Program-made: the position numbers and the translations under genes
In this document: positions 1 to 52,365 of the stretch, one piece after another
Numbering within the stretch: position 1 is the stretch's first letter
Layout: each line of letters starts with the position of its first letter
From: Planktothrix agardhii NIES-204
GTDB lineage: Bacteria > Cyanobacteriota > Cyanobacteriia > Cyanobacteriales > Microcoleaceae
NCBI GenBank assembly: GCA_003609755.1
Contig: AP017994.1
Span: 1 to 52,365, forward strand
Direction of reading: 5' to 3'
DNA: 52,365 bases
The notes under the pieces: generated by a model
The model's database searches: none
What the model was told of the DNA's origin: nothing
What the model saw: the letters and a program-made list of their open reading frames with translations, nothing else

Positions 1-3000
1 TGCTCCTCATCGAGGGGTTGATCTGTTAAAATTAATCCGATGGTCGGTTCAACATTTCTTAATGACCCTAAACAGGTGAAATCTTGCCATTGTTTTTGTC
101 CGGCATTTTCTAATAACTTAATAGCCGTTCCATCCCGTGAAGTTACTTGATATTTTAAAGTGGCTCCCCCAACCAGGGTGTGAGCTTTATTTAACCAAGT
201 ATCTAATTTGGCTTCTAATTCTCGACGCACTTGTTGACCTTTTTCAACCCCTTCAATGAGTTCAGCCCGTCGAACAATAACATTAATTGCCTCTTGTATA
301 AACGGATGGTTGCGTTGAATTAAACCAGGGCGATCATTTTGATTAAATTCATCGCCACAGAGACGAACTAAAGACACGAATAACGCACTTAAACCTCGAT
401 ACAAAGCTCCAGATGCAAAGGGAGTCACCGATAACGCCTCAACGTGCTGATAAAAAGTGGCATGGTAGTGTTCAAACCGTTCATAGTGGGATAAATCCCT
501 GGGTCTAGCCCAGTTATAAACAGTGATCACCAAACCAGGGTAACTTCGTCCCACCCGTGAAGTGGCTTGAATATATTCGGCGGTATTTTTCGGTTGACCA
601 CAGGCGACCATTAACCCCAGACGTTTAACATCAACCCCAACGGAAATCATATTGGTGGCGAGAATCACATCCAGGGGGTCAGGTCTTTCAACTTTCTGAC
701 CTGCTTTGCGTTTGGCTTGGTTCTCCGCTTCCAATAGGGGGTCAAAGGGAGTTTCTAAACGGTCTAATATCAGGGGAATATCCGTAGAATCCTTACGGGA
801 GGTTAATTCATCAAAGTTTCTTAACTTGCGATTTTTCAATCCCCGTTCACTCATTCGATTTAAACGAGTCCGAATATCATCTTCCACTAACCTTCGTGTT
901 CCCCCCAATTCTCGTAGGGAGTTAAAGTAACCCACCAAGGTCATCCAAGGGTCTGCAACTTTTCCATATTTCTCATACAATGCCTGCGCCGCCGATAACG
1001 TCGCTAAATACACCCGAATCATCGTCGCTTTTAACCGCCGACCGGGGGCGCAAATGCCTAAATACAGTCGCCCAGGATGCTCAGGACTCGGTTCTCGACG
1101 GCGGGAGAAAAAGTTATCTTGAATATCCAACCCAGGTGGCGGGAAAATATGCAGCTTCCGCAAAAATAGATGGTGAACTTGGGCGGACGCTTGGCGGATG
1201 GTGGCCGTTGAAGCAATCACTTTAGGACGAACAGATTGACCATTAACTTCCCAAGTACACAAATGATCTACAACGGTTTCATACAGTCCCACCATTGACC
1301 CCAAGGGGCCACTAATTAAATGCAATTCATCCTGAATAATTAAGTCGGGGGGACGCAGGAGAGCATGAGGTCGGGTTTTGGCGGCGGGAAGTTTATTGGT
1401 GGCGCGGTGGTTGTCTTTATCGTCTAAGTCGGGAGAGCGGAACCCATGACGGTCACAGTAACCACTCACCTGTCCGAATAACATTTGGGTTTCCCCTTTC
1501 CACGGCATTTGGGCAAATTTATCAACGGTGGCAATTAATAGAGTTGGTAAACGCCGATAAATTTCTTCATCAACAACTATAATGGGCAACCCTTCCTGGG
1601 GAGACTGTTTGAGGGTAAAGCAACATCGTCCTAAACTATCTCCACAGTAGACGAGGGTGCGTCCTTGTTCTTTATCAACGGGGTGGACAACAATGTGTCT
1701 ACCTGGGTCGATTTTTGTGCCACACCAAGGACAATTCGTGAGTTGGTGGGGGGAACCCATACCGGAGGGTCGCCCTTGTCCTTTGCTTTGTTTGACAAAT
1801 TCTTCGCTTTGGCTGGTGTAGTTGGGGGTGCTATTGTTTCCGACCCATAAACCAATCCGAAACGGTTCTGACCCCCATTTTTGCGGGTTTTGGCGGCGGA
1901 TGACTTCACAGGCACAAATTAAGGTGGTTGCCCGTTGGAACTGTTGCAAGGTCAATAAACGCAGGGTATAGCGCATTAAGACGGCTACCCCATGTTCTCC
2001 ATCTCGTCCCCCAATAGAACCCTGTAACCGCCGCAGTCCGATGGTATAGGCTGTGAGTCCTAAATAAGCTTCGGTTTTACCGCCTCCGGTGGGAAACCAC
2101 AGTAAATCACAGACCGCATCCAGAGGGTGAGAACGGCCGGGGTGGTGTAAATCAGTGAGAGGGGGTAAATTCAGGAGAATAAAGGCAAGTTGAAAGGTAC
2201 GCCAGCTATGATTGTTCGGGGTATCAATTTCATCTAAACTCGGATCTTTTCCTTGACGTTTGAGTTCGGCATAAATCCCGTGTACACGCTGTCGCCACAT
2301 GGCTTCATTCATAAATTGAAAGGCTTCTACAGCTTGGGGATTTTGGGTTAAAAGTTGAATCCCTTCTTGGATACGGTCTAAGGTAGTTTGGCAATGATTG
2401 AGGGTGGTTTGGGCTGCATTTTGAGAGGGTAAAAAGTCGGGGTTGAGGAGTAAATCTTGCAGTGATTGTTGTTGTTCCTGAATCCAGTTTTGATAAGCGG
2501 TAATTAGGGGGGTTAAGAGTTTGGGAACATCGGCGGGTTTGGCTTCCGCTAGGGTTTTCATGTCTAAAATTAACCCGTTTAACTGAGGAATTTCTTCAAC
2601 GCTGGGGGGTGTGGTTTGTGGCACTTCATAGCGGGGAATCATGCAGGTTTTTAGACAGGTGGCTTGGGTGGGATTGTCGGGGACAATTTCGGCATGAACG
2701 CCCACCCCATGTCCGACGGCAAATTCCACTTGATGACGATATAACATCGCCATTTGTTGATTTTCCTGTTGAATAACAGAATCTAAGTTTTGTTGAATTG
2801 AAGCAGGTTTTTTAACGAAAATATTAGAATAATTTTTATCAGGGGAATAAATCATTAATTCCGGTTGAAATAACCAAGCTTTATCTCGTTGTTTAGCGGG
2901 TTCTTTTTGACCATTCACTAAAAATAAAGTCACAATCCAATCTTGATTATCGAGGCGGCGCATCCGTCCTTTAACGATTACCCCTGGATATTCGGGATCA

Positions 3001-3980
3001 ACAGTCCATTCAGGGATTTCACCGGATTTTAAGGGTTGAATTTTGGTTCCTTGAATGGGATAGCGTTTCCAAATCAGTTTGGGTTCGGAGGTTTCTTTTT
3101 TAGTTAAATATTGGCTTTTTTCTCGTTGATAATGTCCCCATTTTGCGGTAATTTTTATGGCTTTTGCATCACTATCAACGCAGAAGGTTAAACCCATTGA
3201 TGAAGGGAACATGGTATTAGGTGGGGGTATGGTTCCTTCTGTGGTTCCTTCTTCTGAATTGCCTTTTCCGGCGGGGGCGAGTTCGTCTTGTTGTTCGGGT
3301 TGTTCTTCTGGGGTTTTATTGCGAATTAAGGGGGATAATAGTCCAACTAAATAGCGATCTGTTACACTACTTTCATCCACTTCTTCGTCTTCTTTCCCCG
3401 CAGGGCCAAGCAGATCTTTGAAAATCATTTCTTCTAATTCTTGGCGAAGTTCATAGGGAGATTGGGGATTTACGATTAACGATTGGGGATTTACGATTGA
3501 CGATTTTGGATTTACGATTAGGGGTTCAGGATTTACGATTAACGATTGGGGATTTACGATTGACGATTTTGGATTTACGATTGGGGGTTCTGGGGGATTA
3601 AGTTCGGTGAGGTTGGGATTAATAATAAATTGTTGTTCGATTAAACTGCCTTGTTTTTCCGGTTGATTGGCGGCGACATATTCAACATTAAATAAAGAAA
3701 TTTGTTCCGGCTTTTTAACATCTTTTTTAGCTCGTTTTTTCTGGCGAGTTTCAAAAAAAATTGTGATTTGACGAATGACTTGATCTGAGACACCGCTATC
3801 ATCCGAGATTAAGTTCTCATCCTCTAACACTATCCCGTCTAATAAAATTTTTAAAGCGGATTCAGGGGCGGAAATTACTGCATTCCAATCGAGTTTAATT
3901 TCACCATTTTTGAGTTTTTGGTTGATTTCTACTAAGTCTAAAGTACCAGGGAGAACGGGAGGAAGCTTAATAATTTCCAT
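1..3980 (-). CDS. drmA: DISARM helicase DrmA (continues across the circular junction)
   Basis: This is the large helicase of the DISARM anti-phage system, which in studied systems pairs with DrmB to engage incoming DNA. The ATG is at 3980-3978 and the frame is open for 1326 codons to base 1; it continues at 52365 and stops at 52338, giving about 1335 residues. Visible motifs are Walker A PTGGGKT near residue 630, the DExH-type box QDELH near 882, and the C-terminal helicase segment ATSRVGRSYPG near 1142. Residues about 130-171 are a repeated linker with NPQSLIV/NPKSSIV units encoded by 21-bp tandem repeats. The gene follows the vapBC-like pair by only 9 bp and precedes drmB across the junction. 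Identity rests on motifs, size and gene order; helicase activity itself is not shown. Confidence 0.9.
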   Translation of the reverse strand, partial: MEIIKLPPVLPGTLDLVEINQKLKNGEIKLDWNAVISAPESALKILLDGIVLEDENLISDDSGVSDQVIRQITIFFETRQKKRAKKDVKKPEQISLFNVEYVAANQPEKQGSLIEQQFIINPNLTELNPPEPPIVNPKSSIVNPQSLIVNPEPLIVNPKSSIVNPQSLIVNPQSPYELRQELEEMIFKDLLGPAGKEDEEVDESSVTDRYLVGLLSPLIRNKTPEEQPEQQDELAPAGKGNSEEGTTEGTIPPPNTMFPSSMGLTFCVDSDAKAIKITAKWGHYQREKSQYLTKKETSEPKLIWKRYPIQGTKIQPLKSGEIPEWTVDPEYPGVIVKGRMRRLDNQDWIVTLFLVNGQKEPAKQRDKAWLFQPELMIYSPDKNYSNIFVKKPASIQQNLDSVIQQENQQMAMLYRHQVEFAVGHGVGVHAEIVPDNPTQATCLKTCMIPRYEVPQTTPPSVEEIPQLNGLILDMKTLAEAKPADVPKLLTPLITAYQNWIQEQQQSLQDLLLNPDFLPSQNAAQTTLNHCQTTLDRIQEGIQLLTQNPQAVEAFQFMNEAMWRQRVHGIYAELKRQGKDPSLDEIDTPNNHSWRTFQLAFILLNLPPLTDLHHPGRSHPLDAVCDLLWFPTGGGKTEAYLGLTAYTIGLRRLQGSIGGRDGEHGVAVLMRYTLRLLTLQQFQRATTLICACEVIRRQNPQKWGSEPFRIGLWVGNNSTPNYTSQSEEFVKQSKGQGRPSGMGSPHQLTNCPWCGTKIDPGRHIVVHPVDKEQGRTLVYCGDSLGRCCFTLKQSPQEGLPIIVVDEEIYRRLPTLLIATVDKFAQMPWKGETQMLFGQVSGYCDRHGFRSPDLDDKDNHRATNKLPAAKTRPHALLRPPDLIIQDELHLISGPLGSMVGLYETVVDHLCTWEVNGQSVRPKVIASTATIRQASAQVHHLFLRKLHIFPPPGLDIQDNFFSRRREPSPEHPGRLYLGICAPGRRLKATMIRVYLATLSAAQALYEKYGKVADPWMTLVGYFNSLRELGGTRRLVEDDIRTRLNRMSERGLKNRKLRNFDELTSRKDSTDIPLILDRLETPFDPLLEAENQAKRKAGQKVERPDPLDVILATNMISVGVDVKRLGLMVACGQPKNTAEYIQATSRVGRSYPGLVITVYNWARPRDLSHYERFEHYHATFYQHVEALSVTPFASGALYRGLSALFVSLVRLCGDEFNQNDRPGLIQRNHPFIQEAINVIVRRAELIEGVEKGQQVRRELEAKLDTWLNKAHTLVGGATLKYQVTSRDGTAIKLLENAGQKQWQDFTCLGSLRNVEPTIGLILTDQPLDEE
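3467..3592. repeat. Six 21-bp tandem repeats inside drmA
   Basis: The core GATTTACGATT recurs six times at a strict 21-bp period (three heptamers). On the coding strand it gives the seven-residue units NPQSLIV and NPKSSIV. Because 21 is a multiple of 3, gain or loss of units would lengthen or shorten the linker without breaking the frame. The same heptamer family fills the intergenic spaces around this operon. Confidence 0.85.
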
Positions 3981-3989
3981 AAGAATAAT

Positions 3990-4403
3990 TTACGATTGGG
4001 GATGAATAGAAATAATGTTTATACTGGGAGTTCGGTGGATGGATTTTTTGGGTTTTTCATTCGTTATGAATTCTTCCGCCCCAACTAAAATCGCCGCCGC
4101 AATATGAAAAGCATCCATGATTCCTAAGCCAAACTGACTGGCTTCTTGGTAAGCTCTTTCTAAGATTTTATCAATATCGGTCGCCCAAACGGAGACGGCA
4201 TTAAAATATTCATTGTAGAATTCTATTTCATCAGTTTGTTGGTTATAAATAGCTTTAGGGAGAACTTCCATTTTTAGAAAAATACTAGAAGCAAAAATCC
4301 GGTTATTGTCCTGTAAAACTTCTAAAGCTTTTAAGGCAATTTGACTTTCTCCTCTAGCCGCATAAATTAAAACGCCTGCATCAATAAAGGTTAGTTTTGT
4401 CAT
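3990..4403 (-). CDS. PIN-domain protein, VapC-like toxin
   Basis: This 137-residue protein has the PIN layout: an early acidic residue in FIDAGVLIYAARG (D8), a mid-protein acidic region, GIMDAFHIAAAI (D near 96) and a late FITNEK (N near 114). VapC toxins are Mg-dependent RNases that usually cleave tRNA or rRNA. The ATG overlaps the stop of the upstream antitoxin-like gene by 4 bp, the usual toxin-antitoxin coupling. It ends 9 bp before drmA, so the pair sits inside the DISARM operon between drmMI and drmA. It could serve as a stabilising module or simply be a passenger. The RNase target cannot be read from the sequence. Confidence 0.75.
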   Translation of the reverse strand: MTKLTFIDAGVLIYAARGESQIALKALEVLQDNNRIFASSIFLKMEVLPKAIYNQQTDEIEFYNEYFNAVSVWATDIDKILERAYQEASQFGLGIMDAFHIAAAILVGAEEFITNEKPKKSIHRTPSINIISIHPQS

Positions 4404-4690
4404 GATTCAGCCTCTTGAAATCCCCCGCGTCGTTTAGCTTTTTCTAGTTCGATGTCTTCTGCACTGAGTAAAGGGACACCAGAAGCAACGATTTTTTCTC
4501 GGATTTCCTGTAATTTTATTCCTAAATTTGAGCGGGGTTTTTGTGTTTCTGTTGGTTGTGTAACAGTAGAGTTTGACAGATTGGTAAAGGAAATTCTCAG
4601 GGTTAGAAAATCAACAAAATCAATGACTTCTTGTTGTTTTTCTTGGGGTAAAGAACGCCATTTCTCTAATAAATTTTGTTCATTAGTCAT
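4400..4690 (-). CDS. VapB-like antitoxin (DUF2281-type N-terminus)
   Basis: This 96-residue protein begins with a segment (LLEKWRSLPQEKQQEVIDFV) typical of cyanobacterial DUF2281 antitoxins, which bind and neutralise a PIN toxin. The acidic, basic-ended C-terminus (LEKAKRRGGFQEAES) would be the toxin-binding tail. It overlaps the PIN gene by 4 bp. Upstream is a 441-bp gap with three 98-bp repeats, so the pair may have its own promoter rather than relying on DISARM read-through. The toxin-antitoxin assignment comes from family resemblance and arrangement. Confidence 0.7.
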   Translation of the reverse strand: MTNEQNLLEKWRSLPQEKQQEVIDFVDFLTLRISFTNLSNSTVTQPTETQKPRSNLGIKLQEIREKIVASGVPLLSAEDIELEKAKRRGGFQEAES

Positions 4691-4810
4691 GGGGTTTAAA
4701 ACTTATAATTTTAAATATTATATCATTTCTTACTTCGCAGCTTGTGAAAAATACTAAAAATTTAATATTTAAGGCTGGTACTAGATCTGAACCTCAAAAG
4801 CCTTTTAGAA

Positions 4811-5098
4811 TTGTCATCCTGAATGCAGCGCAGCGAAATGAAGGATCTCTAGTTAACCCACAAGTCTAGTAAGAGATTCTTCGTTTCACTCAGAATGACA
4901 GATAACAATTGTCATCCTGAACGTAGCATAGCGGAGTGAAGGATCTCTAGTTAACCCACAAGTCTAGTAAGAGATTCTTCGTTTCACTCAGAATGACAGA
5001 TAACAATTGTCATCCTGAATGCAGCGCAGCGAAATGAAGGATCTCTACTTAATCTATAAGTATAGTAAGAGATTCTTCGTTTCACTCAGAATGACAAG
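4811..5098. repeat. Three tandem 98-bp hairpin repeats
   Basis: The unit begins TTGTCATCCTGAA and ends CAGAATGACAGATAACAA; copies start at 4811, 4909 and 5007. Each copy is an imperfect palindrome: TGTCATCCTGA...GAAGGATCTCT at the left is mirrored by AGAGATTCTTCGTTTCACTCAGAATGACA at the right, so each can fold into a long hairpin. The array fills the 441-bp gap between the antitoxin-like gene and drmMI. The family (CATTCTGAG...GAAGAATCTC) is widespread as an interspersed bacterial repeat, and fragments of it also lie inside drmMI. Confidence 0.9.
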
Positions 5099-5131
5099 GG
5101 AAAAATACTCAAAATGACAGTTAATAGTTGA

Positions 5132-8100
5132 TTAAAAAAATTCTAATTGTTCTTCTGATTTCTTAGGCTTTTTTTTTGTCGTTTTCTTCTTCCCTTTATC
5201 ATGAAGTCCGGCTTCAACTTCTTCGGCGTAACGTTGATGATTCAGTTGCAACAGTCGGTCTAATACTTCCCGTCTAGCTGCTTCACTAATTGTATACCGA
5301 ATTCCTTGTTTTGTTTCGTGGAAATTGTGATCTAAGGTGAGATCATCCCAACCGTAAGCCAGAGCAACAGCTTGATCCATTTCAATGTGCAGTTCTCGCA
5401 ATTTTATAATATCTGGGGATTGTTCATCGGGGTTATGAAACCGATTATAGGTTTTGGTTAATCCTTCCTGACGAGTTAACATGATTTGTTGACGATGATT
5501 ATAATAATTTTCGCCAATTTCTTCTAAGTTTATGATTTTGGATTTACGATTTACGATTGACGATTCATTTTTAAGAAGGGGAAAAGGGAATGTTTCAAAA
5601 CAGTCTGTAGGTGTATATCTTAAGTCTCCTTTCATTGAAGAAGCATAGTCACGCACCCAAGACTCATGAAAAACACCTTGTAAAATTGCAAAATAAATGT
5701 ATTTATTAAATGCTAAGATTACGGTGGCATGAGAAAAAACTATATCAGACCGTTCAAAAGCAAAAGCTAAAGTTCTACTTGTTGCTGCAATAACTAACAC
5801 TCGTTCCATATCTGCGATCATTTCATAAAGTTCAATTGTAGGTCTTGTAAAACGCCACCATATTTCACGCCTTTGTCTATCTTTATTTTTTTCTCTTTCT
5901 GGTTTAACTTTTTCCTCAACTATTTTTAAACAATCTGGATAATCAACAGCATAGGGTTTACCTTTAGAGTTTTTGGGATCATCATGGTCAGCATCTAATA
6001 GCCAATCTTTGAAATTAATCACCCAACGGCTCGGAGATTGATCTGGATTAGAGTTTAAATCTTCCCCATTCAAATAGGGAAATAAAACATCTTCATTTTT
6101 AGGATTCTTTGCAATTAATTTTTGAGCTTCTTCCGGTTCTAATACAAACCCCATTCCTAAAACCATTGAACCAATGAAAGATTTATTTTGATTAGCCATT
6201 AACCGATAAGGATTACCTGCTAATTTCCCTGGTACTGTTAAAAAGGGTGTAATTCCATTAACAGGTTTTTCATCTAAAATAAAGTCTCCTTGCCATTCCC
6301 CTTGACGCATCCAAACAAAAGCGACTTCTAAACTTGCAGTTCCTTCCCATGTTCGACTAGAAACCGCCCGATAAATAACACCTTTTCTGTCATTCTGAGC
6401 ATCATTCTTGTCATTCTGAGGATAACCCCTCTTGTCATTCTGAGCTTGCGAAGAATCTCTACTATTTTTGACGACCTCACGGAGATCCTTCGTTTCACTC
6501 AGGATGACAGTTGGAGCGTGGGGAATGACAGTTGGAGCGTGGGGAATGACAGTCGGGGTCTGGGGGATGACAGTCGGAGTCTGGGGGATGATAGTCGGGG
6601 CCTGGGGAATGACAGTCGGGGTCTGGGGGATGACAGCCGAGGTTTGTAAATTCTGAACCATTTGGTCTAACCCGACTTCTCGCGTATCTCCTTGGGCAAT
6701 AGTATTGGTTGCAACTAACCCAAATCCTCCTTTTTTACCGATTAACTGTTGCCCTCTTAAAAAGAAATAAGCACATAAATCGGCACTTCCTCTGACATTA
6801 TTGGCTAAATATTGAACTAAATAATCTCGATAGGGAGTTCCCAACGGCCCTGTAATTTTTTGACCTCCCATAAATGGCGGATTTCCCACAAGGGCATTAA
6901 AACCGATTGTTGATTGACGAGTTACGATTTTGGATTTACGATTCAGGTTAGATTCGGGTTCATTTCTCGCAGTTAGGAAGACTTCAGGAAATTCTAATTC
7001 CCAATGGAAGGGATTTAAACTGTTTAAATCAGGTAAAATTTTCCGTTGATAGTTGGTAATACTTGCTTTCCCTTGAGCAACCATTAATAAAGTTAATCGC
7101 AGGTCTTGTTGTTCCTGTTTTTTTACATTGGTGAGATAACTAGAAATTAATAAATCTGCCCTATCTTTTAAATCTTTAATTCTGGCATTGGCTTGAAGGA
7201 GTAAATATTCTTTTTCCTTTTGGTCTTGGGGACTGTTGACGGGTTTCGATTCAATTTGTAACCGAAAATCAATAACTTCATTTAATAATTGTTGTAAATC
7301 ATCTCCGCCAATTCCTAATTGATAAGATTCCCCCTCAGTTTGTAAATTCCACCGTTTTAACTGTTCTAAATTCACTCCCACTAATGAATCTCCAGCTTTC
7401 AAAGCATGGTCTAAAAAGGTAAAGGGTTTATCTTTTTGTAAGGTTTCTAACCATAAAGATAACTTTGCCATTTCCACCGCTAAGGGGTTTTTATCCACTC
7501 CATAAATACAACGTTCAGCAATAATGCGTTTTGCCACCATTAACCGTTCTGTCGCGTCAATGGGGATAATCGATTCTTGAGGACGAGACTTAGATAATTG
7601 ACCATCCGGTGCAATCACAATTTTACCTGGATTTGCCGTTTCTGCTTCTTTCCAGGCTTCTATTAATCGTTCTCCTAAATATCGACAAACCTGAACTAAA
7701 AACGCCCCCGACCCCATCGCCATATCACAAATTTTCAGGTCTAAAAGTTCCGGCGCAGGAATTAACTTCCACTCGGTTTTCGGTTTTCCTTCCGCCACGC
7801 CTTGATATACTAAAGGTTCTAAAGTATAGCGAACAATTTCTTCCGTTAAACTCTTGGGGGTGTAATGGGTTCCCGTTTCTCGGCGGTTACTTCCTTGGGC
7901 AACATAAACGCTTCCGGTGGGAATAATGACGGGATAACCGAAGGTATCAGAGCGAATTAAATTAACAAAGGGTTTCACCCGTTCCAATAATTCTGAATTA
8001 TTATTACAAGCAATTAACAGGTTATTATTCTGAGCATAACCCCTCCTGTCATTCTGAAGATTATTCTTGTCATTCTGAGCATTATTCTTGTCATTCTGAG

Positions 8101-9772
8101 CTTGCGAAGAATCTCTACCATCCTTCACGACACCACCGAGATCCTTCGTTTCACTCAGGATGACATTATTGTTATCATTTTGAGCGTCATTCTTATTCCT
8201 TTCACTCAGGATGACATTATTGTTAAAGTTTGCACTATCAACGGCTTTTTTTAGCGTCGTTTCAGACCGTCCGGTTAAAGTTTTGAGAATTTTAATGAAC
8301 TCATTTTCCCCTTTAGCAAAAGCAATTTCTAATTCATCTAAAGTAATTTCGGGTTCTTTGTCTTTTGTCCCCAATAATCCTAAAACCGGAGAAGTTGCGC
8401 GAATTGCGGTATGGTCTAATAACCCTTCATACACATGACCAATTTGTTCCACATCTAACGCCCGAAACGATAACCGTCTTGGTTCTGTTCCACCGCCGGG
8501 AACTTTGATTTGTAAAATTTGTAACGCTTCTAATAAATGTAAAACAGTTCTATTATCAATAGGAATGGGTTGGGAGGAAACTTGTTGCCAATTTCCCTCG
8601 GTTCGTCCTTCTAAAAAGGGGAATTTATCGGGGTTAAACAAATCGCCACCTAATGCGGGTAAACGCAATAAATCATGGTCTATCCCCCCATAAACTGCCC
8701 GAAATGTGGCTAATAAACGACACCAAGCATCATGGCGACGTTCTAAGATTTCTTCCCCATAATGGTCAGCAACTTCTCGCAGTTGTGACCGTAAGGTTGA
8801 GACAGAGTAAGATTGATCATAAAGGGACTCGCCTAACCGTAATAAACCTTTTTCTTCGGCTGAAAAGAGAAACACTAACCGCATCATCATAAATAAAGCG
8901 GCTTCATAAAGTTGAGTTTGTGAAATATTTTTTAATAATTTACGGTTACGGTCTTGATCAATTTTATCAATTTTTTGAATTAAAACTTCAACGGCTTTTC
9001 TAACTTGATACCCTAATTGGTCAGTAACTTCCTGTTGACTATCGGCACTTTTAACAAATAAAGCTTCTAAGGTTTGGTCATCTGGAACCCCAAAAAAGCG
9101 TTGCACCCCTAATAAACTTCTAAACGCTTGGAGGGTGATTTTTTCTTCTAACCATAAATTGGCATACCAAGAAATATAACTAACGGTTGGGGAAGGGGTA
9201 TTATATTTAATCCCTGGGGCGATTTCATTGGTTCCCGTCGGGGCATTAATTAACATCCAATGTTCCCCATTGGTAATTAATCCTAACCAGACTCCTGTTC
9301 CCCGAAGTAATTCCATCATTCGGGTTGCGGGAGAGGCTGACCAGCGAGAATTTTTTAGGGTTTTTTCTAACGCTTGTTCGGGAGGATAAATTTGCACCAA
9401 TAAACGAATTTTAGGGCGGTTTGAATCGGCTGAATCATCTATTGAATTAACAATATAATCCGGGCGCAGGGTTTCTTGATGTTCAGGAATAAAGACTTTT
9501 AAACCTTGGGGAATGTTTTGCCCTGTTTTTAGGACTTCATCGGGAAATTCGAGGATTTCTTTTAAAACCCATTCTCCCCAAGTTCGATGAATTCCCACAT
9601 CGCCATGATTTTCTAGCCATTCTTCATACGCTTGACGTAAAACCCGAAATCGCTCAGGGTCATGGGCATCTAACCCTTGAGGAAAAACCTCTAATAAGGT
9701 TTGCAAGCTTAAGAAGGGGCCAGAAGCTTCAATTAAGGATAACCATTCAGCATGATGACGAGCAATAGACAT
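5132..9772 (-). CDS. drmMI: DISARM adenine-type DNA methylase DrmMI
   Basis: This large methylase (1546 residues) marks host DNA in class 1 DISARM so that the system attacks only unmodified DNA. It has a long N-terminal region, then GTHYTPKSLTEEIV, the SAM-binding motif MAMGSGAFLVQV near residue 687, NPLAVEMAKLSLWLETL, and the catalytic NPPF (GNPPFMGGQKI) near 962, as in Eco57I-type N6-adenine methylases. The C-terminus is Lys-rich. Two blocks are low-complexity insertions: about 520-580 (ILSETKDL/QNDKNN) and 1042-1140 (seven PTVIPQT-type units plus another ILSETKDL block). Both come from repeats that entered the gene in frame. No frameshift is visible, so the gene may be intact. DrmD lies upstream and drmA downstream. 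Confidence 0.9.
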   Translation of the reverse strand: MSIARHHAEWLSLIEASGPFLSLQTLLEVFPQGLDAHDPERFRVLRQAYEEWLENHGDVGIHRTWGEWVLKEILEFPDEVLKTGQNIPQGLKVFIPEHQETLRPDYIVNSIDDSADSNRPKIRLLVQIYPPEQALEKTLKNSRWSASPATRMMELLRGTGVWLGLITNGEHWMLINAPTGTNEIAPGIKYNTPSPTVSYISWYANLWLEEKITLQAFRSLLGVQRFFGVPDDQTLEALFVKSADSQQEVTDQLGYQVRKAVEVLIQKIDKIDQDRNRKLLKNISQTQLYEAALFMMMRLVFLFSAEEKGLLRLGESLYDQSYSVSTLRSQLREVADHYGEEILERRHDAWCRLLATFRAVYGGIDHDLLRLPALGGDLFNPDKFPFLEGRTEGNWQQVSSQPIPIDNRTVLHLLEALQILQIKVPGGGTEPRRLSFRALDVEQIGHVYEGLLDHTAIRATSPVLGLLGTKDKEPEITLDELEIAFAKGENEFIKILKTLTGRSETTLKKAVDSANFNNNVILSERNKNDAQNDNNNVILSETKDLGGVVKDGRDSSQAQNDKNNAQNDKNNLQNDRRGYAQNNNLLIACNNNSELLERVKPFVNLIRSDTFGYPVIIPTGSVYVAQGSNRRETGTHYTPKSLTEEIVRYTLEPLVYQGVAEGKPKTEWKLIPAPELLDLKICDMAMGSGAFLVQVCRYLGERLIEAWKEAETANPGKIVIAPDGQLSKSRPQESIIPIDATERLMVAKRIIAERCIYGVDKNPLAVEMAKLSLWLETLQKDKPFTFLDHALKAGDSLVGVNLEQLKRWNLQTEGESYQLGIGGDDLQQLLNEVIDFRLQIESKPVNSPQDQKEKEYLLLQANARIKDLKDRADLLISSYLTNVKKQEQQDLRLTLLMVAQGKASITNYQRKILPDLNSLNPFHWELEFPEVFLTARNEPESNLNRKSKIVTRQSTIGFNALVGNPPFMGGQKITGPLGTPYRDYLVQYLANNVRGSADLCAYFFLRGQQLIGKKGGFGLVATNTIAQGDTREVGLDQMVQNLQTSAVIPQTPTVIPQAPTIIPQTPTVIPQTPTVIPHAPTVIPHAPTVILSETKDLREVVKNSRDSSQAQNDKRGYPQNDKNDAQNDRKGVIYRAVSSRTWEGTASLEVAFVWMRQGEWQGDFILDEKPVNGITPFLTVPGKLAGNPYRLMANQNKSFIGSMVLGMGFVLEPEEAQKLIAKNPKNEDVLFPYLNGEDLNSNPDQSPSRWVINFKDWLLDADHDDPKNSKGKPYAVDYPDCLKIVEEKVKPEREKNKDRQRREIWWRFTRPTIELYEMIADMERVLVIAATSRTLAFAFERSDIVFSHATVILAFNKYIYFAILQGVFHESWVRDYASSMKGDLRYTPTDCFETFPFPLLKNESSIVNRKSKIINLEEIGENYYNHRQQIMLTRQEGLTKTYNRFHNPDEQSPDIIKLRELHIEMDQAVALAYGWDDLTLDHNFHETKQGIRYTISEAARREVLDRLLQLNHQRYAEEVEAGLHDKGKKKTTKKKPKKSEEQLEFF
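6502..6648. repeat. Seven 21-bp tandem repeats inside drmMI
   Basis: The unit around ATGACAGTYGGRGYSTGG recurs at positions 6504, 6525, 6546, 6567, 6588, 6609 and 6630, a strict 21-bp period. On the coding strand it gives PTVIPQT/PTVIPHA units. The array abuts the end of an interspersed CATTCTGAG-family repeat and seems to have grown from its terminal GGATGACAGT. The period keeps the frame, so copy number can vary without destroying the gene. Confidence 0.9.
8030..8222. repeat. CATTCTGAG-family repeat cluster inside drmMI
   Basis: Repeated GTCATTCTGA and CACTCAGGATGACATTATTGTT segments, with the GCGAAGAATCTC core, occupy this stretch. It is translated as an Asn/Asp/Lys-rich insert containing ILSETKDL. 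The same family forms the tandem array at 4811-5098 and a second in-gene block near 6390-6502. The insert lies between the N-terminal domain and the methylase core, where a flexible linker would be tolerated. Confidence 0.8.
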
Positions 9773-9774
9773 CT

Positions 9775-9941
9775 TGGGATTTACGATTTGGGATTTACGA
9801 TTTACGATTTGGGATTTACGATTTACGATTTGGGATTGGGGATTGGGGATTGATTTGGAGATTTAATAACATACATTTTAATCCCTCAATCTAAATTCAT
9901 CAATCGTAAATCCAAAATCGTAAATCCCAAATCGTAAATCG
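9775..9941. repeat. GATTTAC heptamer arrays in inverted orientation
   Basis: Bases 9777-9852 hold GATTTACGATTT/GGGATTTACGATT units and 9903-9941 hold the reverse complement (AATCGTAAATCC). The two halves can therefore pair across the short unique centre. They resemble the short tandemly repeated repetitive (heptanucleotide) sequences known from cyanobacterial genomes. They fill the gap between the four-helix-bundle gene and drmMI. Confidence 0.85.
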
Positions 9942-10301
9942 TTAGTTTTTTTCTTTTGAGCGAAGGGTTTTTATAGAAGAAACTATCATGGCTAGGATTT
10001 CATTAGTTTCAGAAATGAGACTTTTTAACTTGTCTTCTGGTATTAAATTGGCTTCAATCAATAATTCTAACCAATAAAGTGTTTCATCTGCTTCTTCTTC
10101 AACAATTTTTAATTTATTAATAAAATCTGCTGTTGATTTAGCTCGACAAGCAGCACGGTAATTAGCTCCTACAGAAGTTGCCGAGCGTAACAATTGTTTA
10201 CCAAGAACTTGACCTGTTGTATTTGATGGTAAAGCAGTGACTAACCGAATAACTCTGACAGCTAAACTTTTCGTTCTTTCTTTAAACTTCACCTCATCCA
10301 T
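9942..10301 (-). CDS. Four-helix-bundle protein (S23 / 23S rRNA intervening-sequence family)
   Basis: This 119-residue, almost fully helical protein begins with KFKERTKSLAVRVIRLVTAL. Family hallmarks include GKQLLRSATSVGANYRAACR (residues about 33-52) and DETLYWLELLIEANLI (about 71-86). The family was first noted as ORFs in 23S rRNA intervening sequences; its molecular role is poorly known. Here it lies between drmD and drmMI in the same orientation and is bracketed on both sides by inverted heptamer repeat arrays. It looks like a passenger that entered the DISARM operon with or through those repeats. A link to DISARM function would be speculation. Confidence 0.85.
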   Translation of the reverse strand: MDEVKFKERTKSLAVRVIRLVTALPSNTTGQVLGKQLLRSATSVGANYRAACRAKSTADFINKLKIVEEEADETLYWLELLIEANLIPEDKLKSLISETNEILAMIVSSIKTLRSKEKN

Positions 10302-10317
10302 AAAAAACCTTCATATT

Positions 10318-10562
10318 TGGGATTTACGATTTACGATTTACGATTGGGGATTGGGGATTGGGGATTGGGGATTTATGGGTTATATTATTTATAATTTATG
10401 AGTGTAAATTTATTGTATATTTTTTTCTAAGTAATTATACATTTTTAACACTTAATATAAAAAATCATAAATGTAAATCTATGAACCATAAAGTGTAAAC
10501 TGTAAATTCCTAATCATAAATCAAAAATTCCCAATCGTAAATCCAAAATCGTAAATCGTAAA
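10318..10562. repeat. Heptamer arrays flanking an AT-rich spacer
   Basis: Bases 10318-10370 carry GATTTACGATT and GGGGATT units; 10513-10562 carry the inverse (AATCGTAAATCC and AATCGTAAATCGTAAATC). The space between them is AT-rich with no open frame I can support. The arrangement mirrors the arrays at 9775-9941, so the four-helix-bundle gene has a repeat pair on each side. Confidence 0.75.
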
Positions 10563-13500
10563 TCATTTAAGTTTTTGGGGAATAAAATAAGTAATCGCAA
10601 TGGGGAATAATCGAGCCTTTGGATTAGAAAATCGAGAATAAATCGCTGTGGTTTCTCGTTCAATTTCTTTGGGAATTTGTTCTAATCTTAATTTTAAACT
10701 ATTGCGATTGCGTTCCAACTGATCCTTTTCTATTGAAGTAAATAACTCTAACTGAACAAAATCCGGTTCATTTAATTCTTGTTCAATACTCCGTTGCAAT
10801 TCAGTTAAAATTGCCTTGATATCCCCTACTTCTTTGTCACATCGGTCTTGCAAGCTTTTTTCTAAGGAAGTTCTGCGGTCGCCCATTCGTTTTTCTAATT
10901 GTTTCATTAAGGGATGAGTATATTGATTCCACGCCTTAACCAACCGTTCTTTCATTTCGTCCGAAACCAAATTAGGAATTGCAGATTGAATCACGTTTTC
11001 CAATTTCATCACCTTTAACGGGTTAAATTTTCCTTGTTCTAAGGTTCCCCCGGCGGTGATTAATTCTTCATGTAACCGATGTTGGTCACTCCCTAAAATG
11101 ACTAATCGCCCGTAAGCTACAACAGCCGGATATTCTAAGATTGAATTTGGAACAACTTTAATCGTCACCCGATGTAAGTTTTTATTTCCTTCCCGTGACC
11201 AAACCTCCGCTCGGAGTAAGCGTAAACACATCTGAACTAAGCGATGGTTCAAATGAATTAAAACCAAATCGTCCCGTCCTCTCGTTAAATTAGGGTCAAA
11301 AACAATGGGGCGAATTTCTCCGGTGTGGGGATGGGCTAACCCTTGACTGCACCCTGCCCAACTGCCTTTTAAGGGGGGAAGAATAAAAGCTGAAGGATAG
11401 TCTTTATAAGGGATTAACGGGGGCTGTCCGGCTAATTCTAAACCCACTTTAACCACAGATTCAATATTACTGGGATCTAATCTTAAGCTAGTGCGGGTTT
11501 CATCTAATTGTTCTTTTAATTTCTGAATTTGTTCGCGGATTTTCCGTTCAAATTTCAATAACCGTCGCACAGGTTCACTTTCTTTTTCGGCTTTCGTGGT
11601 GTCCAGGGTTTGGCGTTTTCCTAACATCGCTTCTTCGACTTGGATAGCAATTACTAGCCCTACTTTTCCTAAATCTTCACGGATGTTATTTACTTTTAAA
11701 GCCGCCCGCATTAAAAATTCTAAATCCCCTTCTAATTCTCCAGGGGATAACCCAACAGTTGATTGTTGAGAATAACTTTTGCCGACAAAATGATAAATAC
11801 TCACTTGTTGGGCTTTTTGTCCATGACGGTCAATACGGCCGTTTCGTTGTTCCATGCGGTTCGGGTTCCAAGGAATTTCATAATGAATTAAACGAGAACA
11901 ATGATTTTGTAAATCTAAGCCTTCGGAAGCGGCATCGGTAGCCAGGAGAATGCGGACATTAGACAGTTCTGGACTGGCTTGGAAGGCGGCTTTAATTCGT
12001 TCTCGGTCTTCTGCTTTCATTCCTCCATAGAGGGTCATTAAACGGTCATTTTCCGCGAGTCCTTGGGTGGCTAAAAGTTCATATAACCATTTTTGGGTGG
12101 TGCGATATTCGGTGAAAATAATGACCCGTTCCGTAGACCATTGATTATTGGGTTTAATATAGGTTTGAATCCAATTCAGGAGTTCTTTGGCTTTAGAATC
12201 AGGAACCGGAGAAGCGGCTTCTGCCCATTGTTTTAAGCGATTGAGGATTGTTCTTTCTTCAGGGGTTAGTTCTCGAAATAAGGAAGAAGTAGTAGCGATC
12301 GCATCCTCTGTTGTGGTTTCATACAAATCATCATCCCCAAATTCTTCATCAATCAGATCTAACTGACGGCGTAAAATTCCAGGTGTCGGTTTGGAGACAG
12401 TACGAGAGGTGCGAGGTTTAGCTTTTTGTAGAGTTTGATCATGTTTTTCTAACGTTGTTAAAAATGCCATTGGCGAAGAAAATAGGCGTTTTTTCAATAG
12501 TTTTAAAACAAATTCTGTAGCTGTTAATTCGACTTGGTTCTGGGGATTTTTTCGTCGTAATTGAGTATATTGAGTTAACAAGCGATTCGCTTCGCGTTCA
12601 GCGTCGCTATAGTTAACGGAAATGGCTTCTAATTGTCGTTCCGGGAAGCGGGGTGTGCCATCCCAATCGGTAATTTCTGATTTTAACCGTCGCACCATAA
12701 CGACTTGTAATTGATTCTGGTCTGGTGCAACGCCTCGGGCAAATCGTTGAGAATCCAATAATTCTAATAAAGCAGTAAAACTTTCAGGATAACCGTTATG
12801 GGGCGTGGCGGTTAGAAAAAGTTTATGTTCAAAATGGGGTTCAATTAAACGAATTGCTGCGGTGCGTTGAGAATCAATGGCATAATTTCCCCCGCCTGAT
12901 GGGGCAATATTATGAGCTTCATCGACAATTAATAAATCAAAACGACGGGGATAAATCGATTCCCCTTCACTGGGTAGAGCTTCTCGAAATAAGCGTAAGG
13001 GTCGATCTCGTTTGAGAAAATCAATTGATGAAATTAACCGAGGAAAATGTGTCCAAGGATTAACGTGCAGTCCCCGATTTCTTCTTAAGTCTCGCATTAA
13101 GTCTCGATTGACAATCCGAAACTCTAAACCGAATTTATCCCGCATTTGTTCTTGCCATTGGATTTGCAGAGAAGATGGGCAAATGATTAAAATGCGTTGA
13201 ACTCGTTGGCGTAAAATTAATTCTTGGGCGACTAATCCCGCTTCTATGGTTTTTCCTAACCCCACATCATCGGCGACCAAAAGATTTACCCTGGGCATTT
13301 GAATCGCTCTCACAACGGGGTCAAGTTGGTAATCTTCAATATCAACGCCACTGCGAAAGGGAGATTGTACAGAACGGACATCAGCACTGGAGGAAGCTCC
13401 CCAACGCACAGCATCGAGAAAGGCATCTAATCGTTCTGGCGCATCAAACCCATCGGGATAGGGCAGTTCTTTAGATTCATAAATACAAGCCCCAGGTTCC

Positions 13501-13703
13501 AGTTCCCAGATGACTTGCAGTTCTTCTCCTAAACCATCATCTTCGACTGAAGTGAGGGTAACTAAATGGTGTTTAGAGAAGGTAAAACTTAGGGTTAAGG
13601 GGTTTTGAGGAAGGGAAGAAGATTCGACATCAATGACTGAAAATCGTCTTCCTCGCACCTCTACAAGTTGCCCTGGGTCTGGAATCGGGGTTGGGGTTGC
13701 CAT
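10563..13703 (-). CDS. drmD: DISARM SNF2-like helicase DrmD
   Basis: This is the SNF2/RapA-type ATPase specific to class 1 DISARM (1046 residues). Motifs in order are Walker A DDVGLGKTIEAGLVAQ near residue 148, the DEAH box VDEAHNIAP near 260, VIIFTEYRTTQKWLY near 528, and the arginine-finger segment NGRIDRHGQK near 624. The C-terminal third is helical, with charged coiled-coil-like stretches. Starting at ATG 13703 leaves a short N-terminal region before the helicase core, usual for the family. It is the first DISARM gene in transcription order; the HNH gene lies 242 bp upstream in the same direction. The helicase motifs are intact. Confidence 0.9.
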   Translation of the reverse strand: MATPTPIPDPGQLVEVRGRRFSVIDVESSSLPQNPLTLSFTFSKHHLVTLTSVEDDGLGEELQVIWELEPGACIYESKELPYPDGFDAPERLDAFLDAVRWGASSSADVRSVQSPFRSGVDIEDYQLDPVVRAIQMPRVNLLVADDVGLGKTIEAGLVAQELILRQRVQRILIICPSSLQIQWQEQMRDKFGLEFRIVNRDLMRDLRRNRGLHVNPWTHFPRLISSIDFLKRDRPLRLFREALPSEGESIYPRRFDLLIVDEAHNIAPSGGGNYAIDSQRTAAIRLIEPHFEHKLFLTATPHNGYPESFTALLELLDSQRFARGVAPDQNQLQVVMVRRLKSEITDWDGTPRFPERQLEAISVNYSDAEREANRLLTQYTQLRRKNPQNQVELTATEFVLKLLKKRLFSSPMAFLTTLEKHDQTLQKAKPRTSRTVSKPTPGILRRQLDLIDEEFGDDDLYETTTEDAIATTSSLFRELTPEERTILNRLKQWAEAASPVPDSKAKELLNWIQTYIKPNNQWSTERVIIFTEYRTTQKWLYELLATQGLAENDRLMTLYGGMKAEDRERIKAAFQASPELSNVRILLATDAASEGLDLQNHCSRLIHYEIPWNPNRMEQRNGRIDRHGQKAQQVSIYHFVGKSYSQQSTVGLSPGELEGDLEFLMRAALKVNNIREDLGKVGLVIAIQVEEAMLGKRQTLDTTKAEKESEPVRRLLKFERKIREQIQKLKEQLDETRTSLRLDPSNIESVVKVGLELAGQPPLIPYKDYPSAFILPPLKGSWAGCSQGLAHPHTGEIRPIVFDPNLTRGRDDLVLIHLNHRLVQMCLRLLRAEVWSREGNKNLHRVTIKVVPNSILEYPAVVAYGRLVILGSDQHRLHEELITAGGTLEQGKFNPLKVMKLENVIQSAIPNLVSDEMKERLVKAWNQYTHPLMKQLEKRMGDRRTSLEKSLQDRCDKEVGDIKAILTELQRSIEQELNEPDFVQLELFTSIEKDQLERNRNSLKLRLEQIPKEIERETTAIYSRFSNPKARLFPIAITYFIPQKLK

Positions 13704-13945
13704 AAACGGTAGGAAAATGAGGAGCGAAAAGAAAGCCCTTAAATCTACTATAGATCCTTTGGAGTTATTACGTTAAGGAGTAGATTAATTAATCCATTTG
13801 CGATCTGGAACAACAGAATCGGCAACCCGATCTCTTTGACTCGGAGCCGGAAATATAATAGTTGAGGTTTCTCTTGTTCTGGTACTTACACCTAGGTTTT
13901 AATTAAACATTGCCTTGATTTTTGTTCTCCACAGGCGGTTTTTCC
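13704..13945. other. Short intergenic gap with a possible gene remnant
   Basis: This 242-bp gap precedes drmD and should contain its promoter, which I cannot pin down. On the minus strand, about 13785-13890 reads as a start-less open stretch containing PAPSQRDRVADSVVPD, ending in TAA near 13787. It looks like the tail of a lost gene, but I cannot name the family. Confidence 0.3.
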
Positions 13946-14245
13946 TTAGAGTTTTAAATCAAGGAATAACTGCCCAGGTGAGATATTTCCTCGACTTCGA
14001 CAATGGTAAGCTAGGTGGCAACTACTACACAATGCCACTAAATTTTCTAAACGATTATCCCCAGGGTCACAATTCCAATGATGGACTTGCAACATATAAG
14101 CTCGACGTTTTAGGGTATGAGGTAAAGCTTCTCCAGGTTTTAGACACAAACGACCACATCGTTGACATTGCCAATTCGCCGCTTCCTTAACCGCCAAAGC
14201 TAGTTCTTTCCAATTATCAGGATAACGATTTAAACTCATGGACAA
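13946..14245 (-). CDS. HNH endonuclease domain protein
   Basis: This small 99-residue protein has the HNH nuclease signature: a zinc pair CQRCGRLC (residues about 27-34), the catalytic LQVHHWNCDPGDNRLENLVA (about 52-71) and a second zinc pair CSSCHLAYH. Such minimal HNH proteins cut or nick DNA with a divalent metal. It lies upstream of drmD in the same orientation and could be co-transcribed, or could be an independent homing-type gene. The ATG at 14245 gives a compact protein with no N-terminal extension. Fusion or pairing with DISARM is not established. Confidence 0.85.
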   Translation of the reverse strand: MSMSLNRYPDNWKELALAVKEAANWQCQRCGRLCLKPGEALPHTLKRRAYMLQVHHWNCDPGDNRLENLVALCSSCHLAYHCRSRGNISPGQLFLDLKL

Positions 14246-14337
14246 ATTTATTAATTTTTATTAACCCTCTGATATTTATTGATGTTTCCCCTCAAGCACT
14301 TCTTACAGTCTAGTTTTTTATTGACCCGTTGAGGTAA

Positions 14338-14413
14338 TGAATAACATAACGGATAACATAACAAATAACATAACAAATAACAGATAACATAACGAATAAC
14401 ATAACGAATAACA
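14338..14413. repeat. 12-bp direct repeats (iteron-like), candidate oriV
   Basis: About six copies of a 12-bp unit of the form GAATAACATAAC/GGATAACATAAC/AAATAACATAAC lie head to tail, one of them shortened. They are AT-rich and stand about 490 bp upstream of the CyRepA1-like initiator, the classical arrangement for iterons bound by a plasmid replication protein. Binding is inferred only. Confidence 0.6.
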
Positions 14414-14556
14414 GGAATAGCAAATGAATCAATATGTCTGGACTAATTGTTAAAGGGAAACATTCATAAAAACCCCCTAACTTGGGGGCTAGGGGATTTC
14501 TGGCGGATCGCTAAATCAGTTTTGTTTGTTGCTTCAATTTGCAATCCCATTACTGA

Positions 14557-14697
14557 GGATTCTTAGCTAATTATCTGAATTGCACACCGAAACCTCAAGA
14601 AACACCTCAAGAAATTCCTGAAAAAAACTATCCAGATTATTCACTTCAATATGGAATTAGGGAATTGGGCTATCTCAACGGCCGTCCAAATTGTTGA
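14557..14697 (+). pseudogene. Decayed copy of the 3' end of the gene at 35627
   Basis: A 46-codon open stretch without a start codon ends in QYGIRELGYLNGRPNC and TGA. It resembles the end of the protein at 35627-36097 (IQYGVRESGDCGRYFNGSPNC), and the DNA around the stop is nearly identical (CCAAATTGTTGAGG). It is therefore a remnant of a duplicated segment. The next gene in each location also carries the same 18-base leader. Confidence 0.6.
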
Positions 14698-14883
14698 GGT
14701 ACTGATAGATAGCCATACCCTGAATCACGGGTACTGGAATCTGATTTGAAATGGGTTAGGTCGGCATCGGAGGACTAAATACATGATTGAGGCTGTTAAT
14801 GGGGGGAATCCTAAGAACTGTCACATATTCATCAGAACTGTTACACGGATTTATATAGATTGCAATAATCAGCACCTCTCAAC

Positions 14884-14901
14884 GATTCAAGGGGGTGCGG
14901 C
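14884..14901 (+). promoter_or_regulatory. Shared 18-base translation leader, copy 1
   Basis: GATTCAAGGGGGTGCGGC stands immediately before the ATG at 14902. The identical 18 bases stand immediately before the GTG at 36684. The AAGGGGGT core can act as a Shine-Dalgarno sequence and fixes the start of the replication gene. Confidence 0.6.
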
Positions 14902-17900
14902 ATGATTACCACCGACACCACATTAAAAGGAAAGGCGATGCCGCAAGGCGGCGGCTACGCCATCGCCTCAAGCAAGCGTAACCCATGCCCAATCTGTGAA
15001 AAAACGCACGGTTGCAAGATTTCAGATAATTTAATAATGTGCCTACGGGGTGATAGCAATTGGAGCATACCCGGATGGAAATATCTCAAACCTCTCAGGG
15101 GAGGTATGGGGGGATTATTCGGGGATTATTCGGGGGAGCGTCAAGAATACAGACCGGAACAGCAACCCAAAGCCGCCAAACCTTCAAACATTACCCCGTT
15201 GACAGATGAGCAATTAGACAGAGAAGCCAGAAAAATCCTGAAACAGTTGGGATTGAGTGCCAAACATCGGGAACAGTTGCACGGTCGCGGCTTAACTGAT
15301 GAACAAATTGATCAGCGTGGGTTTAAGTCGGTTGACCGCTATCAAGAATTTAATCTGATCTCGATTAGTCCTAACTTCCCTGGGATGGGAGACAAGGGAA
15401 CTCTAGCCAATAGCGGATCAGGAATTCTGATTCCTATTCGGAATATCAAAGGATTAATCATTGGGTTTCAGCTTGCCAGAGATGATCGGGAGCCAAAATA
15501 TCAATGGCTTTGGGGAAGTAGCGATCGCCGTGCATCTGGCGAGTTGCCTTTGCAGATTCTAAAATTAAATAGTTCCCCTGATTTAAACATTATAGAGGGA
15601 ACACAAAAACCCTTACCCGCAGCGCATTTACACAATATTAATGTGTTGGGTGCTGGCGGTGTGAATTGGCATGGCTCCAAGAAGGAATTTAAAGCTATTG
15701 TTGATTCCAAAAACTTTGATTTATACATCTTAAATCCTGACACCGGATGCCAAGCTAATCATCATGTGATGGGTGCTTATCGAGCTTTATATCTATTCCT
15801 TAAAAAGCTCAGAGTTACCCTTTATATAAGAGATTGGGGACAAGGTGATAGACCAAAATCAGATAAAGTTGATATTGATGAGATTACCACAGAAACCTTT
15901 AACAATGCTCGGATTATCTCTTATATAGAATGGGATAATCAGGTTATTGATCAGGGAGAATTGAGTGAGGAACAATGGTTTAATCGCTTTAAATTACCTG
16001 AATTACAAAACGATTTAGCACGGATTGTTAAACGTTTTTACAGTCGGGTAAACCAGAAAAATAAACCTGTTAAACCCGAACAAAACCCCGAACCAAAACC
16101 CGTAATAATCCCTGAACAAAAAACCGAATCTAGCGCCATCGCACTTTGGAAACCTCAACGCCCAATCTCACTGCCTTACATCCCCGGACAATTACCAAGT
16201 TTACCTGAGTGGTCAATGTTGGGGTGTCCTAAAATCATTTTTAATGAAGGGGACAGATTAGCACTTTATAACGAAGCCTATGAGAAGGGTTATAAACATC
16301 TACTGGACACAACACCGACGGGTCATTTTAAATCCCATGATGCGGGGAATATTAACCTCGAAACCTTTGGGATTGACCCCAATGATAAGGATAATAAAAC
16401 TCGGATTTTTTACTTGTCTCCTGAGCATCGGAATCCGACAACAGCAACTGTTGAAACTAATTATGTAGATTTAGAAGCTCGACACCCTGGACTGAATTAT
16501 GACACTGACCGCAAAACTGCACTAGGTAAACCCCATCTAGTTCGGGCTAAAAATCAAACCCCTGATATTCCTTCTAATTGTCCTGAAAACCAAACTTTTC
16601 TAACAGTTGCTGAGTTAGGATTAAGTGTTTTTGGTGGCAAGGATTCACCGATTTGTCAATCATGCCCTTTACTTAATCAAGGATGCTTATTTCTTGAAAA
16701 CAGACGGCACACCTTAACCAATGAAAGGTTAATTCGTGCCGATATTAATTCCATCCATCCATCAAGTAATGACATCTTGATTCTTGATGATCTAAATATT
16801 GTCAACACCCATCAAACTATCATCAGCAATGATGAAATTTTAAAAACGGTGGGGAGCTTGCAACTGCGAGATGATGAAAGAATTTTCAAAGTATTAAGAC
16901 CGATTCTAGTCGCTGTTTGGAAGGGTTTACAGTCAATCACAACTGATAACCATAAATATGGAATTAATCACCATGAAGTGATGGAATTAATGCCTACTGA
17001 TGACGAAATAAATCAATTAATTTGGGAGCACTATTCTGATGATTGGTTAGCTTGTGACAATGTTTGGGGGACACCAATCTATCATTATGAAATGATTAAT
17101 GGTGTTCCGACTGCCACTAAAATTATCGGTGAAAATTTTATCGCTCCTTCATTAAACGATCTAAAAAATGAATGCTATAAAATCCTTGAGAATTACGCTA
17201 AATTTATCAACGGATTGCAGACCCCTGAAGAAAAACAGCAAGCAATTAAAGACAATGTAATTCCGCCTTGGCTACCTGCTTTAATTGATTGTTTAATTGG
17301 AAATAAACGGATTAATTTAAGGATTGATAACGGTAAATTAATCATCACTAAATTATCAAAACGTCATCGGAATATTATTAAGAATGCTGGGTTTAGTGTG
17401 GCTTTGGATGCGACAAAATCTAAACCAGATTACGCTCTAAGTTTAGGGATTAATCCCAAGGAAATCTTAGAGGTATCAGAGGTTAAACAATCGACTCCTA
17501 ACCTAACTATTCACATTATTAAAGGAATGGGTCGGGGGGGGAAACAACGTAGGGACGGAAAACAGGATAAATACACGATTGCTGTTAATGCGATCGCACA
17601 ACGCCACCAAGGGCAAAACATCGGGGTAATTGACCATAAAAGCGCGATAGATAGCTACCAGGGGTTAGAACTCAAATTGGGTTATTGGTACAGAGACACG
17701 CGGGGATCTAATCAATTCCTAGATACTCAAGCCATGATTAGCATTGGTCGCCCGTGCCCAAACTTAGGACAAGTCGCCGCAGAATACCAAACTTTAACGG
17801 GTTATTCTCCTACACCGGATAAACGCACGGGACGTTACGGGGGATGGGTTAACCGCAAAATTCAATCAGAACTAATACAGGACGTGGGACGGCTCCGAGC

Positions 17901-18522
17901 GCATCTACGACCGACTGAGGAACTGCACAGCTATTTAGTCGCTGACTTCGATGATGACACCATAAGCGCCCTTAGACTCGCCTACCCAACTGCAACAGTA
18001 ATCATCGAGGATATTTACGATATAGCACCCGGCGCGGCTTCTAAAGGTGTCCAAACCGAGCGGGGGATTATTGAGGCTTTATGGTCATCGGTTAAGTCGG
18101 GAGCGGACGCAATCATTAACGACATCGCTGAACAATTAGGAATCACTAAGGGGGGGGTAAGTAAAAACCTCAAAGACCGATTAGGAATAGGTTTCAGGGA
18201 GGTAAAAAAAAGTTTACTTTTGTTATATAGGGCTATTAATAACAAAAGTAAACTTTCTGAACTCGATTCTGATGCGCTCTACATCGCGTTGGAATACCTA
18301 CCTAATGTCGTCCGAGACTTTGAAAATGGTCAAATCACGCCTGCCGATGTAGTGGTTGAGGTTGTAAATACCGCTAAAGCCTACGGACATCGGCAATTTA
18401 GTCAAATTTTAGCCGTAACGCCTATCCCAATACTTTGTAAGTTATGGGGCGCTGTTCTAACTTTCTTACCGTTGAAGATCAGACAGGAGTTGATTGGTTT
18501 ACCCGATAAGTTGATTTTTTAA
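14902..18522 (+). CDS. CyRepA1-like plasmid replication protein
   Basis: This 1206-residue protein resembles the CyRepA1 family of cyanobacterial plasmid initiators. The N-terminus has a zinc-finger primase-like cluster (CPICEKTHGCKI and a further Cys, residues about 29-48). A DUF3854/TOPRIM-like region lies at about 225-310 (NIIEGTQKPLPAAHLHNINV). A helicase-like region follows, with a degenerate P-loop TPTGHFKSHD near 468 and an acidic strand DILILDDLNIV near 627. The C-terminus has a helix-turn-helix (DIAEQLGITKGGVSKNLKDR, about 1075-1094). The P-loop is unusual: HFKS replaces the expected GKS/T. It lies downstream of iteron-like repeats and upstream of a recombinase. The family assignment is from memory of domain order. 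Confidence 0.75.
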   Translation: MITTDTTLKGKAMPQGGGYAIASSKRNPCPICEKTHGCKISDNLIMCLRGDSNWSIPGWKYLKPLRGGMGGLFGDYSGERQEYRPEQQPKAAKPSNITPLTDEQLDREARKILKQLGLSAKHREQLHGRGLTDEQIDQRGFKSVDRYQEFNLISISPNFPGMGDKGTLANSGSGILIPIRNIKGLIIGFQLARDDREPKYQWLWGSSDRRASGELPLQILKLNSSPDLNIIEGTQKPLPAAHLHNINVLGAGGVNWHGSKKEFKAIVDSKNFDLYILNPDTGCQANHHVMGAYRALYLFLKKLRVTLYIRDWGQGDRPKSDKVDIDEITTETFNNARIISYIEWDNQVIDQGELSEEQWFNRFKLPELQNDLARIVKRFYSRVNQKNKPVKPEQNPEPKPVIIPEQKTESSAIALWKPQRPISLPYIPGQLPSLPEWSMLGCPKIIFNEGDRLALYNEAYEKGYKHLLDTTPTGHFKSHDAGNINLETFGIDPNDKDNKTRIFYLSPEHRNPTTATVETNYVDLEARHPGLNYDTDRKTALGKPHLVRAKNQTPDIPSNCPENQTFLTVAELGLSVFGGKDSPICQSCPLLNQGCLFLENRRHTLTNERLIRADINSIHPSSNDILILDDLNIVNTHQTIISNDEILKTVGSLQLRDDERIFKVLRPILVAVWKGLQSITTDNHKYGINHHEVMELMPTDDEINQLIWEHYSDDWLACDNVWGTPIYHYEMINGVPTATKIIGENFIAPSLNDLKNECYKILENYAKFINGLQTPEEKQQAIKDNVIPPWLPALIDCLIGNKRINLRIDNGKLIITKLSKRHRNIIKNAGFSVALDATKSKPDYALSLGINPKEILEVSEVKQSTPNLTIHIIKGMGRGGKQRRDGKQDKYTIAVNAIAQRHQGQNIGVIDHKSAIDSYQGLELKLGYWYRDTRGSNQFLDTQAMISIGRPCPNLGQVAAEYQTLTGYSPTPDKRTGRYGGWVNRKIQSELIQDVGRLRAHLRPTEELHSYLVADFDDDTISALRLAYPTATVIIEDIYDIAPGAASKGVQTERGIIEALWSSVKSGADAIINDIAEQLGITKGGVSKNLKDRLGIGFREVKKSLLLLYRAINNKSKLSELDSDALYIALEYLPNVVRDFENGQITPADVVVEVVNTAKAYGHRQFSQILAVTPIPILCKLWGAVLTFLPLKIRQELIGLPDKLIF

Positions 18523-18571
18523 TCCCACTTGCAAAGGCACTACCCACGCCCTAACAATCCTCTTAACGGGT

Positions 18572-19267
18572 ATGGGTGCTTATGTGAAAGTAAACAGGCA
18601 CGGCAAGGCTAAAATTTTAACCCATGATGAAATTCAAACCCTATTTAATGATGGACTCAACAACCTCAGAGATAGGGTAATTTTTGCTGTCTGTTTGTTT
18701 ACGGCGGCAAGGATTAATGAAGCTTGCACCCTTCACACCTTGGATGTTTACGACAGGAGAGGCAACGTTAGAGTTGAGTTAACCTTTCGGAAGTCCAACA
18801 CCAAGGGAAAACTAGCGACCCGAACCATCCCAGTGATTGATGAGTTGAGGGGGTATTTAGAAAAGTACAGACCAGAAGCGGGTAGAAAATGGTTGTTTCC
18901 CGGTGGTGTGTTCCGAGACAACCAAGCCACTCATTTGAACCCTCGTTCTGCCAGTCGGGTTCTTAAAAAAGCTTTTGACCGGGTTGAGATTGACGGAGCA
19001 TCAACTCATTCAATGCGTCGTACTGCTTTAACCTTGATGAGTAATGCTGGTATCCCACTCCGAACCATTCAGGAAGTCTCAGGGCATCGCAACCTTGAGC
19101 AACTACAGCAATATTTAGAGGTTCAACCCGAACAGGTTAGAGGGGCTGTTTCCATCCTTTCTATGCTTTCCCCTATTGACGATACCCCTGTGAATATAAA
19201 TCTATTTGTTCACAACCCTAACCTAGAATCCTTACCATCAAGCAACACTAGCCAAGAGATTGATTAA
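18572..19267 (+). CDS. Tyrosine recombinase / integrase (XerC/D-like)
   Basis: This 231-residue catalytic-domain-only phage-integrase-family recombinase shows AARINEACTL (catalytic Arg), the basic beta-hairpin RKSNTKGKLATRTIPV (catalytic Lys), HSMRRTALTL (His/Arg pair), SGHRNLEQLQQYLEV (second His and nucleophilic Tyr). It lacks an N-terminal core-binding domain, as is common for short plasmid-borne integrases. It starts 50 bp after the replication gene and is probably co-transcribed with it. A plausible role is resolving plasmid multimers; integration is also possible. No attachment site is evident nearby. Confidence 0.85.
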   Translation: MGAYVKVNRHGKAKILTHDEIQTLFNDGLNNLRDRVIFAVCLFTAARINEACTLHTLDVYDRRGNVRVELTFRKSNTKGKLATRTIPVIDELRGYLEKYRPEAGRKWLFPGGVFRDNQATHLNPRSASRVLKKAFDRVEIDGASTHSMRRTALTLMSNAGIPLRTIQEVSGHRNLEQLQQYLEVQPEQVRGAVSILSMLSPIDDTPVNINLFVHNPNLESLPSSNTSQEID

Positions 19268-19574
19268 TGAGTTAACGCCAACTCGGTTGGGTAAGATGGC
19301 GGGGTTGGGAGGTGCGATCGCACGTTGGGAAAAGTTTCGTTTTAATCCTCCTCCTTCTGGGGGCTGTGTTATGGTGAATCTCCTTGTCATCGGATTGAAT
19401 GGCAGTTTAAGACAACACAAGGATGCGATCGCCATTCCTTACGCTTGCTGTCAAAGTGTCCTAATTGTAAGGCGAGGTTTAAGATTCCGGCGTTGTGGGT
19501 GGATGGGTGGTGTCAACGGTGTTTTTTCACTTTCTCGGAGATGATATATTTTCAGAAGTCGATTGTTTAGATAA
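19260..19574 (+). pseudogene. Frame-broken small zinc-ribbon gene
   Basis: The reading from 19260 has EKFRFNPPPSGGC; a different frame from about 19367 continues with CHRIEWQFKTTQGCDRHSLR, then KCPNCKARFKIPALW and GWCQRC, ending at TAG 19572-19574. The two CxxC pairs form a convincing zinc ribbon, yet no single frame includes both halves. I read this as one small gene broken by a frameshift near 19365-19370. It overlaps the recombinase end by 8 bp. Sequencing error is an alternative. Confidence 0.45.
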
Positions 19575-19598
19575 TATTTTCAATAAAGATAAGTAACT

Positions 19599-22436
19599 TT
19601 ATGCTAGTTGCAATGTAGCTGTCTCCAAGATTAGCCTGATGTCAGATGGATTTCTTGAGACTGCACGTTGCCAATGACCAAAGCCACCATGCTGATTAAC
19701 AGCTTGAATCCACTGATCTAAAAATCCCCATTTGGCTTCATCTTGGCGAGTAGGTTGTCCTTTGATTTCCAGAATCAAGAAATTACCAGTTTTCAGTCGG
19801 ATAATGAAATCGGGGCGATATTTGCGAACAACTCCATCAAAAATATAAAGAATCTCAAATCCCAGGTGATCGTTTTTCACCCAAGCATCCACAATATGAT
19901 CGTTTCTTTCTCGATCAAGTTCATAAGCTTCGCTTGCTTCCCATGTGCTGTCAAAGACAGAACAGTTGATGTGAGATTTCCGAGTGTATTCACAAGGTTT
20001 ACCTGTATACCAAGGTCGCATATCACCTGTAGAGCGGATTGGATGAATAGGATCGAAAACAGGTTCAACTACTTCTGTATTCTCTAAATAAATAGCGTTC
20101 CAGATGTGTTGAACAACTTTTCTCATATTGAGGGTGAGAAGGATACGTCGCCGAATTTCGTCCCTATTAAATAATGGCGGAGTGATTTGAATTAAATCTG
20201 AATGTATAAATTCTTCAACTAGCCGGATCAGTTTGGCTAGTAAGTATTCTCGATTACCTTTCCAACCTGGTTTCATTTGGTCAAAAATATCTCTAGCTAC
20301 CTCAAAGGCAATTTTTTGCATCCGAAATTTATGACCTAACTCTTCTATGTCAATTGCTTTGATTTTAGTGACATCTGGTTTACCATCCACAATAGGAGCT
20401 AGTTCTGCTAGTGTGGTATTGTCAGAGGCATCTAATTCTAAAGGCTCAATCCGATTCGGATCGAGCTTTAGTTCTGGTTTATAAATGTAATCAATGCGGA
20501 CGATATTGGGAAATGTTATTTCAAAGTCCTGCTTTTCAGGATCGGGTTTAATTTCAGTTTTAGGGCTAGGGGGTGGTGGTGGAGTTCCTTCATCGGATTC
20601 ATGGGGAAGGAAAGTGAAGGGAACGCCAAAAATATTGACATATTCTGCTTCAAGTAAATTGGTTTTTGGGTTGATGTCGTAAGCGGTTCTCCGCAAACCT
20701 CTACCTACAACTTGTTCACAAAGAAGTTGACTGGTAAATGCTCGAATTCCCATAATATGCGTCACAGTTTTGGCATCCCACCCTTCAGACAGCATCCCAA
20801 CAGAAATAACATTTTGAATCTGTTCTCCAGGCTTCCCAACTTGACCAACTGTATCAACTGTTTTTCGTAAAAGTTCTGCTTGTTCTTTCTTTGAAAGTTT
20901 GCGAATAGGTTCATCCTCAGAGTTATCATCTTCGCTATTTTCTGCGGCTGTATCTTGTATTTCGGTGCTTTCTTCTTGGGATTCTGCCATTTTTAAAACA
21001 TTAGAATCAATGTGTAAAGTGCGTTCTGAGTTGCAGAGTTCTTCGATATGAATTTTGTGATGATCGAAAGCATATTTGATCCGAGCAGCAGTTTCAGTGC
21101 GGTTGGCAACAGAAATGATTACGGGTGGAACTTTATGCCCCGATTCTTTCCATGCTTTAGCAGTTTCCAGCCAATCTTTTCCTAGTAAGTAATAGCCGTT
21201 GTTAAGTAAATCAGGAAGAGATTCATTCGGTTTGGCTCTACGATTTACATCATCATAAACTTCTGGATCTCGATAAAGGTGGTAAAGGCGAGATTTATAA
21301 TCTTTTGTTAACTTACCATCATCACGAATCACCACGCGAGGGGTTTTAACTAAACCTGATTCAATAGCATCGTTTAAGCCAAAATCACTAACAATCCAAC
21401 CAAAGAGAGCTTCTTCTGAACTCTTTTTGCCAGAGGGGGCGAAGGGTGTAGCAGAAAAGTCAAAACAGGAGAGGATTTTTCTAGCTTGGTGAATGCGATC
21501 GAGTCCACCAATCCATTTAGTTGCCTCATCTAAATCTTCTTTACTGACACCTTTAACTTTGGATTCAGCAGCTATGCGCCATGCGTGGTGTGCTTCATCG
21601 TTGATCACAACAATATTGCTAGAGTTGGCAAGTTCACCTAAAACATCCCGTGCGTAAGCTTCGTTACTTTTTGCACCCCGCTTATCAACACTTTTCTTTT
21701 TGGCAATTTGCTCCTCAGTTTCCCAATTTAAGGCGTGCCAATTGCGAATTAAAACTTTACCTTGAAGGAGTTTATCGAACAAACCGAGAGGAACAATGTT
21801 AAAAATTTCGTAGTAGTTGTTTTCATCAGAGGGAATAAGAACTTGCAGGCGATTTTTAACCGTGAGTCCGGGAGCAACAACAAAAATAGCTTTAGAGAAG
21901 CGAGAGTCTTGAGGATAGGTAACTTTATTGATAATTTGCCATGCAATTAACATCGCCATGACGATAGTTTTACCCGAACCTGTTGCCATTTTGGAACAGA
22001 GGCGTTTAAAGTTTCCGCCGTCTGAAGGAATATCAATTCCAACCTTTTCAGATGGTGGAGATTCTGTTAGCCAGATTAAGGTTTCTATGGCTTCTAACTG
22101 GCAAAAAAACAAGGGAAAGTGACGTTCTTCGGAATTGTGCCAATGTTCTAGCAATCGCTTGGTAACGCCTGTAACGCCTGGGTGTCCTTCATTGCACCAA
22201 GCTTTAACGCGGGGACGAATTTGATTGACTAAAGGAATTTCGACAAATTTACCAGGATCGTCGAAGGTTTTAGAGCTTTCGGAGGCAATAATATAGCCTG
22301 CGGGTCGTCTTCCTTCTGCTAGACTGAATAAACGAGAGGTGCGATCGTAGTGCCAATATTGTTTTGGCTCCTCGTAGGGAGAATTGATGATCAGTTGATC
22401 GATAGCAGTTTTTGAATTCATGTGAACCTTGCTCAA
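19599..22436 (-). CDS. Type III-like restriction helicase-nuclease (Res, BPTD_3080-like)
   Basis: This restriction subunit is about 945 residues long. The SF2 helicase core has Walker A ATGSGKTIVMAMLIAW near residue 154, DEAH box NDEAHHAWR near 279, FDFSATPFAPSG near 325 and CEQVVGRGLRRTAYD near 576. The C-terminus has a PD-(D/E)XK-like segment, YRPDFIIRL...FLILEIKGQ, near 880-895. It would translocate on and cleave DNA lacking the partner methylation. The annotated start is a TTG overlapping the TGA of the PIN-like gene; an ATG at 22421 preceded by AGCAAGG is an attractive alternative giving a protein five residues shorter. It is the last of four genes in the operon. Confidence 0.85.
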   Translation of the reverse strand: MSKVHMNSKTAIDQLIINSPYEEPKQYWHYDRTSRLFSLAEGRRPAGYIIASESSKTFDDPGKFVEIPLVNQIRPRVKAWCNEGHPGVTGVTKRLLEHWHNSEERHFPLFFCQLEAIETLIWLTESPPSEKVGIDIPSDGGNFKRLCSKMATGSGKTIVMAMLIAWQIINKVTYPQDSRFSKAIFVVAPGLTVKNRLQVLIPSDENNYYEIFNIVPLGLFDKLLQGKVLIRNWHALNWETEEQIAKKKSVDKRGAKSNEAYARDVLGELANSSNIVVINDEAHHAWRIAAESKVKGVSKEDLDEATKWIGGLDRIHQARKILSCFDFSATPFAPSGKKSSEEALFGWIVSDFGLNDAIESGLVKTPRVVIRDDGKLTKDYKSRLYHLYRDPEVYDDVNRRAKPNESLPDLLNNGYYLLGKDWLETAKAWKESGHKVPPVIISVANRTETAARIKYAFDHHKIHIEELCNSERTLHIDSNVLKMAESQEESTEIQDTAAENSEDDNSEDEPIRKLSKKEQAELLRKTVDTVGQVGKPGEQIQNVISVGMLSEGWDAKTVTHIMGIRAFTSQLLCEQVVGRGLRRTAYDINPKTNLLEAEYVNIFGVPFTFLPHESDEGTPPPPPSPKTEIKPDPEKQDFEITFPNIVRIDYIYKPELKLDPNRIEPLELDASDNTTLAELAPIVDGKPDVTKIKAIDIEELGHKFRMQKIAFEVARDIFDQMKPGWKGNREYLLAKLIRLVEEFIHSDLIQITPPLFNRDEIRRRILLTLNMRKVVQHIWNAIYLENTEVVEPVFDPIHPIRSTGDMRPWYTGKPCEYTRKSHINCSVFDSTWEASEAYELDRERNDHIVDAWVKNDHLGFEILYIFDGVVRKYRPDFIIRLKTGNFLILEIKGQPTRQDEAKWGFLDQWIQAVNQHGGFGHWQRAVSRNPSDIRLILETATLQLA

Positions 22437-23131
22437 TCAGAATTTTTTCCAACAGGGTAAATATAGACTTGATGTGCTTGTACTGATGTGAGAATATCTG
22501 TTTCCTCATGGTTCAGGTGTTTTTTAATTGCTTTCTTAACTCGCTCCATCCTACTTAATCTAATTTGTTGACGCTTTTTATAACTATCATTGCCCTTGAT
22601 TTTGCTTTTAGATGTTTGAGAAGTTTTTTTCTTATTCTTATTTCTGGATGACGGATCTTCAGCAAGTGTATAGTCGCTATCATTAGTCACCAAATTACAT
22701 CGATTCATTGCTGCTATATGGACAAAAATACAATCTGTGGTTTCAGGTTTATCATCATCATTTAGAATGATGGTTTTGAGAATTTTGTCCAAAGATAGGT
22801 TAATCTCTGTATCAATAAAATGAGGATCGTGCAAAAGTATCCAATATCTTAAAATTAGAATTTCATCTCTTTCGTCACTTGAATTTTTTATTCGCTGGCC
22901 TAGTCTGTATTTATATTCCTCCTTTATTCTTTTTTGCTTATCCATACAAAGTTTATAGCCTTGACGTTGAAGAAATTTTAGCAGCTTGTTTATATGTTTT
23001 TCTTCAGTTTTAGTGTCTAAATCACCCAGAACAAGGTTTTTCTCGTCATAGAGGAGATGTTCAAATACATTAGTGTCAATCACAATAAGATAAAAATTAT
23101 TATCATCTGTTAATGGATCGGTGTCTATCAT
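22433..23131 (-). CDS. PIN-like nuclease domain protein inside the restriction-modification operon
   Basis: This 232-residue protein looks PIN-like: YLIVIDTNVFEHLLYDE (D18 region), an acidic KEEYKYR mid-segment, TTDCIFVHIAAMNRCNLVTN with NDSDY (about 131-157) near the usual last catalytic positions. The C-terminal third is strongly basic (NKNKKKTSQTSKSKIK and KKRQQIRLSRMERVKKAIKK), suited to nucleic acid binding. It lies 41 bp after the ATPase gene and overlaps the restriction gene start, so translation is probably coupled. It is not part of a standard type III system. The fold assignment is by motif only. Confidence 0.6.
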   Translation of the reverse strand: MIDTDPLTDDNNFYLIVIDTNVFEHLLYDEKNLVLGDLDTKTEEKHINKLLKFLQRQGYKLCMDKQKRIKEEYKYRLGQRIKNSSDERDEILILRYWILLHDPHFIDTEINLSLDKILKTIILNDDDKPETTDCIFVHIAAMNRCNLVTNDSDYTLAEDPSSRNKNKKKTSQTSKSKIKGNDSYKKRQQIRLSRMERVKKAIKKHLNHEETDILTSVQAHQVYIYPVGKNSD

Positions 23132-23172
23132 AATGAATTTTGGATATAGAAAAAATTATTTGATTTGTTTAT

Positions 23173-24528
23173 TTATAACTCTAGTGCCTCTATCACATCT
23201 GCACCAAAAAACTCCATTGGCAATCCTTTTTGTAAACTGCCATCAGGTTTGATATCTAAATTTTTGACTTTAACTGTTTCATCCTCAACATAAAAATATG
23301 CAACTGAAATATCCCCGCAACTCAAAGTACCATTATAAACCAACCGTCGGAGGCGAAGAATAATATTTGAGCTATGAGTTTCAATTAATGATGGGATTTG
23401 GCGATCATTCCACAAATCTGCAAAGAATGAACCCATTTCAAGTTGTGCTGTAGGATGAATTTGCGCTTCTGGTTGTTCAACAATCAAGAGTTGTCCTTTA
23501 TTGAGTAATGCACCCTGAACAAATATAGGAATACATTGACTAACACCAAAGCCAAAATCAGCTAAGTAAGCTTTTGCATTGGTTAATTTATTTTTTGCTG
23601 TAAATTCGGGAATAAAACCTTTTTTCGGAGGTTGAAACTGTACATCTTCAATATCAACGACTGATTCAATATGTTTCTTGACAAAAGCGAATCTTTTAAC
23701 CGCCTCCTCCGTTTCTTCTTTTAGTAGCCTTTGTAAATGAGGCATGACATATTCGCCTCTATGTCCCACATCATCAGGAGGCGGACTACCTAGAATAACA
23801 CTTCTCTCTGATTCTTCTCGGACTGGCGAGAGATGTCGCATAGATATGATGTCATGTCGTATGCCATCAAGATAAAGATTATCGAAAGCAGATTTAATAA
23901 TCTCTACAGGGTTATTGGGAAGTGGAAAGCTGAGAAATCTAGTTCGTCGAATGTTATTTTCCTCTTTTTTAAGAACTTTTTTACCTCCTATTTTACAGGT
24001 AACGTTATGTTGCGCTTTTGTACTTTTTCCGTAGGGGATACTTCCAAAAACACAAAATTCAGCCGTTAATTCCTCAACAGGTACAATTGAATCGGCTCTA
24101 AAGGTAGTTTCTGCCGTTATGGGATCTTCATCAACAAGAGTTGAAGATGTGGTTAATTCAATGTTTAAGTTTGTTATATCACCTTCTAAATTTTTGACAG
24201 GTTTACTTTGCTGTAATTGTTCTCTAATTTGTTGAATTTTTGGGTCAGGTAAATCATTAGTTTTAAGTTCTAAGGTAAATTGAAAACTGTTACTGCGGGA
24301 TAGAGAATTTTTCAAATCGCTGAATGTTCCAAGACTAACGTGCCGTCCTTCTGTAGCAAAAAAATCGCCCTCACTCGATTCAATGGTTTGCTGAAGCATT
24401 AGTAAAAATTTAATAAGCGTAGATTTTCCAGCACTATTCCGCCCGATTAAAATCGTTATCGGTCGGATGCGAACATCTATTTCTTCACGAAATGCTCGAA
24501 AATTCTTCAACTTGATTCGGGTCAACAT
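23173..24528 (-). CDS. AAA ATPase, DUF3696 / OLD-like family
   Basis: This 451-residue ABC-type ATPase resembles those in OLD and other anti-phage systems. It starts LTRIKLKNFRAFREEIDV, has Walker A GRNSAGKSTLIKFLLMLQ near residue 29, a long middle insertion, a FGVSQCIPIF signature-like stretch near 330, Walker B LLIVEQPEAQIHPTAQLEMG near 350 and the switch His in ETHSSNIILRLRR. The C-terminus (SLQKGLPMEFFGADVIEALEL) matches DUF3696. It lies 25 bp after the methylase gene and 41 bp before the PIN-like gene. A reasonable inference is that it senses phage or DNA and gates its PIN neighbour. Confidence 0.8.
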   Translation of the reverse strand: MLTRIKLKNFRAFREEIDVRIRPITILIGRNSAGKSTLIKFLLMLQQTIESSEGDFFATEGRHVSLGTFSDLKNSLSRSNSFQFTLELKTNDLPDPKIQQIREQLQQSKPVKNLEGDITNLNIELTTSSTLVDEDPITAETTFRADSIVPVEELTAEFCVFGSIPYGKSTKAQHNVTCKIGGKKVLKKEENNIRRTRFLSFPLPNNPVEIIKSAFDNLYLDGIRHDIISMRHLSPVREESERSVILGSPPPDDVGHRGEYVMPHLQRLLKEETEEAVKRFAFVKKHIESVVDIEDVQFQPPKKGFIPEFTAKNKLTNAKAYLADFGFGVSQCIPIFVQGALLNKGQLLIVEQPEAQIHPTAQLEMGSFFADLWNDRQIPSLIETHSSNIILRLRRLVYNGTLSCGDISVAYFYVEDETVKVKNLDIKPDGSLQKGLPMEFFGADVIEALEL

Positions 24529-24553
24529 ATATAACGTTTGCCTGGTTAATCTC

Positions 24554-27178
24554 CTAAGTTAATCGGATAATCTTTAAAGATTCGATCCCGCGATCGTCTA
24601 CAATTTTGACAGCAACGCGCTGATATTCACCAATTTCAAAGGGCAACGAGACAGTCCCTTGATAGGACTCGATTAAATCCTCGTCAATTTCGGCTTTGAG
24701 ATTGCGGGCTAGGCGTGACCAAGCATCTTTTTCTCCAGCCATCGGGAAGAAAACCTGACGGGGGAAAAGGCTTCTGCCGTCATAATCAGTATCGAGCATC
24801 CATACAGCAATTTTTTCGACACTGCCAGATTCGATGTTACCAGTTTTGGTGTTGTAGTAGTCGAACCCATAAACTTCTACTTCCCACTTGCCTGCATCTT
24901 CTCCTCTATTGATGCGACGAAGGGCAACATCTGGTTGACCCATAAGCCAGAAGCTATCATTACTAGCGCGTTTTTTCTTGAGGTCTTCTGTCTGCATATC
25001 CATGTTCATTTGTGCTTTCAGAAGGGTGACACCGGGCCAGTTGGTTTCGTCGATGTCTTTTGCAGCTTCAGGGTCAAATTGAAAGGCGGCAAAGATGATT
25101 AATTTGGGTTTTGGAACTAAAGTTTGCGCTTCTTCAAGGGCTTGGGTAACTTGGCGTTGTTCGAGGGGTGCGTGTTCTGGCCCGAAGGAAATGACAACTC
25201 GCATCGGTTTATCGTAAGTACCGCCCGCTTCTTTGACGCTATTAGCGCCTAAGTCGTTGGGTTTGGTTTCGGCATCGGCATGAAGCCAACGAGTACCCGG
25301 TAAAGGTTCGACTCGTGAAAAAAGAATGTATTGCCCATTTTTACCACGAATTCCGGTTTTTAGCAGTTCGTCACGCCATTCTGATTGCCGTAGAGTCTCC
25401 CCAGTACGGGCAATTGATTGGTCGGCAACGGGTATATTATTTGCTTCTGCCTCATCCAAGGGTTTTACAATTGGGGCGGGGACTGCTTCAACTGTAAATG
25501 GGCCTGTAACTCTGACTCTGGATTTGTCTAATAAAGGTTGGTCGTAGAGGGTTTCTTGGTCTGCATATTTATTAATAGCTTGTTCGATTTCTATGCGGTT
25601 CATGCCTTCCCGAATTTCTGGGTTATTGGCAATAGATTTAAGGGTGATGTGAGGGACTGTTTTGTATTTGAAACCACTGCCTACGCCTTCCTGGGAATTT
25701 GCTAATTGATAATAGTCAAAGGTGGCGGTCATTAACCTTTGTTTGGCTAGAGTTATTGCTACTCGCGAGGTATCGCAGGTTATCCATCTGCGTCCCCATT
25801 GTTCGGCTACGTAGGCAGTTGTGCCGCTACCGCAGGTGATGTCTAGAACTAAATCGCCTGGGTCAGTAGCCATTAGGATGCAGCGTTGTATGACTTTAGT
25901 CACAGTTTGAACGACATATAGCTGAGAATCGAGAAAGCTACCTGAACCTGTATCTGTCCAAACATTATTGAGTGGAATAACAGGATAATCGTCAATAAAA
26001 GAAACATATCTTAGGTTATCCCCAACAGCAAATATTCTATTTGCTTGTACAAGTCTATCTAAACCTTCTTTGCCCGTTGTCCAATGTCTATTAGCTGGTG
26101 GTGTGTATATTTTTTCCATAAATTTATATGGAATTGAAGTATTAGGGCTATATCCTTGTGAAGTCAAAGAAACAGATTGAAAAAGCCTAATATTATTTGG
26201 TAATTTATTAGAATTTTCGCTGTCATCCGAAGAAATTGTTTGCCTCTCATAATTATCGTCAAAGTAATATTTGAATGCTGTTGAATTACTGCTAGTATCC
26301 CGCTTAATAAAAAGCGAATTATACTTAAACTTAAGTTTTTCTTTCGCATATATAACAATATAATCGGAGACTGAAGAAAGAGTTTTTGTATCAAGGCTAC
26401 CAGTTTTTTTGAATGTAATAATGGAGCAAAAATTATTACTCCCCAAAATTTCATCCATTAATTCCCTAACATGATGCAAGTTTTCATCCGAAATCTGGAC
26501 AAAAACACTACCACTTTCCGACAATAATTCCCTCGCTAATAACAATCTATCTCTTAAATAAGTCAAATAAGAATGAATCCCCAACTCCCAAGTATCCCGA
26601 AATGCTTTAATCATTTCCGGTTCTTGAGTCAAATCCTCATCTTTGCCATCTTTGACATCCCGCTTATTGACAAAGGGCTGAAAATTAGAACCATATTTAA
26701 TCCCATAGGGCGGATCGAAATAAATCATCTGAACTTGTCCCGCCATTCCCTCTTTTTCTAATAGGGAATTCATCACTAAAAGCGAGTCCCCAGCTACTAA
26801 GCGGTTACTCCAATTATGCTTATGTTTATAAAATTCAATAGCTTGACGAATTGGCGGATTTTCCTCTGGTTGCTCAAATAAAGATAGCTGTACACCTTGA
26901 TTTGGGTTACGCTTCCGTACTGCTTCAATAATGCTGCGCGGATCGATGCGTTCATGAACGTGCAGCGAGACTGTTGGCACTTCAAAGCTAGTATGTTCTG
27001 CCTTACCTGCCCAAACTAACTGCGGGTCAAGGTGTGGATCGTAGCTATAATTTTTGCTATCTCCATCTGGATCGGTATCTGGCGTAACCAGTCCGATCGG
27101 TGGATTATTAACCCTTTGTTGGTTTTCGTGTTCGTATTGCGCGATCGCTCTTTGATCCGGTTTTTTTTGCCGAGCCAT
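24554..27178 (-). CDS. Adenine-N6 DNA methyltransferase (type III Mod-like)
   Basis: This 874-residue modification subunit has motif IV first, MIYFDPPYGIKYGSNFQPF near residue 154, and the SAM-binding motif LVLDITCGSGTTAYVAEQWG near 447. That is the order of beta-class methyltransferases typical of type III Mod proteins. The region between (about 230-400) is probably the target recognition domain. The C-terminal 300 residues, with ISFGPEHAPLEQRQ and long beta-rich stretches, are as expected for the BPTD_3080-associated Mod. It is the first of four co-directional genes ending in the restriction subunit. The recognition sequence cannot be deduced. Confidence 0.88.
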   Translation of the reverse strand: MARQKKPDQRAIAQYEHENQQRVNNPPIGLVTPDTDPDGDSKNYSYDPHLDPQLVWAGKAEHTSFEVPTVSLHVHERIDPRSIIEAVRKRNPNQGVQLSLFEQPEENPPIRQAIEFYKHKHNWSNRLVAGDSLLVMNSLLEKEGMAGQVQMIYFDPPYGIKYGSNFQPFVNKRDVKDGKDEDLTQEPEMIKAFRDTWELGIHSYLTYLRDRLLLARELLSESGSVFVQISDENLHHVRELMDEILGSNNFCSIITFKKTGSLDTKTLSSVSDYIVIYAKEKLKFKYNSLFIKRDTSSNSTAFKYYFDDNYERQTISSDDSENSNKLPNNIRLFQSVSLTSQGYSPNTSIPYKFMEKIYTPPANRHWTTGKEGLDRLVQANRIFAVGDNLRYVSFIDDYPVIPLNNVWTDTGSGSFLDSQLYVVQTVTKVIQRCILMATDPGDLVLDITCGSGTTAYVAEQWGRRWITCDTSRVAITLAKQRLMTATFDYYQLANSQEGVGSGFKYKTVPHITLKSIANNPEIREGMNRIEIEQAINKYADQETLYDQPLLDKSRVRVTGPFTVEAVPAPIVKPLDEAEANNIPVADQSIARTGETLRQSEWRDELLKTGIRGKNGQYILFSRVEPLPGTRWLHADAETKPNDLGANSVKEAGGTYDKPMRVVISFGPEHAPLEQRQVTQALEEAQTLVPKPKLIIFAAFQFDPEAAKDIDETNWPGVTLLKAQMNMDMQTEDLKKKRASNDSFWLMGQPDVALRRINRGEDAGKWEVEVYGFDYYNTKTGNIESGSVEKIAVWMLDTDYDGRSLFPRQVFFPMAGEKDAWSRLARNLKAEIDEDLIESYQGTVSLPFEIGEYQRVAVKIVDDRGIESLKIIRLT

Positions 27179-27261
27179 GCGACTTCCTCCAGCCTCAAAG
27201 CCTTCACTTTACAATTTATTCAACCCTTTGCCAAATTTGTTGGATGTTTTTTATGATTTCT

Positions 27262-27462
27262 CTAGCCTGCTAATATCTTTGCTACCCGCAGATGAATTAC
27301 ATCTAACCACACCGGAATCACAGGCTGACCCGATTTCAAGGAAGCGATCGCCTTTTCCAAATCAAAGTCTACCAGTTGAAGCGATCGCTCTTGCTGATTC
27401 CACCACAACATAAACCGCTCTTGCGAACTTGGATTTGTAAACTCTGGCTGCTTCTCCTCCAA
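27262..27462 (-). CDS. Small hypothetical protein upstream of the methylase
   Basis: This 66-residue open frame, MEEKQPEFTNPSSQERFMLW..., is rich in aromatic and acidic residues. It sits 83 bp upstream of the methylase gene in the same direction, and diverges from the DNA-binding gene at 27531. No family is recognised. Two GCGATCGC sites fall inside it. It could be the first gene of the restriction operon or a chance frame in a divergent promoter region. Confidence 0.4.
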   Translation of the reverse strand: MEEKQPEFTNPSSQERFMLWWNQQERSLQLVDFDLEKAIASLKSGQPVIPVWLDVIHLRVAKILAG

Positions 27463-27473
27463 ACTCTATCACT

Positions 27474-27530
27474 TGGTAGACAGGTGTAAACTAACTGGTA
27501 GACACTGTAAATTTACACCCAAGTAGACAC
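27474..27530. promoter_or_regulatory. Operator-like repeats upstream of the 27531 regulator
   Basis: TGGTAGACA occurs at 27475 and 27497, AAGTAGACAC at 27521-27530 abuts the start codon, and TGTAAATTTACA is a perfect 12-base palindrome at 27506-27517. GTAGACA-type boxes recur inside the gene near 27765-27830. This is a probable operator for the adjacent DNA-binding protein. Confidence 0.6.
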
Positions 27531-28073
27531 ATGAAAATTAAGGAACTACAGGAACGCTACGGGCTGAAAACACGGCAATCTATCTATGATTGGATTAAAG
27601 CTGCAAAGATTACACTACCTAAAGATGAGCGGGGTCACGCCTACGCTACACCGGAACAAATTGAAGTTTTAGACCAACTGGTAGAACATCTAAAACAAGG
27701 GGGGACGTTAGGCAGCTTTACCCCTGTGTCTAGTCCTGAAATTTACACCACGGCAGACAGTCAGATAGACACCTCTGAACCCTCTACTGTCTACCAGATA
27801 GTAGACACTGTAAATTCAGAGATAGACACCCCGATGGTCATGTTAGAGCGTTTGGTGGGTGTTATCGTCTCCAACATTCAACCCCGTTCCCCCTTGTGGT
27901 TTCATGATGAACTGGAGAAAGCGGCTAAACAAGGTTGGATTCTATCTACCAGTGAGGTTGAGGCGTTAATTGGGGTAAAACCCAAAGGAGATATATTCCA
28001 CCGGGGCGGGTGGGAGTTTGTTAGAGCGGGTAAGATTGGCAATCAAGGAGCTTGGAAGGTCAACAAATTATGA
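27531..28073 (+). CDS. MerR-like helix-turn-helix DNA-binding protein
   Basis: This 180-residue protein has an N-terminal winged-helix reading (IKELQERYGLKTRQSIYDWI, residues about 3-22, and GHAYATPEQIEVLDQLVEHL, about 35-54), as in MerR-type or plasmid accessory regulators. A low-complexity Thr/Ser/Asp linker follows (about 80-105). The C-terminal half (SPLWFHDELEKAAKQGWILS) is seen in cyanobacterial proteins of unknown role. It has GTAGACA/TGTAAA repeats directly upstream and within its own coding sequence, so it probably regulates itself. Its stop overlaps the ATG of the thermonuclease gene (ATGA), implying co-expression. Confidence 0.6.
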   Translation: MKIKELQERYGLKTRQSIYDWIKAAKITLPKDERGHAYATPEQIEVLDQLVEHLKQGGTLGSFTPVSSPEIYTTADSQIDTSEPSTVYQIVDTVNSEIDTPMVMLERLVGVIVSNIQPRSPLWFHDELEKAAKQGWILSTSEVEALIGVKPKGDIFHRGGWEFVRAGKIGNQGAWKVNKL

Positions 28074-28855
28074 AATTATTTATAGGTTTAGTTTCCTCAT
28101 TATTGTTATTATTTTTGGTTCCCAATGTCGCATTAGCCCAAATAGATAACCAAATTTTAGGAACAGTTGTTAGTGTTGGGGATGGTGACACGATTCGAGT
28201 TAACGTTAATAACAAATCAGTTACAATTCGACTGGGTTGTATTGATTCTCCTGAGATGAAACGAACCCCTTGGGGGGAACAATCACGGCAAAGGTTACAG
28301 ACGCTTTTACCTGTAGGAATTCAAGTTGATATTAGAAAGATTGACACTGATAAATATGGCAGAACTGTTGGGGAAGTGGTGACAAGTAACACCGGGAGAA
28401 ACATTAATTTAGAAATGGTTTCAGAAGGTCAAGCTGTTGTTTACACTCAATATTTAAGCGGTTGTTCTGCTAATAAGAATGAATACCTGAACGCTGAAGC
28501 TAAAGCCAAACAGCAACGATTAGGGTATTGGAATCAGTCAAACCCTGTTATGCCTTGGGATTATCGGAGGGAGACAAGGAACGGAGGAAACGTTAATGCT
28601 AATCCCCAGTCAGGTTTACCCAGTTGCACCCAGTCAGATTGCAATTGTCCTGACTTCAAAACCCAAGCTGAAGCCCAACGAGTTTTAGAAGCGTTAGAGC
28701 GTAAATCTTATGAACGTTCAAATAATGATGTTTACGCATCAATTAATAAAGATATAAAATTCAAAATAATTGCATTATGGGAGCGTGACCCTACAACATC
28801 CGGTGAAAGAATCCGGTGGATTGTTCCCAAAGGTTCTGATGCTATTTATGAATAA
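28070..28855 (+). CDS. Secreted thermonuclease (SNase-like)
   Basis: The ATG at 28070 overlaps the preceding stop (ATGA) and gives a classical signal peptide (KLFIGLVSSLLLLFLVPNVA followed by LAQ), so I prefer it to the upstream TTG. The mature protein is a staphylococcal nuclease-type domain: VVSVGDGDTIRVN, IRLGCIDSPEMKRTPWGEQS with the active-site Asp/Arg, VDIRKIDTDKYGRTVGEVV and LEMVSEGQAVVYTQYLSGC. The last 80 residues carry a Cys-rich segment (SCTQSDCNCPDF) found in cyanobacterial versions. It would degrade nucleic acid outside the cytoplasm, in the periplasm or medium. The active-site Asp and Arg residues are visible. Confidence 0.88.
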   Translation: MKLFIGLVSSLLLLFLVPNVALAQIDNQILGTVVSVGDGDTIRVNVNNKSVTIRLGCIDSPEMKRTPWGEQSRQRLQTLLPVGIQVDIRKIDTDKYGRTVGEVVTSNTGRNINLEMVSEGQAVVYTQYLSGCSANKNEYLNAEAKAKQQRLGYWNQSNPVMPWDYRRETRNGGNVNANPQSGLPSCTQSDCNCPDFKTQAEAQRVLEALERKSYERSNNDVYASINKDIKFKIIALWERDPTTSGERIRWIVPKGSDAIYE

Positions 28856-28877
28856 TTTTTCTCTCTTGCCTATAGAG

Positions 28878-28883
28878 TATAAT
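28878..28883 (+). promoter_or_regulatory. Possible -10 element for the 28927 gene
   Basis: TATAAT stands 44 bases before the ATG at 28927 in an AT-rich stretch. No convincing -35 is present 17 bases upstream, so this is a weak call. Confidence 0.3.
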
Positions 28884-28926
28884 AGAATTATAAAAATTGT
28901 TCATTCCAATAATAGGAAAATCAATC

Positions 28927-29151
28927 ATGGTTAAGGCTAAAAAAGCTTCAGAAGGACAAAAGAAAATAAAAACCGTTCCTCCTGCTGTTGTATCTGAAGA
29001 TGAGGATGCTTTGAAGGAAGGGGAGACATTGAAGGAATTTGACGACAGAATGGCTAAGAAATATCCAAAAAGAAGTTATGACGATTTGACAGAAGAGGAA
29101 AAACGAGAACGTGCCAAGCGTTTTGTAGCTCAAGGGCCGGAAGACTGGTAA
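28927..29151 (+). CDS. Small charged hypothetical protein
   Basis: The ATG at 28927, with AGGAAA about 10 bases upstream, gives 74 residues (MVKAKKASEGQKKIKTVPPA...). A basic N-terminus is followed by an acidic, Lys/Glu-rich C-terminus (YDDLTEEEKRERAKRFVAQG). An in-frame start at 28897 would add residues that look unlike coding sequence. No family is recognised. It lies downstream of the thermonuclease, possibly with its own promoter. The size and charge pattern resemble plasmid accessory or antitoxin-like proteins, but there is no partner to support that. Confidence 0.55.
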   Translation: MVKAKKASEGQKKIKTVPPAVVSEDEDALKEGETLKEFDDRMAKKYPKRSYDDLTEEEKRERAKRFVAQGPEDW

Positions 29152-29407
29152 ACTCCTCCACAACCCTACACACAGGAATATTCAGTTTAAAGCTTTAACT
29201 CTCAAAAATAATATGGTCACAACCTTAAACCGTTCGATTCCCCTTCGCTTCGATGCCGCTCTTACAGGGGTAAAGCCGAGATCCGCGCAAAATAGGACAC
29301 GATGTAAAGTTTTGTTATAACTAATCGCTGTAACCTTTACACAGAGGGGCTTTAGATTGCTACTTTGCGGTTCATGACAGCTTCGCTATTTCTACGGCAT
29401 CTTGAAC
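29152..29407. repeat. Gap with one copy of a dispersed 55-bp repeat
   Basis: Bases about 29269-29324 (GGGGTAAAGCCGAGATCCGC through CGATGTAAAGTTTTGTTATA) closely match 40463-40519 (GGGGTAAAGACAAGATACGC through CGACGTAAAGTTTTGTAACA). A shorter relative lies at 31387-31410 (GGGTAAAGCCGAAATACACG). No gene with a start codon is supported here. Confidence 0.5.
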
Positions 29408-31114
29408 TTATTTTTTATGCAAATTGGAATGAAAGAAACCCACAATTGATTCTAAAAATAATTTTTCTCTTGCTTCAATGTCGGTGTTTACCCAATCATC
29501 ACTTGGGTATTTTGAAAGATCATTAACATTAGCAATGGGTGAGTCCTTATATTTATTTTTCTTTTGTCCGAAATAACCATTACCAGCTTGGATGTTTAAT
29601 TTTTTTCCTATAGCCACTTTGTTTCCATATCGCTCCAGATAGACTTTTGCATCTTTTTGATTCCAGCCATTGTAGTTAGCTGCTTGCCAAACACGAGGGA
29701 AAATATGTTCAATCTCAAAATTGGACTCAATCAATTCAATTTGATTAGGATTTAGATAAGCGTGAAGCAAAATAATGGCGCGAGCAATTTTATAATTAAC
29801 CGTTTGAGACAGAGTGATCGAAAATTCTGAAGAAATTGAAGAAGTTATTGTAAGCGGCTTTCCTTCAAAAATATCAATGCAAAATTGGTAGCATGAGTCC
29901 TTTATTGCATTTACGGTTGGCTTCTGAACAAACTCGGAAAACAGAAATGAAACCAAAGTTGCGAGATATTCAGAAAAACTTGTATAAAACGAATCCGAAT
30001 CTTTATTTTTGAAAAAATATGCACTTGTAACATATTTCCAGTATTCGTTCGGGTAATGATTAAGGCAATGAAGATATTTAAACGACTGGCGAGAAATAAA
30101 TTCTCGCTCCTGAAATTTTGATTCGCCTTCTTTCACAGTTAGCCAAAATTCTGCAAGCTCTTGCAATTCTTTCATCAAATCAGTTTGCTTTAATTTTTTG
30201 AATTTATTGTCAACGCCAGCATAAAATTTTCTTAGACCGATTTCCTTTGTCCTATCACCGTTTCTGCCACGAATAACGTGCGAATAATTTCGGAAGAGAG
30301 CATCCAGGCTTATCCCTGCGTCATCGACTGTTTCAGTAAGCTCTCTCCATGAAGAAGTGAATTCTGATTTTTCCTGAGCAGTAGTCTTAGTACGATAAAG
30401 TTGGGCTTTAAAAATGTCGGAATCTGAAAGCGGCATTCCTCGGTCGTTCAGAGTTGAAAATATGGTCAACGCTGTGTCTAGTTTTTCACAGTCAATTGGA
30501 AGTATAATGCAATTCTTTAAAATGGAAACACAAAATCCCTGCCAATGAATTGGATTTTTCATTGCGTATTTTTCACACATTGAAAAGAAATAATTATAAT
30601 TCTTTGAATAAAGATCGGTAGCGCTTGACTCTGATTTTCCTGTCCGAAGAATTGCATGAAATACTTCATTGTCAGATTCAGTTGCAACTCGTGATTCTAT
30701 ATGGATTACACTTGTGTTAGAAACTCTTCCCGAAATAGGATTAACGTCCCAAATACATGGTGCAATTTGATTCTTGAGACCTGTAATATTGTCATCTTCA
30801 ATTGCACTATTTTCTAATTTTGAATAAAATGCTCTAAGAAGAAGCAAAAGTGATGTGATACGTTGTTGACCATCAATAACTTCTATTTCAATCTTTCCAG
30901 ATTCATCGTTTTTACAAGTAACAACCGTGCCTAAGTAATACTCCTCATTTCCCGTACTTTCTTCAAAAAAACTGGTAAGATCCTGCCATAGAATTTCACA
31001 TTTTTCTAAATCCCATTTATATGGTCGTTGATAATCAGGGATTATGAATTTAGTTCCCTGCATTTCAGAAAATAAACTACTTATACTTTTTTTCGTGACA
31101 TTAAGTTCTGCCAT
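29408..31114 (-). CDS. GmrSD-like DUF262/DUF1524 restriction protein
   Basis: This 568-residue single-polypeptide protein belongs to the GmrSD/ParB-like DUF262 group. DUF262 motifs are at the N-terminus: IPDYQRPYKWDLEKCEILWQ and EVIDGQQRITSLLLLLRAFY (DGQQR near residue 81). The C-terminus carries the DUF1524 HNH-type nuclease motif FEIEHIFPRVWQ near 468 with a downstream GNKVAIGKKLN. GmrSD cuts modified (glucosylated hydroxymethylated) phage DNA; relatives act as type IV restriction or BREX-associated factors. Both halves look intact. It stands alone, convergent with the thermonuclease genes. Which modification it recognises cannot be read from sequence. Confidence 0.85.
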   Translation of the reverse strand: MAELNVTKKSISSLFSEMQGTKFIIPDYQRPYKWDLEKCEILWQDLTSFFEESTGNEEYYLGTVVTCKNDESGKIEIEVIDGQQRITSLLLLLRAFYSKLENSAIEDDNITGLKNQIAPCIWDVNPISGRVSNTSVIHIESRVATESDNEVFHAILRTGKSESSATDLYSKNYNYFFSMCEKYAMKNPIHWQGFCVSILKNCIILPIDCEKLDTALTIFSTLNDRGMPLSDSDIFKAQLYRTKTTAQEKSEFTSSWRELTETVDDAGISLDALFRNYSHVIRGRNGDRTKEIGLRKFYAGVDNKFKKLKQTDLMKELQELAEFWLTVKEGESKFQEREFISRQSFKYLHCLNHYPNEYWKYVTSAYFFKNKDSDSFYTSFSEYLATLVSFLFSEFVQKPTVNAIKDSCYQFCIDIFEGKPLTITSSISSEFSITLSQTVNYKIARAIILLHAYLNPNQIELIESNFEIEHIFPRVWQAANYNGWNQKDAKVYLERYGNKVAIGKKLNIQAGNGYFGQKKNKYKDSPIANVNDLSKYPSDDWVNTDIEAREKLFLESIVGFFHSNLHKK

Positions 31115-31170
31115 ATTTTACTCCTTAGAAAATTATTTCTTCTAATATTTAAGCTCTTGGCTGCGGTATT

Positions 31171-31300
31171 TAAGTAGGTAGGCTCTATAAAATCTCCCTA
31201 TGTAAACGATTGTAAATCGTTCTAACGCTTTCTAATGGCTGATCTAAGCCTCCTTTACATATTGTTACATGGAAAAAGTTTTATCCCGCCTACCTACTTA
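31171..31300. repeat. 130-bp element with 22-base imperfect terminal inverted repeats
   Basis: TAAGTAGGTAGGC at 31171-31183 is repeated inverted at 31288-31300; with three central mismatches the match extends to ATAAAA, for 22 bases. The interior (AT-rich, no frame) lies between the GmrSD-like gene and the small RHH gene. A tiny non-autonomous mobile element or a large hairpin RNA are both possible. Confidence 0.55.
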
Positions 31301-31301
31301 A

Positions 31302-31455
31302 TCATTGAACTCGGATATTCAATATTTCCCGACAAGGTACAACCTCAATCCCTTGAGATTCCACAGTTTTAGGAAAATCAGTCTTTCGGGTAAAGCCGAA
31401 ATACACGCCAAAGGCGATGGGTAATTTCTTGAAGTCGGTTAAACTTTGCTTCTGA
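31302..31455 (-). pseudogene. Start-less coding-like remnant
   Basis: An open stretch without a start codon reads DFKKLPIAFGVYFGFTRKTD and then FPKTVESQGIEVVPCREIL, ending at TGA 31304-31302. It lies directly after the small RHH gene in another frame. The composition looks coding, but I recognise no family. It contains the short copy of the dispersed repeat seen at 29269 and 40463. Confidence 0.3.
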
Positions 31456-31462
31456 GATTAGT

Positions 31463-31639
31463 CTAGCCATTGTCATTTTCACCTAATCGCTTACCTTCTC
31501 GCCAAGCGTCAATATCAGCTTGTAATAATTCTGGAATCCGGTCTTTCATGTTTTCACCTAGCTCAACACACTTCATTTTGAAGTCGCGGTGAAGCTGTTC
31601 TGTTACCTCGACTTTAATAGTTTTAGGTTTTTCTACCAT
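31463..31639 (-). CDS. Small ribbon-helix-helix-type DNA-binding protein
   Basis: This 58-residue protein starts MVEKPKTIKVEVTEQLHRDF: a short beta-strand (KTIKVEV) followed by two helices (EQLHRDFKMKCVELG and MKDRIPELLQADIDAWREG). That is the layout of Arc/ParG/CopG-type ribbon-helix-helix proteins. A near-perfect palindrome with a TCACCTAATGGTGA core lies about 30 bases upstream of its start. The gene probably controls its own promoter and perhaps the divergent operon beginning at 31962. It is a small plasmid-type regulator or partition accessory protein; its target is inferred. Confidence 0.7.
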   Translation of the reverse strand: MVEKPKTIKVEVTEQLHRDFKMKCVELGENMKDRIPELLQADIDAWREGKRLGENDNG

Positions 31640-31667
31640 AAAAATTTATCTACTGGTTTTAACTTCA

Positions 31668-31688
31668 TTATCACCTAATGGTGATTAT
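31668..31688. promoter_or_regulatory. Palindromic operator
   Basis: TTATCACCTAATGGTGATTAT has TCACC and GGTGA arms around TAAT. It stands 29-49 bases upstream of the RHH gene start (31639) and about 43 bases before the rightward -35 box, so one dimer could affect both promoters. Confidence 0.6.
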
Positions 31689-31730
31689 CCCTACAACAAC
31701 ACTTTTAATACAAAACATACTTTTATTCTG

Positions 31731-31759
31731 TTGACATTAAACAGGGTAAAGGATACTAT
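31731..31759 (+). promoter_or_regulatory. Strong sigma70-type promoter
   Basis: A perfect TTGACA at 31731-31736 and TACTAT at 31754-31759 are separated by exactly 17 bases. It points right and would drive the operon starting at 31962, leaving a leader of about 195 bases. Confidence 0.75.
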
Positions 31760-31961
31760 AGTTACATTAGCACCCTAGAACATCCCATCGCAGAACCCTA
31801 GATAGGACTCACAAGATACCCAAAGGAAGCTATCACTCACCCTGAGAGGCTTTACCGCTTCTCCCTATCTGAACCTCGAAAACTAAACAGCCTAGCCACA
31901 TCCTCAAAATCAGAGGCTCAACTGTGGGAAGCAAATAATTCACTTTATTATCCAAAGGAAA

Positions 31962-32369
31962 ATGACAGCAATTAACCCAGAAATTATCCCAAACAATGAA
32001 CGGGTTAGGCTTTACAAGAATCGAACCGAGAACAGTTTGTACACTTCCCAAAAAGATTTAACTTCTCGTTTGAAACGGAAGGCACAAACACTCAGAACAT
32101 GGGTCAACCTTTTGATTACTCATGTTGACAGTTTTTGGAAGTTCTACAAACCTCGTAAAGCTTACTGTGATTATGTTGTCTGGTGTATTGAGCGCATTGA
32201 TGAACATGACAAAAAGCAATGTAAATCAGCACCACGACCGGACATAATTGAGGATTTTATTGTTAACAATTCTCAATCATTGACCATCAAAAAATACTTA
32301 GAGGAATTGGAAAATGTCTGCACAACCGAAACAAAAATCGACAATGCAAAACTTAGCAAAGTCGCTTAA
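31962..32369 (+). CDS. Hypothetical protein, first gene of the rightward operon
   Basis: This 135-residue, basic protein has many Tyr/Trp residues in the middle (WVNLLITHVDSFWKFYKPRK and CDYVVWCIERIDEHDKKQC). AAAGGAAA directly precedes the ATG. No family is recognised. Its 3' end overlaps the next gene by 56 bases in another frame, so the two are likely translated in coupled fashion. Operon position suggests a role with the coiled-coil and FtsK-like proteins downstream, but this is only inference from location. Confidence 0.6.
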   Translation: MTAINPEIIPNNERVRLYKNRTENSLYTSQKDLTSRLKRKAQTLRTWVNLLITHVDSFWKFYKPRKAYCDYVVWCIERIDEHDKKQCKSAPRPDIIEDFIVNNSQSLTIKKYLEELENVCTTETKIDNAKLSKVA

Positions 32370-33069
32370 AGTTGGTGAAACTGAATTACTAATTGCCATA
32401 AAACAACTTGGCTTAAATCCATCAGAAGTAGAGGAAAGTTGGGGGGATGCGATCGCCAATCATCTAACCGGAACCAAGCCCCAAACACTCAAGGGAACCA
32501 AACCAGAAACCCCGGAAAGTTTCAGTATTGAGGACTCAGACGACTTTGTGGACTGGGATGAAATTGAGGATGAATTAGGAGAAACCGCCTTAGCACTTGT
32601 TCAGGAGTTGGGACTAGAACGAGAAGCTGTGACCCGTTCTGATTTTGCAGCGCTCAAGGAACTCGCTCTCAGTAACCCAGTGGCAGAAAACATGGTGAAC
32701 CATATCGGGGCCGTTGGGGGTTTATCCGGTGGCTTGATTGATGAATATATCCGACAACAACGAGACAATGCTCAAGCCCTTGCAGATGCCGGAAATATCG
32801 AGTTTGCCAAGACTTTATTACAGGGACAAATCGAGGGAATTAACCAGGTTGTTGGGTTGCAAAATTTGTTAGCTGAAGACTTCCAAAACTTAATTCACCA
32901 ACGGATTGAGGAACTGGGAAAACGGGGAAAGGAACGCCCAAACGAACTGATAAAGGACTTGGGAAAAAAGGCAACAACCAACCAACAAAGCAGTCAGAAA
33001 ACAACAACAGTACGGCACAAAACCCTGGATTTAGTCGGACTGAAATCGAAAGCCTCCAACAGCAAATAA
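32314..33069 (+). CDS. Hypothetical acidic protein with a -1 frameshift site
   Basis: In the zero frame this is a 251-residue, acidic helical protein. An N-terminal helix-turn-helix-like region (MQNLAKSLKVGETELLIAIK) is followed by an Asp/Glu-rich linker (IEDSDDFVDWDEIEDELGET) and long helices. AGAGGA about 10 bases upstream supports the start at 32314. At 32964-32970 the gene contains A AAA AAG in the slippery phase. After a -1 slip the frame stays open to TAA at 33246-33248, adding a coiled coil in place of the last 32 zero-frame residues; the product would be about 311 residues. No family is recognised. Confidence 0.65.
   Translation: MSAQPKQKSTMQNLAKSLKVGETELLIAIKQLGLNPSEVEESWGDAIANHLTGTKPQTLKGTKPETPESFSIEDSDDFVDWDEIEDELGETALALVQELGLEREAVTRSDFAALKELALSNPVAENMVNHIGAVGGLSGGLIDEYIRQQRDNAQALADAGNIEFAKTLLQGQIEGINQVVGLQNLLAEDFQNLIHQRIEELGKRGKERPNELIKDLGKKATTNQQSSQKTTTVRHKTLDLVGLKSKASNSK
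32964..32970 (+). promoter_or_regulatory. Putative programmed -1 ribosomal frameshift site
   Basis: The heptamer A AAA AAG lies in the correct zero-frame phase (..GGA AAA AAG GCA). AAAGGA at 32952-32957 stands upstream like the internal Shine-Dalgarno that stimulates the dnaX frameshift. The -1 frame encodes ESLQQQINQLKETVILLESR, a clear heptad-type coiled coil, and has no start codon of its own before position 33144. I see no strong downstream hairpin. Confidence 0.6.
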
Positions 33070-33248
33070 ACCAATTAAAAGAGACGGTAATCCTGCTAGA
33101 AAGCCGTCTCTCTAATAAATCCAACCATCACGAAGGATTAATTATGAAAGCGATTATATCACGATTACAGCGCATCCTACGACAACTTGAGAGCATATCA
33201 TCCAATCAATATGACGGTTTAGTTATGCAGTGTTTGGGAGGGTTTTAA
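32970..33248 (+). CDS. -1 frame extension: coiled-coil C-terminus
   Basis: This is the 92-codon stretch reached only by a -1 slip at 32964-32970. It is polar (GNNQPTKQSENNNST) and then helical, with a coiled coil at about 33038-33115 and a second helix (MKAIISRLQRILRQLES). The TAA stop falls two bases before the ATG of the next gene, good spacing for a genuine operon member. An alternative is a separate 34-residue ORF starting at ATG 33144, which would leave the upstream coiled-coil coding signal unexplained. A recent frameshift mutation is the other alternative. Confidence 0.55.
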   Translation, partial: GNNQPTKQSENNNSTAQNPGFSRTEIESLQQQINQLKETVILLESRLSNKSNHHEGLIMKAIISRLQRILRQLESISSNQYDGLVMQCLGGF

Positions 33249-33249
33249 T

Positions 33250-33783
33250 ATGGGAATTTTTGATGCTTTTGGTAAAATTTTTGGCGGTGGTAAAAACAAT
33301 AGTGCTACCGACCCCAAAATAGCTATTAAAGGGGATATTTCACCTATCCCACAAAACCTAATCACCCCTGACTATAGACCACAGAACGGGGTTTATATTG
33401 CCACTTCTGCTGACCTTTTAAGGGAATGGGAATCAAAGGGCTGGATGATTTCTAAAGATGATTTAGAAACTCTCAAAGCCATGCACAAAACCCTTGAAGG
33501 TTATGAAAAAATCAGCAAGGAATATGGCAAGGAATTGGGAGCTTTTAGTAGAACAGAAGCTAAATTAGTCGGAACTGTAACTAAAACTATCCCTAAAGTT
33601 GCAGGCGGTAATTTTGCCCAATATGCAGCTAATCAAAAGCTTAATTCTGATATGGATAAAATAGCTGTTGAGTATCAGAAAAACATTGCTCTAAGACAAG
33701 CGGAAGCCCGACAACTGCAACAACAACTACAACAGCAAAAAGCACGAATACAAGAGCGTAAAGAACGCTTGAGAGGAGGTTAG
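33250..33783 (+). CDS. Hypothetical coiled-coil protein
   Basis: This 177-residue protein begins with an amphipathic Gly/Phe helix (MGIFDAFGKIFGGG), which could associate with membrane. A globular segment follows (PDYRPQNGVYIATSADLLRE), and it ends in a Gln/Arg-rich coiled coil (ARQLQQQLQQQKARIQERKE). GGGAGG directly upstream serves as its ribosome site and overlaps the end of the frameshifted frame. The stop touches the ATG of the next gene. Family unknown; the context is an operon with two membrane or ATPase components. Confidence 0.65.
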   Translation: MGIFDAFGKIFGGGKNNSATDPKIAIKGDISPIPQNLITPDYRPQNGVYIATSADLLREWESKGWMISKDDLETLKAMHKTLEGYEKISKEYGKELGAFSRTEAKLVGTVTKTIPKVAGGNFAQYAANQKLNSDMDKIAVEYQKNIALRQAEARQLQQQLQQQKARIQERKERLRGG

Positions 33784-34056
33784 ATGTCTCGATTTAGTCT
33801 CTACTTTGGGACGGGTTTAGCTAGTACAGGAGCAGGACATTTTTTAAGTCTAGTTTCCCGTTCCGTCCCTAACTTTAGCTGGCTGTATTGGTCGGTTTTT
33901 TTGGCTTTAATTGTCGTTTGCTTGGTGATGTGCACCCGAATAGGAAGGCAAATTTATTCAGGACAGTTCGCAACTTCTCCTAGTGTCCTATTAACACTTT
34001 CATCAATTACTTTAATTACATATTTAATGGGGGTGATTTGGGGTTGGGGTTTTTAA
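33784..34056 (+). CDS. Small membrane protein
   Basis: This 90-residue protein has two predicted transmembrane segments: WLYWSVFLALIVVCLVMC (about 33-50) and SVLLTLSSITLITYLMGVIW (about 66-86). The ATG follows the preceding stop with no gap (TAGATG). Its end overlaps the ATPase gene start by 19 bases, so the two are probably translated together. It may form the membrane anchor for the FtsK-like ATPase. No named family is recognised. Confidence 0.65.
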   Translation: MSRFSLYFGTGLASTGAGHFLSLVSRSVPNFSWLYWSVFLALIVVCLVMCTRIGRQIYSGQFATSPSVLLTLSSITLITYLMGVIWGWGF

Positions 34057-35489
34057 CATGGTTAGAGGATCATGAATCGGCGGTCAGTTCCCTGATTTGT
34101 TGCGGGGGTGGTGTTGTTGCCCTGAGTTGGTCAGTTGTAAACCCCGGCATTAATCCCAGTCGCTTTTATGCTTCAGGTTGTGCGGGGTTGTTTGGGGTGG
34201 GGGCGATCGCCACGGCAATTAAAGGATTAAAGGAGGAGGAAAGGTCAATCATCCGACGGGACACTCAAGAGGAAATATTTGGACTTTATCAAGTGGCGGA
34301 AATCCAAACTGTTCAAAATGTCTTGTTCCCACCTTCTCCCATGCCGCCAACTCCTGATATTTACAACCAATACTATCAAATGCAGTTAGGTCAAAACCCT
34401 GAGCAGTTGGACTTCTACAACTGGGATGATTTAGCCGATGAAGCTTCTGGAATATTAGTTGGGGGGAACTCCGGCAGTGCTAAGACTTCACTCGCTGCTG
34501 GTTTTATTGTTGGGAAATTAACCGCCGTTACCCCTGCTGAAGTCATCGTGTTGGACATCCATCAACGAAAAAATATCATCTGGAAACAAATGGGTTTCCC
34601 CCGTGTCGAGTCGGATGTTGAAACCATCTTTCAGATTATGAAATGGTTTATAGATGAAATTGAGCGCCGAAAACAGGAAGATGGACACCCGATAATTGTC
34701 TGCCTTGATGAAATCAACGATACCCTTTCAGAGCTTGAACACTTAGACCTTGTTAAGCCATTACCCGGTAAGGAAAAACGTAGGAATACTTTTATCTACG
34801 CCATCCGTAAACTGTCCAACGCCAGAAAGTTCGATATTTGTCTTACGGGATTTATGCAAAGCCACAATACAGAAGCGATTGGGATTGATGCCAAATTCAG
34901 GAATAACTTTTTATTGATACTCTGTGGTGCTTCTGCTAGGGGAGAAATTCAGAATGTTTGGAAGCACGACACTCCAGGGTTTCAGTACATCAAAAATGCA
35001 GCTTATCCGGTTGTAATTAGCGGTTCAAACCCTCACCAGATAGCTGAACATCCCACCCATAAGCACCATACCCAGTACCGCAAAAAAGGTAATGCTCCGG
35101 CTAATTTGATTCAGCCTAGATTCCTTGATAAATCATCAATTCCGGTCTTTGAATCGGAACAATCAGAAGATTTTGATGAGGATTATCAACCCCGTCAACC
35201 TTCAAAACCTGAACCACATTTACCCCGATTTAATTTTGATAAACCCCCCTTAGATTCTGACTATCCCAACCTATCTATAGAGCAAGCCAAAATAGTTCGA
35301 TGGGTAGTCAAACAAGGGGGGAAGGTTAAGTTAAACGAGATGTTAAAAGGTTTGACAATTTCAAGTGATGGTGAGAGATGGACTAAGCAAAACTATCTCA
35401 ATGCTTGCCGTTTTATTGCCGATAAAGGTTATTTGTTGATAACAACTGAGGGGGAAACAATTTGGTTAGAATCTCCTACCCCGTCGTAA
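34038..35489 (+). CDS. FtsK/HerA-like DNA-translocase-type ATPase
   Basis: This 483-residue protein has two hydrophobic segments near the N-terminus (about 17-37 and 43-65). The P-loop LVGGNSGSAKTSLAAGFIVG is near residue 137-156 and Walker B HPIIVCLDEIND near 215-226. GFMQSHNTEAIGIDAKFRNN is typical of the HerA/FtsK/TraB superfamily. A Pro-rich linker (about 375-410) leads to a C-terminal winged-helix-like domain (KIVRWVVKQGGKVKLNEMLK). The start is TTG at 34038 with GGGGGTGA upstream; a second TTG at 34044 is possible. It would pump or hold DNA at the membrane, in plasmid transfer or segregation. The stop lies in the first GTCGTAA repeat. Confidence 0.75.
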   Translation: MGLGFLTWLEDHESAVSSLICCGGGVVALSWSVVNPGINPSRFYASGCAGLFGVGAIATAIKGLKEEERSIIRRDTQEEIFGLYQVAEIQTVQNVLFPPSPMPPTPDIYNQYYQMQLGQNPEQLDFYNWDDLADEASGILVGGNSGSAKTSLAAGFIVGKLTAVTPAEVIVLDIHQRKNIIWKQMGFPRVESDVETIFQIMKWFIDEIERRKQEDGHPIIVCLDEINDTLSELEHLDLVKPLPGKEKRRNTFIYAIRKLSNARKFDICLTGFMQSHNTEAIGIDAKFRNNFLLILCGASARGEIQNVWKHDTPGFQYIKNAAYPVVISGSNPHQIAEHPTHKHHTQYRKKGNAPANLIQPRFLDKSSIPVFESEQSEDFDEDYQPRQPSKPEPHLPRFNFDKPPLDSDYPNLSIEQAKIVRWVVKQGGKVKLNEMLKGLTISSDGERWTKQNYLNACRFIADKGYLLITTEGETIWLESPTPS

Positions 35490-35600
35490 ACCGTCGTAAC
35501 GTCGTAACCCCGTCGTAACCGTCGTAACCCGTCGTAAAGGCGAGTTAGAGGGGGAAGCTATAACGTTACGACACTTACGACACTACGATGCTACGACACT
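35482..35600. repeat. Converging GTCGTAA array
   Basis: Six GTCGTAA copies in direct orientation (35483-35537) are followed by a unique centre (about 35540-35571). Then come three intact or near-intact copies plus one degenerate copy in the opposite orientation (TTACGAC, TTACGAC, CTACGAT, CTACGAC; 35573-35599). The polarity converges on the centre. It lies between the FtsK-like ATPase gene, whose stop codon it supplies, and the next gene at 35627. Confidence 0.9.
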
Positions 35601-35626
35601 TTTATTAACACTAACCCGGTGAAGAT

Positions 35627-36097
35627 ATGCAAACAATTAATATTACCCCGACAGCTTCAATACTGGATGAGAATAAACCGCCTAGATTGATATTGTTAAA
35701 AGGGATTGCGATCGCTACCATCACAGTTAGTTTAATTGGGGGAATTATTCATGTAGTTAATAGCCGTCAAACTATCACCAAGTTACCTACACCGGAACAG
35801 CCTAAACCCGTTATCAGTAATCAGAAATTAACAACACCTACTCAACCATGGGAACAGTCCCAGATTGTTATTAAACAGCCACAGAAGCCTATCGAGATTG
35901 AGGAAGGATCGGAGGCTTGGTTTTGCCTTCAAAATAACGGTGGCTCCGGTTGTTTAAACCGTGACAGATTTGCACCTAATTTTAAAGTGATTGCACCCCC
36001 AAGCCGGGGTAAAACTTATGGGGATTATTTGATTCAATATGGGGTTAGGGAGTCGGGGGATTGTGGGAGGTATTTTAATGGCAGTCCAAATTGTTGA
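35627..36097 (+). CDS. Hypothetical membrane-anchored protein, Cys-rich C-terminus
   Basis: This 156-residue protein has one transmembrane segment (LILLKGIAIATITVSLIGGI, about 21-42), then a Pro/Gln-rich stretch and a C-terminal domain with four spaced cysteines (WFCLQNNGGSGC, GDCGRYFNGSPNC). The tail would face the periplasm and could form disulphides. CGGTGAAG precedes the ATG. It is the last gene of the rightward operon, with a likely terminator at 36223-36252. A decayed copy of its 3' end lies at 14557-14697. Family unknown. Confidence 0.6.
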   Translation: MQTINITPTASILDENKPPRLILLKGIAIATITVSLIGGIIHVVNSRQTITKLPTPEQPKPVISNQKLTTPTQPWEQSQIVIKQPQKPIEIEEGSEAWFCLQNNGGSGCLNRDRFAPNFKVIAPPSRGKTYGDYLIQYGVRESGDCGRYFNGSPNC

Positions 36098-36507
36098 GGG
36101 GTTAGGGCTAAATTTAGGAAATAAACACAAAAAGAGGGCATAGTAAACTAAATATAGTGAAAAATAAGAATTTTGTCAATCCCTATCACTAAATATGGAA
36201 TTGCTATAGAATAATTAAACAGCCTCACCCAAAGTGAAGCACCTTTTTTCTTGAGGTTGAATTACAGTAAATAATTACTTGATTTGATTTTTTGTTGTGG
36301 AAAAACCTCAAGGAATCACTCACTTATGATGCTAGACTTCTAGCTCTGTAAGGGATAAAAGAGATCCTATGCTATTCTATTATTAGTTTTAGTTTTAGTT
36401 TTAGGCTTAGGGGAAGTTCTCCTTATCCCTACTCCAGAAACAAAAAACCCGCTTTGCAGGCGGGTGTCAATAAAAATCCAATTTGGGCAGTTACGCCCCT
36501 GTTAACA
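36098..36507. other. 410-bp gap between operons
   Basis: Apart from the terminator at 36223 and a hairpin at 36447-36467 (ACCCGC/GCGGGT, with a T-run on the minus strand), the stretch is AT-rich with no supported gene. It probably contains the promoter of the primase operon; TTAGTTTTAGTTTTAG near 36383-36400 is a short simple repeat. Confidence 0.4.
36223..36252 (+). terminator. Probable rho-independent terminator
   Basis: GCCTCACCCAAAGTGAAGC can form a seven-base stem with one mismatch and is followed closely by ACCTTTTTTC. It is placed 126 bases after the operon's last gene. Confidence 0.5.
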
Positions 36508-36687
36508 ATGAATCATACAAGTTTTTCGACTAAATGTCGATGGGTTTTCCCATCCATCAATAATCAATTAGTTTTATGGTTCAATAACCACTTAACTATA
36601 ACAGAGAATTTACAGAATGTAAACCGGAAAACTGTAGATTCTAATAAAAGCCAGCAACTCCTTATGATTCAAGGGGGTGCGGCGTGA
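36508..36687 (+). CDS. Small hypothetical ORF coupled to the next gene
   Basis: The ATG at 36508 gives 59 residues (MNHTSFSTKCRWVFPSINNQ...), ending LMIQGGAA. Its stop TGA overlaps the GTG start of the next gene, and its end contains the 18-base leader shared with the replication gene. It may be a translated leader that couples expression of 36684. Coding character is weak; no family is recognised. Confidence 0.35.
   Translation: MNHTSFSTKCRWVFPSINNQLVLWFNNHLTITENLQNVNRKTVDSNKSQQLLMIQGGAA
36666..36683 (+). promoter_or_regulatory. Shared 18-base translation leader, copy 2
   Basis: GATTCAAGGGGGTGCGGC is identical to 14884-14901 and also abuts a start codon (GTG 36684). Confidence 0.6.
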
Positions 36688-37043
36688 ATACCAAGAATAA
36701 GAAGCGCAAACCTGGTAACAAAAGGCGTAGCAGCACTAGGAACACTAAGAACGAGGGAATAACTACAATTTATTTCCCGATAGTTCCTTACGCCTGTGGT
36801 TTAAGGATTGCAGAAAATATAGGAGCGCTCGCGCTTGAATCCTATAGAAAACGAATAGCAGCCCCTATCGCGGCTCTGGATGCTGAAGATAAAGGATTTT
36901 GGGATTGGGCTGTTGCAGGGCAAATTCCCGTAACTAAAACCACGACTTCAGGTCGCGCCAACCATTTATTACATAGTGGTGTGGTGGCTGCTGTCGTTGG
37001 GGAAATTCCAGCTAATTATTTTAAAGCTCAAGGGTTTGGTTAA
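36684..37043 (+). CDS. Hypothetical basic protein upstream of the primase
   Basis: This 119-residue protein has a GTG start fixed by the AAGGGGGT leader. The first 25 residues are strongly basic (KNKKRKPGNKRRSSTRNTKN), suited to nucleic acid binding. The rest is hydrophobic-helical (LRIAENIGALALESYRKRIA). It lies 48 bases before the primase gene and is probably co-transcribed with it. Family not recognised; a role as a replication accessory protein would be inferred from position only. Confidence 0.55.
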   Translation: MNTKNKKRKPGNKRRSSTRNTKNEGITTIYFPIVPYACGLRIAENIGALALESYRKRIAAPIAALDAEDKGFWDWAVAGQIPVTKTTTSGRANHLLHSGVVAAVVGEIPANYFKAQGFG

Positions 37044-37091
37044 ATCCTTGAGCTTTTGTGTTTGTCGAAAATTTTTGCCAAAAGGAAAACT

Positions 37092-40000
37092 ATGAATCAC
37101 CAAAATTCTCCTTCCAACTCTTCCAACTCTTCCAACTCCTCCAATAATAACATGAAAACCCAAGATTTAATTGAAGCACTCAATAAATTACCCGACAACT
37201 TGGCATTAACTCCGGTATCCAACAAAGCCCCAAAAATCAAGAATTGGCAGAAAGGGGTTGACCGCGAAATCATAATCAAGGAGATTCAATCCGGTAGAGC
37301 CAATGGATTCGGGTTAATCACCGGAGAATTAAGCGGTTATGTTCTAGCTATTGATTGCGACGGCCCTACAGCCCACGAATTAGCAGAAAAATTAGGAGGA
37401 TTGCCGTATACCGTTTCCTTTACTTCTGGTAAGGAAGGGCGCGCCCAATATCTCTATTCAATTCCTAAGCTGTATCGGGAAACATTAAAAAATTTCACTC
37501 GGAAAGTGTTGGAAACGGGAACCAAGGAACAATTAGAACTCCGGTATAACAGTATGCAATCTGTTCTACCGCCCTCTGTTCACCCTGAAACTCAAGGATA
37601 TATCTGGACTAATTCAATCGAAAACACACCCATTGCTGAATGCCCAATATGGGTGATTGAACAAATTCTGGATGAAAAACCGGAACAGCCGACACTCGAT
37701 TTTACCAAAACTCCTCAACAAGACCCGATACCTTTAATTCAATGTCTGAGTCGTGAACATCGGGAGTGGGTAGCCAGTGGCACAAGTCAAGGGGGAAGGA
37801 ATAGCAACGGAGCGGAATTAGCTAGGGATGTTATAGGGACTGAATCACGGCTTCAATATTTAGGAATTTCTTACAGTGATTCTGCAAGAGATTTATTTGA
37901 TGAATATTGCGATCACTGCAATCCTAGTATTAACGATAAGGAGCGTGAGGCGATTTGGAACAGCGCAATTAAAAGCAATCCCACTCCTTGCCTAAGCGAT
38001 GACAAATTAGAGAATTGCTACAAGGCTTGGACTAGAAAATCAATAAACACCTCAAAACCCAACTATCAAACATCAGGAGATGCAGCGTTAAAACCTGAAC
38101 AGCAATCAAATGTAATTCCCTTCCGCGTGCAACAACCCCAATTAAATATTGAGGATATTGAGGATGAACTAAGGCATTTATTGGAACAAAACCTATCTAA
38201 GTCCAAACAGCAATTAAAAATCAATGAATTGGCTACAAAGGCTAATGTTCAACCGAGAGAATTACAGGAAATTTATAATAAAATCCAACAGGAGCAGGAG
38301 CAGGAACTAGATAATGATTCAATCAAACCCGAGCTTGATGAATTATTGGAGAATCAAAATCAATCCCTTGATACTTCCAAATATTTACCAGGGAACTTAA
38401 ACAAAATTTCTGATTTTGCGACTCGCTTATGTTTACGGCCTGAGTTGGGGCTAACAATTCTCTATACAACAATTAGTTCACTACTAAAAGTAGGGTCAAA
38501 AATCCGCTTGTCCGATTACACGGATTTTGATCAACCAATGGGATTATATAGCGCGATTGTTGCCGAACCTTCCCAGAGGAAATCACCGTTAATAAATGCG
38601 ATCGCAACCAAACCGCTCCGAGAACTCCAAAAAAAAGCCAAGGATGAATTCAAGGAGCAAATGAAGCAATATGAGCTTGACATGAAGGATTTTGAGCATG
38701 ATGATTCCCTACCCGAGCCAATAAAGCCAACAATGAGACGCTATTACATTAATAGCGGTTCAGGTGCCGGGATGAGAGATTTAATCAATGCTCAATCAAA
38801 AAATAGTTGGGGATTGGCAATTTTATCAGATGAAATCTCTGGCCATTTTAAATCCCAGAAGAAATCCTATAACATTGGCCAAACGGAGGATCTACTTTCC
38901 TATTACGACGGCTTTGGAAAAATAGACGCATTAAAGGACAGTCTAGCTTCTGATTTTGATGAGTGCCTAGTTTCAATACTAGGGGGTATCCAACCCAAAG
39001 TGATCAGGGAATTTAATGACGGTTCCGACGACAACGGCGGTCATTCACGGTTTAATTTTGTTAATCAACCAACTGTTCCTTTTCTGATCCCGGAAAATCC
39101 CCCTGGCTCGCTTGATTTACTCCCCCTGATTACTAGCACCTACGAAAAAATCTCAGAGCTACCTCAACTGGATTTGCGATTATCCCCCGAAGCTAAAAAG
39201 CATTTTGAGATTCTCAATAATAAATGTGAGACGTACCGCATCAAAGCCAAAAGCCAAGCCTTAGCCGCGTTATGGGGAAAAATGCCCGGCAAAATAGGAC
39301 GTTTCGCAGCGTTGATTCATGTTGTAGAGCGGGTTGCTTCTGGCCAAGTTGTTGACCCCATTGTAGAGAAGGGGACGCTAATTAAAGCCGCTAAGTTAGC
39401 TAAGTTTTATTTTAAGGAAGCTCAAAACCTCTATGCGGGGTGTGGTGATGAGTTAGCACCCCAATTAGTAAAAATCTTAGAGTTGGCTTTAAAACGTCAA
39501 AACCAAATCACGGCACGGGACGTTAAACAATTTGATTGGAGTTTTAAAAAATCAACTCCTGACGATATTAGAGGTATGTTTACCCAATTGGTTGGGATGG
39601 GCCATGGTTTCCTTGAGGGTTCCGGTTCACGGTTAAAATTCTCATCCCAATCCCAAAAATCTAAAACTGTAGAGGATTTTGAAAACTGTAGAGGAACTGT
39701 AGATGACTGTAGAGGAACTGTAGATGAAACTGTAGATGAAAAAATCCTACAACCATACGGGTTTCAGACAACTGTAGATGTTGTAGAGGAAAATCAAAAA
39801 AATGATTTGAAATCTAAACAAACTAACAACAGGGATGAAGCAACCCAATATGTAGATGTTCAAGTTTTTGTCAATGAAACTGTAGATGGTAAAAAAACCT
39901 CTACAACATCTACAAATGGCTGCAACCCTTGTGATAGCGGAAAAAGTTCATCTACAGTTTCCTCTACAGTTGCATCTACAGTTCTTAAATCCTCTACAGT

Positions 40001-40367
40001 TTGCGGTTCGGGTATACAACCCGAACCAATAGACTTTGACAAACTAAAAGTAGGCGATATCCTATTCGACAAAGCTGGGAACCCGCATCAGATTACGAGA
40101 TGGGATATCCCTAACAATATGTGGCAGACACATAGAAAGGATGGTTATATCTCACGGGACGACATTATGAATACTGATGAATTCCATCGAGCGACTGTAG
40201 AGGATATCGCTGGCTTGATGCCAAAAATCATCGCAGCTAAAAACAAGGTACAAGCCAAATGGCTATGCGATATTTACGGCGGTGATTCAACATCGTTAAT
40301 GGCGTTGGCTTTCATTACCAACCCAGAAGGCTTCTGTGAAATTTACGAATTTGATTCCTGGGATTAA
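37092..40367 (+). CDS. Primase-polymerase / DUF3987 replication protein
   Basis: The ATG at 37092, with AAAAGGAAAAC just upstream, gives about 1091 residues. The N-terminus has a bifunctional primase-polymerase-like domain (GFGLITGELSGYVLAIDCDG near residue 70-89; QLELRYNSMQSVLPPSVHPE near 150-170). A PriCT-like helical region follows. The centre (about 430-790) is DUF3987-like, with GLYSAIVAEPSQRKSPLINA in place of a canonical P-loop. The C-terminal linker is encoded by AACTGTAGA-type repeats and rich in TVD/STV, before a last conserved block. It begins with an SNSSNSSNSS tract. It probably primes plasmid DNA synthesis alongside the CyRepA1-like protein. Confidence 0.75.
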   Translation: MNHQNSPSNSSNSSNSSNNNMKTQDLIEALNKLPDNLALTPVSNKAPKIKNWQKGVDREIIIKEIQSGRANGFGLITGELSGYVLAIDCDGPTAHELAEKLGGLPYTVSFTSGKEGRAQYLYSIPKLYRETLKNFTRKVLETGTKEQLELRYNSMQSVLPPSVHPETQGYIWTNSIENTPIAECPIWVIEQILDEKPEQPTLDFTKTPQQDPIPLIQCLSREHREWVASGTSQGGRNSNGAELARDVIGTESRLQYLGISYSDSARDLFDEYCDHCNPSINDKEREAIWNSAIKSNPTPCLSDDKLENCYKAWTRKSINTSKPNYQTSGDAALKPEQQSNVIPFRVQQPQLNIEDIEDELRHLLEQNLSKSKQQLKINELATKANVQPRELQEIYNKIQQEQEQELDNDSIKPELDELLENQNQSLDTSKYLPGNLNKISDFATRLCLRPELGLTILYTTISSLLKVGSKIRLSDYTDFDQPMGLYSAIVAEPSQRKSPLINAIATKPLRELQKKAKDEFKEQMKQYELDMKDFEHDDSLPEPIKPTMRRYYINSGSGAGMRDLINAQSKNSWGLAILSDEISGHFKSQKKSYNIGQTEDLLSYYDGFGKIDALKDSLASDFDECLVSILGGIQPKVIREFNDGSDDNGGHSRFNFVNQPTVPFLIPENPPGSLDLLPLITSTYEKISELPQLDLRLSPEAKKHFEILNNKCETYRIKAKSQALAALWGKMPGKIGRFAALIHVVERVASGQVVDPIVEKGTLIKAAKLAKFYFKEAQNLYAGCGDELAPQLVKILELALKRQNQITARDVKQFDWSFKKSTPDDIRGMFTQLVGMGHGFLEGSGSRLKFSSQSQKSKTVEDFENCRGTVDDCRGTVDETVDEKILQPYGFQTTVDVVEENQKNDLKSKQTNNRDEATQYVDVQVFVNETVDGKKTSTTSTNGCNPCDSGKSSSTVSSTVASTVLKSSTVCGSGIQPEPIDFDKLKVGDILFDKAGNPHQITRWDIPNNMWQTHRKDGYISRDDIMNTDEFHRATVEDIAGLMPKIIAAKNKVQAKWLCDIYGGDSTSLMALAFITNPEGFCEIYEFDSWD
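39663..40010. repeat. In-gene AACTGTAG repeats in two opposed blocks
   Basis: ACTGTAGA(G/T)GA occurs about ten times in direct orientation from 39665 to 39892. The reverse form (CTCTACA/TCTACAGTT) occurs about six times from 39900 to 40003. One further direct copy is at 40195. The blocks are inverted relative to each other around about 39895. They lie within the primase gene and encode a low-complexity TVDE/SSTV linker. Confidence 0.85.
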
Positions 40368-40462
40368 TGGCGATCGCTATTCTCCAACCCTTCAAAATAC
40401 TCAATAAGAACATGAATTTGTGAAATGTGATCATTGATAGCCATGATTGAATTCACACCTTG

Positions 40463-40519
40463 TAGGGGTAAAGACAAGATACGCGCAAAATTTAGCACGA
40501 CGTAAAGTTTTGTAACAAA
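40463..40519. repeat. Dispersed 55-bp repeat, second copy
   Basis: This copy matches 29269-29324 over most of its length, with GTAAAG, CGCGCAAAAT, ACG(A)TGTAAAGTTTTGT conserved. It lies in the 285-bp gap between the primase and the parA gene, next to the partition repeats. Confidence 0.55.
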
Positions 40520-40544
40520 ATACCTATCCCGTTTTGGGAATTGA

Positions 40545-40600
40545 TTAAACATTTAAACATCTTTACATCTAAACATTTAAACATCTAAGCATTTAAACGG
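40545..40600. repeat. Upstream partition-site-like repeats
   Basis: ACATTTAAACATCT-type units recur four to five times (ATTAAACATTTAAACATC, ACATCTAAACATTTAAACAT, AAGCATTTAAAC). A further inverted TTTAAACATTCAGATG lies at 40656-40670 over the parA start. Similar units follow the partition genes. The arrangement suggests a centromere bound by the RHH protein. Confidence 0.7.
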
Positions 40601-40652
40601 TCAGAAGCCGATAAAATAAGGACAGCAGATCTAGTGATTTGCTGCCTTTGAA

Positions 40653-41267
40653 ATGTTTAAACATTCAGATGTCCAGATGATTATAACAATAGCCTCTTTT
40701 AAAGGGGGAGTAGGGAAGTCTACCACAGCCCTGCATTTAGCAGTTTATCTACAAAGCAAAGCCGACACTCTGTTAGTGGATGGAGATTTAAACCGCAGTG
40801 CTTTGGACTGGGCTAGTCGGGGGACATTGCCTGTGAAAGTTGTGGATGAGAAACAAGGGGTCAAGTTTGCCAGACAATTTGAGCATATTGTGATTGATAC
40901 ACCAGCCCGACCCAATCCCGAAGACTTAAAAACGATTGCGGAAGGATGTGATTTACTGGTGCTCCCCACTTCTCCCGATGCTTTAGCAATCCGAGCTACC
41001 TTACAAATGGTCGATGCTCTGCATAGTCTTCAGAGTAATTATAAAATCCTTTTGACTGTGATTCCCCCCAAACCGAATCGTAGTGGCTCTGAAGCCCGAC
41101 TCGCTATAGAAAAAGCCGGACTTCCAATTTTTCAAGGAGGGATTAGACGGTTGGCAGTATTTCAGAAAGCCGCCTTAGAAGGTATTTCTGTTAATCAGGT
41201 CAATGATGCCTATTCCAAAGCCGCATGGCAATGTTATCAACAAGTTGGACGGGAGATTTTACCATGA
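40653..41267 (+). CDS. parA: ParA-family plasmid partition ATPase
   Basis: This 204-residue short (type Ib-like) ParA has the deviant Walker A FKGGVGKSTTALHLAVYL near residue 16-33, the Walker A' strand LLVDGDLNRSALDWASRG, Walker B HIVIDTPARPNPEDLK, and DLLVLPTSPDALAIRATLQM. It positions plasmid copies before division using ATP-dependent DNA binding. A start at ATG 40677 (MIITIASFKGGVGKS) is equally plausible and closer to family norms. Its stop overlaps the ATG of the RHH gene. ATTTAAACAT repeats lie on both sides of the pair. Confidence 0.92.
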   Translation: MFKHSDVQMIITIASFKGGVGKSTTALHLAVYLQSKADTLLVDGDLNRSALDWASRGTLPVKVVDEKQGVKFARQFEHIVIDTPARPNPEDLKTIAEGCDLLVLPTSPDALAIRATLQMVDALHSLQSNYKILLTVIPPKPNRSGSEARLAIEKAGLPIFQGGIRRLAVFQKAALEGISVNQVNDAYSKAAWQCYQQVGREILP

Positions 41268-41509
41268 GCCGTTTTGATAATTTGTTTAATGTCGCCAAAG
41301 GCAAAGATGCCACAACACCCCCAGACGATTTATCCGGTGCGGACAAACTCAGCAAAAGCAAAGACCCCAACTATGTCCGAACCACTATTTACCTTCCACG
41401 CGAACTGCACCGGAAGCTCAAAACCCAAGCCACAATAGACGGTGAGGAAATGAGTCAAATCATTGAACAACTCGTTGATAATTGGTTATCTGAACATTCA
41501 GATATTTAA
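41264..41509 (+). CDS. Ribbon-helix-helix partition partner (ParG/CopG-like)
   Basis: The ATG at 41264 overlaps the parA stop (ATGA) and gives 81 residues. A flexible N-terminus (NVAKGKDATTPPDDLSGADK) is followed by a ribbon-helix-helix domain: VRTTIYLPRELHRKLKTQA and EEMSQIIEQLVDNWLSEH. This matches ParG-type centromere-binding proteins: mobile N-tail plus RHH. It should bind the flanking ATTTAAACAT repeats and stimulate ParA. The binding site is inferred from position and repetition. Confidence 0.85.
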   Translation: MSRFDNLFNVAKGKDATTPPDDLSGADKLSKSKDPNYVRTTIYLPRELHRKLKTQATIDGEEMSQIIEQLVDNWLSEHSDI

Positions 41510-41540
41510 ACATTTAAACATCTGAACATTTAAACATTTT
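41491..41540. repeat. Downstream partition-site-like repeats
   Basis: GAACATTCAGATATTTAAAC, ATTTAAACATCT and GAACATTTAAACAT are the same motif family as at 40545-40600. They overlap the last codons of the RHH gene. Confidence 0.7.
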
Positions 41541-41672
41541 AGATTCACTTAGCTTTTCCCTATCGTCTAGTTTTTTCTTCATCCCCAAAATCTGTGAAAG
41601 TTGGGTGGTTGACCATTTTAGTAAATACAATTACAATCGAATTAATAACCACAATCTAAGCACAATTAACAA

Positions 41673-42215
41673 ATGTTAATGTTAGACACCACTTACATTG
41701 AAAAAATAACTGGATTAAGTGGAACTACAGTTGAATCAGTTATCGAGGGCTTGATTAAATTTGTTCAATTAGAACTACGGGCAGGCAACGAAGTTAAAAT
41801 CGTTGATTTTGGAGTCTTTTACCCTAAAGAACTAGGTGAACGACAAGCTCGGAATCCGCGCACTGGAGAATCAATTATCGCTAAACCCCGAACTAAACCC
41901 CGTGTCCGGTTCTTTGATAGTTTTGAAAAATCTATTCAGGATTCTGATTCTACCCCAACTCCTCCAACTACCCCAACTACCCCTGCTCCCCCAACTATTC
42001 CCCCGACTCTAACCGCTCCGGAATCTGTACCCCCGCCAGTACCAGCAGCAGTATCAAATAGGATTTGGCACATTGTTAAAGATGGGGTTGCTATCCCAAT
42101 TTCTGAATCGGAATTAAAATGGCAAATCACCCCCGATACCCTAGTTTGGACTGAGGGACAAGACGGTTGGAAATCTGCTTCTGAAGTCCCCAAATTAAAA
42201 TACTTATTTTCCTGA
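41673..42215 (+). CDS. HU-family protein fused to a GYF_2 domain
   Basis: This 180-residue protein has an N-terminal HU/IHF-type DNA-binding domain (residues about 1-90), with VKIVDFGVFYPKELGERQAR and NPRTGESIIAKPRTKPRVRF as the beta-arm. A Pro/Thr-rich linker (about 93-125) leads to a C-terminal GYF_2-type domain: WHIVKDGVAIPISESELKWQ and WTEGQDGWKSASEVPKL. HU bends and compacts DNA; GYF_2 domains bind Pro-rich peptides or membrane partners. The fusion suggests a DNA-bending protein that recruits another protein. A start at 41679 is also possible. A bidirectional terminator follows. Confidence 0.85.
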   Translation: MLMLDTTYIEKITGLSGTTVESVIEGLIKFVQLELRAGNEVKIVDFGVFYPKELGERQARNPRTGESIIAKPRTKPRVRFFDSFEKSIQDSDSTPTPPTTPTTPAPPTIPPTLTAPESVPPPVPAAVSNRIWHIVKDGVAIPISESELKWQITPDTLVWTEGQDGWKSASEVPKLKYLFS

Positions 42216-42248
42216 ATCCCCGAAATTAAGTCCCCGAAATTAAGTCCA

Positions 42249-42288
42249 TAAAAAAAGACTAGGATGGGCTGATCCATAGTCTTTTTTT
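42249..42288. terminator. Bidirectional rho-independent terminator
   Basis: AAAAAAAGACTAGGAT pairs with ATCCATAGTCTTTTTTT around a short loop (one bulged A). It has T-runs on both strands and separates the HU fusion gene from the convergent gene at 42323. Confidence 0.85.
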
Positions 42289-42322
42289 AATGCCAAAACT
42301 TTAGAAAGGGAGAGACAAGAAA

Positions 42323-42832
42323 TTAAGTTTGAGTTAACAAGGCTTGTGCATAAATTGTTTCACCATCACTACTTAGTCCCGTAATGAATAATCCGGTATA
42401 GGGGTCAGGGGAAGTTCCCGTATCTTCAACGTACAAAACTCTAGGAGTATCTAACAATTTAAAGAGCGAGTACAGTTGGATGTAATATTCCGAGGATTCT
42501 GCCGTGACTTCTAAAGTTTCAATTCCGGCTCCTCCGATTACCGCAGTTGCTCCGGCTTGAAATTCAGTTAGGGCTTGCTGAACTAATGGGGAAAATGTTT
42601 CTTTCAAACCCATCACTCGAACAGTCCGCTCCGGGGGTTTATACCCTTCTACTCCAACAGCTTTTTTCCGGGCTGCGGCATCTAAACTTAGAACTTTTTT
42701 ATCATCTAACGGGGTCTTTGAGCGCTTAATTGCTAACGGACTATCCGATTCTGATTCTCCCCAAAAGTTAAAATCTGAAACTGCATCTTTTAGTGTCGAA
42801 ACTGCTAACTTAGCCGTAATTTGTGAAACCAT
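42323..42832 (-). CDS. Hypothetical protein
   Basis: This 169-residue protein has an alpha/beta C-terminal half (FQAGATAVIGGAGIETLEVT, YYIQLYSLFKLLDTPRVLYV, DPYTGLFITGLSSDGETIYA). The N-terminal half is disordered and charged. The repeated hydrophobic strands suggest a phage-tail-like or structural fold, but no family can be named. It is the last minus-strand gene before the bidirectional terminator; a T-run terminator at 42902-42935 separates it from the Ycf35-like operon, so it is probably transcribed on its own. Confidence 0.55.
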   Translation of the reverse strand: MVSQITAKLAVSTLKDAVSDFNFWGESESDSPLAIKRSKTPLDDKKVLSLDAAARKKAVGVEGYKPPERTVRVMGLKETFSPLVQQALTEFQAGATAVIGGAGIETLEVTAESSEYYIQLYSLFKLLDTPRVLYVEDTGTSPDPYTGLFITGLSSDGETIYAQALLTQT

Positions 42833-42901
42833 TTTAATTCAAAATAACAACTGTACTTCTATCATACTACAATATTTTATTTTTGACAATAATAAATCAC
42901 A

Positions 42902-42935
42902 ATAAAAAAAAGCCCTCAGAATCCTGAAGACTTTT
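42902..42935 (-). terminator. Terminator of the Ycf46/Ycf35-like operon
   Basis: On the minus strand CTTCAGGATTCTGAGGGC folds into a six-base stem and is followed by TTTTTTTTATT. It lies 20 bases after the DUF1257 gene. Confidence 0.7.
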
Positions 42936-42954
42936 ATCCTTAATATTATTGGTT

Positions 42955-43353
42955 TTAGCTCCATTTACCAGCAACAATCTTAATAGTTCCATCATTCTCA
43001 GTTTGGGATTCAATCTCAAATCCTTGAGCTAGTAGTTGATAAATTGTATTTTCCCTTGCATACATCGGTAATAAAGCCTCCATAAATTTAGTTTTCCCCC
43101 AAGCATCGTTATCGGAAATAAATTCATATTCTCCTTGAGAATTGAGCTTGAATCCTAAATTATAGTTATGCCTTGGTCGTCGAATAACAAAGTCTGCTAT
43201 TGTGCTATTGCCATAATAATCCTTGATAATGCTATTGGTTTCGAGAGTTGCTCCGGTTAGAATATCAAGTTGGGATTGTAGTAATTTATGGAGAACTCGT
43301 TCAAGGATAACATGGCTTTTGATTGAGGTTTTGATAGTTGTTAGATGTGACAT
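42955..43353 (-). CDS. DUF1257 (Ycf35-like) protein
   Basis: This 132-residue protein begins MSHLTTIKTSIKSHVILERV, the characteristic start of the Ycf35/DUF1257 family of cyanobacteria and red-algal plastids. The middle has ADFVIRRPRHNYNLGFKLNS and the C-terminus KIVAGKW. Function is not established; the gene is usually found with DUF2997 and a Ycf46-like AAA ATPase, and the same neighbours occur here. AGGAG about 8 bases upstream supports the start. Its presence on a plasmid is notable. Confidence 0.85.
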   Translation of the reverse strand: MSHLTTIKTSIKSHVILERVLHKLLQSQLDILTGATLETNSIIKDYYGNSTIADFVIRRPRHNYNLGFKLNSQGEYEFISDNDAWGKTKFMEALLPMYARENTIYQLLAQGFEIESQTENDGTIKIVAGKWS

Positions 43354-43444
43354 AATTTACTCCTGAGTTAATGATTTTAGTTTAGATAGAATTGATGTTT
43401 GAGAAGCAACATCGTAATTAGAAAAAGAGTTGGAATCAACAAAA

Positions 43445-43648
43445 CTAAAATCCTTGCCATAAATTATCCTCTTGTTCTTGATTAATTAGGTTTTGTTCTT
43501 GATATTCAGGTAAAAGTTGTTGAGATTTGACTTCTCCAAGTTCTAAATCCTTAGTAAGTTCAGTACAACTACTGCCAGAACCATTGAGAACTTTTTCAGT
43601 GATTGTGCCATCGGGATTGATGGTAAATTCGACTTTGTAATATTGCAT
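43445..43648 (-). CDS. DUF2997 protein
   Basis: This 67-residue protein has the DUF2997 core: YKVEFTINPDGTITEKVLNG followed by SSCTELTKDLE with the conserved Cys. The family is a small partner encoded next to DUF1257 genes. Here it lies 91 bases upstream of that gene in the same orientation, with AGGAGAAACC before the ATG. The C-terminal tail is Gln/Glu-rich (LLPEYQEQNLINQEQEDN) and longer than the core. Role unknown. Confidence 0.8.
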   Translation of the reverse strand: MQYYKVEFTINPDGTITEKVLNGSGSSCTELTKDLELGEVKSQQLLPEYQEQNLINQEQEDNLWQGF

Positions 43649-43733
43649 TGGTTTCTCCTAATTAAATACTGAGAATTGTTAGGTAGTAATCCCCTAATTA
43701 ATTACTTGATTTGATTAAGGGATTAATTAACTT

Positions 43734-43970
43734 TTAGTCTTCAGAAAATCCTTCAGTTCTCATGTAATCAGCTACACAGGAATTACACCAGTCAAGGTAA
43801 TCATCAGTTGCGCCATGACACCAAGGAACAAGTTTTTGACATCGGTAACACTCAAATATCATTCCAGATTCACACTTTTTACAATTACAACCTCTAGGCG
43901 GAAGCCCGACTATTTCTAAGAGATTTTGAGAGAGATTGAAAAGTTGTAAGTTAATAAATTCTTTATTCAT
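43734..43970 (-). CDS. Small Cys-rich (zinc-ribbon-like) protein
   Basis: This 78-residue protein has eight cysteines in CxxC-type pairs: CNCKKC, CYRCQ, WCHG and WCNSCVADY. It is probably a zinc-binding protein. It begins two bases after the end of the ASCH-domain gene and ends 85 bases before DUF2997, so it belongs to the same operon. I do not recognise the family. The acidic C-terminus (MRTEGFSED) and aromatic residues suggest a protein-binding adaptor, which is only a guess. Confidence 0.65.
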   Translation of the reverse strand: MNKEFINLQLFNLSQNLLEIVGLPPRGCNCKKCESGMIFECYRCQKLVPWCHGATDDYLDWCNSCVADYMRTEGFSED

Positions 43971-43972
43971 GT

Positions 43973-44419
43973 CTAGTTTCCTAATTGTTGTTGAATTTGA
44001 ACATAAATGTTATCGGGAACAGTCCATAATCCAGGCATTCCCCGTGCCGCAATTGGGTTAGGAAGTCGCTTAATGTTCGTGAGTTCCCAAGCATAAAGTC
44101 CAGGTGCCCAATACCCAGACACTCGCTCAAGATGTGATTGTTTATTAATCAGTTCTTTTGTCATCAAATGAATGTCTTTGAGAGTGGCAATGGCAATGAT
44201 TTTCCCGAATGTTGAGTTGAAATAAGTTTCATCAAAGCTGAAAGTCCCTTTCAGAGCGAAAAGAATATCAATATAATCTTCTAAGGGACTCAACGGTTCT
44301 TTCCCTACATGAATTGCTAGTTTTCCTCTATAATTCCGTTGCCAACTACGGGTTTCAAATTGTTTCTTTCCTTTGACTAAGAGACTAGCCCAAGGTTGAT
44401 GTATTGTTAATGCTTGCAT
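43973..44419 (-). CDS. ASCH-domain protein
   Basis: The ATG at 44419, preceded by AGGAG at a spacing of nine bases, gives 148 residues; an upstream ATG at 44452 lacks this. The ASCH signature is MQALTIHQPWASLLVKGKKQ followed by FETRSWQRNYRGKLAIHVGK. Later segments are FGKIIAIATLKDIHLMTKE and GYWAPGLYAWELTNIKRL. ASCH domains are beta-barrels related to PUA and bind RNA or modified nucleotides; some are nucleases or cytidine-derivative hydrolases. The operon context (Ycf46/35-like) gives no clearer role. The family assignment is secure, the substrate unknown. Confidence 0.85.
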   Translation of the reverse strand: MQALTIHQPWASLLVKGKKQFETRSWQRNYRGKLAIHVGKEPLSPLEDYIDILFALKGTFSFDETYFNSTFGKIIAIATLKDIHLMTKELINKQSHLERVSGYWAPGLYAWELTNIKRLPNPIAARGMPGLWTVPDNIYVQIQQQLGN

Positions 44420-44463
44420 TTGTTTTCTCCTAAAAATAACTAAAATCATCAAGCGGTAGCTAA

Positions 44464-44868
44464 TTAAATCGTTCCCTCTATGCGAAAATCAGGGATTGAA
44501 GTTTCATCTAAACATTGCCAAAGATGCAAACAGAATGGATGATCATTTACCCACTGTGAACGAGGGGGAATTACTTGAATTGCTGTCGATTCTTTACCAA
44601 GGAAAATCTCTTTGACCTGAACAAATTCCGACCAAGAAGGGAGCTTGTCTTTTCGAGAGATACTTAAATGAATCCAGTTTTTGTTATCTTCGTAACGACA
44701 GCAACTTATTATGACTGCTAGACCATTTCGACTCCGATAAACGCCATAAGGTTGTTGTTCAATTTCAGATAATCTAATAGTTCTCCAATTCTGAGGTAAA
44801 TTTTTTGGTGGTTTCCAGTTAGCTGTTTGGGGTTTAACTACTTGCATAGTTTTAGTTAGTGAGTTCAT
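44464..44868 (-). CDS. DUF7694-like hypothetical protein
   Basis: From the ATG at 44868 this gives 134 residues. The C-terminal half has GLAVIISCCRYEDNKNWIHL, SISRKDKLPSWSEFVQVKEI, PPRSQWVNDHPFCLHLWQCL, a pattern seen in phage- and plasmid-encoded small proteins annotated as DUF7694. That domain is of unknown function. A longer start at 44904 would add MLIHSIIFNKYL, which looks untranslated. It overlaps the preceding gene by 17 bases, fitting coupled translation. Confidence 0.6.
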   Translation of the reverse strand: MNSLTKTMQVVKPQTANWKPPKNLPQNWRTIRLSEIEQQPYGVYRSRNGLAVIISCCRYEDNKNWIHLSISRKDKLPSWSEFVQVKEIFLGKESTAIQVIPPRSQWVNDHPFCLHLWQCLDETSIPDFRIEGTI

Positions 44869-45046
44869 CAAATATTTGTTGAATATTATTGAATGAATCA
44901 ACAATATTTTCTTCTAAAGTTTCTAAGGTTTGATCATTTTCTATCATCCAATTTAGATGATTTTCCAATTCCTGAATTAGAGAAATTAGTTCTTTAGTTG
45001 CTGTTCTCCTTGAATAAAATGCTTTGGCTTTAATTGATTTGTTCAT
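44852..45046 (-). CDS. Small helical hypothetical protein
   Basis: This 64-residue protein has a basic N-terminus (MNKSIKAKAFYSRRTATKEL) and two amphipathic helices (ISLIQELENHLNWMIENDQ and LEENIVDSFNNIQQIFDEL). It lies 28 bases after the truncated AAA gene and overlaps the next gene. No family recognised. Confidence 0.5.
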   Translation of the reverse strand: MNKSIKAKAFYSRRTATKELISLIQELENHLNWMIENDQTLETLEENIVDSFNNIQQIFDELTN

Positions 45047-45074
45047 TAAATGAAATCCTCTTGATAATCAACTT

Positions 45075-45800
45075 CTAAAAGCGGTAGCAAATAGATAGAG
45101 AAGCAGATTTCGCCCCACTCCGACTGGCCCAATCTTTTAAGGCTTCAATCTGATGACTGGCAATTTTAGCTAAAGGAATACAATCTGCAATTGAATCTAA
45201 AATATCCTCAGTTGTAAATTCTCGGTTTTGACTAAATCCAAATTGCATCGCATCATAAATTACTTGCTCAATTTCAGCACCGGAAAAATCTTTAGAACCC
45301 GACGCTAATAATTCAAAGTTGAATTGATTGGATTCTTGATTAGGGCTCTCCTGAGCGGAGTCGAAGGGTCTTAAACGGTTTAAGTGGACTTTAAAGATTT
45401 GTTCCCGTTCTGATTGAGTCGGTAAACTTAACCAGAATAATTCATCAAATCTGCCTTTTCTAATAAATTCAGCAGGCAAAAGTTCAACATTGTTGGCAGT
45501 AGCCACTACAAATACCGGAGCGGTCTTTTCGGCTAACCATCTTAATAAGGTTGCAAATACCCGCTTACTTGTGCCTGAATCCCCATCTGATTGATTATTT
45601 GAGAATGATTTATCAATTTCATCTATGAAAAGCACCACGGGCGCGATAGCTTCTGCTAATTTAATTACCTGTCTGACCCGCGACTCACTTTCCCCAACAA
45701 TCCCACCAAATAACCGCCCAACGTCTAATCTTAATAAAGGTAATTTCCATTCAGCAGCAATTGTCTTAGCTGTAGCGAACTGCAAACATAAACGTTTCAA
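45075..45800 (-). pseudogene. Truncated Ycf46-like AAA+ ATPase
   Basis: The last 232 or so residues of a Ycf46-type AAA ATPase remain: TAKTIAAEWKLPLLRLDVGR, FGGIVGESESRVRQVIKLAE, Walker B APVVLFIDEIDKSF, ATANNVELLPAEFIRKGRFD and the lid domain. The first ten codons (MKRLCLQFAT) come from transposon end sequence. The junction falls just after where Walker A should be, so the P-loop and the whole N-terminal domain are gone and ATP binding should be lost. The missing half is not found elsewhere in the window. It heads the operon carrying DUF2997 and DUF1257. Confidence 0.85.
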
Positions 45801-45935
45801 ACCGCAAACAAGTCAATTTTCAAACCACATTAACTGCAAATAAGGGGGGTCTCCAAACCACAATAATTGCAAATGAAACCACATTCACTGCAAACAAACC
45901 ACAATAATTGCAAATGAAACCACATTATTTGCCAA
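45771..45935. mobile_element. Transposon left end 1 (TGT... with internal repeats)
   Basis: It begins TGTAGCGAACTGCAAACATA and carries repeats of the form AAACCACA-TT/AT-A-TTGCAAATGA. It interrupts the AAA ATPase gene exactly at its start. A second copy in the same orientation begins at 47170. TGT termini plus internal short repeats are typical of Mu/Tn7/Tn5053-type elements that use an array of transposase-binding sites. Confidence 0.75.
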
Positions 45936-46103
45936 TAAGCTGTAACCATTGCAGAGGTTGGATTACAGCATTTGTCGCCTCCAGAGTGTCCAATTTATAC
46001 GAACTTTTACACCGGACATATATGTACGCTTTTCGTGGTTTAATTTGGACTAATACCGTTCAATTAAATCTATAAAGCGGTTTTTACCGACTCTTGTAGG
46101 GAT
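45936..46103. other. Leader of the resolvase gene
   Basis: A 168-bp stretch between the transposon end and the resolvase. GTAGGGAT precedes the ATG at 46104. TTATACGAACTTTTACACCG and GTGGTTTAATTTGGAC could belong to a resolution site, but no clear inverted repeat stands out. Confidence 0.35.
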
Positions 46104-46739
46104 ATGGCTATTTATGCTTATTTAAGGGTCTCCAGCGACAAACAAGACGTACACAACCAACGACATGGCATTTTAGAGTATGCCAACACTCATGGTTTGA
46201 GTCCCATCCAGTTTATAGAGGACACAATTTCTGGGCGGGAGAAATGGTTAGAGCGAGGTGTAGGACAACTACTGAATCAAACAGCGCAAGAATCCGATAT
46301 AGTCATTTTTTCAGAAGTGAGTCGGATGGCACGCTCCACCCTACAAGTCTTAGAAATGCTGGAGTGCTGTGTGCGTCGAGGAATCAACGTCCATATCGCC
46401 AAACAAGGAATGGTACTGGATGACTCCATGCAAAGCCGAATTACAGCAACAGTTTTGGGCTTGGCAGCAGAAATCGAACGGGAATTGATTGTACTGAGAA
46501 CAACCGAAGCCCTAGCCAAGCGTAAAGCCGAGGGAAAAACGTTGGGACGACCTAAAGGAAGACAATCTGCACATTTAAAACTGGACACAAGGGAAGCAGA
46601 AATTCGCAGCTATCTAGCCAAAGGGATTAGCAAACGCTCAATTGCCAAACTGGTCGATTGTTCACCTTCGACTCTCTACGATTGGTTGTCACGGAAACAT
46701 CTCCACCCCCGCCCCGATAAATTAGTGGAGAAATCATAG
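46104..46739 (+). CDS. Serine resolvase/invertase
   Basis: This 211-residue small serine recombinase has IYAYLRVSSDKQDVHNQRHG with catalytic Ser near residue 10, DIVIFSEVSRMARSTLQVLE with the SRMARS arginines near 67-75, and ATVLGLAAEIERELIVLRTT as the long E-helix. The C-terminal helix-turn-helix is KGISKRSIAKLVDCSPSTLY. It would resolve transposition cointegrates or invert DNA. It is the first gene of the transposon whose left end is at 45771; the next gene starts 1 base after its stop. Confidence 0.92.
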   Translation: MAIYAYLRVSSDKQDVHNQRHGILEYANTHGLSPIQFIEDTISGREKWLERGVGQLLNQTAQESDIVIFSEVSRMARSTLQVLEMLECCVRRGINVHIAKQGMVLDDSMQSRITATVLGLAAEIERELIVLRTTEALAKRKAEGKTLGRPKGRQSAHLKLDTREAEIRSYLAKGISKRSIAKLVDCSPSTLYDWLSRKHLHPRPDKLVEKS

Positions 46740-46740
46740 G

Positions 46741-47190
46741 ATGCCCAAGAAACAAATACCAATTGATGCCATCGTAGATCTACGTCGCCGCTTAGACCAA
46801 CTACCACCGCGCAGTCCATCCCGTCGGGTATTAGTCCAAGAAATAGCGCAACTGTATGGCATTTCCGAAGATACGGTGTATCGAACACTGCGAGAAGGCA
46901 ATGGAATTCGCCCAGTACGTCGCGCTGATTGTGATGTCCCGCGTGTAACTCCCAAAGCAACTCTGGAGCGATATTGCGAAATCATTGCTGCCATTAAAAT
47001 ACGCACATCTAACCGTAAAGGTCGCCATTTATCTACCGTGCAAGCAATTCGCTTATTGGAAGAAGATGGCATCAACACACCAGATGGTCATGTCACCGTG
47101 CCAGTAGGTTTGCTCAAACCAACCACCGTCAATCGTTATCTCAACAAATGGGGCTACGACCGCAATACCTGTAGCGAACTGCAAACATAA
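46741..47190 (+). pseudogene. Truncated DDE transposase, N-terminal part
   Basis: This 149-residue N-terminal region of a larger DDE-type transposase has two helix-turn-helix-like parts (VLVQEIAQLYGISEDTVYRT and RHLSTVQAIRLLEEDGINTP) and ends TVNRYLNKWGYDRN. The final codons TCSELQT are read from the inserted transposon end at 47170, so the catalytic domain is missing. I expect the intact protein to be several times longer, as in resolvase-transposase pairs of cyanobacteria. It is therefore inactive as a transposase. Confidence 0.8.
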
Positions 47191-47311
47191 ACGCTTCAAA
47201 CTGCAAACAAGGCAATTTTGAAACCACATTATCTGCAAATAAGGGGGGCTCAAAACCAAATTATTTGCAAATGAAACCAAATTATCTGTAAACAAACCAA
47301 ATTATTTGCAA
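47170..47311. mobile_element. Transposon left end 2, same orientation as end 1
   Basis: TGTAGCGAACTGCAAACATA is repeated exactly, followed by AACGCTTCAAACTGCAAACA and AAACCAAATTATTTGCAAAT units. It interrupts the transposase gene and is itself cut by the IS at 47312. It is not the inverted partner of end 1, so it represents a second insertion of the same family. Confidence 0.75.
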
Positions 47312-47587
47312 CCCACATTCCGCAGATAGGGGTCAAATTTTCCACTAATTCTAAAAAATAGAAACCTATTCCAATTTTTCGGTGAACTTCCGAGGCTTTA
47401 CTATCAAATTATATAGCTAGTTTACCGCTATTTAACTAAACATAAATAATTACTATTTTTTAATAGAAATAGAACTCCATTTTTTTAATATATTTGTATT
47501 TTATCACCAAATTCTTTTCAGCCAAGAGTTCTCATCTTGACTCATAACTTAGATTTTTTACAACTATTTCCCCCTTTCTTTTAATCT

Positions 47588-49231
47588 TTATCCCCCAGGA
47601 ATCATTAAATAGTATTGACAGCAATCTTTCCCTAAATGCTGCAATATTTCTTGACGTTCTTGGGTTAAGTTACTCACTTGTTTCTCCCCATTTATCCTGA
47701 CTAAATGTACCGCTTGAAACATTTGAAATATCCACCGCATTGTCGGTTTATTCGTGATTTTCTTGACCTGATTCCTCACCCCTTCTTGGGCTGTTTCTAA
47801 TTGTTTTCTCAATTTTCTTTGAGCTAGGTTATACACTAACAAGCACAATCCCATTATCATCGCTATTGCTTCCACTCTCTCTGGTTTTTTCACGAATACA
47901 CTTGCTGTGAAAAATAACGGATCTTTTAAAAATCTAAATCCTCTCTCGTTACTTTGCTGCGCTTTATATTCGGCTAATAGCTTTTCATTACTCACCTCTT
48001 TCTTGTCTAATATATTTGTCGCTAATATAAATCTTCCGGCTTTGATTTTTTCCGCTTCTATCACTGATTCTCTAGGTTCTATCTCTCCTGTTACTTGATA
48101 AACTATTGTCTTTTCTTGATTCCCTTTTTCTGTTTTACTTTGGCTTTTTTTACTGGCTTTTTCTGTGCATTTTATTTCTTTTATTTCGTGATATTTCCAC
48201 GAATCTGATAACATTTTTATCCCAATCTCTGCATCCGCTATGCAAGCATACTCTTGTTTCAATAGCTTCCGCAGTGATGCTTTGGCGTTCTCTAACTGTT
48301 TTTCTACTTGCTCTGATATTTTTTTTAGGGCTGCTTTTTTCCTGGCTTCACTTTCTACTACTAACCATCTTTGTTTTATGTTTGCGTACTCACTTGATTT
48401 CGTTGCTATTCTATATCCTTTTATTTGACTCTGCTCCCATTCTTCCTCTTCTATCTCTACAATCTTATTTTGCGCTTCTTTTATACTTAATGGTACTCTT
48501 GTTATCCATTTCATTCCTGCCATTGCTCCTATATTCTCTGCTGTGTATAATGCACTGTCTGCTACACATATTCCTTCAAATGTCCATTGCTTTTTAAATT
48601 CTTTTAGTCTTTCTACAAATACGCTTTTATCATCGGCGTTTCCGTCATCTATTTTTAGATATAATGGCACATCTCCGTCTCCGCTTACTACCATATCTAT
48701 TATAAATTGTTTCAGATCTGGTCTTTTATCTCTTGAGTATCCATGCACTATTTTTATGGCTTTCATTTCTTCTTCTATTTCCTGATTTTCTTCTTCTTTA
48801 CTTTTGTATTCTCCCTCTACTGATATCGAACTGCTATCTAGGTGTACGCTTTCCTTTTCTACTTGGAATTTTTGGGCGGCTTTTAGGGCTATTGCTGTGA
48901 ATAGATTTGTTGTTCCTACTTCATAATATTTATCTAATGCTCTCCCGATTCTGTCATCATTTAGTTGCTCTGCTGTTACTCCTTCTCCTATTAAATGTTC
49001 TGTTGCTTTCCCAATGAAAAAGTTCTCGAATAGGTACAGTGGCGCGCTCAAAAATCCTAATCCATTCAAAATCATTGCTTTCATTACCTGTCCTGGGCTT
49101 ATGGCTTCTTTTCCTCTTAATCCCACTTTTTTATTCACTTCTTCTACTAATTCCATCTCATCTATTATCCCTGCTACTATTCCTAAATGGTCTAAATTTA
49201 CGATTTCTATCGCTTCTAGGGGGTTTTTCAT
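47588..49231 (-). CDS. IS1634-family transposase (DUF4277 N-terminus)
   Basis: This 547-residue protein has the N-terminal DUF4277 segment (IVNLDHLGIVAGIIDEMELV, ISPGQVMKAMILNGLGFLSA). The DDE catalytic core has VHLDSSSISVEG, GDVPLYLKIDDGNADDKSVF and ICVADSALYTAENIGAM. A late acidic/basic block is NERGFRFLKDPLFFTASVFV with the E-R-FR pattern, then AIAMIMGLCLLVYNLAQRKL. It is full length for this family and unbroken, so the IS may still move. The 3' end lies 260 bases from the left inverted repeat. Confidence 0.92.
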   Translation of the reverse strand: MKNPLEAIEIVNLDHLGIVAGIIDEMELVEEVNKKVGLRGKEAISPGQVMKAMILNGLGFLSAPLYLFENFFIGKATEHLIGEGVTAEQLNDDRIGRALDKYYEVGTTNLFTAIALKAAQKFQVEKESVHLDSSSISVEGEYKSKEEENQEIEEEMKAIKIVHGYSRDKRPDLKQFIIDMVVSGDGDVPLYLKIDDGNADDKSVFVERLKEFKKQWTFEGICVADSALYTAENIGAMAGMKWITRVPLSIKEAQNKIVEIEEEEWEQSQIKGYRIATKSSEYANIKQRWLVVESEARKKAALKKISEQVEKQLENAKASLRKLLKQEYACIADAEIGIKMLSDSWKYHEIKEIKCTEKASKKSQSKTEKGNQEKTIVYQVTGEIEPRESVIEAEKIKAGRFILATNILDKKEVSNEKLLAEYKAQQSNERGFRFLKDPLFFTASVFVKKPERVEAIAMIMGLCLLVYNLAQRKLRKQLETAQEGVRNQVKKITNKPTMRWIFQMFQAVHLVRINGEKQVSNLTQERQEILQHLGKDCCQYYLMIPGG

Positions 49232-49261
49232 CTTTTTATTGGTTCAGTTACTGCAATTATT

Positions 49262-49475
49262 ATTCTACATTAAAAATAGTCCAAATTATTACATGGCAAT
49301 CATTTGGGCTTTTATTTAGAACAATTTAGTTGAAAATTAAATTGACTTAAATATCTGCGGAATGTGGGATTCTACATTAAAAATAGTCCAAATTATTACA
49401 TGGCAATCATTTGGGCTTTTATTTAGAACAATTTAGTTGAAAATTAAATTGACTTAAATATCTGCGGAATGTGGG
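49262..49475. repeat. Tandem duplication of the IS right end (2 x 107 bp)
   Basis: ATTCTACATTAAAAATAGTC to GCGGAATGTGGG is repeated without change at a 107-bp offset. The duplication contains the terminal inverted repeat, so two alternative right ends exist. Confidence 0.95.
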
Positions 49476-49535
49476 TTGGAACACAATTATATTATAGTTG
49501 CGGGTTTGGGGATTTATAATTGCAGGTCGCTTTCG
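49476..49535. mobile_element. Possible degenerate right end of the resolvase transposon
   Basis: On the minus strand AGCGACCTGCAATTATAAAT resembles the left-end AGCGAACTGCAAACATAAAC (15 of 20 positions). ACAATTATATTATAGTTGCG resembles the inner repeats. The TGT terminus is not preserved. It may close the mobile patchwork that began at 45771. Confidence 0.35.
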
Positions 49536-49613
49536 CTATTTTTACCCCTTTAAGTCAGGAATAAAAATAGCTGAATTAATCGGGGTCTTAGAATCCTTAT
49601 TTTTTAATATAAA

Positions 49614-50408
49614 CTATAATTTTACTAAAACTTCTTGATGAATTAGGTGATAAATTAGATCAGTGACTTGAGAGGCTAAGGCTGGACTTTTGAGTAATAC
49701 TCCCATTTCCATATTCAAGGTCAAAGCATATTCGGTGAGATTGGCACTGGTAATAAATAAATATTTCTGATCCGAAATCACACTTTTAATATGTAAAGAA
49801 CCATAACGTCCCTGCGGATCATGAAGCCGCTTTTCTACAGGCCAAAGAAAAACTTGCGCGTCTCTAAGGATTTTCTGCCCCAATGCGGTTGTTCCTTTAA
49901 AAGACATCTTACCCCCTTCTGCTTGAGTAGTTTCTAAAATAATTTTTAATTGAATTCCTCGCTCTAAGGCTTCTAATAAAGCTTCGGCAATTTCTGGGAT
50001 TTTATAAACCGCAAAACTAATAATAATTAATTGTTGTTGGGTGTCTCGAATCAATTGTAATAAGACTTGATCTGTCCGTCGAACTGGAATCCCTAAAGTG
50101 GGTGGGCCTGTCCAAACTAATTCGGCTGCTAAGGATTGTTGAGAGGTTTGAATCGAATAAGCTGAAGCCATTAACGCAGATGCGATCGCACGACTATCCC
50201 AATCCGATTGATTTTGTTGCCAAAGGGTAAACAATTCACCCACTAAACGGCGAAACATTGGATTAGAAAGTTGATTTAAAATTTGATCAATGAACGGATA
50301 ATGGGAATCAAAAACTTGCTCTCCCAAAGAATGAATGACAGAGTTTAACACCAGAGGCGGTAATTCTTGAGCCACCTGATAAATTTTTTCTAACAGTTGA
50401 CGATTCAC
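49614..50408 (-). CDS. drmC: DISARM phospholipase-D-like protein DrmC
   Basis: This 264-residue PLD-superfamily protein has one visible HKD-type motif: YGSLHIKSVISDQKYLFITS with SANLTEYALTLNMEMG, near residue 200-235. A preceding segment RRTDQVLLQLIRDTQQQLII is typical of PLD nucleases. In DISARM, DrmC was reported as dispensable in the best-studied case. It starts 6 bases after drmB ends and is the last gene of the operon. The following 138-bp gap to the mobile region contains no gene. Confidence 0.9.
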   Translation of the reverse strand: MNRQLLEKIYQVAQELPPLVLNSVIHSLGEQVFDSHYPFIDQILNQLSNPMFRRLVGELFTLWQQNQSDWDSRAIASALMASAYSIQTSQQSLAAELVWTGPPTLGIPVRRTDQVLLQLIRDTQQQLIIISFAVYKIPEIAEALLEALERGIQLKIILETTQAEGGKMSFKGTTALGQKILRDAQVFLWPVEKRLHDPQGRYGSLHIKSVISDQKYLFITSANLTEYALTLNMEMGVLLKSPALASQVTDLIYHLIHQEVLVKL

Positions 50409-50414
50409 AAGTTT

Positions 50415-52283
50415 TTACTCAAAAAAAGCTAAATCATCCCGTTCAAGGGTCGAAACCAATACCGTTCTATCTAAAAATTGATTTCCCCGTTCACAAGAGG
50501 TTTCAGGGGCAAATAAACAGGCATGGCAGGCAGCCCAATGTAAGGTCGGAGTTCCCTCCATTGGCTTATGTTCAGCACAGAGGGGATCTGAAGCACATAA
50601 ACGCATTTGCTCTAAGGCTTGACTGATGTGGTGTCCTAGGGTTTTCGGTTCACCTAAATGGACTAATCCCCCTAATGTGCCTTCACTATCAGGAGTTGCT
50701 GTATAAATTAATAATCCGGCTTGAGGGCCATTCTCGTCTTCTGGGGGTTTGGAGTAGATCCGTTCTCTAAGACTGGCTGCATTATAACCACATTCAATTG
50801 ACAATTGACGCATTAAGGTGTGAGAGAAGGAATGAATTAATAAATAACGAATGGAGGGAGAATGAATTTTATCAGGATCTAAATTTCGACTATTAAGCCA
50901 ATTTTTATGGGCTTCACGGGTTAAAATTTCATGTTTGCGGATACCCGGACGTTGTTCCCATTCTTGTAAAAAAGATTCTTGAAAACGCAAAAAAATTCCC
51001 TCCCCTTTAACTTCTGTCGTGGGAACCCAGGTGGGAGGATTACGACTAATAGAAACTCGATATTCCCGGGGAATTTCTCCCGTATCCGCAAAATCCCCAG
51101 GAGATTGAATGCGGGTAAAACCAATTAAAGCCCGAACTTCCCTTAGTCGTTCTACTAACACGGTGGGTTCAAAATACGCTTCAAATCCAACGGGAGGTGC
51201 GACAGTTCTTAACTGAAATTCTGAATTATTTTTACTGGGGTTAGCGGTTGAAAAAACTTCCCATTCAGGAGTTTTTAAATCCTGTGCATTGTCGTTGGTT
51301 TCTAAACCTTGTTGTTGTTGCTGTAATGTATTCCAAATATCTTCTAAGGAATTATTGGCAAATTCTTGTAGTTGTCCCATTGCTTGCATTGCTGCTAAAA
51401 TAGCTTGTAGAATTTCTCGACTATTTGCTTTACTGAGAGCATTAAAATTGCGTTCCACTAACTGCCCTAATACATTGGAATCAACGGGAATGGAAAGAGC
51501 GGATAAGGTAATGGAAAACCAACTATTAGAAGCCCCTAATAAAATACTTTTCATTTGTTCTTTACAATCTTCATCAAAGCTACGAAGATGGGGGTGATGA
51601 GCGCGACAACGGGGCATATTTTTTTTACCCGAATCTCCAAAGGCATCGGACAGACTTCGGGGCGGAATGTCACACCCTTTACACCGAACAAAAATATCCG
51701 TAACGTTCCCTGAAACGCCTCTTTCTTCTAAATATAAAGGCCCTGGACAGGCTGCTTGACCGTGATGAACAAAATAAGACCAGGGAAAATCATCTAAATG
51801 TCCTCGTTCACAAGCAACTAAAAAACGGGCAGGAATAACGGCAGGGGGTTTACTGGTTTTGGAGCAATTCTTATGAACATAACGGGTTTCATTAGGGCGA
51901 TAAGGATTAATTTTGAGTTCAAATAATTGGGAGGCTAAAGGAGCTAATAATCGACAGCGAGGACAAACCATCCAAGTGGGAAACGGAGCCACAGGAATCC
52001 CGATTTTAGAGCCTTCATCAAAGGGGTTAGACGGGTCAGAGCTTTCAGGAGGCATAGGAGGTGAAAGCAGTTGTTTAACTTGATGTCCGAGTTCTTTGCG
52101 AACTGCGGCTAAAAGACGATTTTCTGAGAGTTCAATGGTATGGTTCCTATTCCAGTCTTCTAGTCCCATAACCATTGCAGAAAGATTCGGTAAATCGGCA
52201 ACCGCCCCAATTCCATAGGTGAATAAAATTTGGCTTGGACGCAGTTCACCGACTTTGGTTTTTTTGGGTGGAGATTGAGTCAT
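50415..52283 (-). CDS. drmB: DISARM DUF1998 protein DrmB
   Basis: This 622-residue protein begins with SQILFTYGIGAVADLPNLSA, has a zinc-like CPRCRLLAPLASQLFEL near residue 107 and paired cysteines to about 225 (CKGCDIPPRSLSDAFG). The C-terminal DUF1998 domain contains IRYLLIHSFSHTLMRQLSIE near 480-500, and cysteines HWAACHACLFAPETSCERGN near 590-610. DrmB forms a complex with DrmA that loads on DNA ends. It lies directly after drmA across the circular junction and 6 bases before drmC. Confidence 0.92.
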   Translation of the reverse strand: MTQSPPKKTKVGELRPSQILFTYGIGAVADLPNLSAMVMGLEDWNRNHTIELSENRLLAAVRKELGHQVKQLLSPPMPPESSDPSNPFDEGSKIGIPVAPFPTWMVCPRCRLLAPLASQLFELKINPYRPNETRYVHKNCSKTSKPPAVIPARFLVACERGHLDDFPWSYFVHHGQAACPGPLYLEERGVSGNVTDIFVRCKGCDIPPRSLSDAFGDSGKKNMPRCRAHHPHLRSFDEDCKEQMKSILLGASNSWFSITLSALSIPVDSNVLGQLVERNFNALSKANSREILQAILAAMQAMGQLQEFANNSLEDIWNTLQQQQQGLETNDNAQDLKTPEWEVFSTANPSKNNSEFQLRTVAPPVGFEAYFEPTVLVERLREVRALIGFTRIQSPGDFADTGEIPREYRVSISRNPPTWVPTTEVKGEGIFLRFQESFLQEWEQRPGIRKHEILTREAHKNWLNSRNLDPDKIHSPSIRYLLIHSFSHTLMRQLSIECGYNAASLRERIYSKPPEDENGPQAGLLIYTATPDSEGTLGGLVHLGEPKTLGHHISQALEQMRLCASDPLCAEHKPMEGTPTLHWAACHACLFAPETSCERGNQFLDRTVLVSTLERDDLAFFE

Positions 52284-52285
52284 GG

Positions 52286-52337
52286 GATTTACGATTTACG
52301 ATTTACGATTTATGATTTACGATTTATGATTTATGAT
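52286..52337. repeat. GATTTAC heptamer array between drmA and drmB
   Basis: Seven tandem heptamers (ATTTACG/ATTTATG) occupy almost the whole gap between the drmB start and the drmA stop. They belong to the family seen at 3467, 9775 and 10318. Confidence 0.85.
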
Positions 52338-52365
52338 TTACTCAAACGGTTGAGGTTTTCTATCT
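52338..52365 (-). CDS. drmA: 3' end of drmA, reached across the circular junction
   Basis: Bases 52365 to 52338 on the minus strand complete the split codon left at base 1 (CA plus A gives CAA). They then encode DRKPQPFE and a TAA stop. The stop lies 54 bp before the drmB start and is followed by the GATTTAC heptamer array. This is the sequence evidence that the molecule is circular. Confidence 0.85.

Follow-up and report, generated by a model that had tools for sequence, protein, structure and literature searches.

A plasmid gene of the cyanobacterium Planktothrix agardhii NIES-204 is very probably decoded in two frames by means of programmed −1 ribosomal frameshifting, and on sequence evidence it most likely represents a new gene family that makes use of this type of recoding. 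The gene is carried by the forward strand of a 52,365-nucleotide stretch (positions 1 to 52,365 of contig AP017994.1, assembly GCA_003609755.1), hereafter the window, as are the parts of the gene described below. Most ribosomes presumably complete frame 0 and release a protein of 251 residues. Some would slip back by one base, with tRNA-Lys on the heptamer A_AAA_AAG (32964–32970), and continue in the −1 frame, producing a 311-residue protein in which the same 219 N-terminal residues are followed by a tail predicted to consist of a coiled coil, two more helices and a YDxxxM motif. In one half of the family, slippage appears to have been relocated to other A tracts, and a separate start at the internal ATG 33144 may also yield the last 34 residues alone. 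We infer both the slippage in the cell and its rate; the simplest guess as to its role is that a minor long isoform equips a plasmid-maintenance protein with a tail for oligomerisation or partner binding.

The frame-0 ORF (32314–33069) contains the consecutive codons GGA (32962), AAA (32965), AAG (32968) and GCA, which place A_AAA_AAG in the X_XXY_YYZ phase, in agreement with an earlier, sequence-only reading of the same DNA. The heptamer is preceded in phase by G_GGA_AAA (32961–32967), and further in-phase heptamers are found in the open overlap at 32916 (G_GGA_AAA), 32925 (G_GGA_AAG) and 32937 (C_CCA_AAC). The −1 reading frame (32910–33248) encompasses 112 codons, 59 of them beyond the frame-0 stop, and provides a 92-residue tail after the slip, so that the coordinates give predicted products of 251 and 219 + 92 = 311 residues; the first reading had likewise arrived at 219 shared residues and forms of 251 and about 311. 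Its statement that the −1 frame has no start before 33144 also holds, inasmuch as neither ATG, GTG nor TTG precedes that position and a single CTG is located at 33093. An imperfect 30-nt direct repeat with 45-nt spacing occupies 32900–32974, and the heptamer is located in its second copy.

The frequency of such arrangements was gauged in 259 ORFs of at least 150 aa from 452 kb of sequence (20 chromosomal stretches and the window). In this screen, in-phase A_AAA_AAN heptamers occur at 1.3 per 1000 codons and in 137 of 2369 segments of 45 codons, and in-phase A_AAA_AAG was counted 11 times in 112,957 codons, including the copy in the window. An open −1 extension of at least 55 codons past the stop, taken alone, is not unusual (27 of 259 ORFs). 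The combination of such an A_AAA_AAN heptamer in an open overlap with a −1 extension of at least 20 codons is found in one of the 259, namely ORF 32314–33069.

The gene is part of a co-directional run that includes a 135-aa ORF (31962–32369), which overlaps the start of the frame-0 ORF by 56 nt, the frame-0 ORF itself, a 177-aa ORF (33250–33783), a 90-aa ORF, and a 483-aa protein with weak similarity to FtsK (PF01580 at E 0.003, under the cut-off; no PDB match). A Prim-Pol/DUF3987 protein and a ParA-like ATPase are encoded farther along. An overlap between the upstream ORF and the frame-0 ORF, variable in length, is annotated in all seven plasmid relatives read; the 135-aa ORF has no Pfam (sub-cut-off matches only), PHROG or NCBIfam family. 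Just upstream of the run, the opposite strand carries an ORF (29408–31114) for a GmrSD-type endonuclease (Pfam GmrSD_N/GmrSD_C; PADLOC models HEC-06 and Orf5). DISARM-like genes are present at both ends of the window (5132–13703 and 49614–52283), with DrmMI and DrmD on one side and DrmC and DrmB on the other; the two gene sets would adjoin each other on a circular contig ending at this point.

At E up to 0.1, the frame-0 protein has no match in Pfam, PHROG or NCBIfam, and alignment A1 gave no PDB match. Its AlphaFold2 model has a mean pLDDT of 46 and is confident only for a small helical N-terminal region (residues ~8–52). Window matches among named records are plasmids of P. agardhii, P. rubescens and P. 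pseudagardhii, and in the collections searched, the frame-0 protein is confined to Planktothrix plasmids, genomes of the same genus and one IMG/VR contig. The frame-0 profile matches 5 of 388 genomes of the order, all five from the genus of the window; among the ten genomes of that genus searched, five have a match and five do not. Scans of the viral collection with the frame-0 protein alone or with the tail alignment A2 returned no match, and the scan with alignment A1 returned a single contig (L041). One match to the frame-0 protein, in genome G005 (E 7e-4), was rejected as chance, as it sits in a 499-aa ORF otherwise without resemblance. For the tail, a phylum-wide search of 386 genomes yielded weak partial matches in four genomes outside the genus (G552, G586, G620 and G652; E 2e-4 to 9e-4), and weak matches were also obtained in G001 (E 2e-3) and G007 (E 9e-3). 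The tail has no phage match, and its domain matches are weak, lie under the curated cut-offs where such exist and include no transposase. The Rfam search near the gene gave two matches, both far below the gathering score.

Sixteen distinct places, 15 loci and the IMG/VR contig L041, carry the end of the frame-0 gene, so that homologue coverage comprises Planktothrix and one contig. Not counted separately are L004, which over this stretch does not differ from L012, and L007, which lies on a different plasmid and here has the same sequence as L008, both of which agree with the rest, as well as L016 (a chance match) and L019 (the same place as L018). L003 (G000:C3:20867-21207), a 5′-truncated copy that keeps approximately the last 55 frame-0 codons, the slip site, the tail and the hairpin described below, was used for the slip site and tail only and is absent from the pN/pS, parsimony, hairpin and openness tests. 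In L018/L019 (G045:C5), frame 0 is interrupted near codons 34–44, with A tract and tail intact, and L018 was used from codon 44 on. Openness resampling involved 12 of the 16 places and the hairpin-free pN/pS analysis 9.

The helical tail is encoded in the −1 frame in all 16 places. According to the sequence-only reading, homologues with both parts in one frame and no slip site would speak against frameshifting; such fusions of the tail to the frame-0 gene were sought in the 16 places and none was seen. Frame 0 is conserved up to its stop, and the frame-0 residues T221, S227, V233, R234, D239 and K244, all after the slip, are invariant in both alignments. These observations bear on the possibility that one ORF was split by an error in sequencing or assembly, or by a recent mutation. 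Homopolymer runs are error-prone, and several relatives carry strain names that also occur among the long-read assemblies described in PMC9366434. However, 16 distinct places, in several strains and the IMG/VR contig, show the same arrangement, with protein identities down to ~50% and A tracts that differ, and frame-0 residues past the slip are conserved towards the stop, which makes this explanation extremely improbable.

Slip sites fall into two groups of eight places each. The first has GGA AAA AAG at a DLGKK motif (GGA AAA AAA in L010), corresponding to A_AAA_AAG or A_AAA_AAA. Members of the second, ~50–57% identical to the window, have GGG AAG at the DLGKK position (GGG AAA in L014) and display A_AAA_AAA ~11 codons later in two places (L013 and L014), G_AAA_AAA at the same later place in four (L011, L015, L017 and L018), A_AAA_AAC in between in one (L041), and no recognisable slip site in L002, which belongs to the same genome as the window and has an intact tail ORF. 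Overall, an in-phase A_AAA_AAN is found in 11 of the 16 places, G_AAA_AAA only in 4 and neither in 1. Conservation of the heptamer and of both frames had been put forward as a check; the −1 tail was indeed kept in all 16 places and frame 0 is conserved up to its stop, whereas a heptamer at this position is restricted to half of the family. G_AAA_AAA is one of the A-rich consensus heptamers of the GeneTack clusters according to PMC3711429. A second-group slip at G_GGG near DLGK was considered and dropped, because PMC4066793 ascribes the signal of this motif probably to initiation.

If the −1 frame is translated, it should be kept open and evolve as protein. In all 16 places it is open over 35 codons or more ahead of the frame-0 stop; in chromosomal ORFs, 182 of 2755 segments of 35 codons are open in −1. 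When synonymous codons of frame 0 were resampled from the LG codon to the stop, the probability of an open −1 frame given the frame-0 amino acids was 0.0003–0.05 per sequence with chromosomal codon usage and 0.006 to 0.09 with the usage of the window, these values being non-independent because the sequences are related and visibly mosaic. All 12 sequences tested had an open −1 frame and a closed +1 frame. Once hairpin codons are excluded, 15 coiled-coil codons located after the frame-0 stop and ahead of ATG 33144 have a pN/pS of 0.34 in the −1 frame (bootstrap over codons 0.16–0.62) and 1.08 and 1.50 in the other two frames (9 sequences; pooled pairs, non-independent for the same reason); for the full stretch from stop to ATG, the values are 0.52 in −1 versus 0.94 and 1.03. 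Indels in this stretch (+3, +3 and −9 nt) are all in-frame. A parsimony count over the whole stop-to-ATG stretch revealed no excess of changes at third positions (40, 34, 39; P 0.44), and the last ten codons before the ATG diverge freely. No third-position excess was found in the overlap either (60, 52, 33), where frame 0 would mask one.

Synonymous divergence of frame 0 provides a further view of the overlap. In the second group (six pairs), frame-0 pS is 0.84 at codons 217–228, and 0.48 at codons 229–240 and 0.40 at codons 235–246, after the A tract; this fall is as predicted for putative dual coding, although pS is also as low as 0.63 at codons 211–222. In the first group (L001 versus L010), no fall after the heptamer was detected, with frame-0 synonymous divergence of 0.11–0.24 before and 0.24–0.50 after it. 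The tail is modelled as a long helix followed by two further helices, with a conserved YDxxxM motif near its end. The long helix (tail residues 26–50, 33036–33110; pLDDT ~72–88) spans the frame-0 stop, and its hydrophobic heptad positions, assigned by eye, continue through that stop in the aligned sequences. Together with the pN/pS of the coiled-coil codons, this prediction is consistent with the coiled-coil character attributed to the −1 frame at the outset. Collectively, the open frame and its protein-like evolution support the view that the −1 frame is translated upstream of its first ATG.

That ATG deserves separate consideration. ATG 33144 is invariant in all 16 places, its surrounding positions vary, and in the window it is preceded at 6 nt by a Shine-Dalgarno-like GAAGGA (33132–33137). 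The clearest third-position signal of protein coding lies after it (P 0.0012, parsimony count). Given these three features, a third, separately started product of 34 aa (33144–33248), corresponding to the C-terminal part of the tail, is plausible. Upstream of the ATG, within the code for the tail, lies an inverted repeat, AGAGACGG-N16-CCGTCTCT (33080–33111; 8-nt arms, 16-nt spacer), that could form an RNA hairpin. All 15 loci examined retain it, none with more than one of the eight pairs broken, and in L010 one pair is changed on both sides. Synonymous variation is lower in stem codons than in the remaining ones (pS 0.24 versus 0.65), and a genome-wide search for the hairpin pattern recovered only the three copies of this gene family. 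The two kinds of tail ending (GGF/GGL or GLCI), each with differing downstream sequence, suggest recombination near the hairpin. L008 and L009 share one sequence from a point 50 codons upstream of the frame-0 stop until shortly after the ATG, beyond which 31 positions are different, and the copies L008, L009, L002 and L041 look mosaic around the internal ATG.

These features would also suit a gene without any frameshift, in which the 3′ part is a separate 34-aa gene starting at ATG 33144 and the preceding stretch is conserved as an RNA or DNA hairpin, the more so as the arms of the hairpin fall on the invariant residues T-V and S-R-L. Nevertheless, such an arrangement leaves unexplained the open −1 overlap, the low pN/pS in non-hairpin codons before the ATG, the in-frame indels in the same stretch and the slippery tracts; moreover, the Shine-Dalgarno-like sequence is weak in L018 and L041, as judged by eye. 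We consider it improbable as a full account, and a separate small gene at ATG 33144 can be compatible with frameshifting. At the other end of the tail, the ATG of the next gene (33250) is located one base after the −1 stop TAA (33246–33248), and an ATG representing a candidate gene start lies at −1 to +2 nt from the −1 stop in 13 of the 16 places; this placement would be fitting for translational coupling.

Programmed −1 frameshifting in bacterial genes entails an in-phase slip site in an open 0/−1 overlap and a −1 frame conserved as protein, both of which are found here. An upstream Shine-Dalgarno-like stimulator and a downstream stem are frequent in such genes but not obligatory, and neither was recognised in its usual position. 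The sequence-only reading had placed AAAGGA (32952–32957) in the position of the dnaX stimulator; the actual gap to the heptamer is 6 nt, outside the 9–14 nt spacing given for Shine-Dalgarno-like −1 stimulators in PMC5009743 and at the edge of the 6–17 nt range searched in PMC4066793. No stem or pseudoknot 5–8 nt downstream was found, folding being no better than that of shuffled sequences (z −1.20 to 0.49, five sequences), and in the window no structured RNA was detected just after the heptamer (z 0.08 for 32971–33050, and −0.04). The hairpin in the tail starts 109 nt past the heptamer and is thus too far away for a usual stimulator. According to PMC4066793, A_AAA_AAG accompanied by stimulators is among the most efficient motifs in E. 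coli. A search of the genome located tRNAs in 39 places; the only tRNA-Lys among them has anticodon TTT, and CTT is absent. The set may lack a few tRNAs, because PMC9366434 gives 42 for a related strain. In E. coli, likewise, a single tRNA-Lys reads AAA and AAG (PMC5009743).

The −1 frame could also be reached if RNA polymerase slipped in the A tract and added a base. Runs of seven or eight A's are found in the overlap in 8 of the 16 places (L010, L011, L013, L014, L015, L017, L018 and L041), and runs shorter than nine may suffice in some bacteria, as indicated in PMC1088944. The same source reports selection mostly at nine, and this typical length is not reached: none of the runs is longer than A8, and the window, like 7 of the 16 places, has only six A's. 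Furthermore, in-phase heptamers such as A_AAA_AAG and A_AAA_AAC are dispensable for slippage of the polymerase and required for slippage of the ribosome. Transcriptional slippage is therefore very unlikely, and ribosomal frameshifting remains the preferred reading.

Several known systems resemble the gene in part. The −1 product of IS3/IS1-family orfAB is longer than the frame-0 product, as in the Planktothrix gene, and the phage tail assembly chaperones G and GT are a short and a long form with a common N-terminus, the extension coming from the −1 frame. The insertion sequences use the same A-rich motifs (PMC4066793) and are mobile DNA, whereas the Planktothrix gene has no detected transposase domain and resides in a plasmid gene run near a weakly FtsK-like ATPase. 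A short and a long form with a shared N-terminus are also described for carboxysomal CsoS2 (PMC5009743). Unlike G/GT and CsoS2, the gene belongs to neither a phage tail operon nor the carboxysome genes, and its tail gave no phage match. E. coli dnaX shares A_AAA_AAG, a single tRNA-Lys(UUU) and two products with a common N-terminus; however, its slip shortens the product and is accompanied by a Shine-Dalgarno sequence and a downstream stem-loop (PMC3711429, PMC5009743), whereas in Planktothrix the slip would lengthen the product, the Shine-Dalgarno-like gap is 6 nt, and neither a nearby stem nor a DnaX-like domain (DNA polymerase III tau/gamma; Pfam, NCBIfam and PHROG, E up to 0.1) was found. 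The GeneTack clusters have in common with the gene a conserved frame transition and an A-rich heptamer; Planktothrix is not named in the main text of PMC3711429, and the family could still be among its clusters.

A more far-reaching interpretation, which we regard as rather doubtful, is that this one plasmid gene gives rise to three proteins (251 aa, 311 aa and the last 34 aa), with the output kept while the slip site moved among close relatives (three positions and four heptamers) and with the conserved hairpin tuning either the product ratio or the internal start. Literature searches on Planktothrix plasmids, frameshifting in Planktothrix and cyanobacterial frameshifting gave no report of the gene among the matches listed, and the word “frameshift” does not occur in the main text of PMC9366434 on complete Planktothrix genomes. 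In seven plasmid records, the tail has no entry in the incomplete PLSDB gene table; a conserved protein segment of a bloom-forming genus has thus probably been missed. Frame slips that give two versions of a protein are already known from other bacterial genes. The family described here represents a compact natural series, in which close plasmids have different slip sites and the same predicted product; it would allow measuring how frameshift signals move while the output stays, and would contribute a cyanobacterial example of recoding that involves neither transposons nor carboxysomes.
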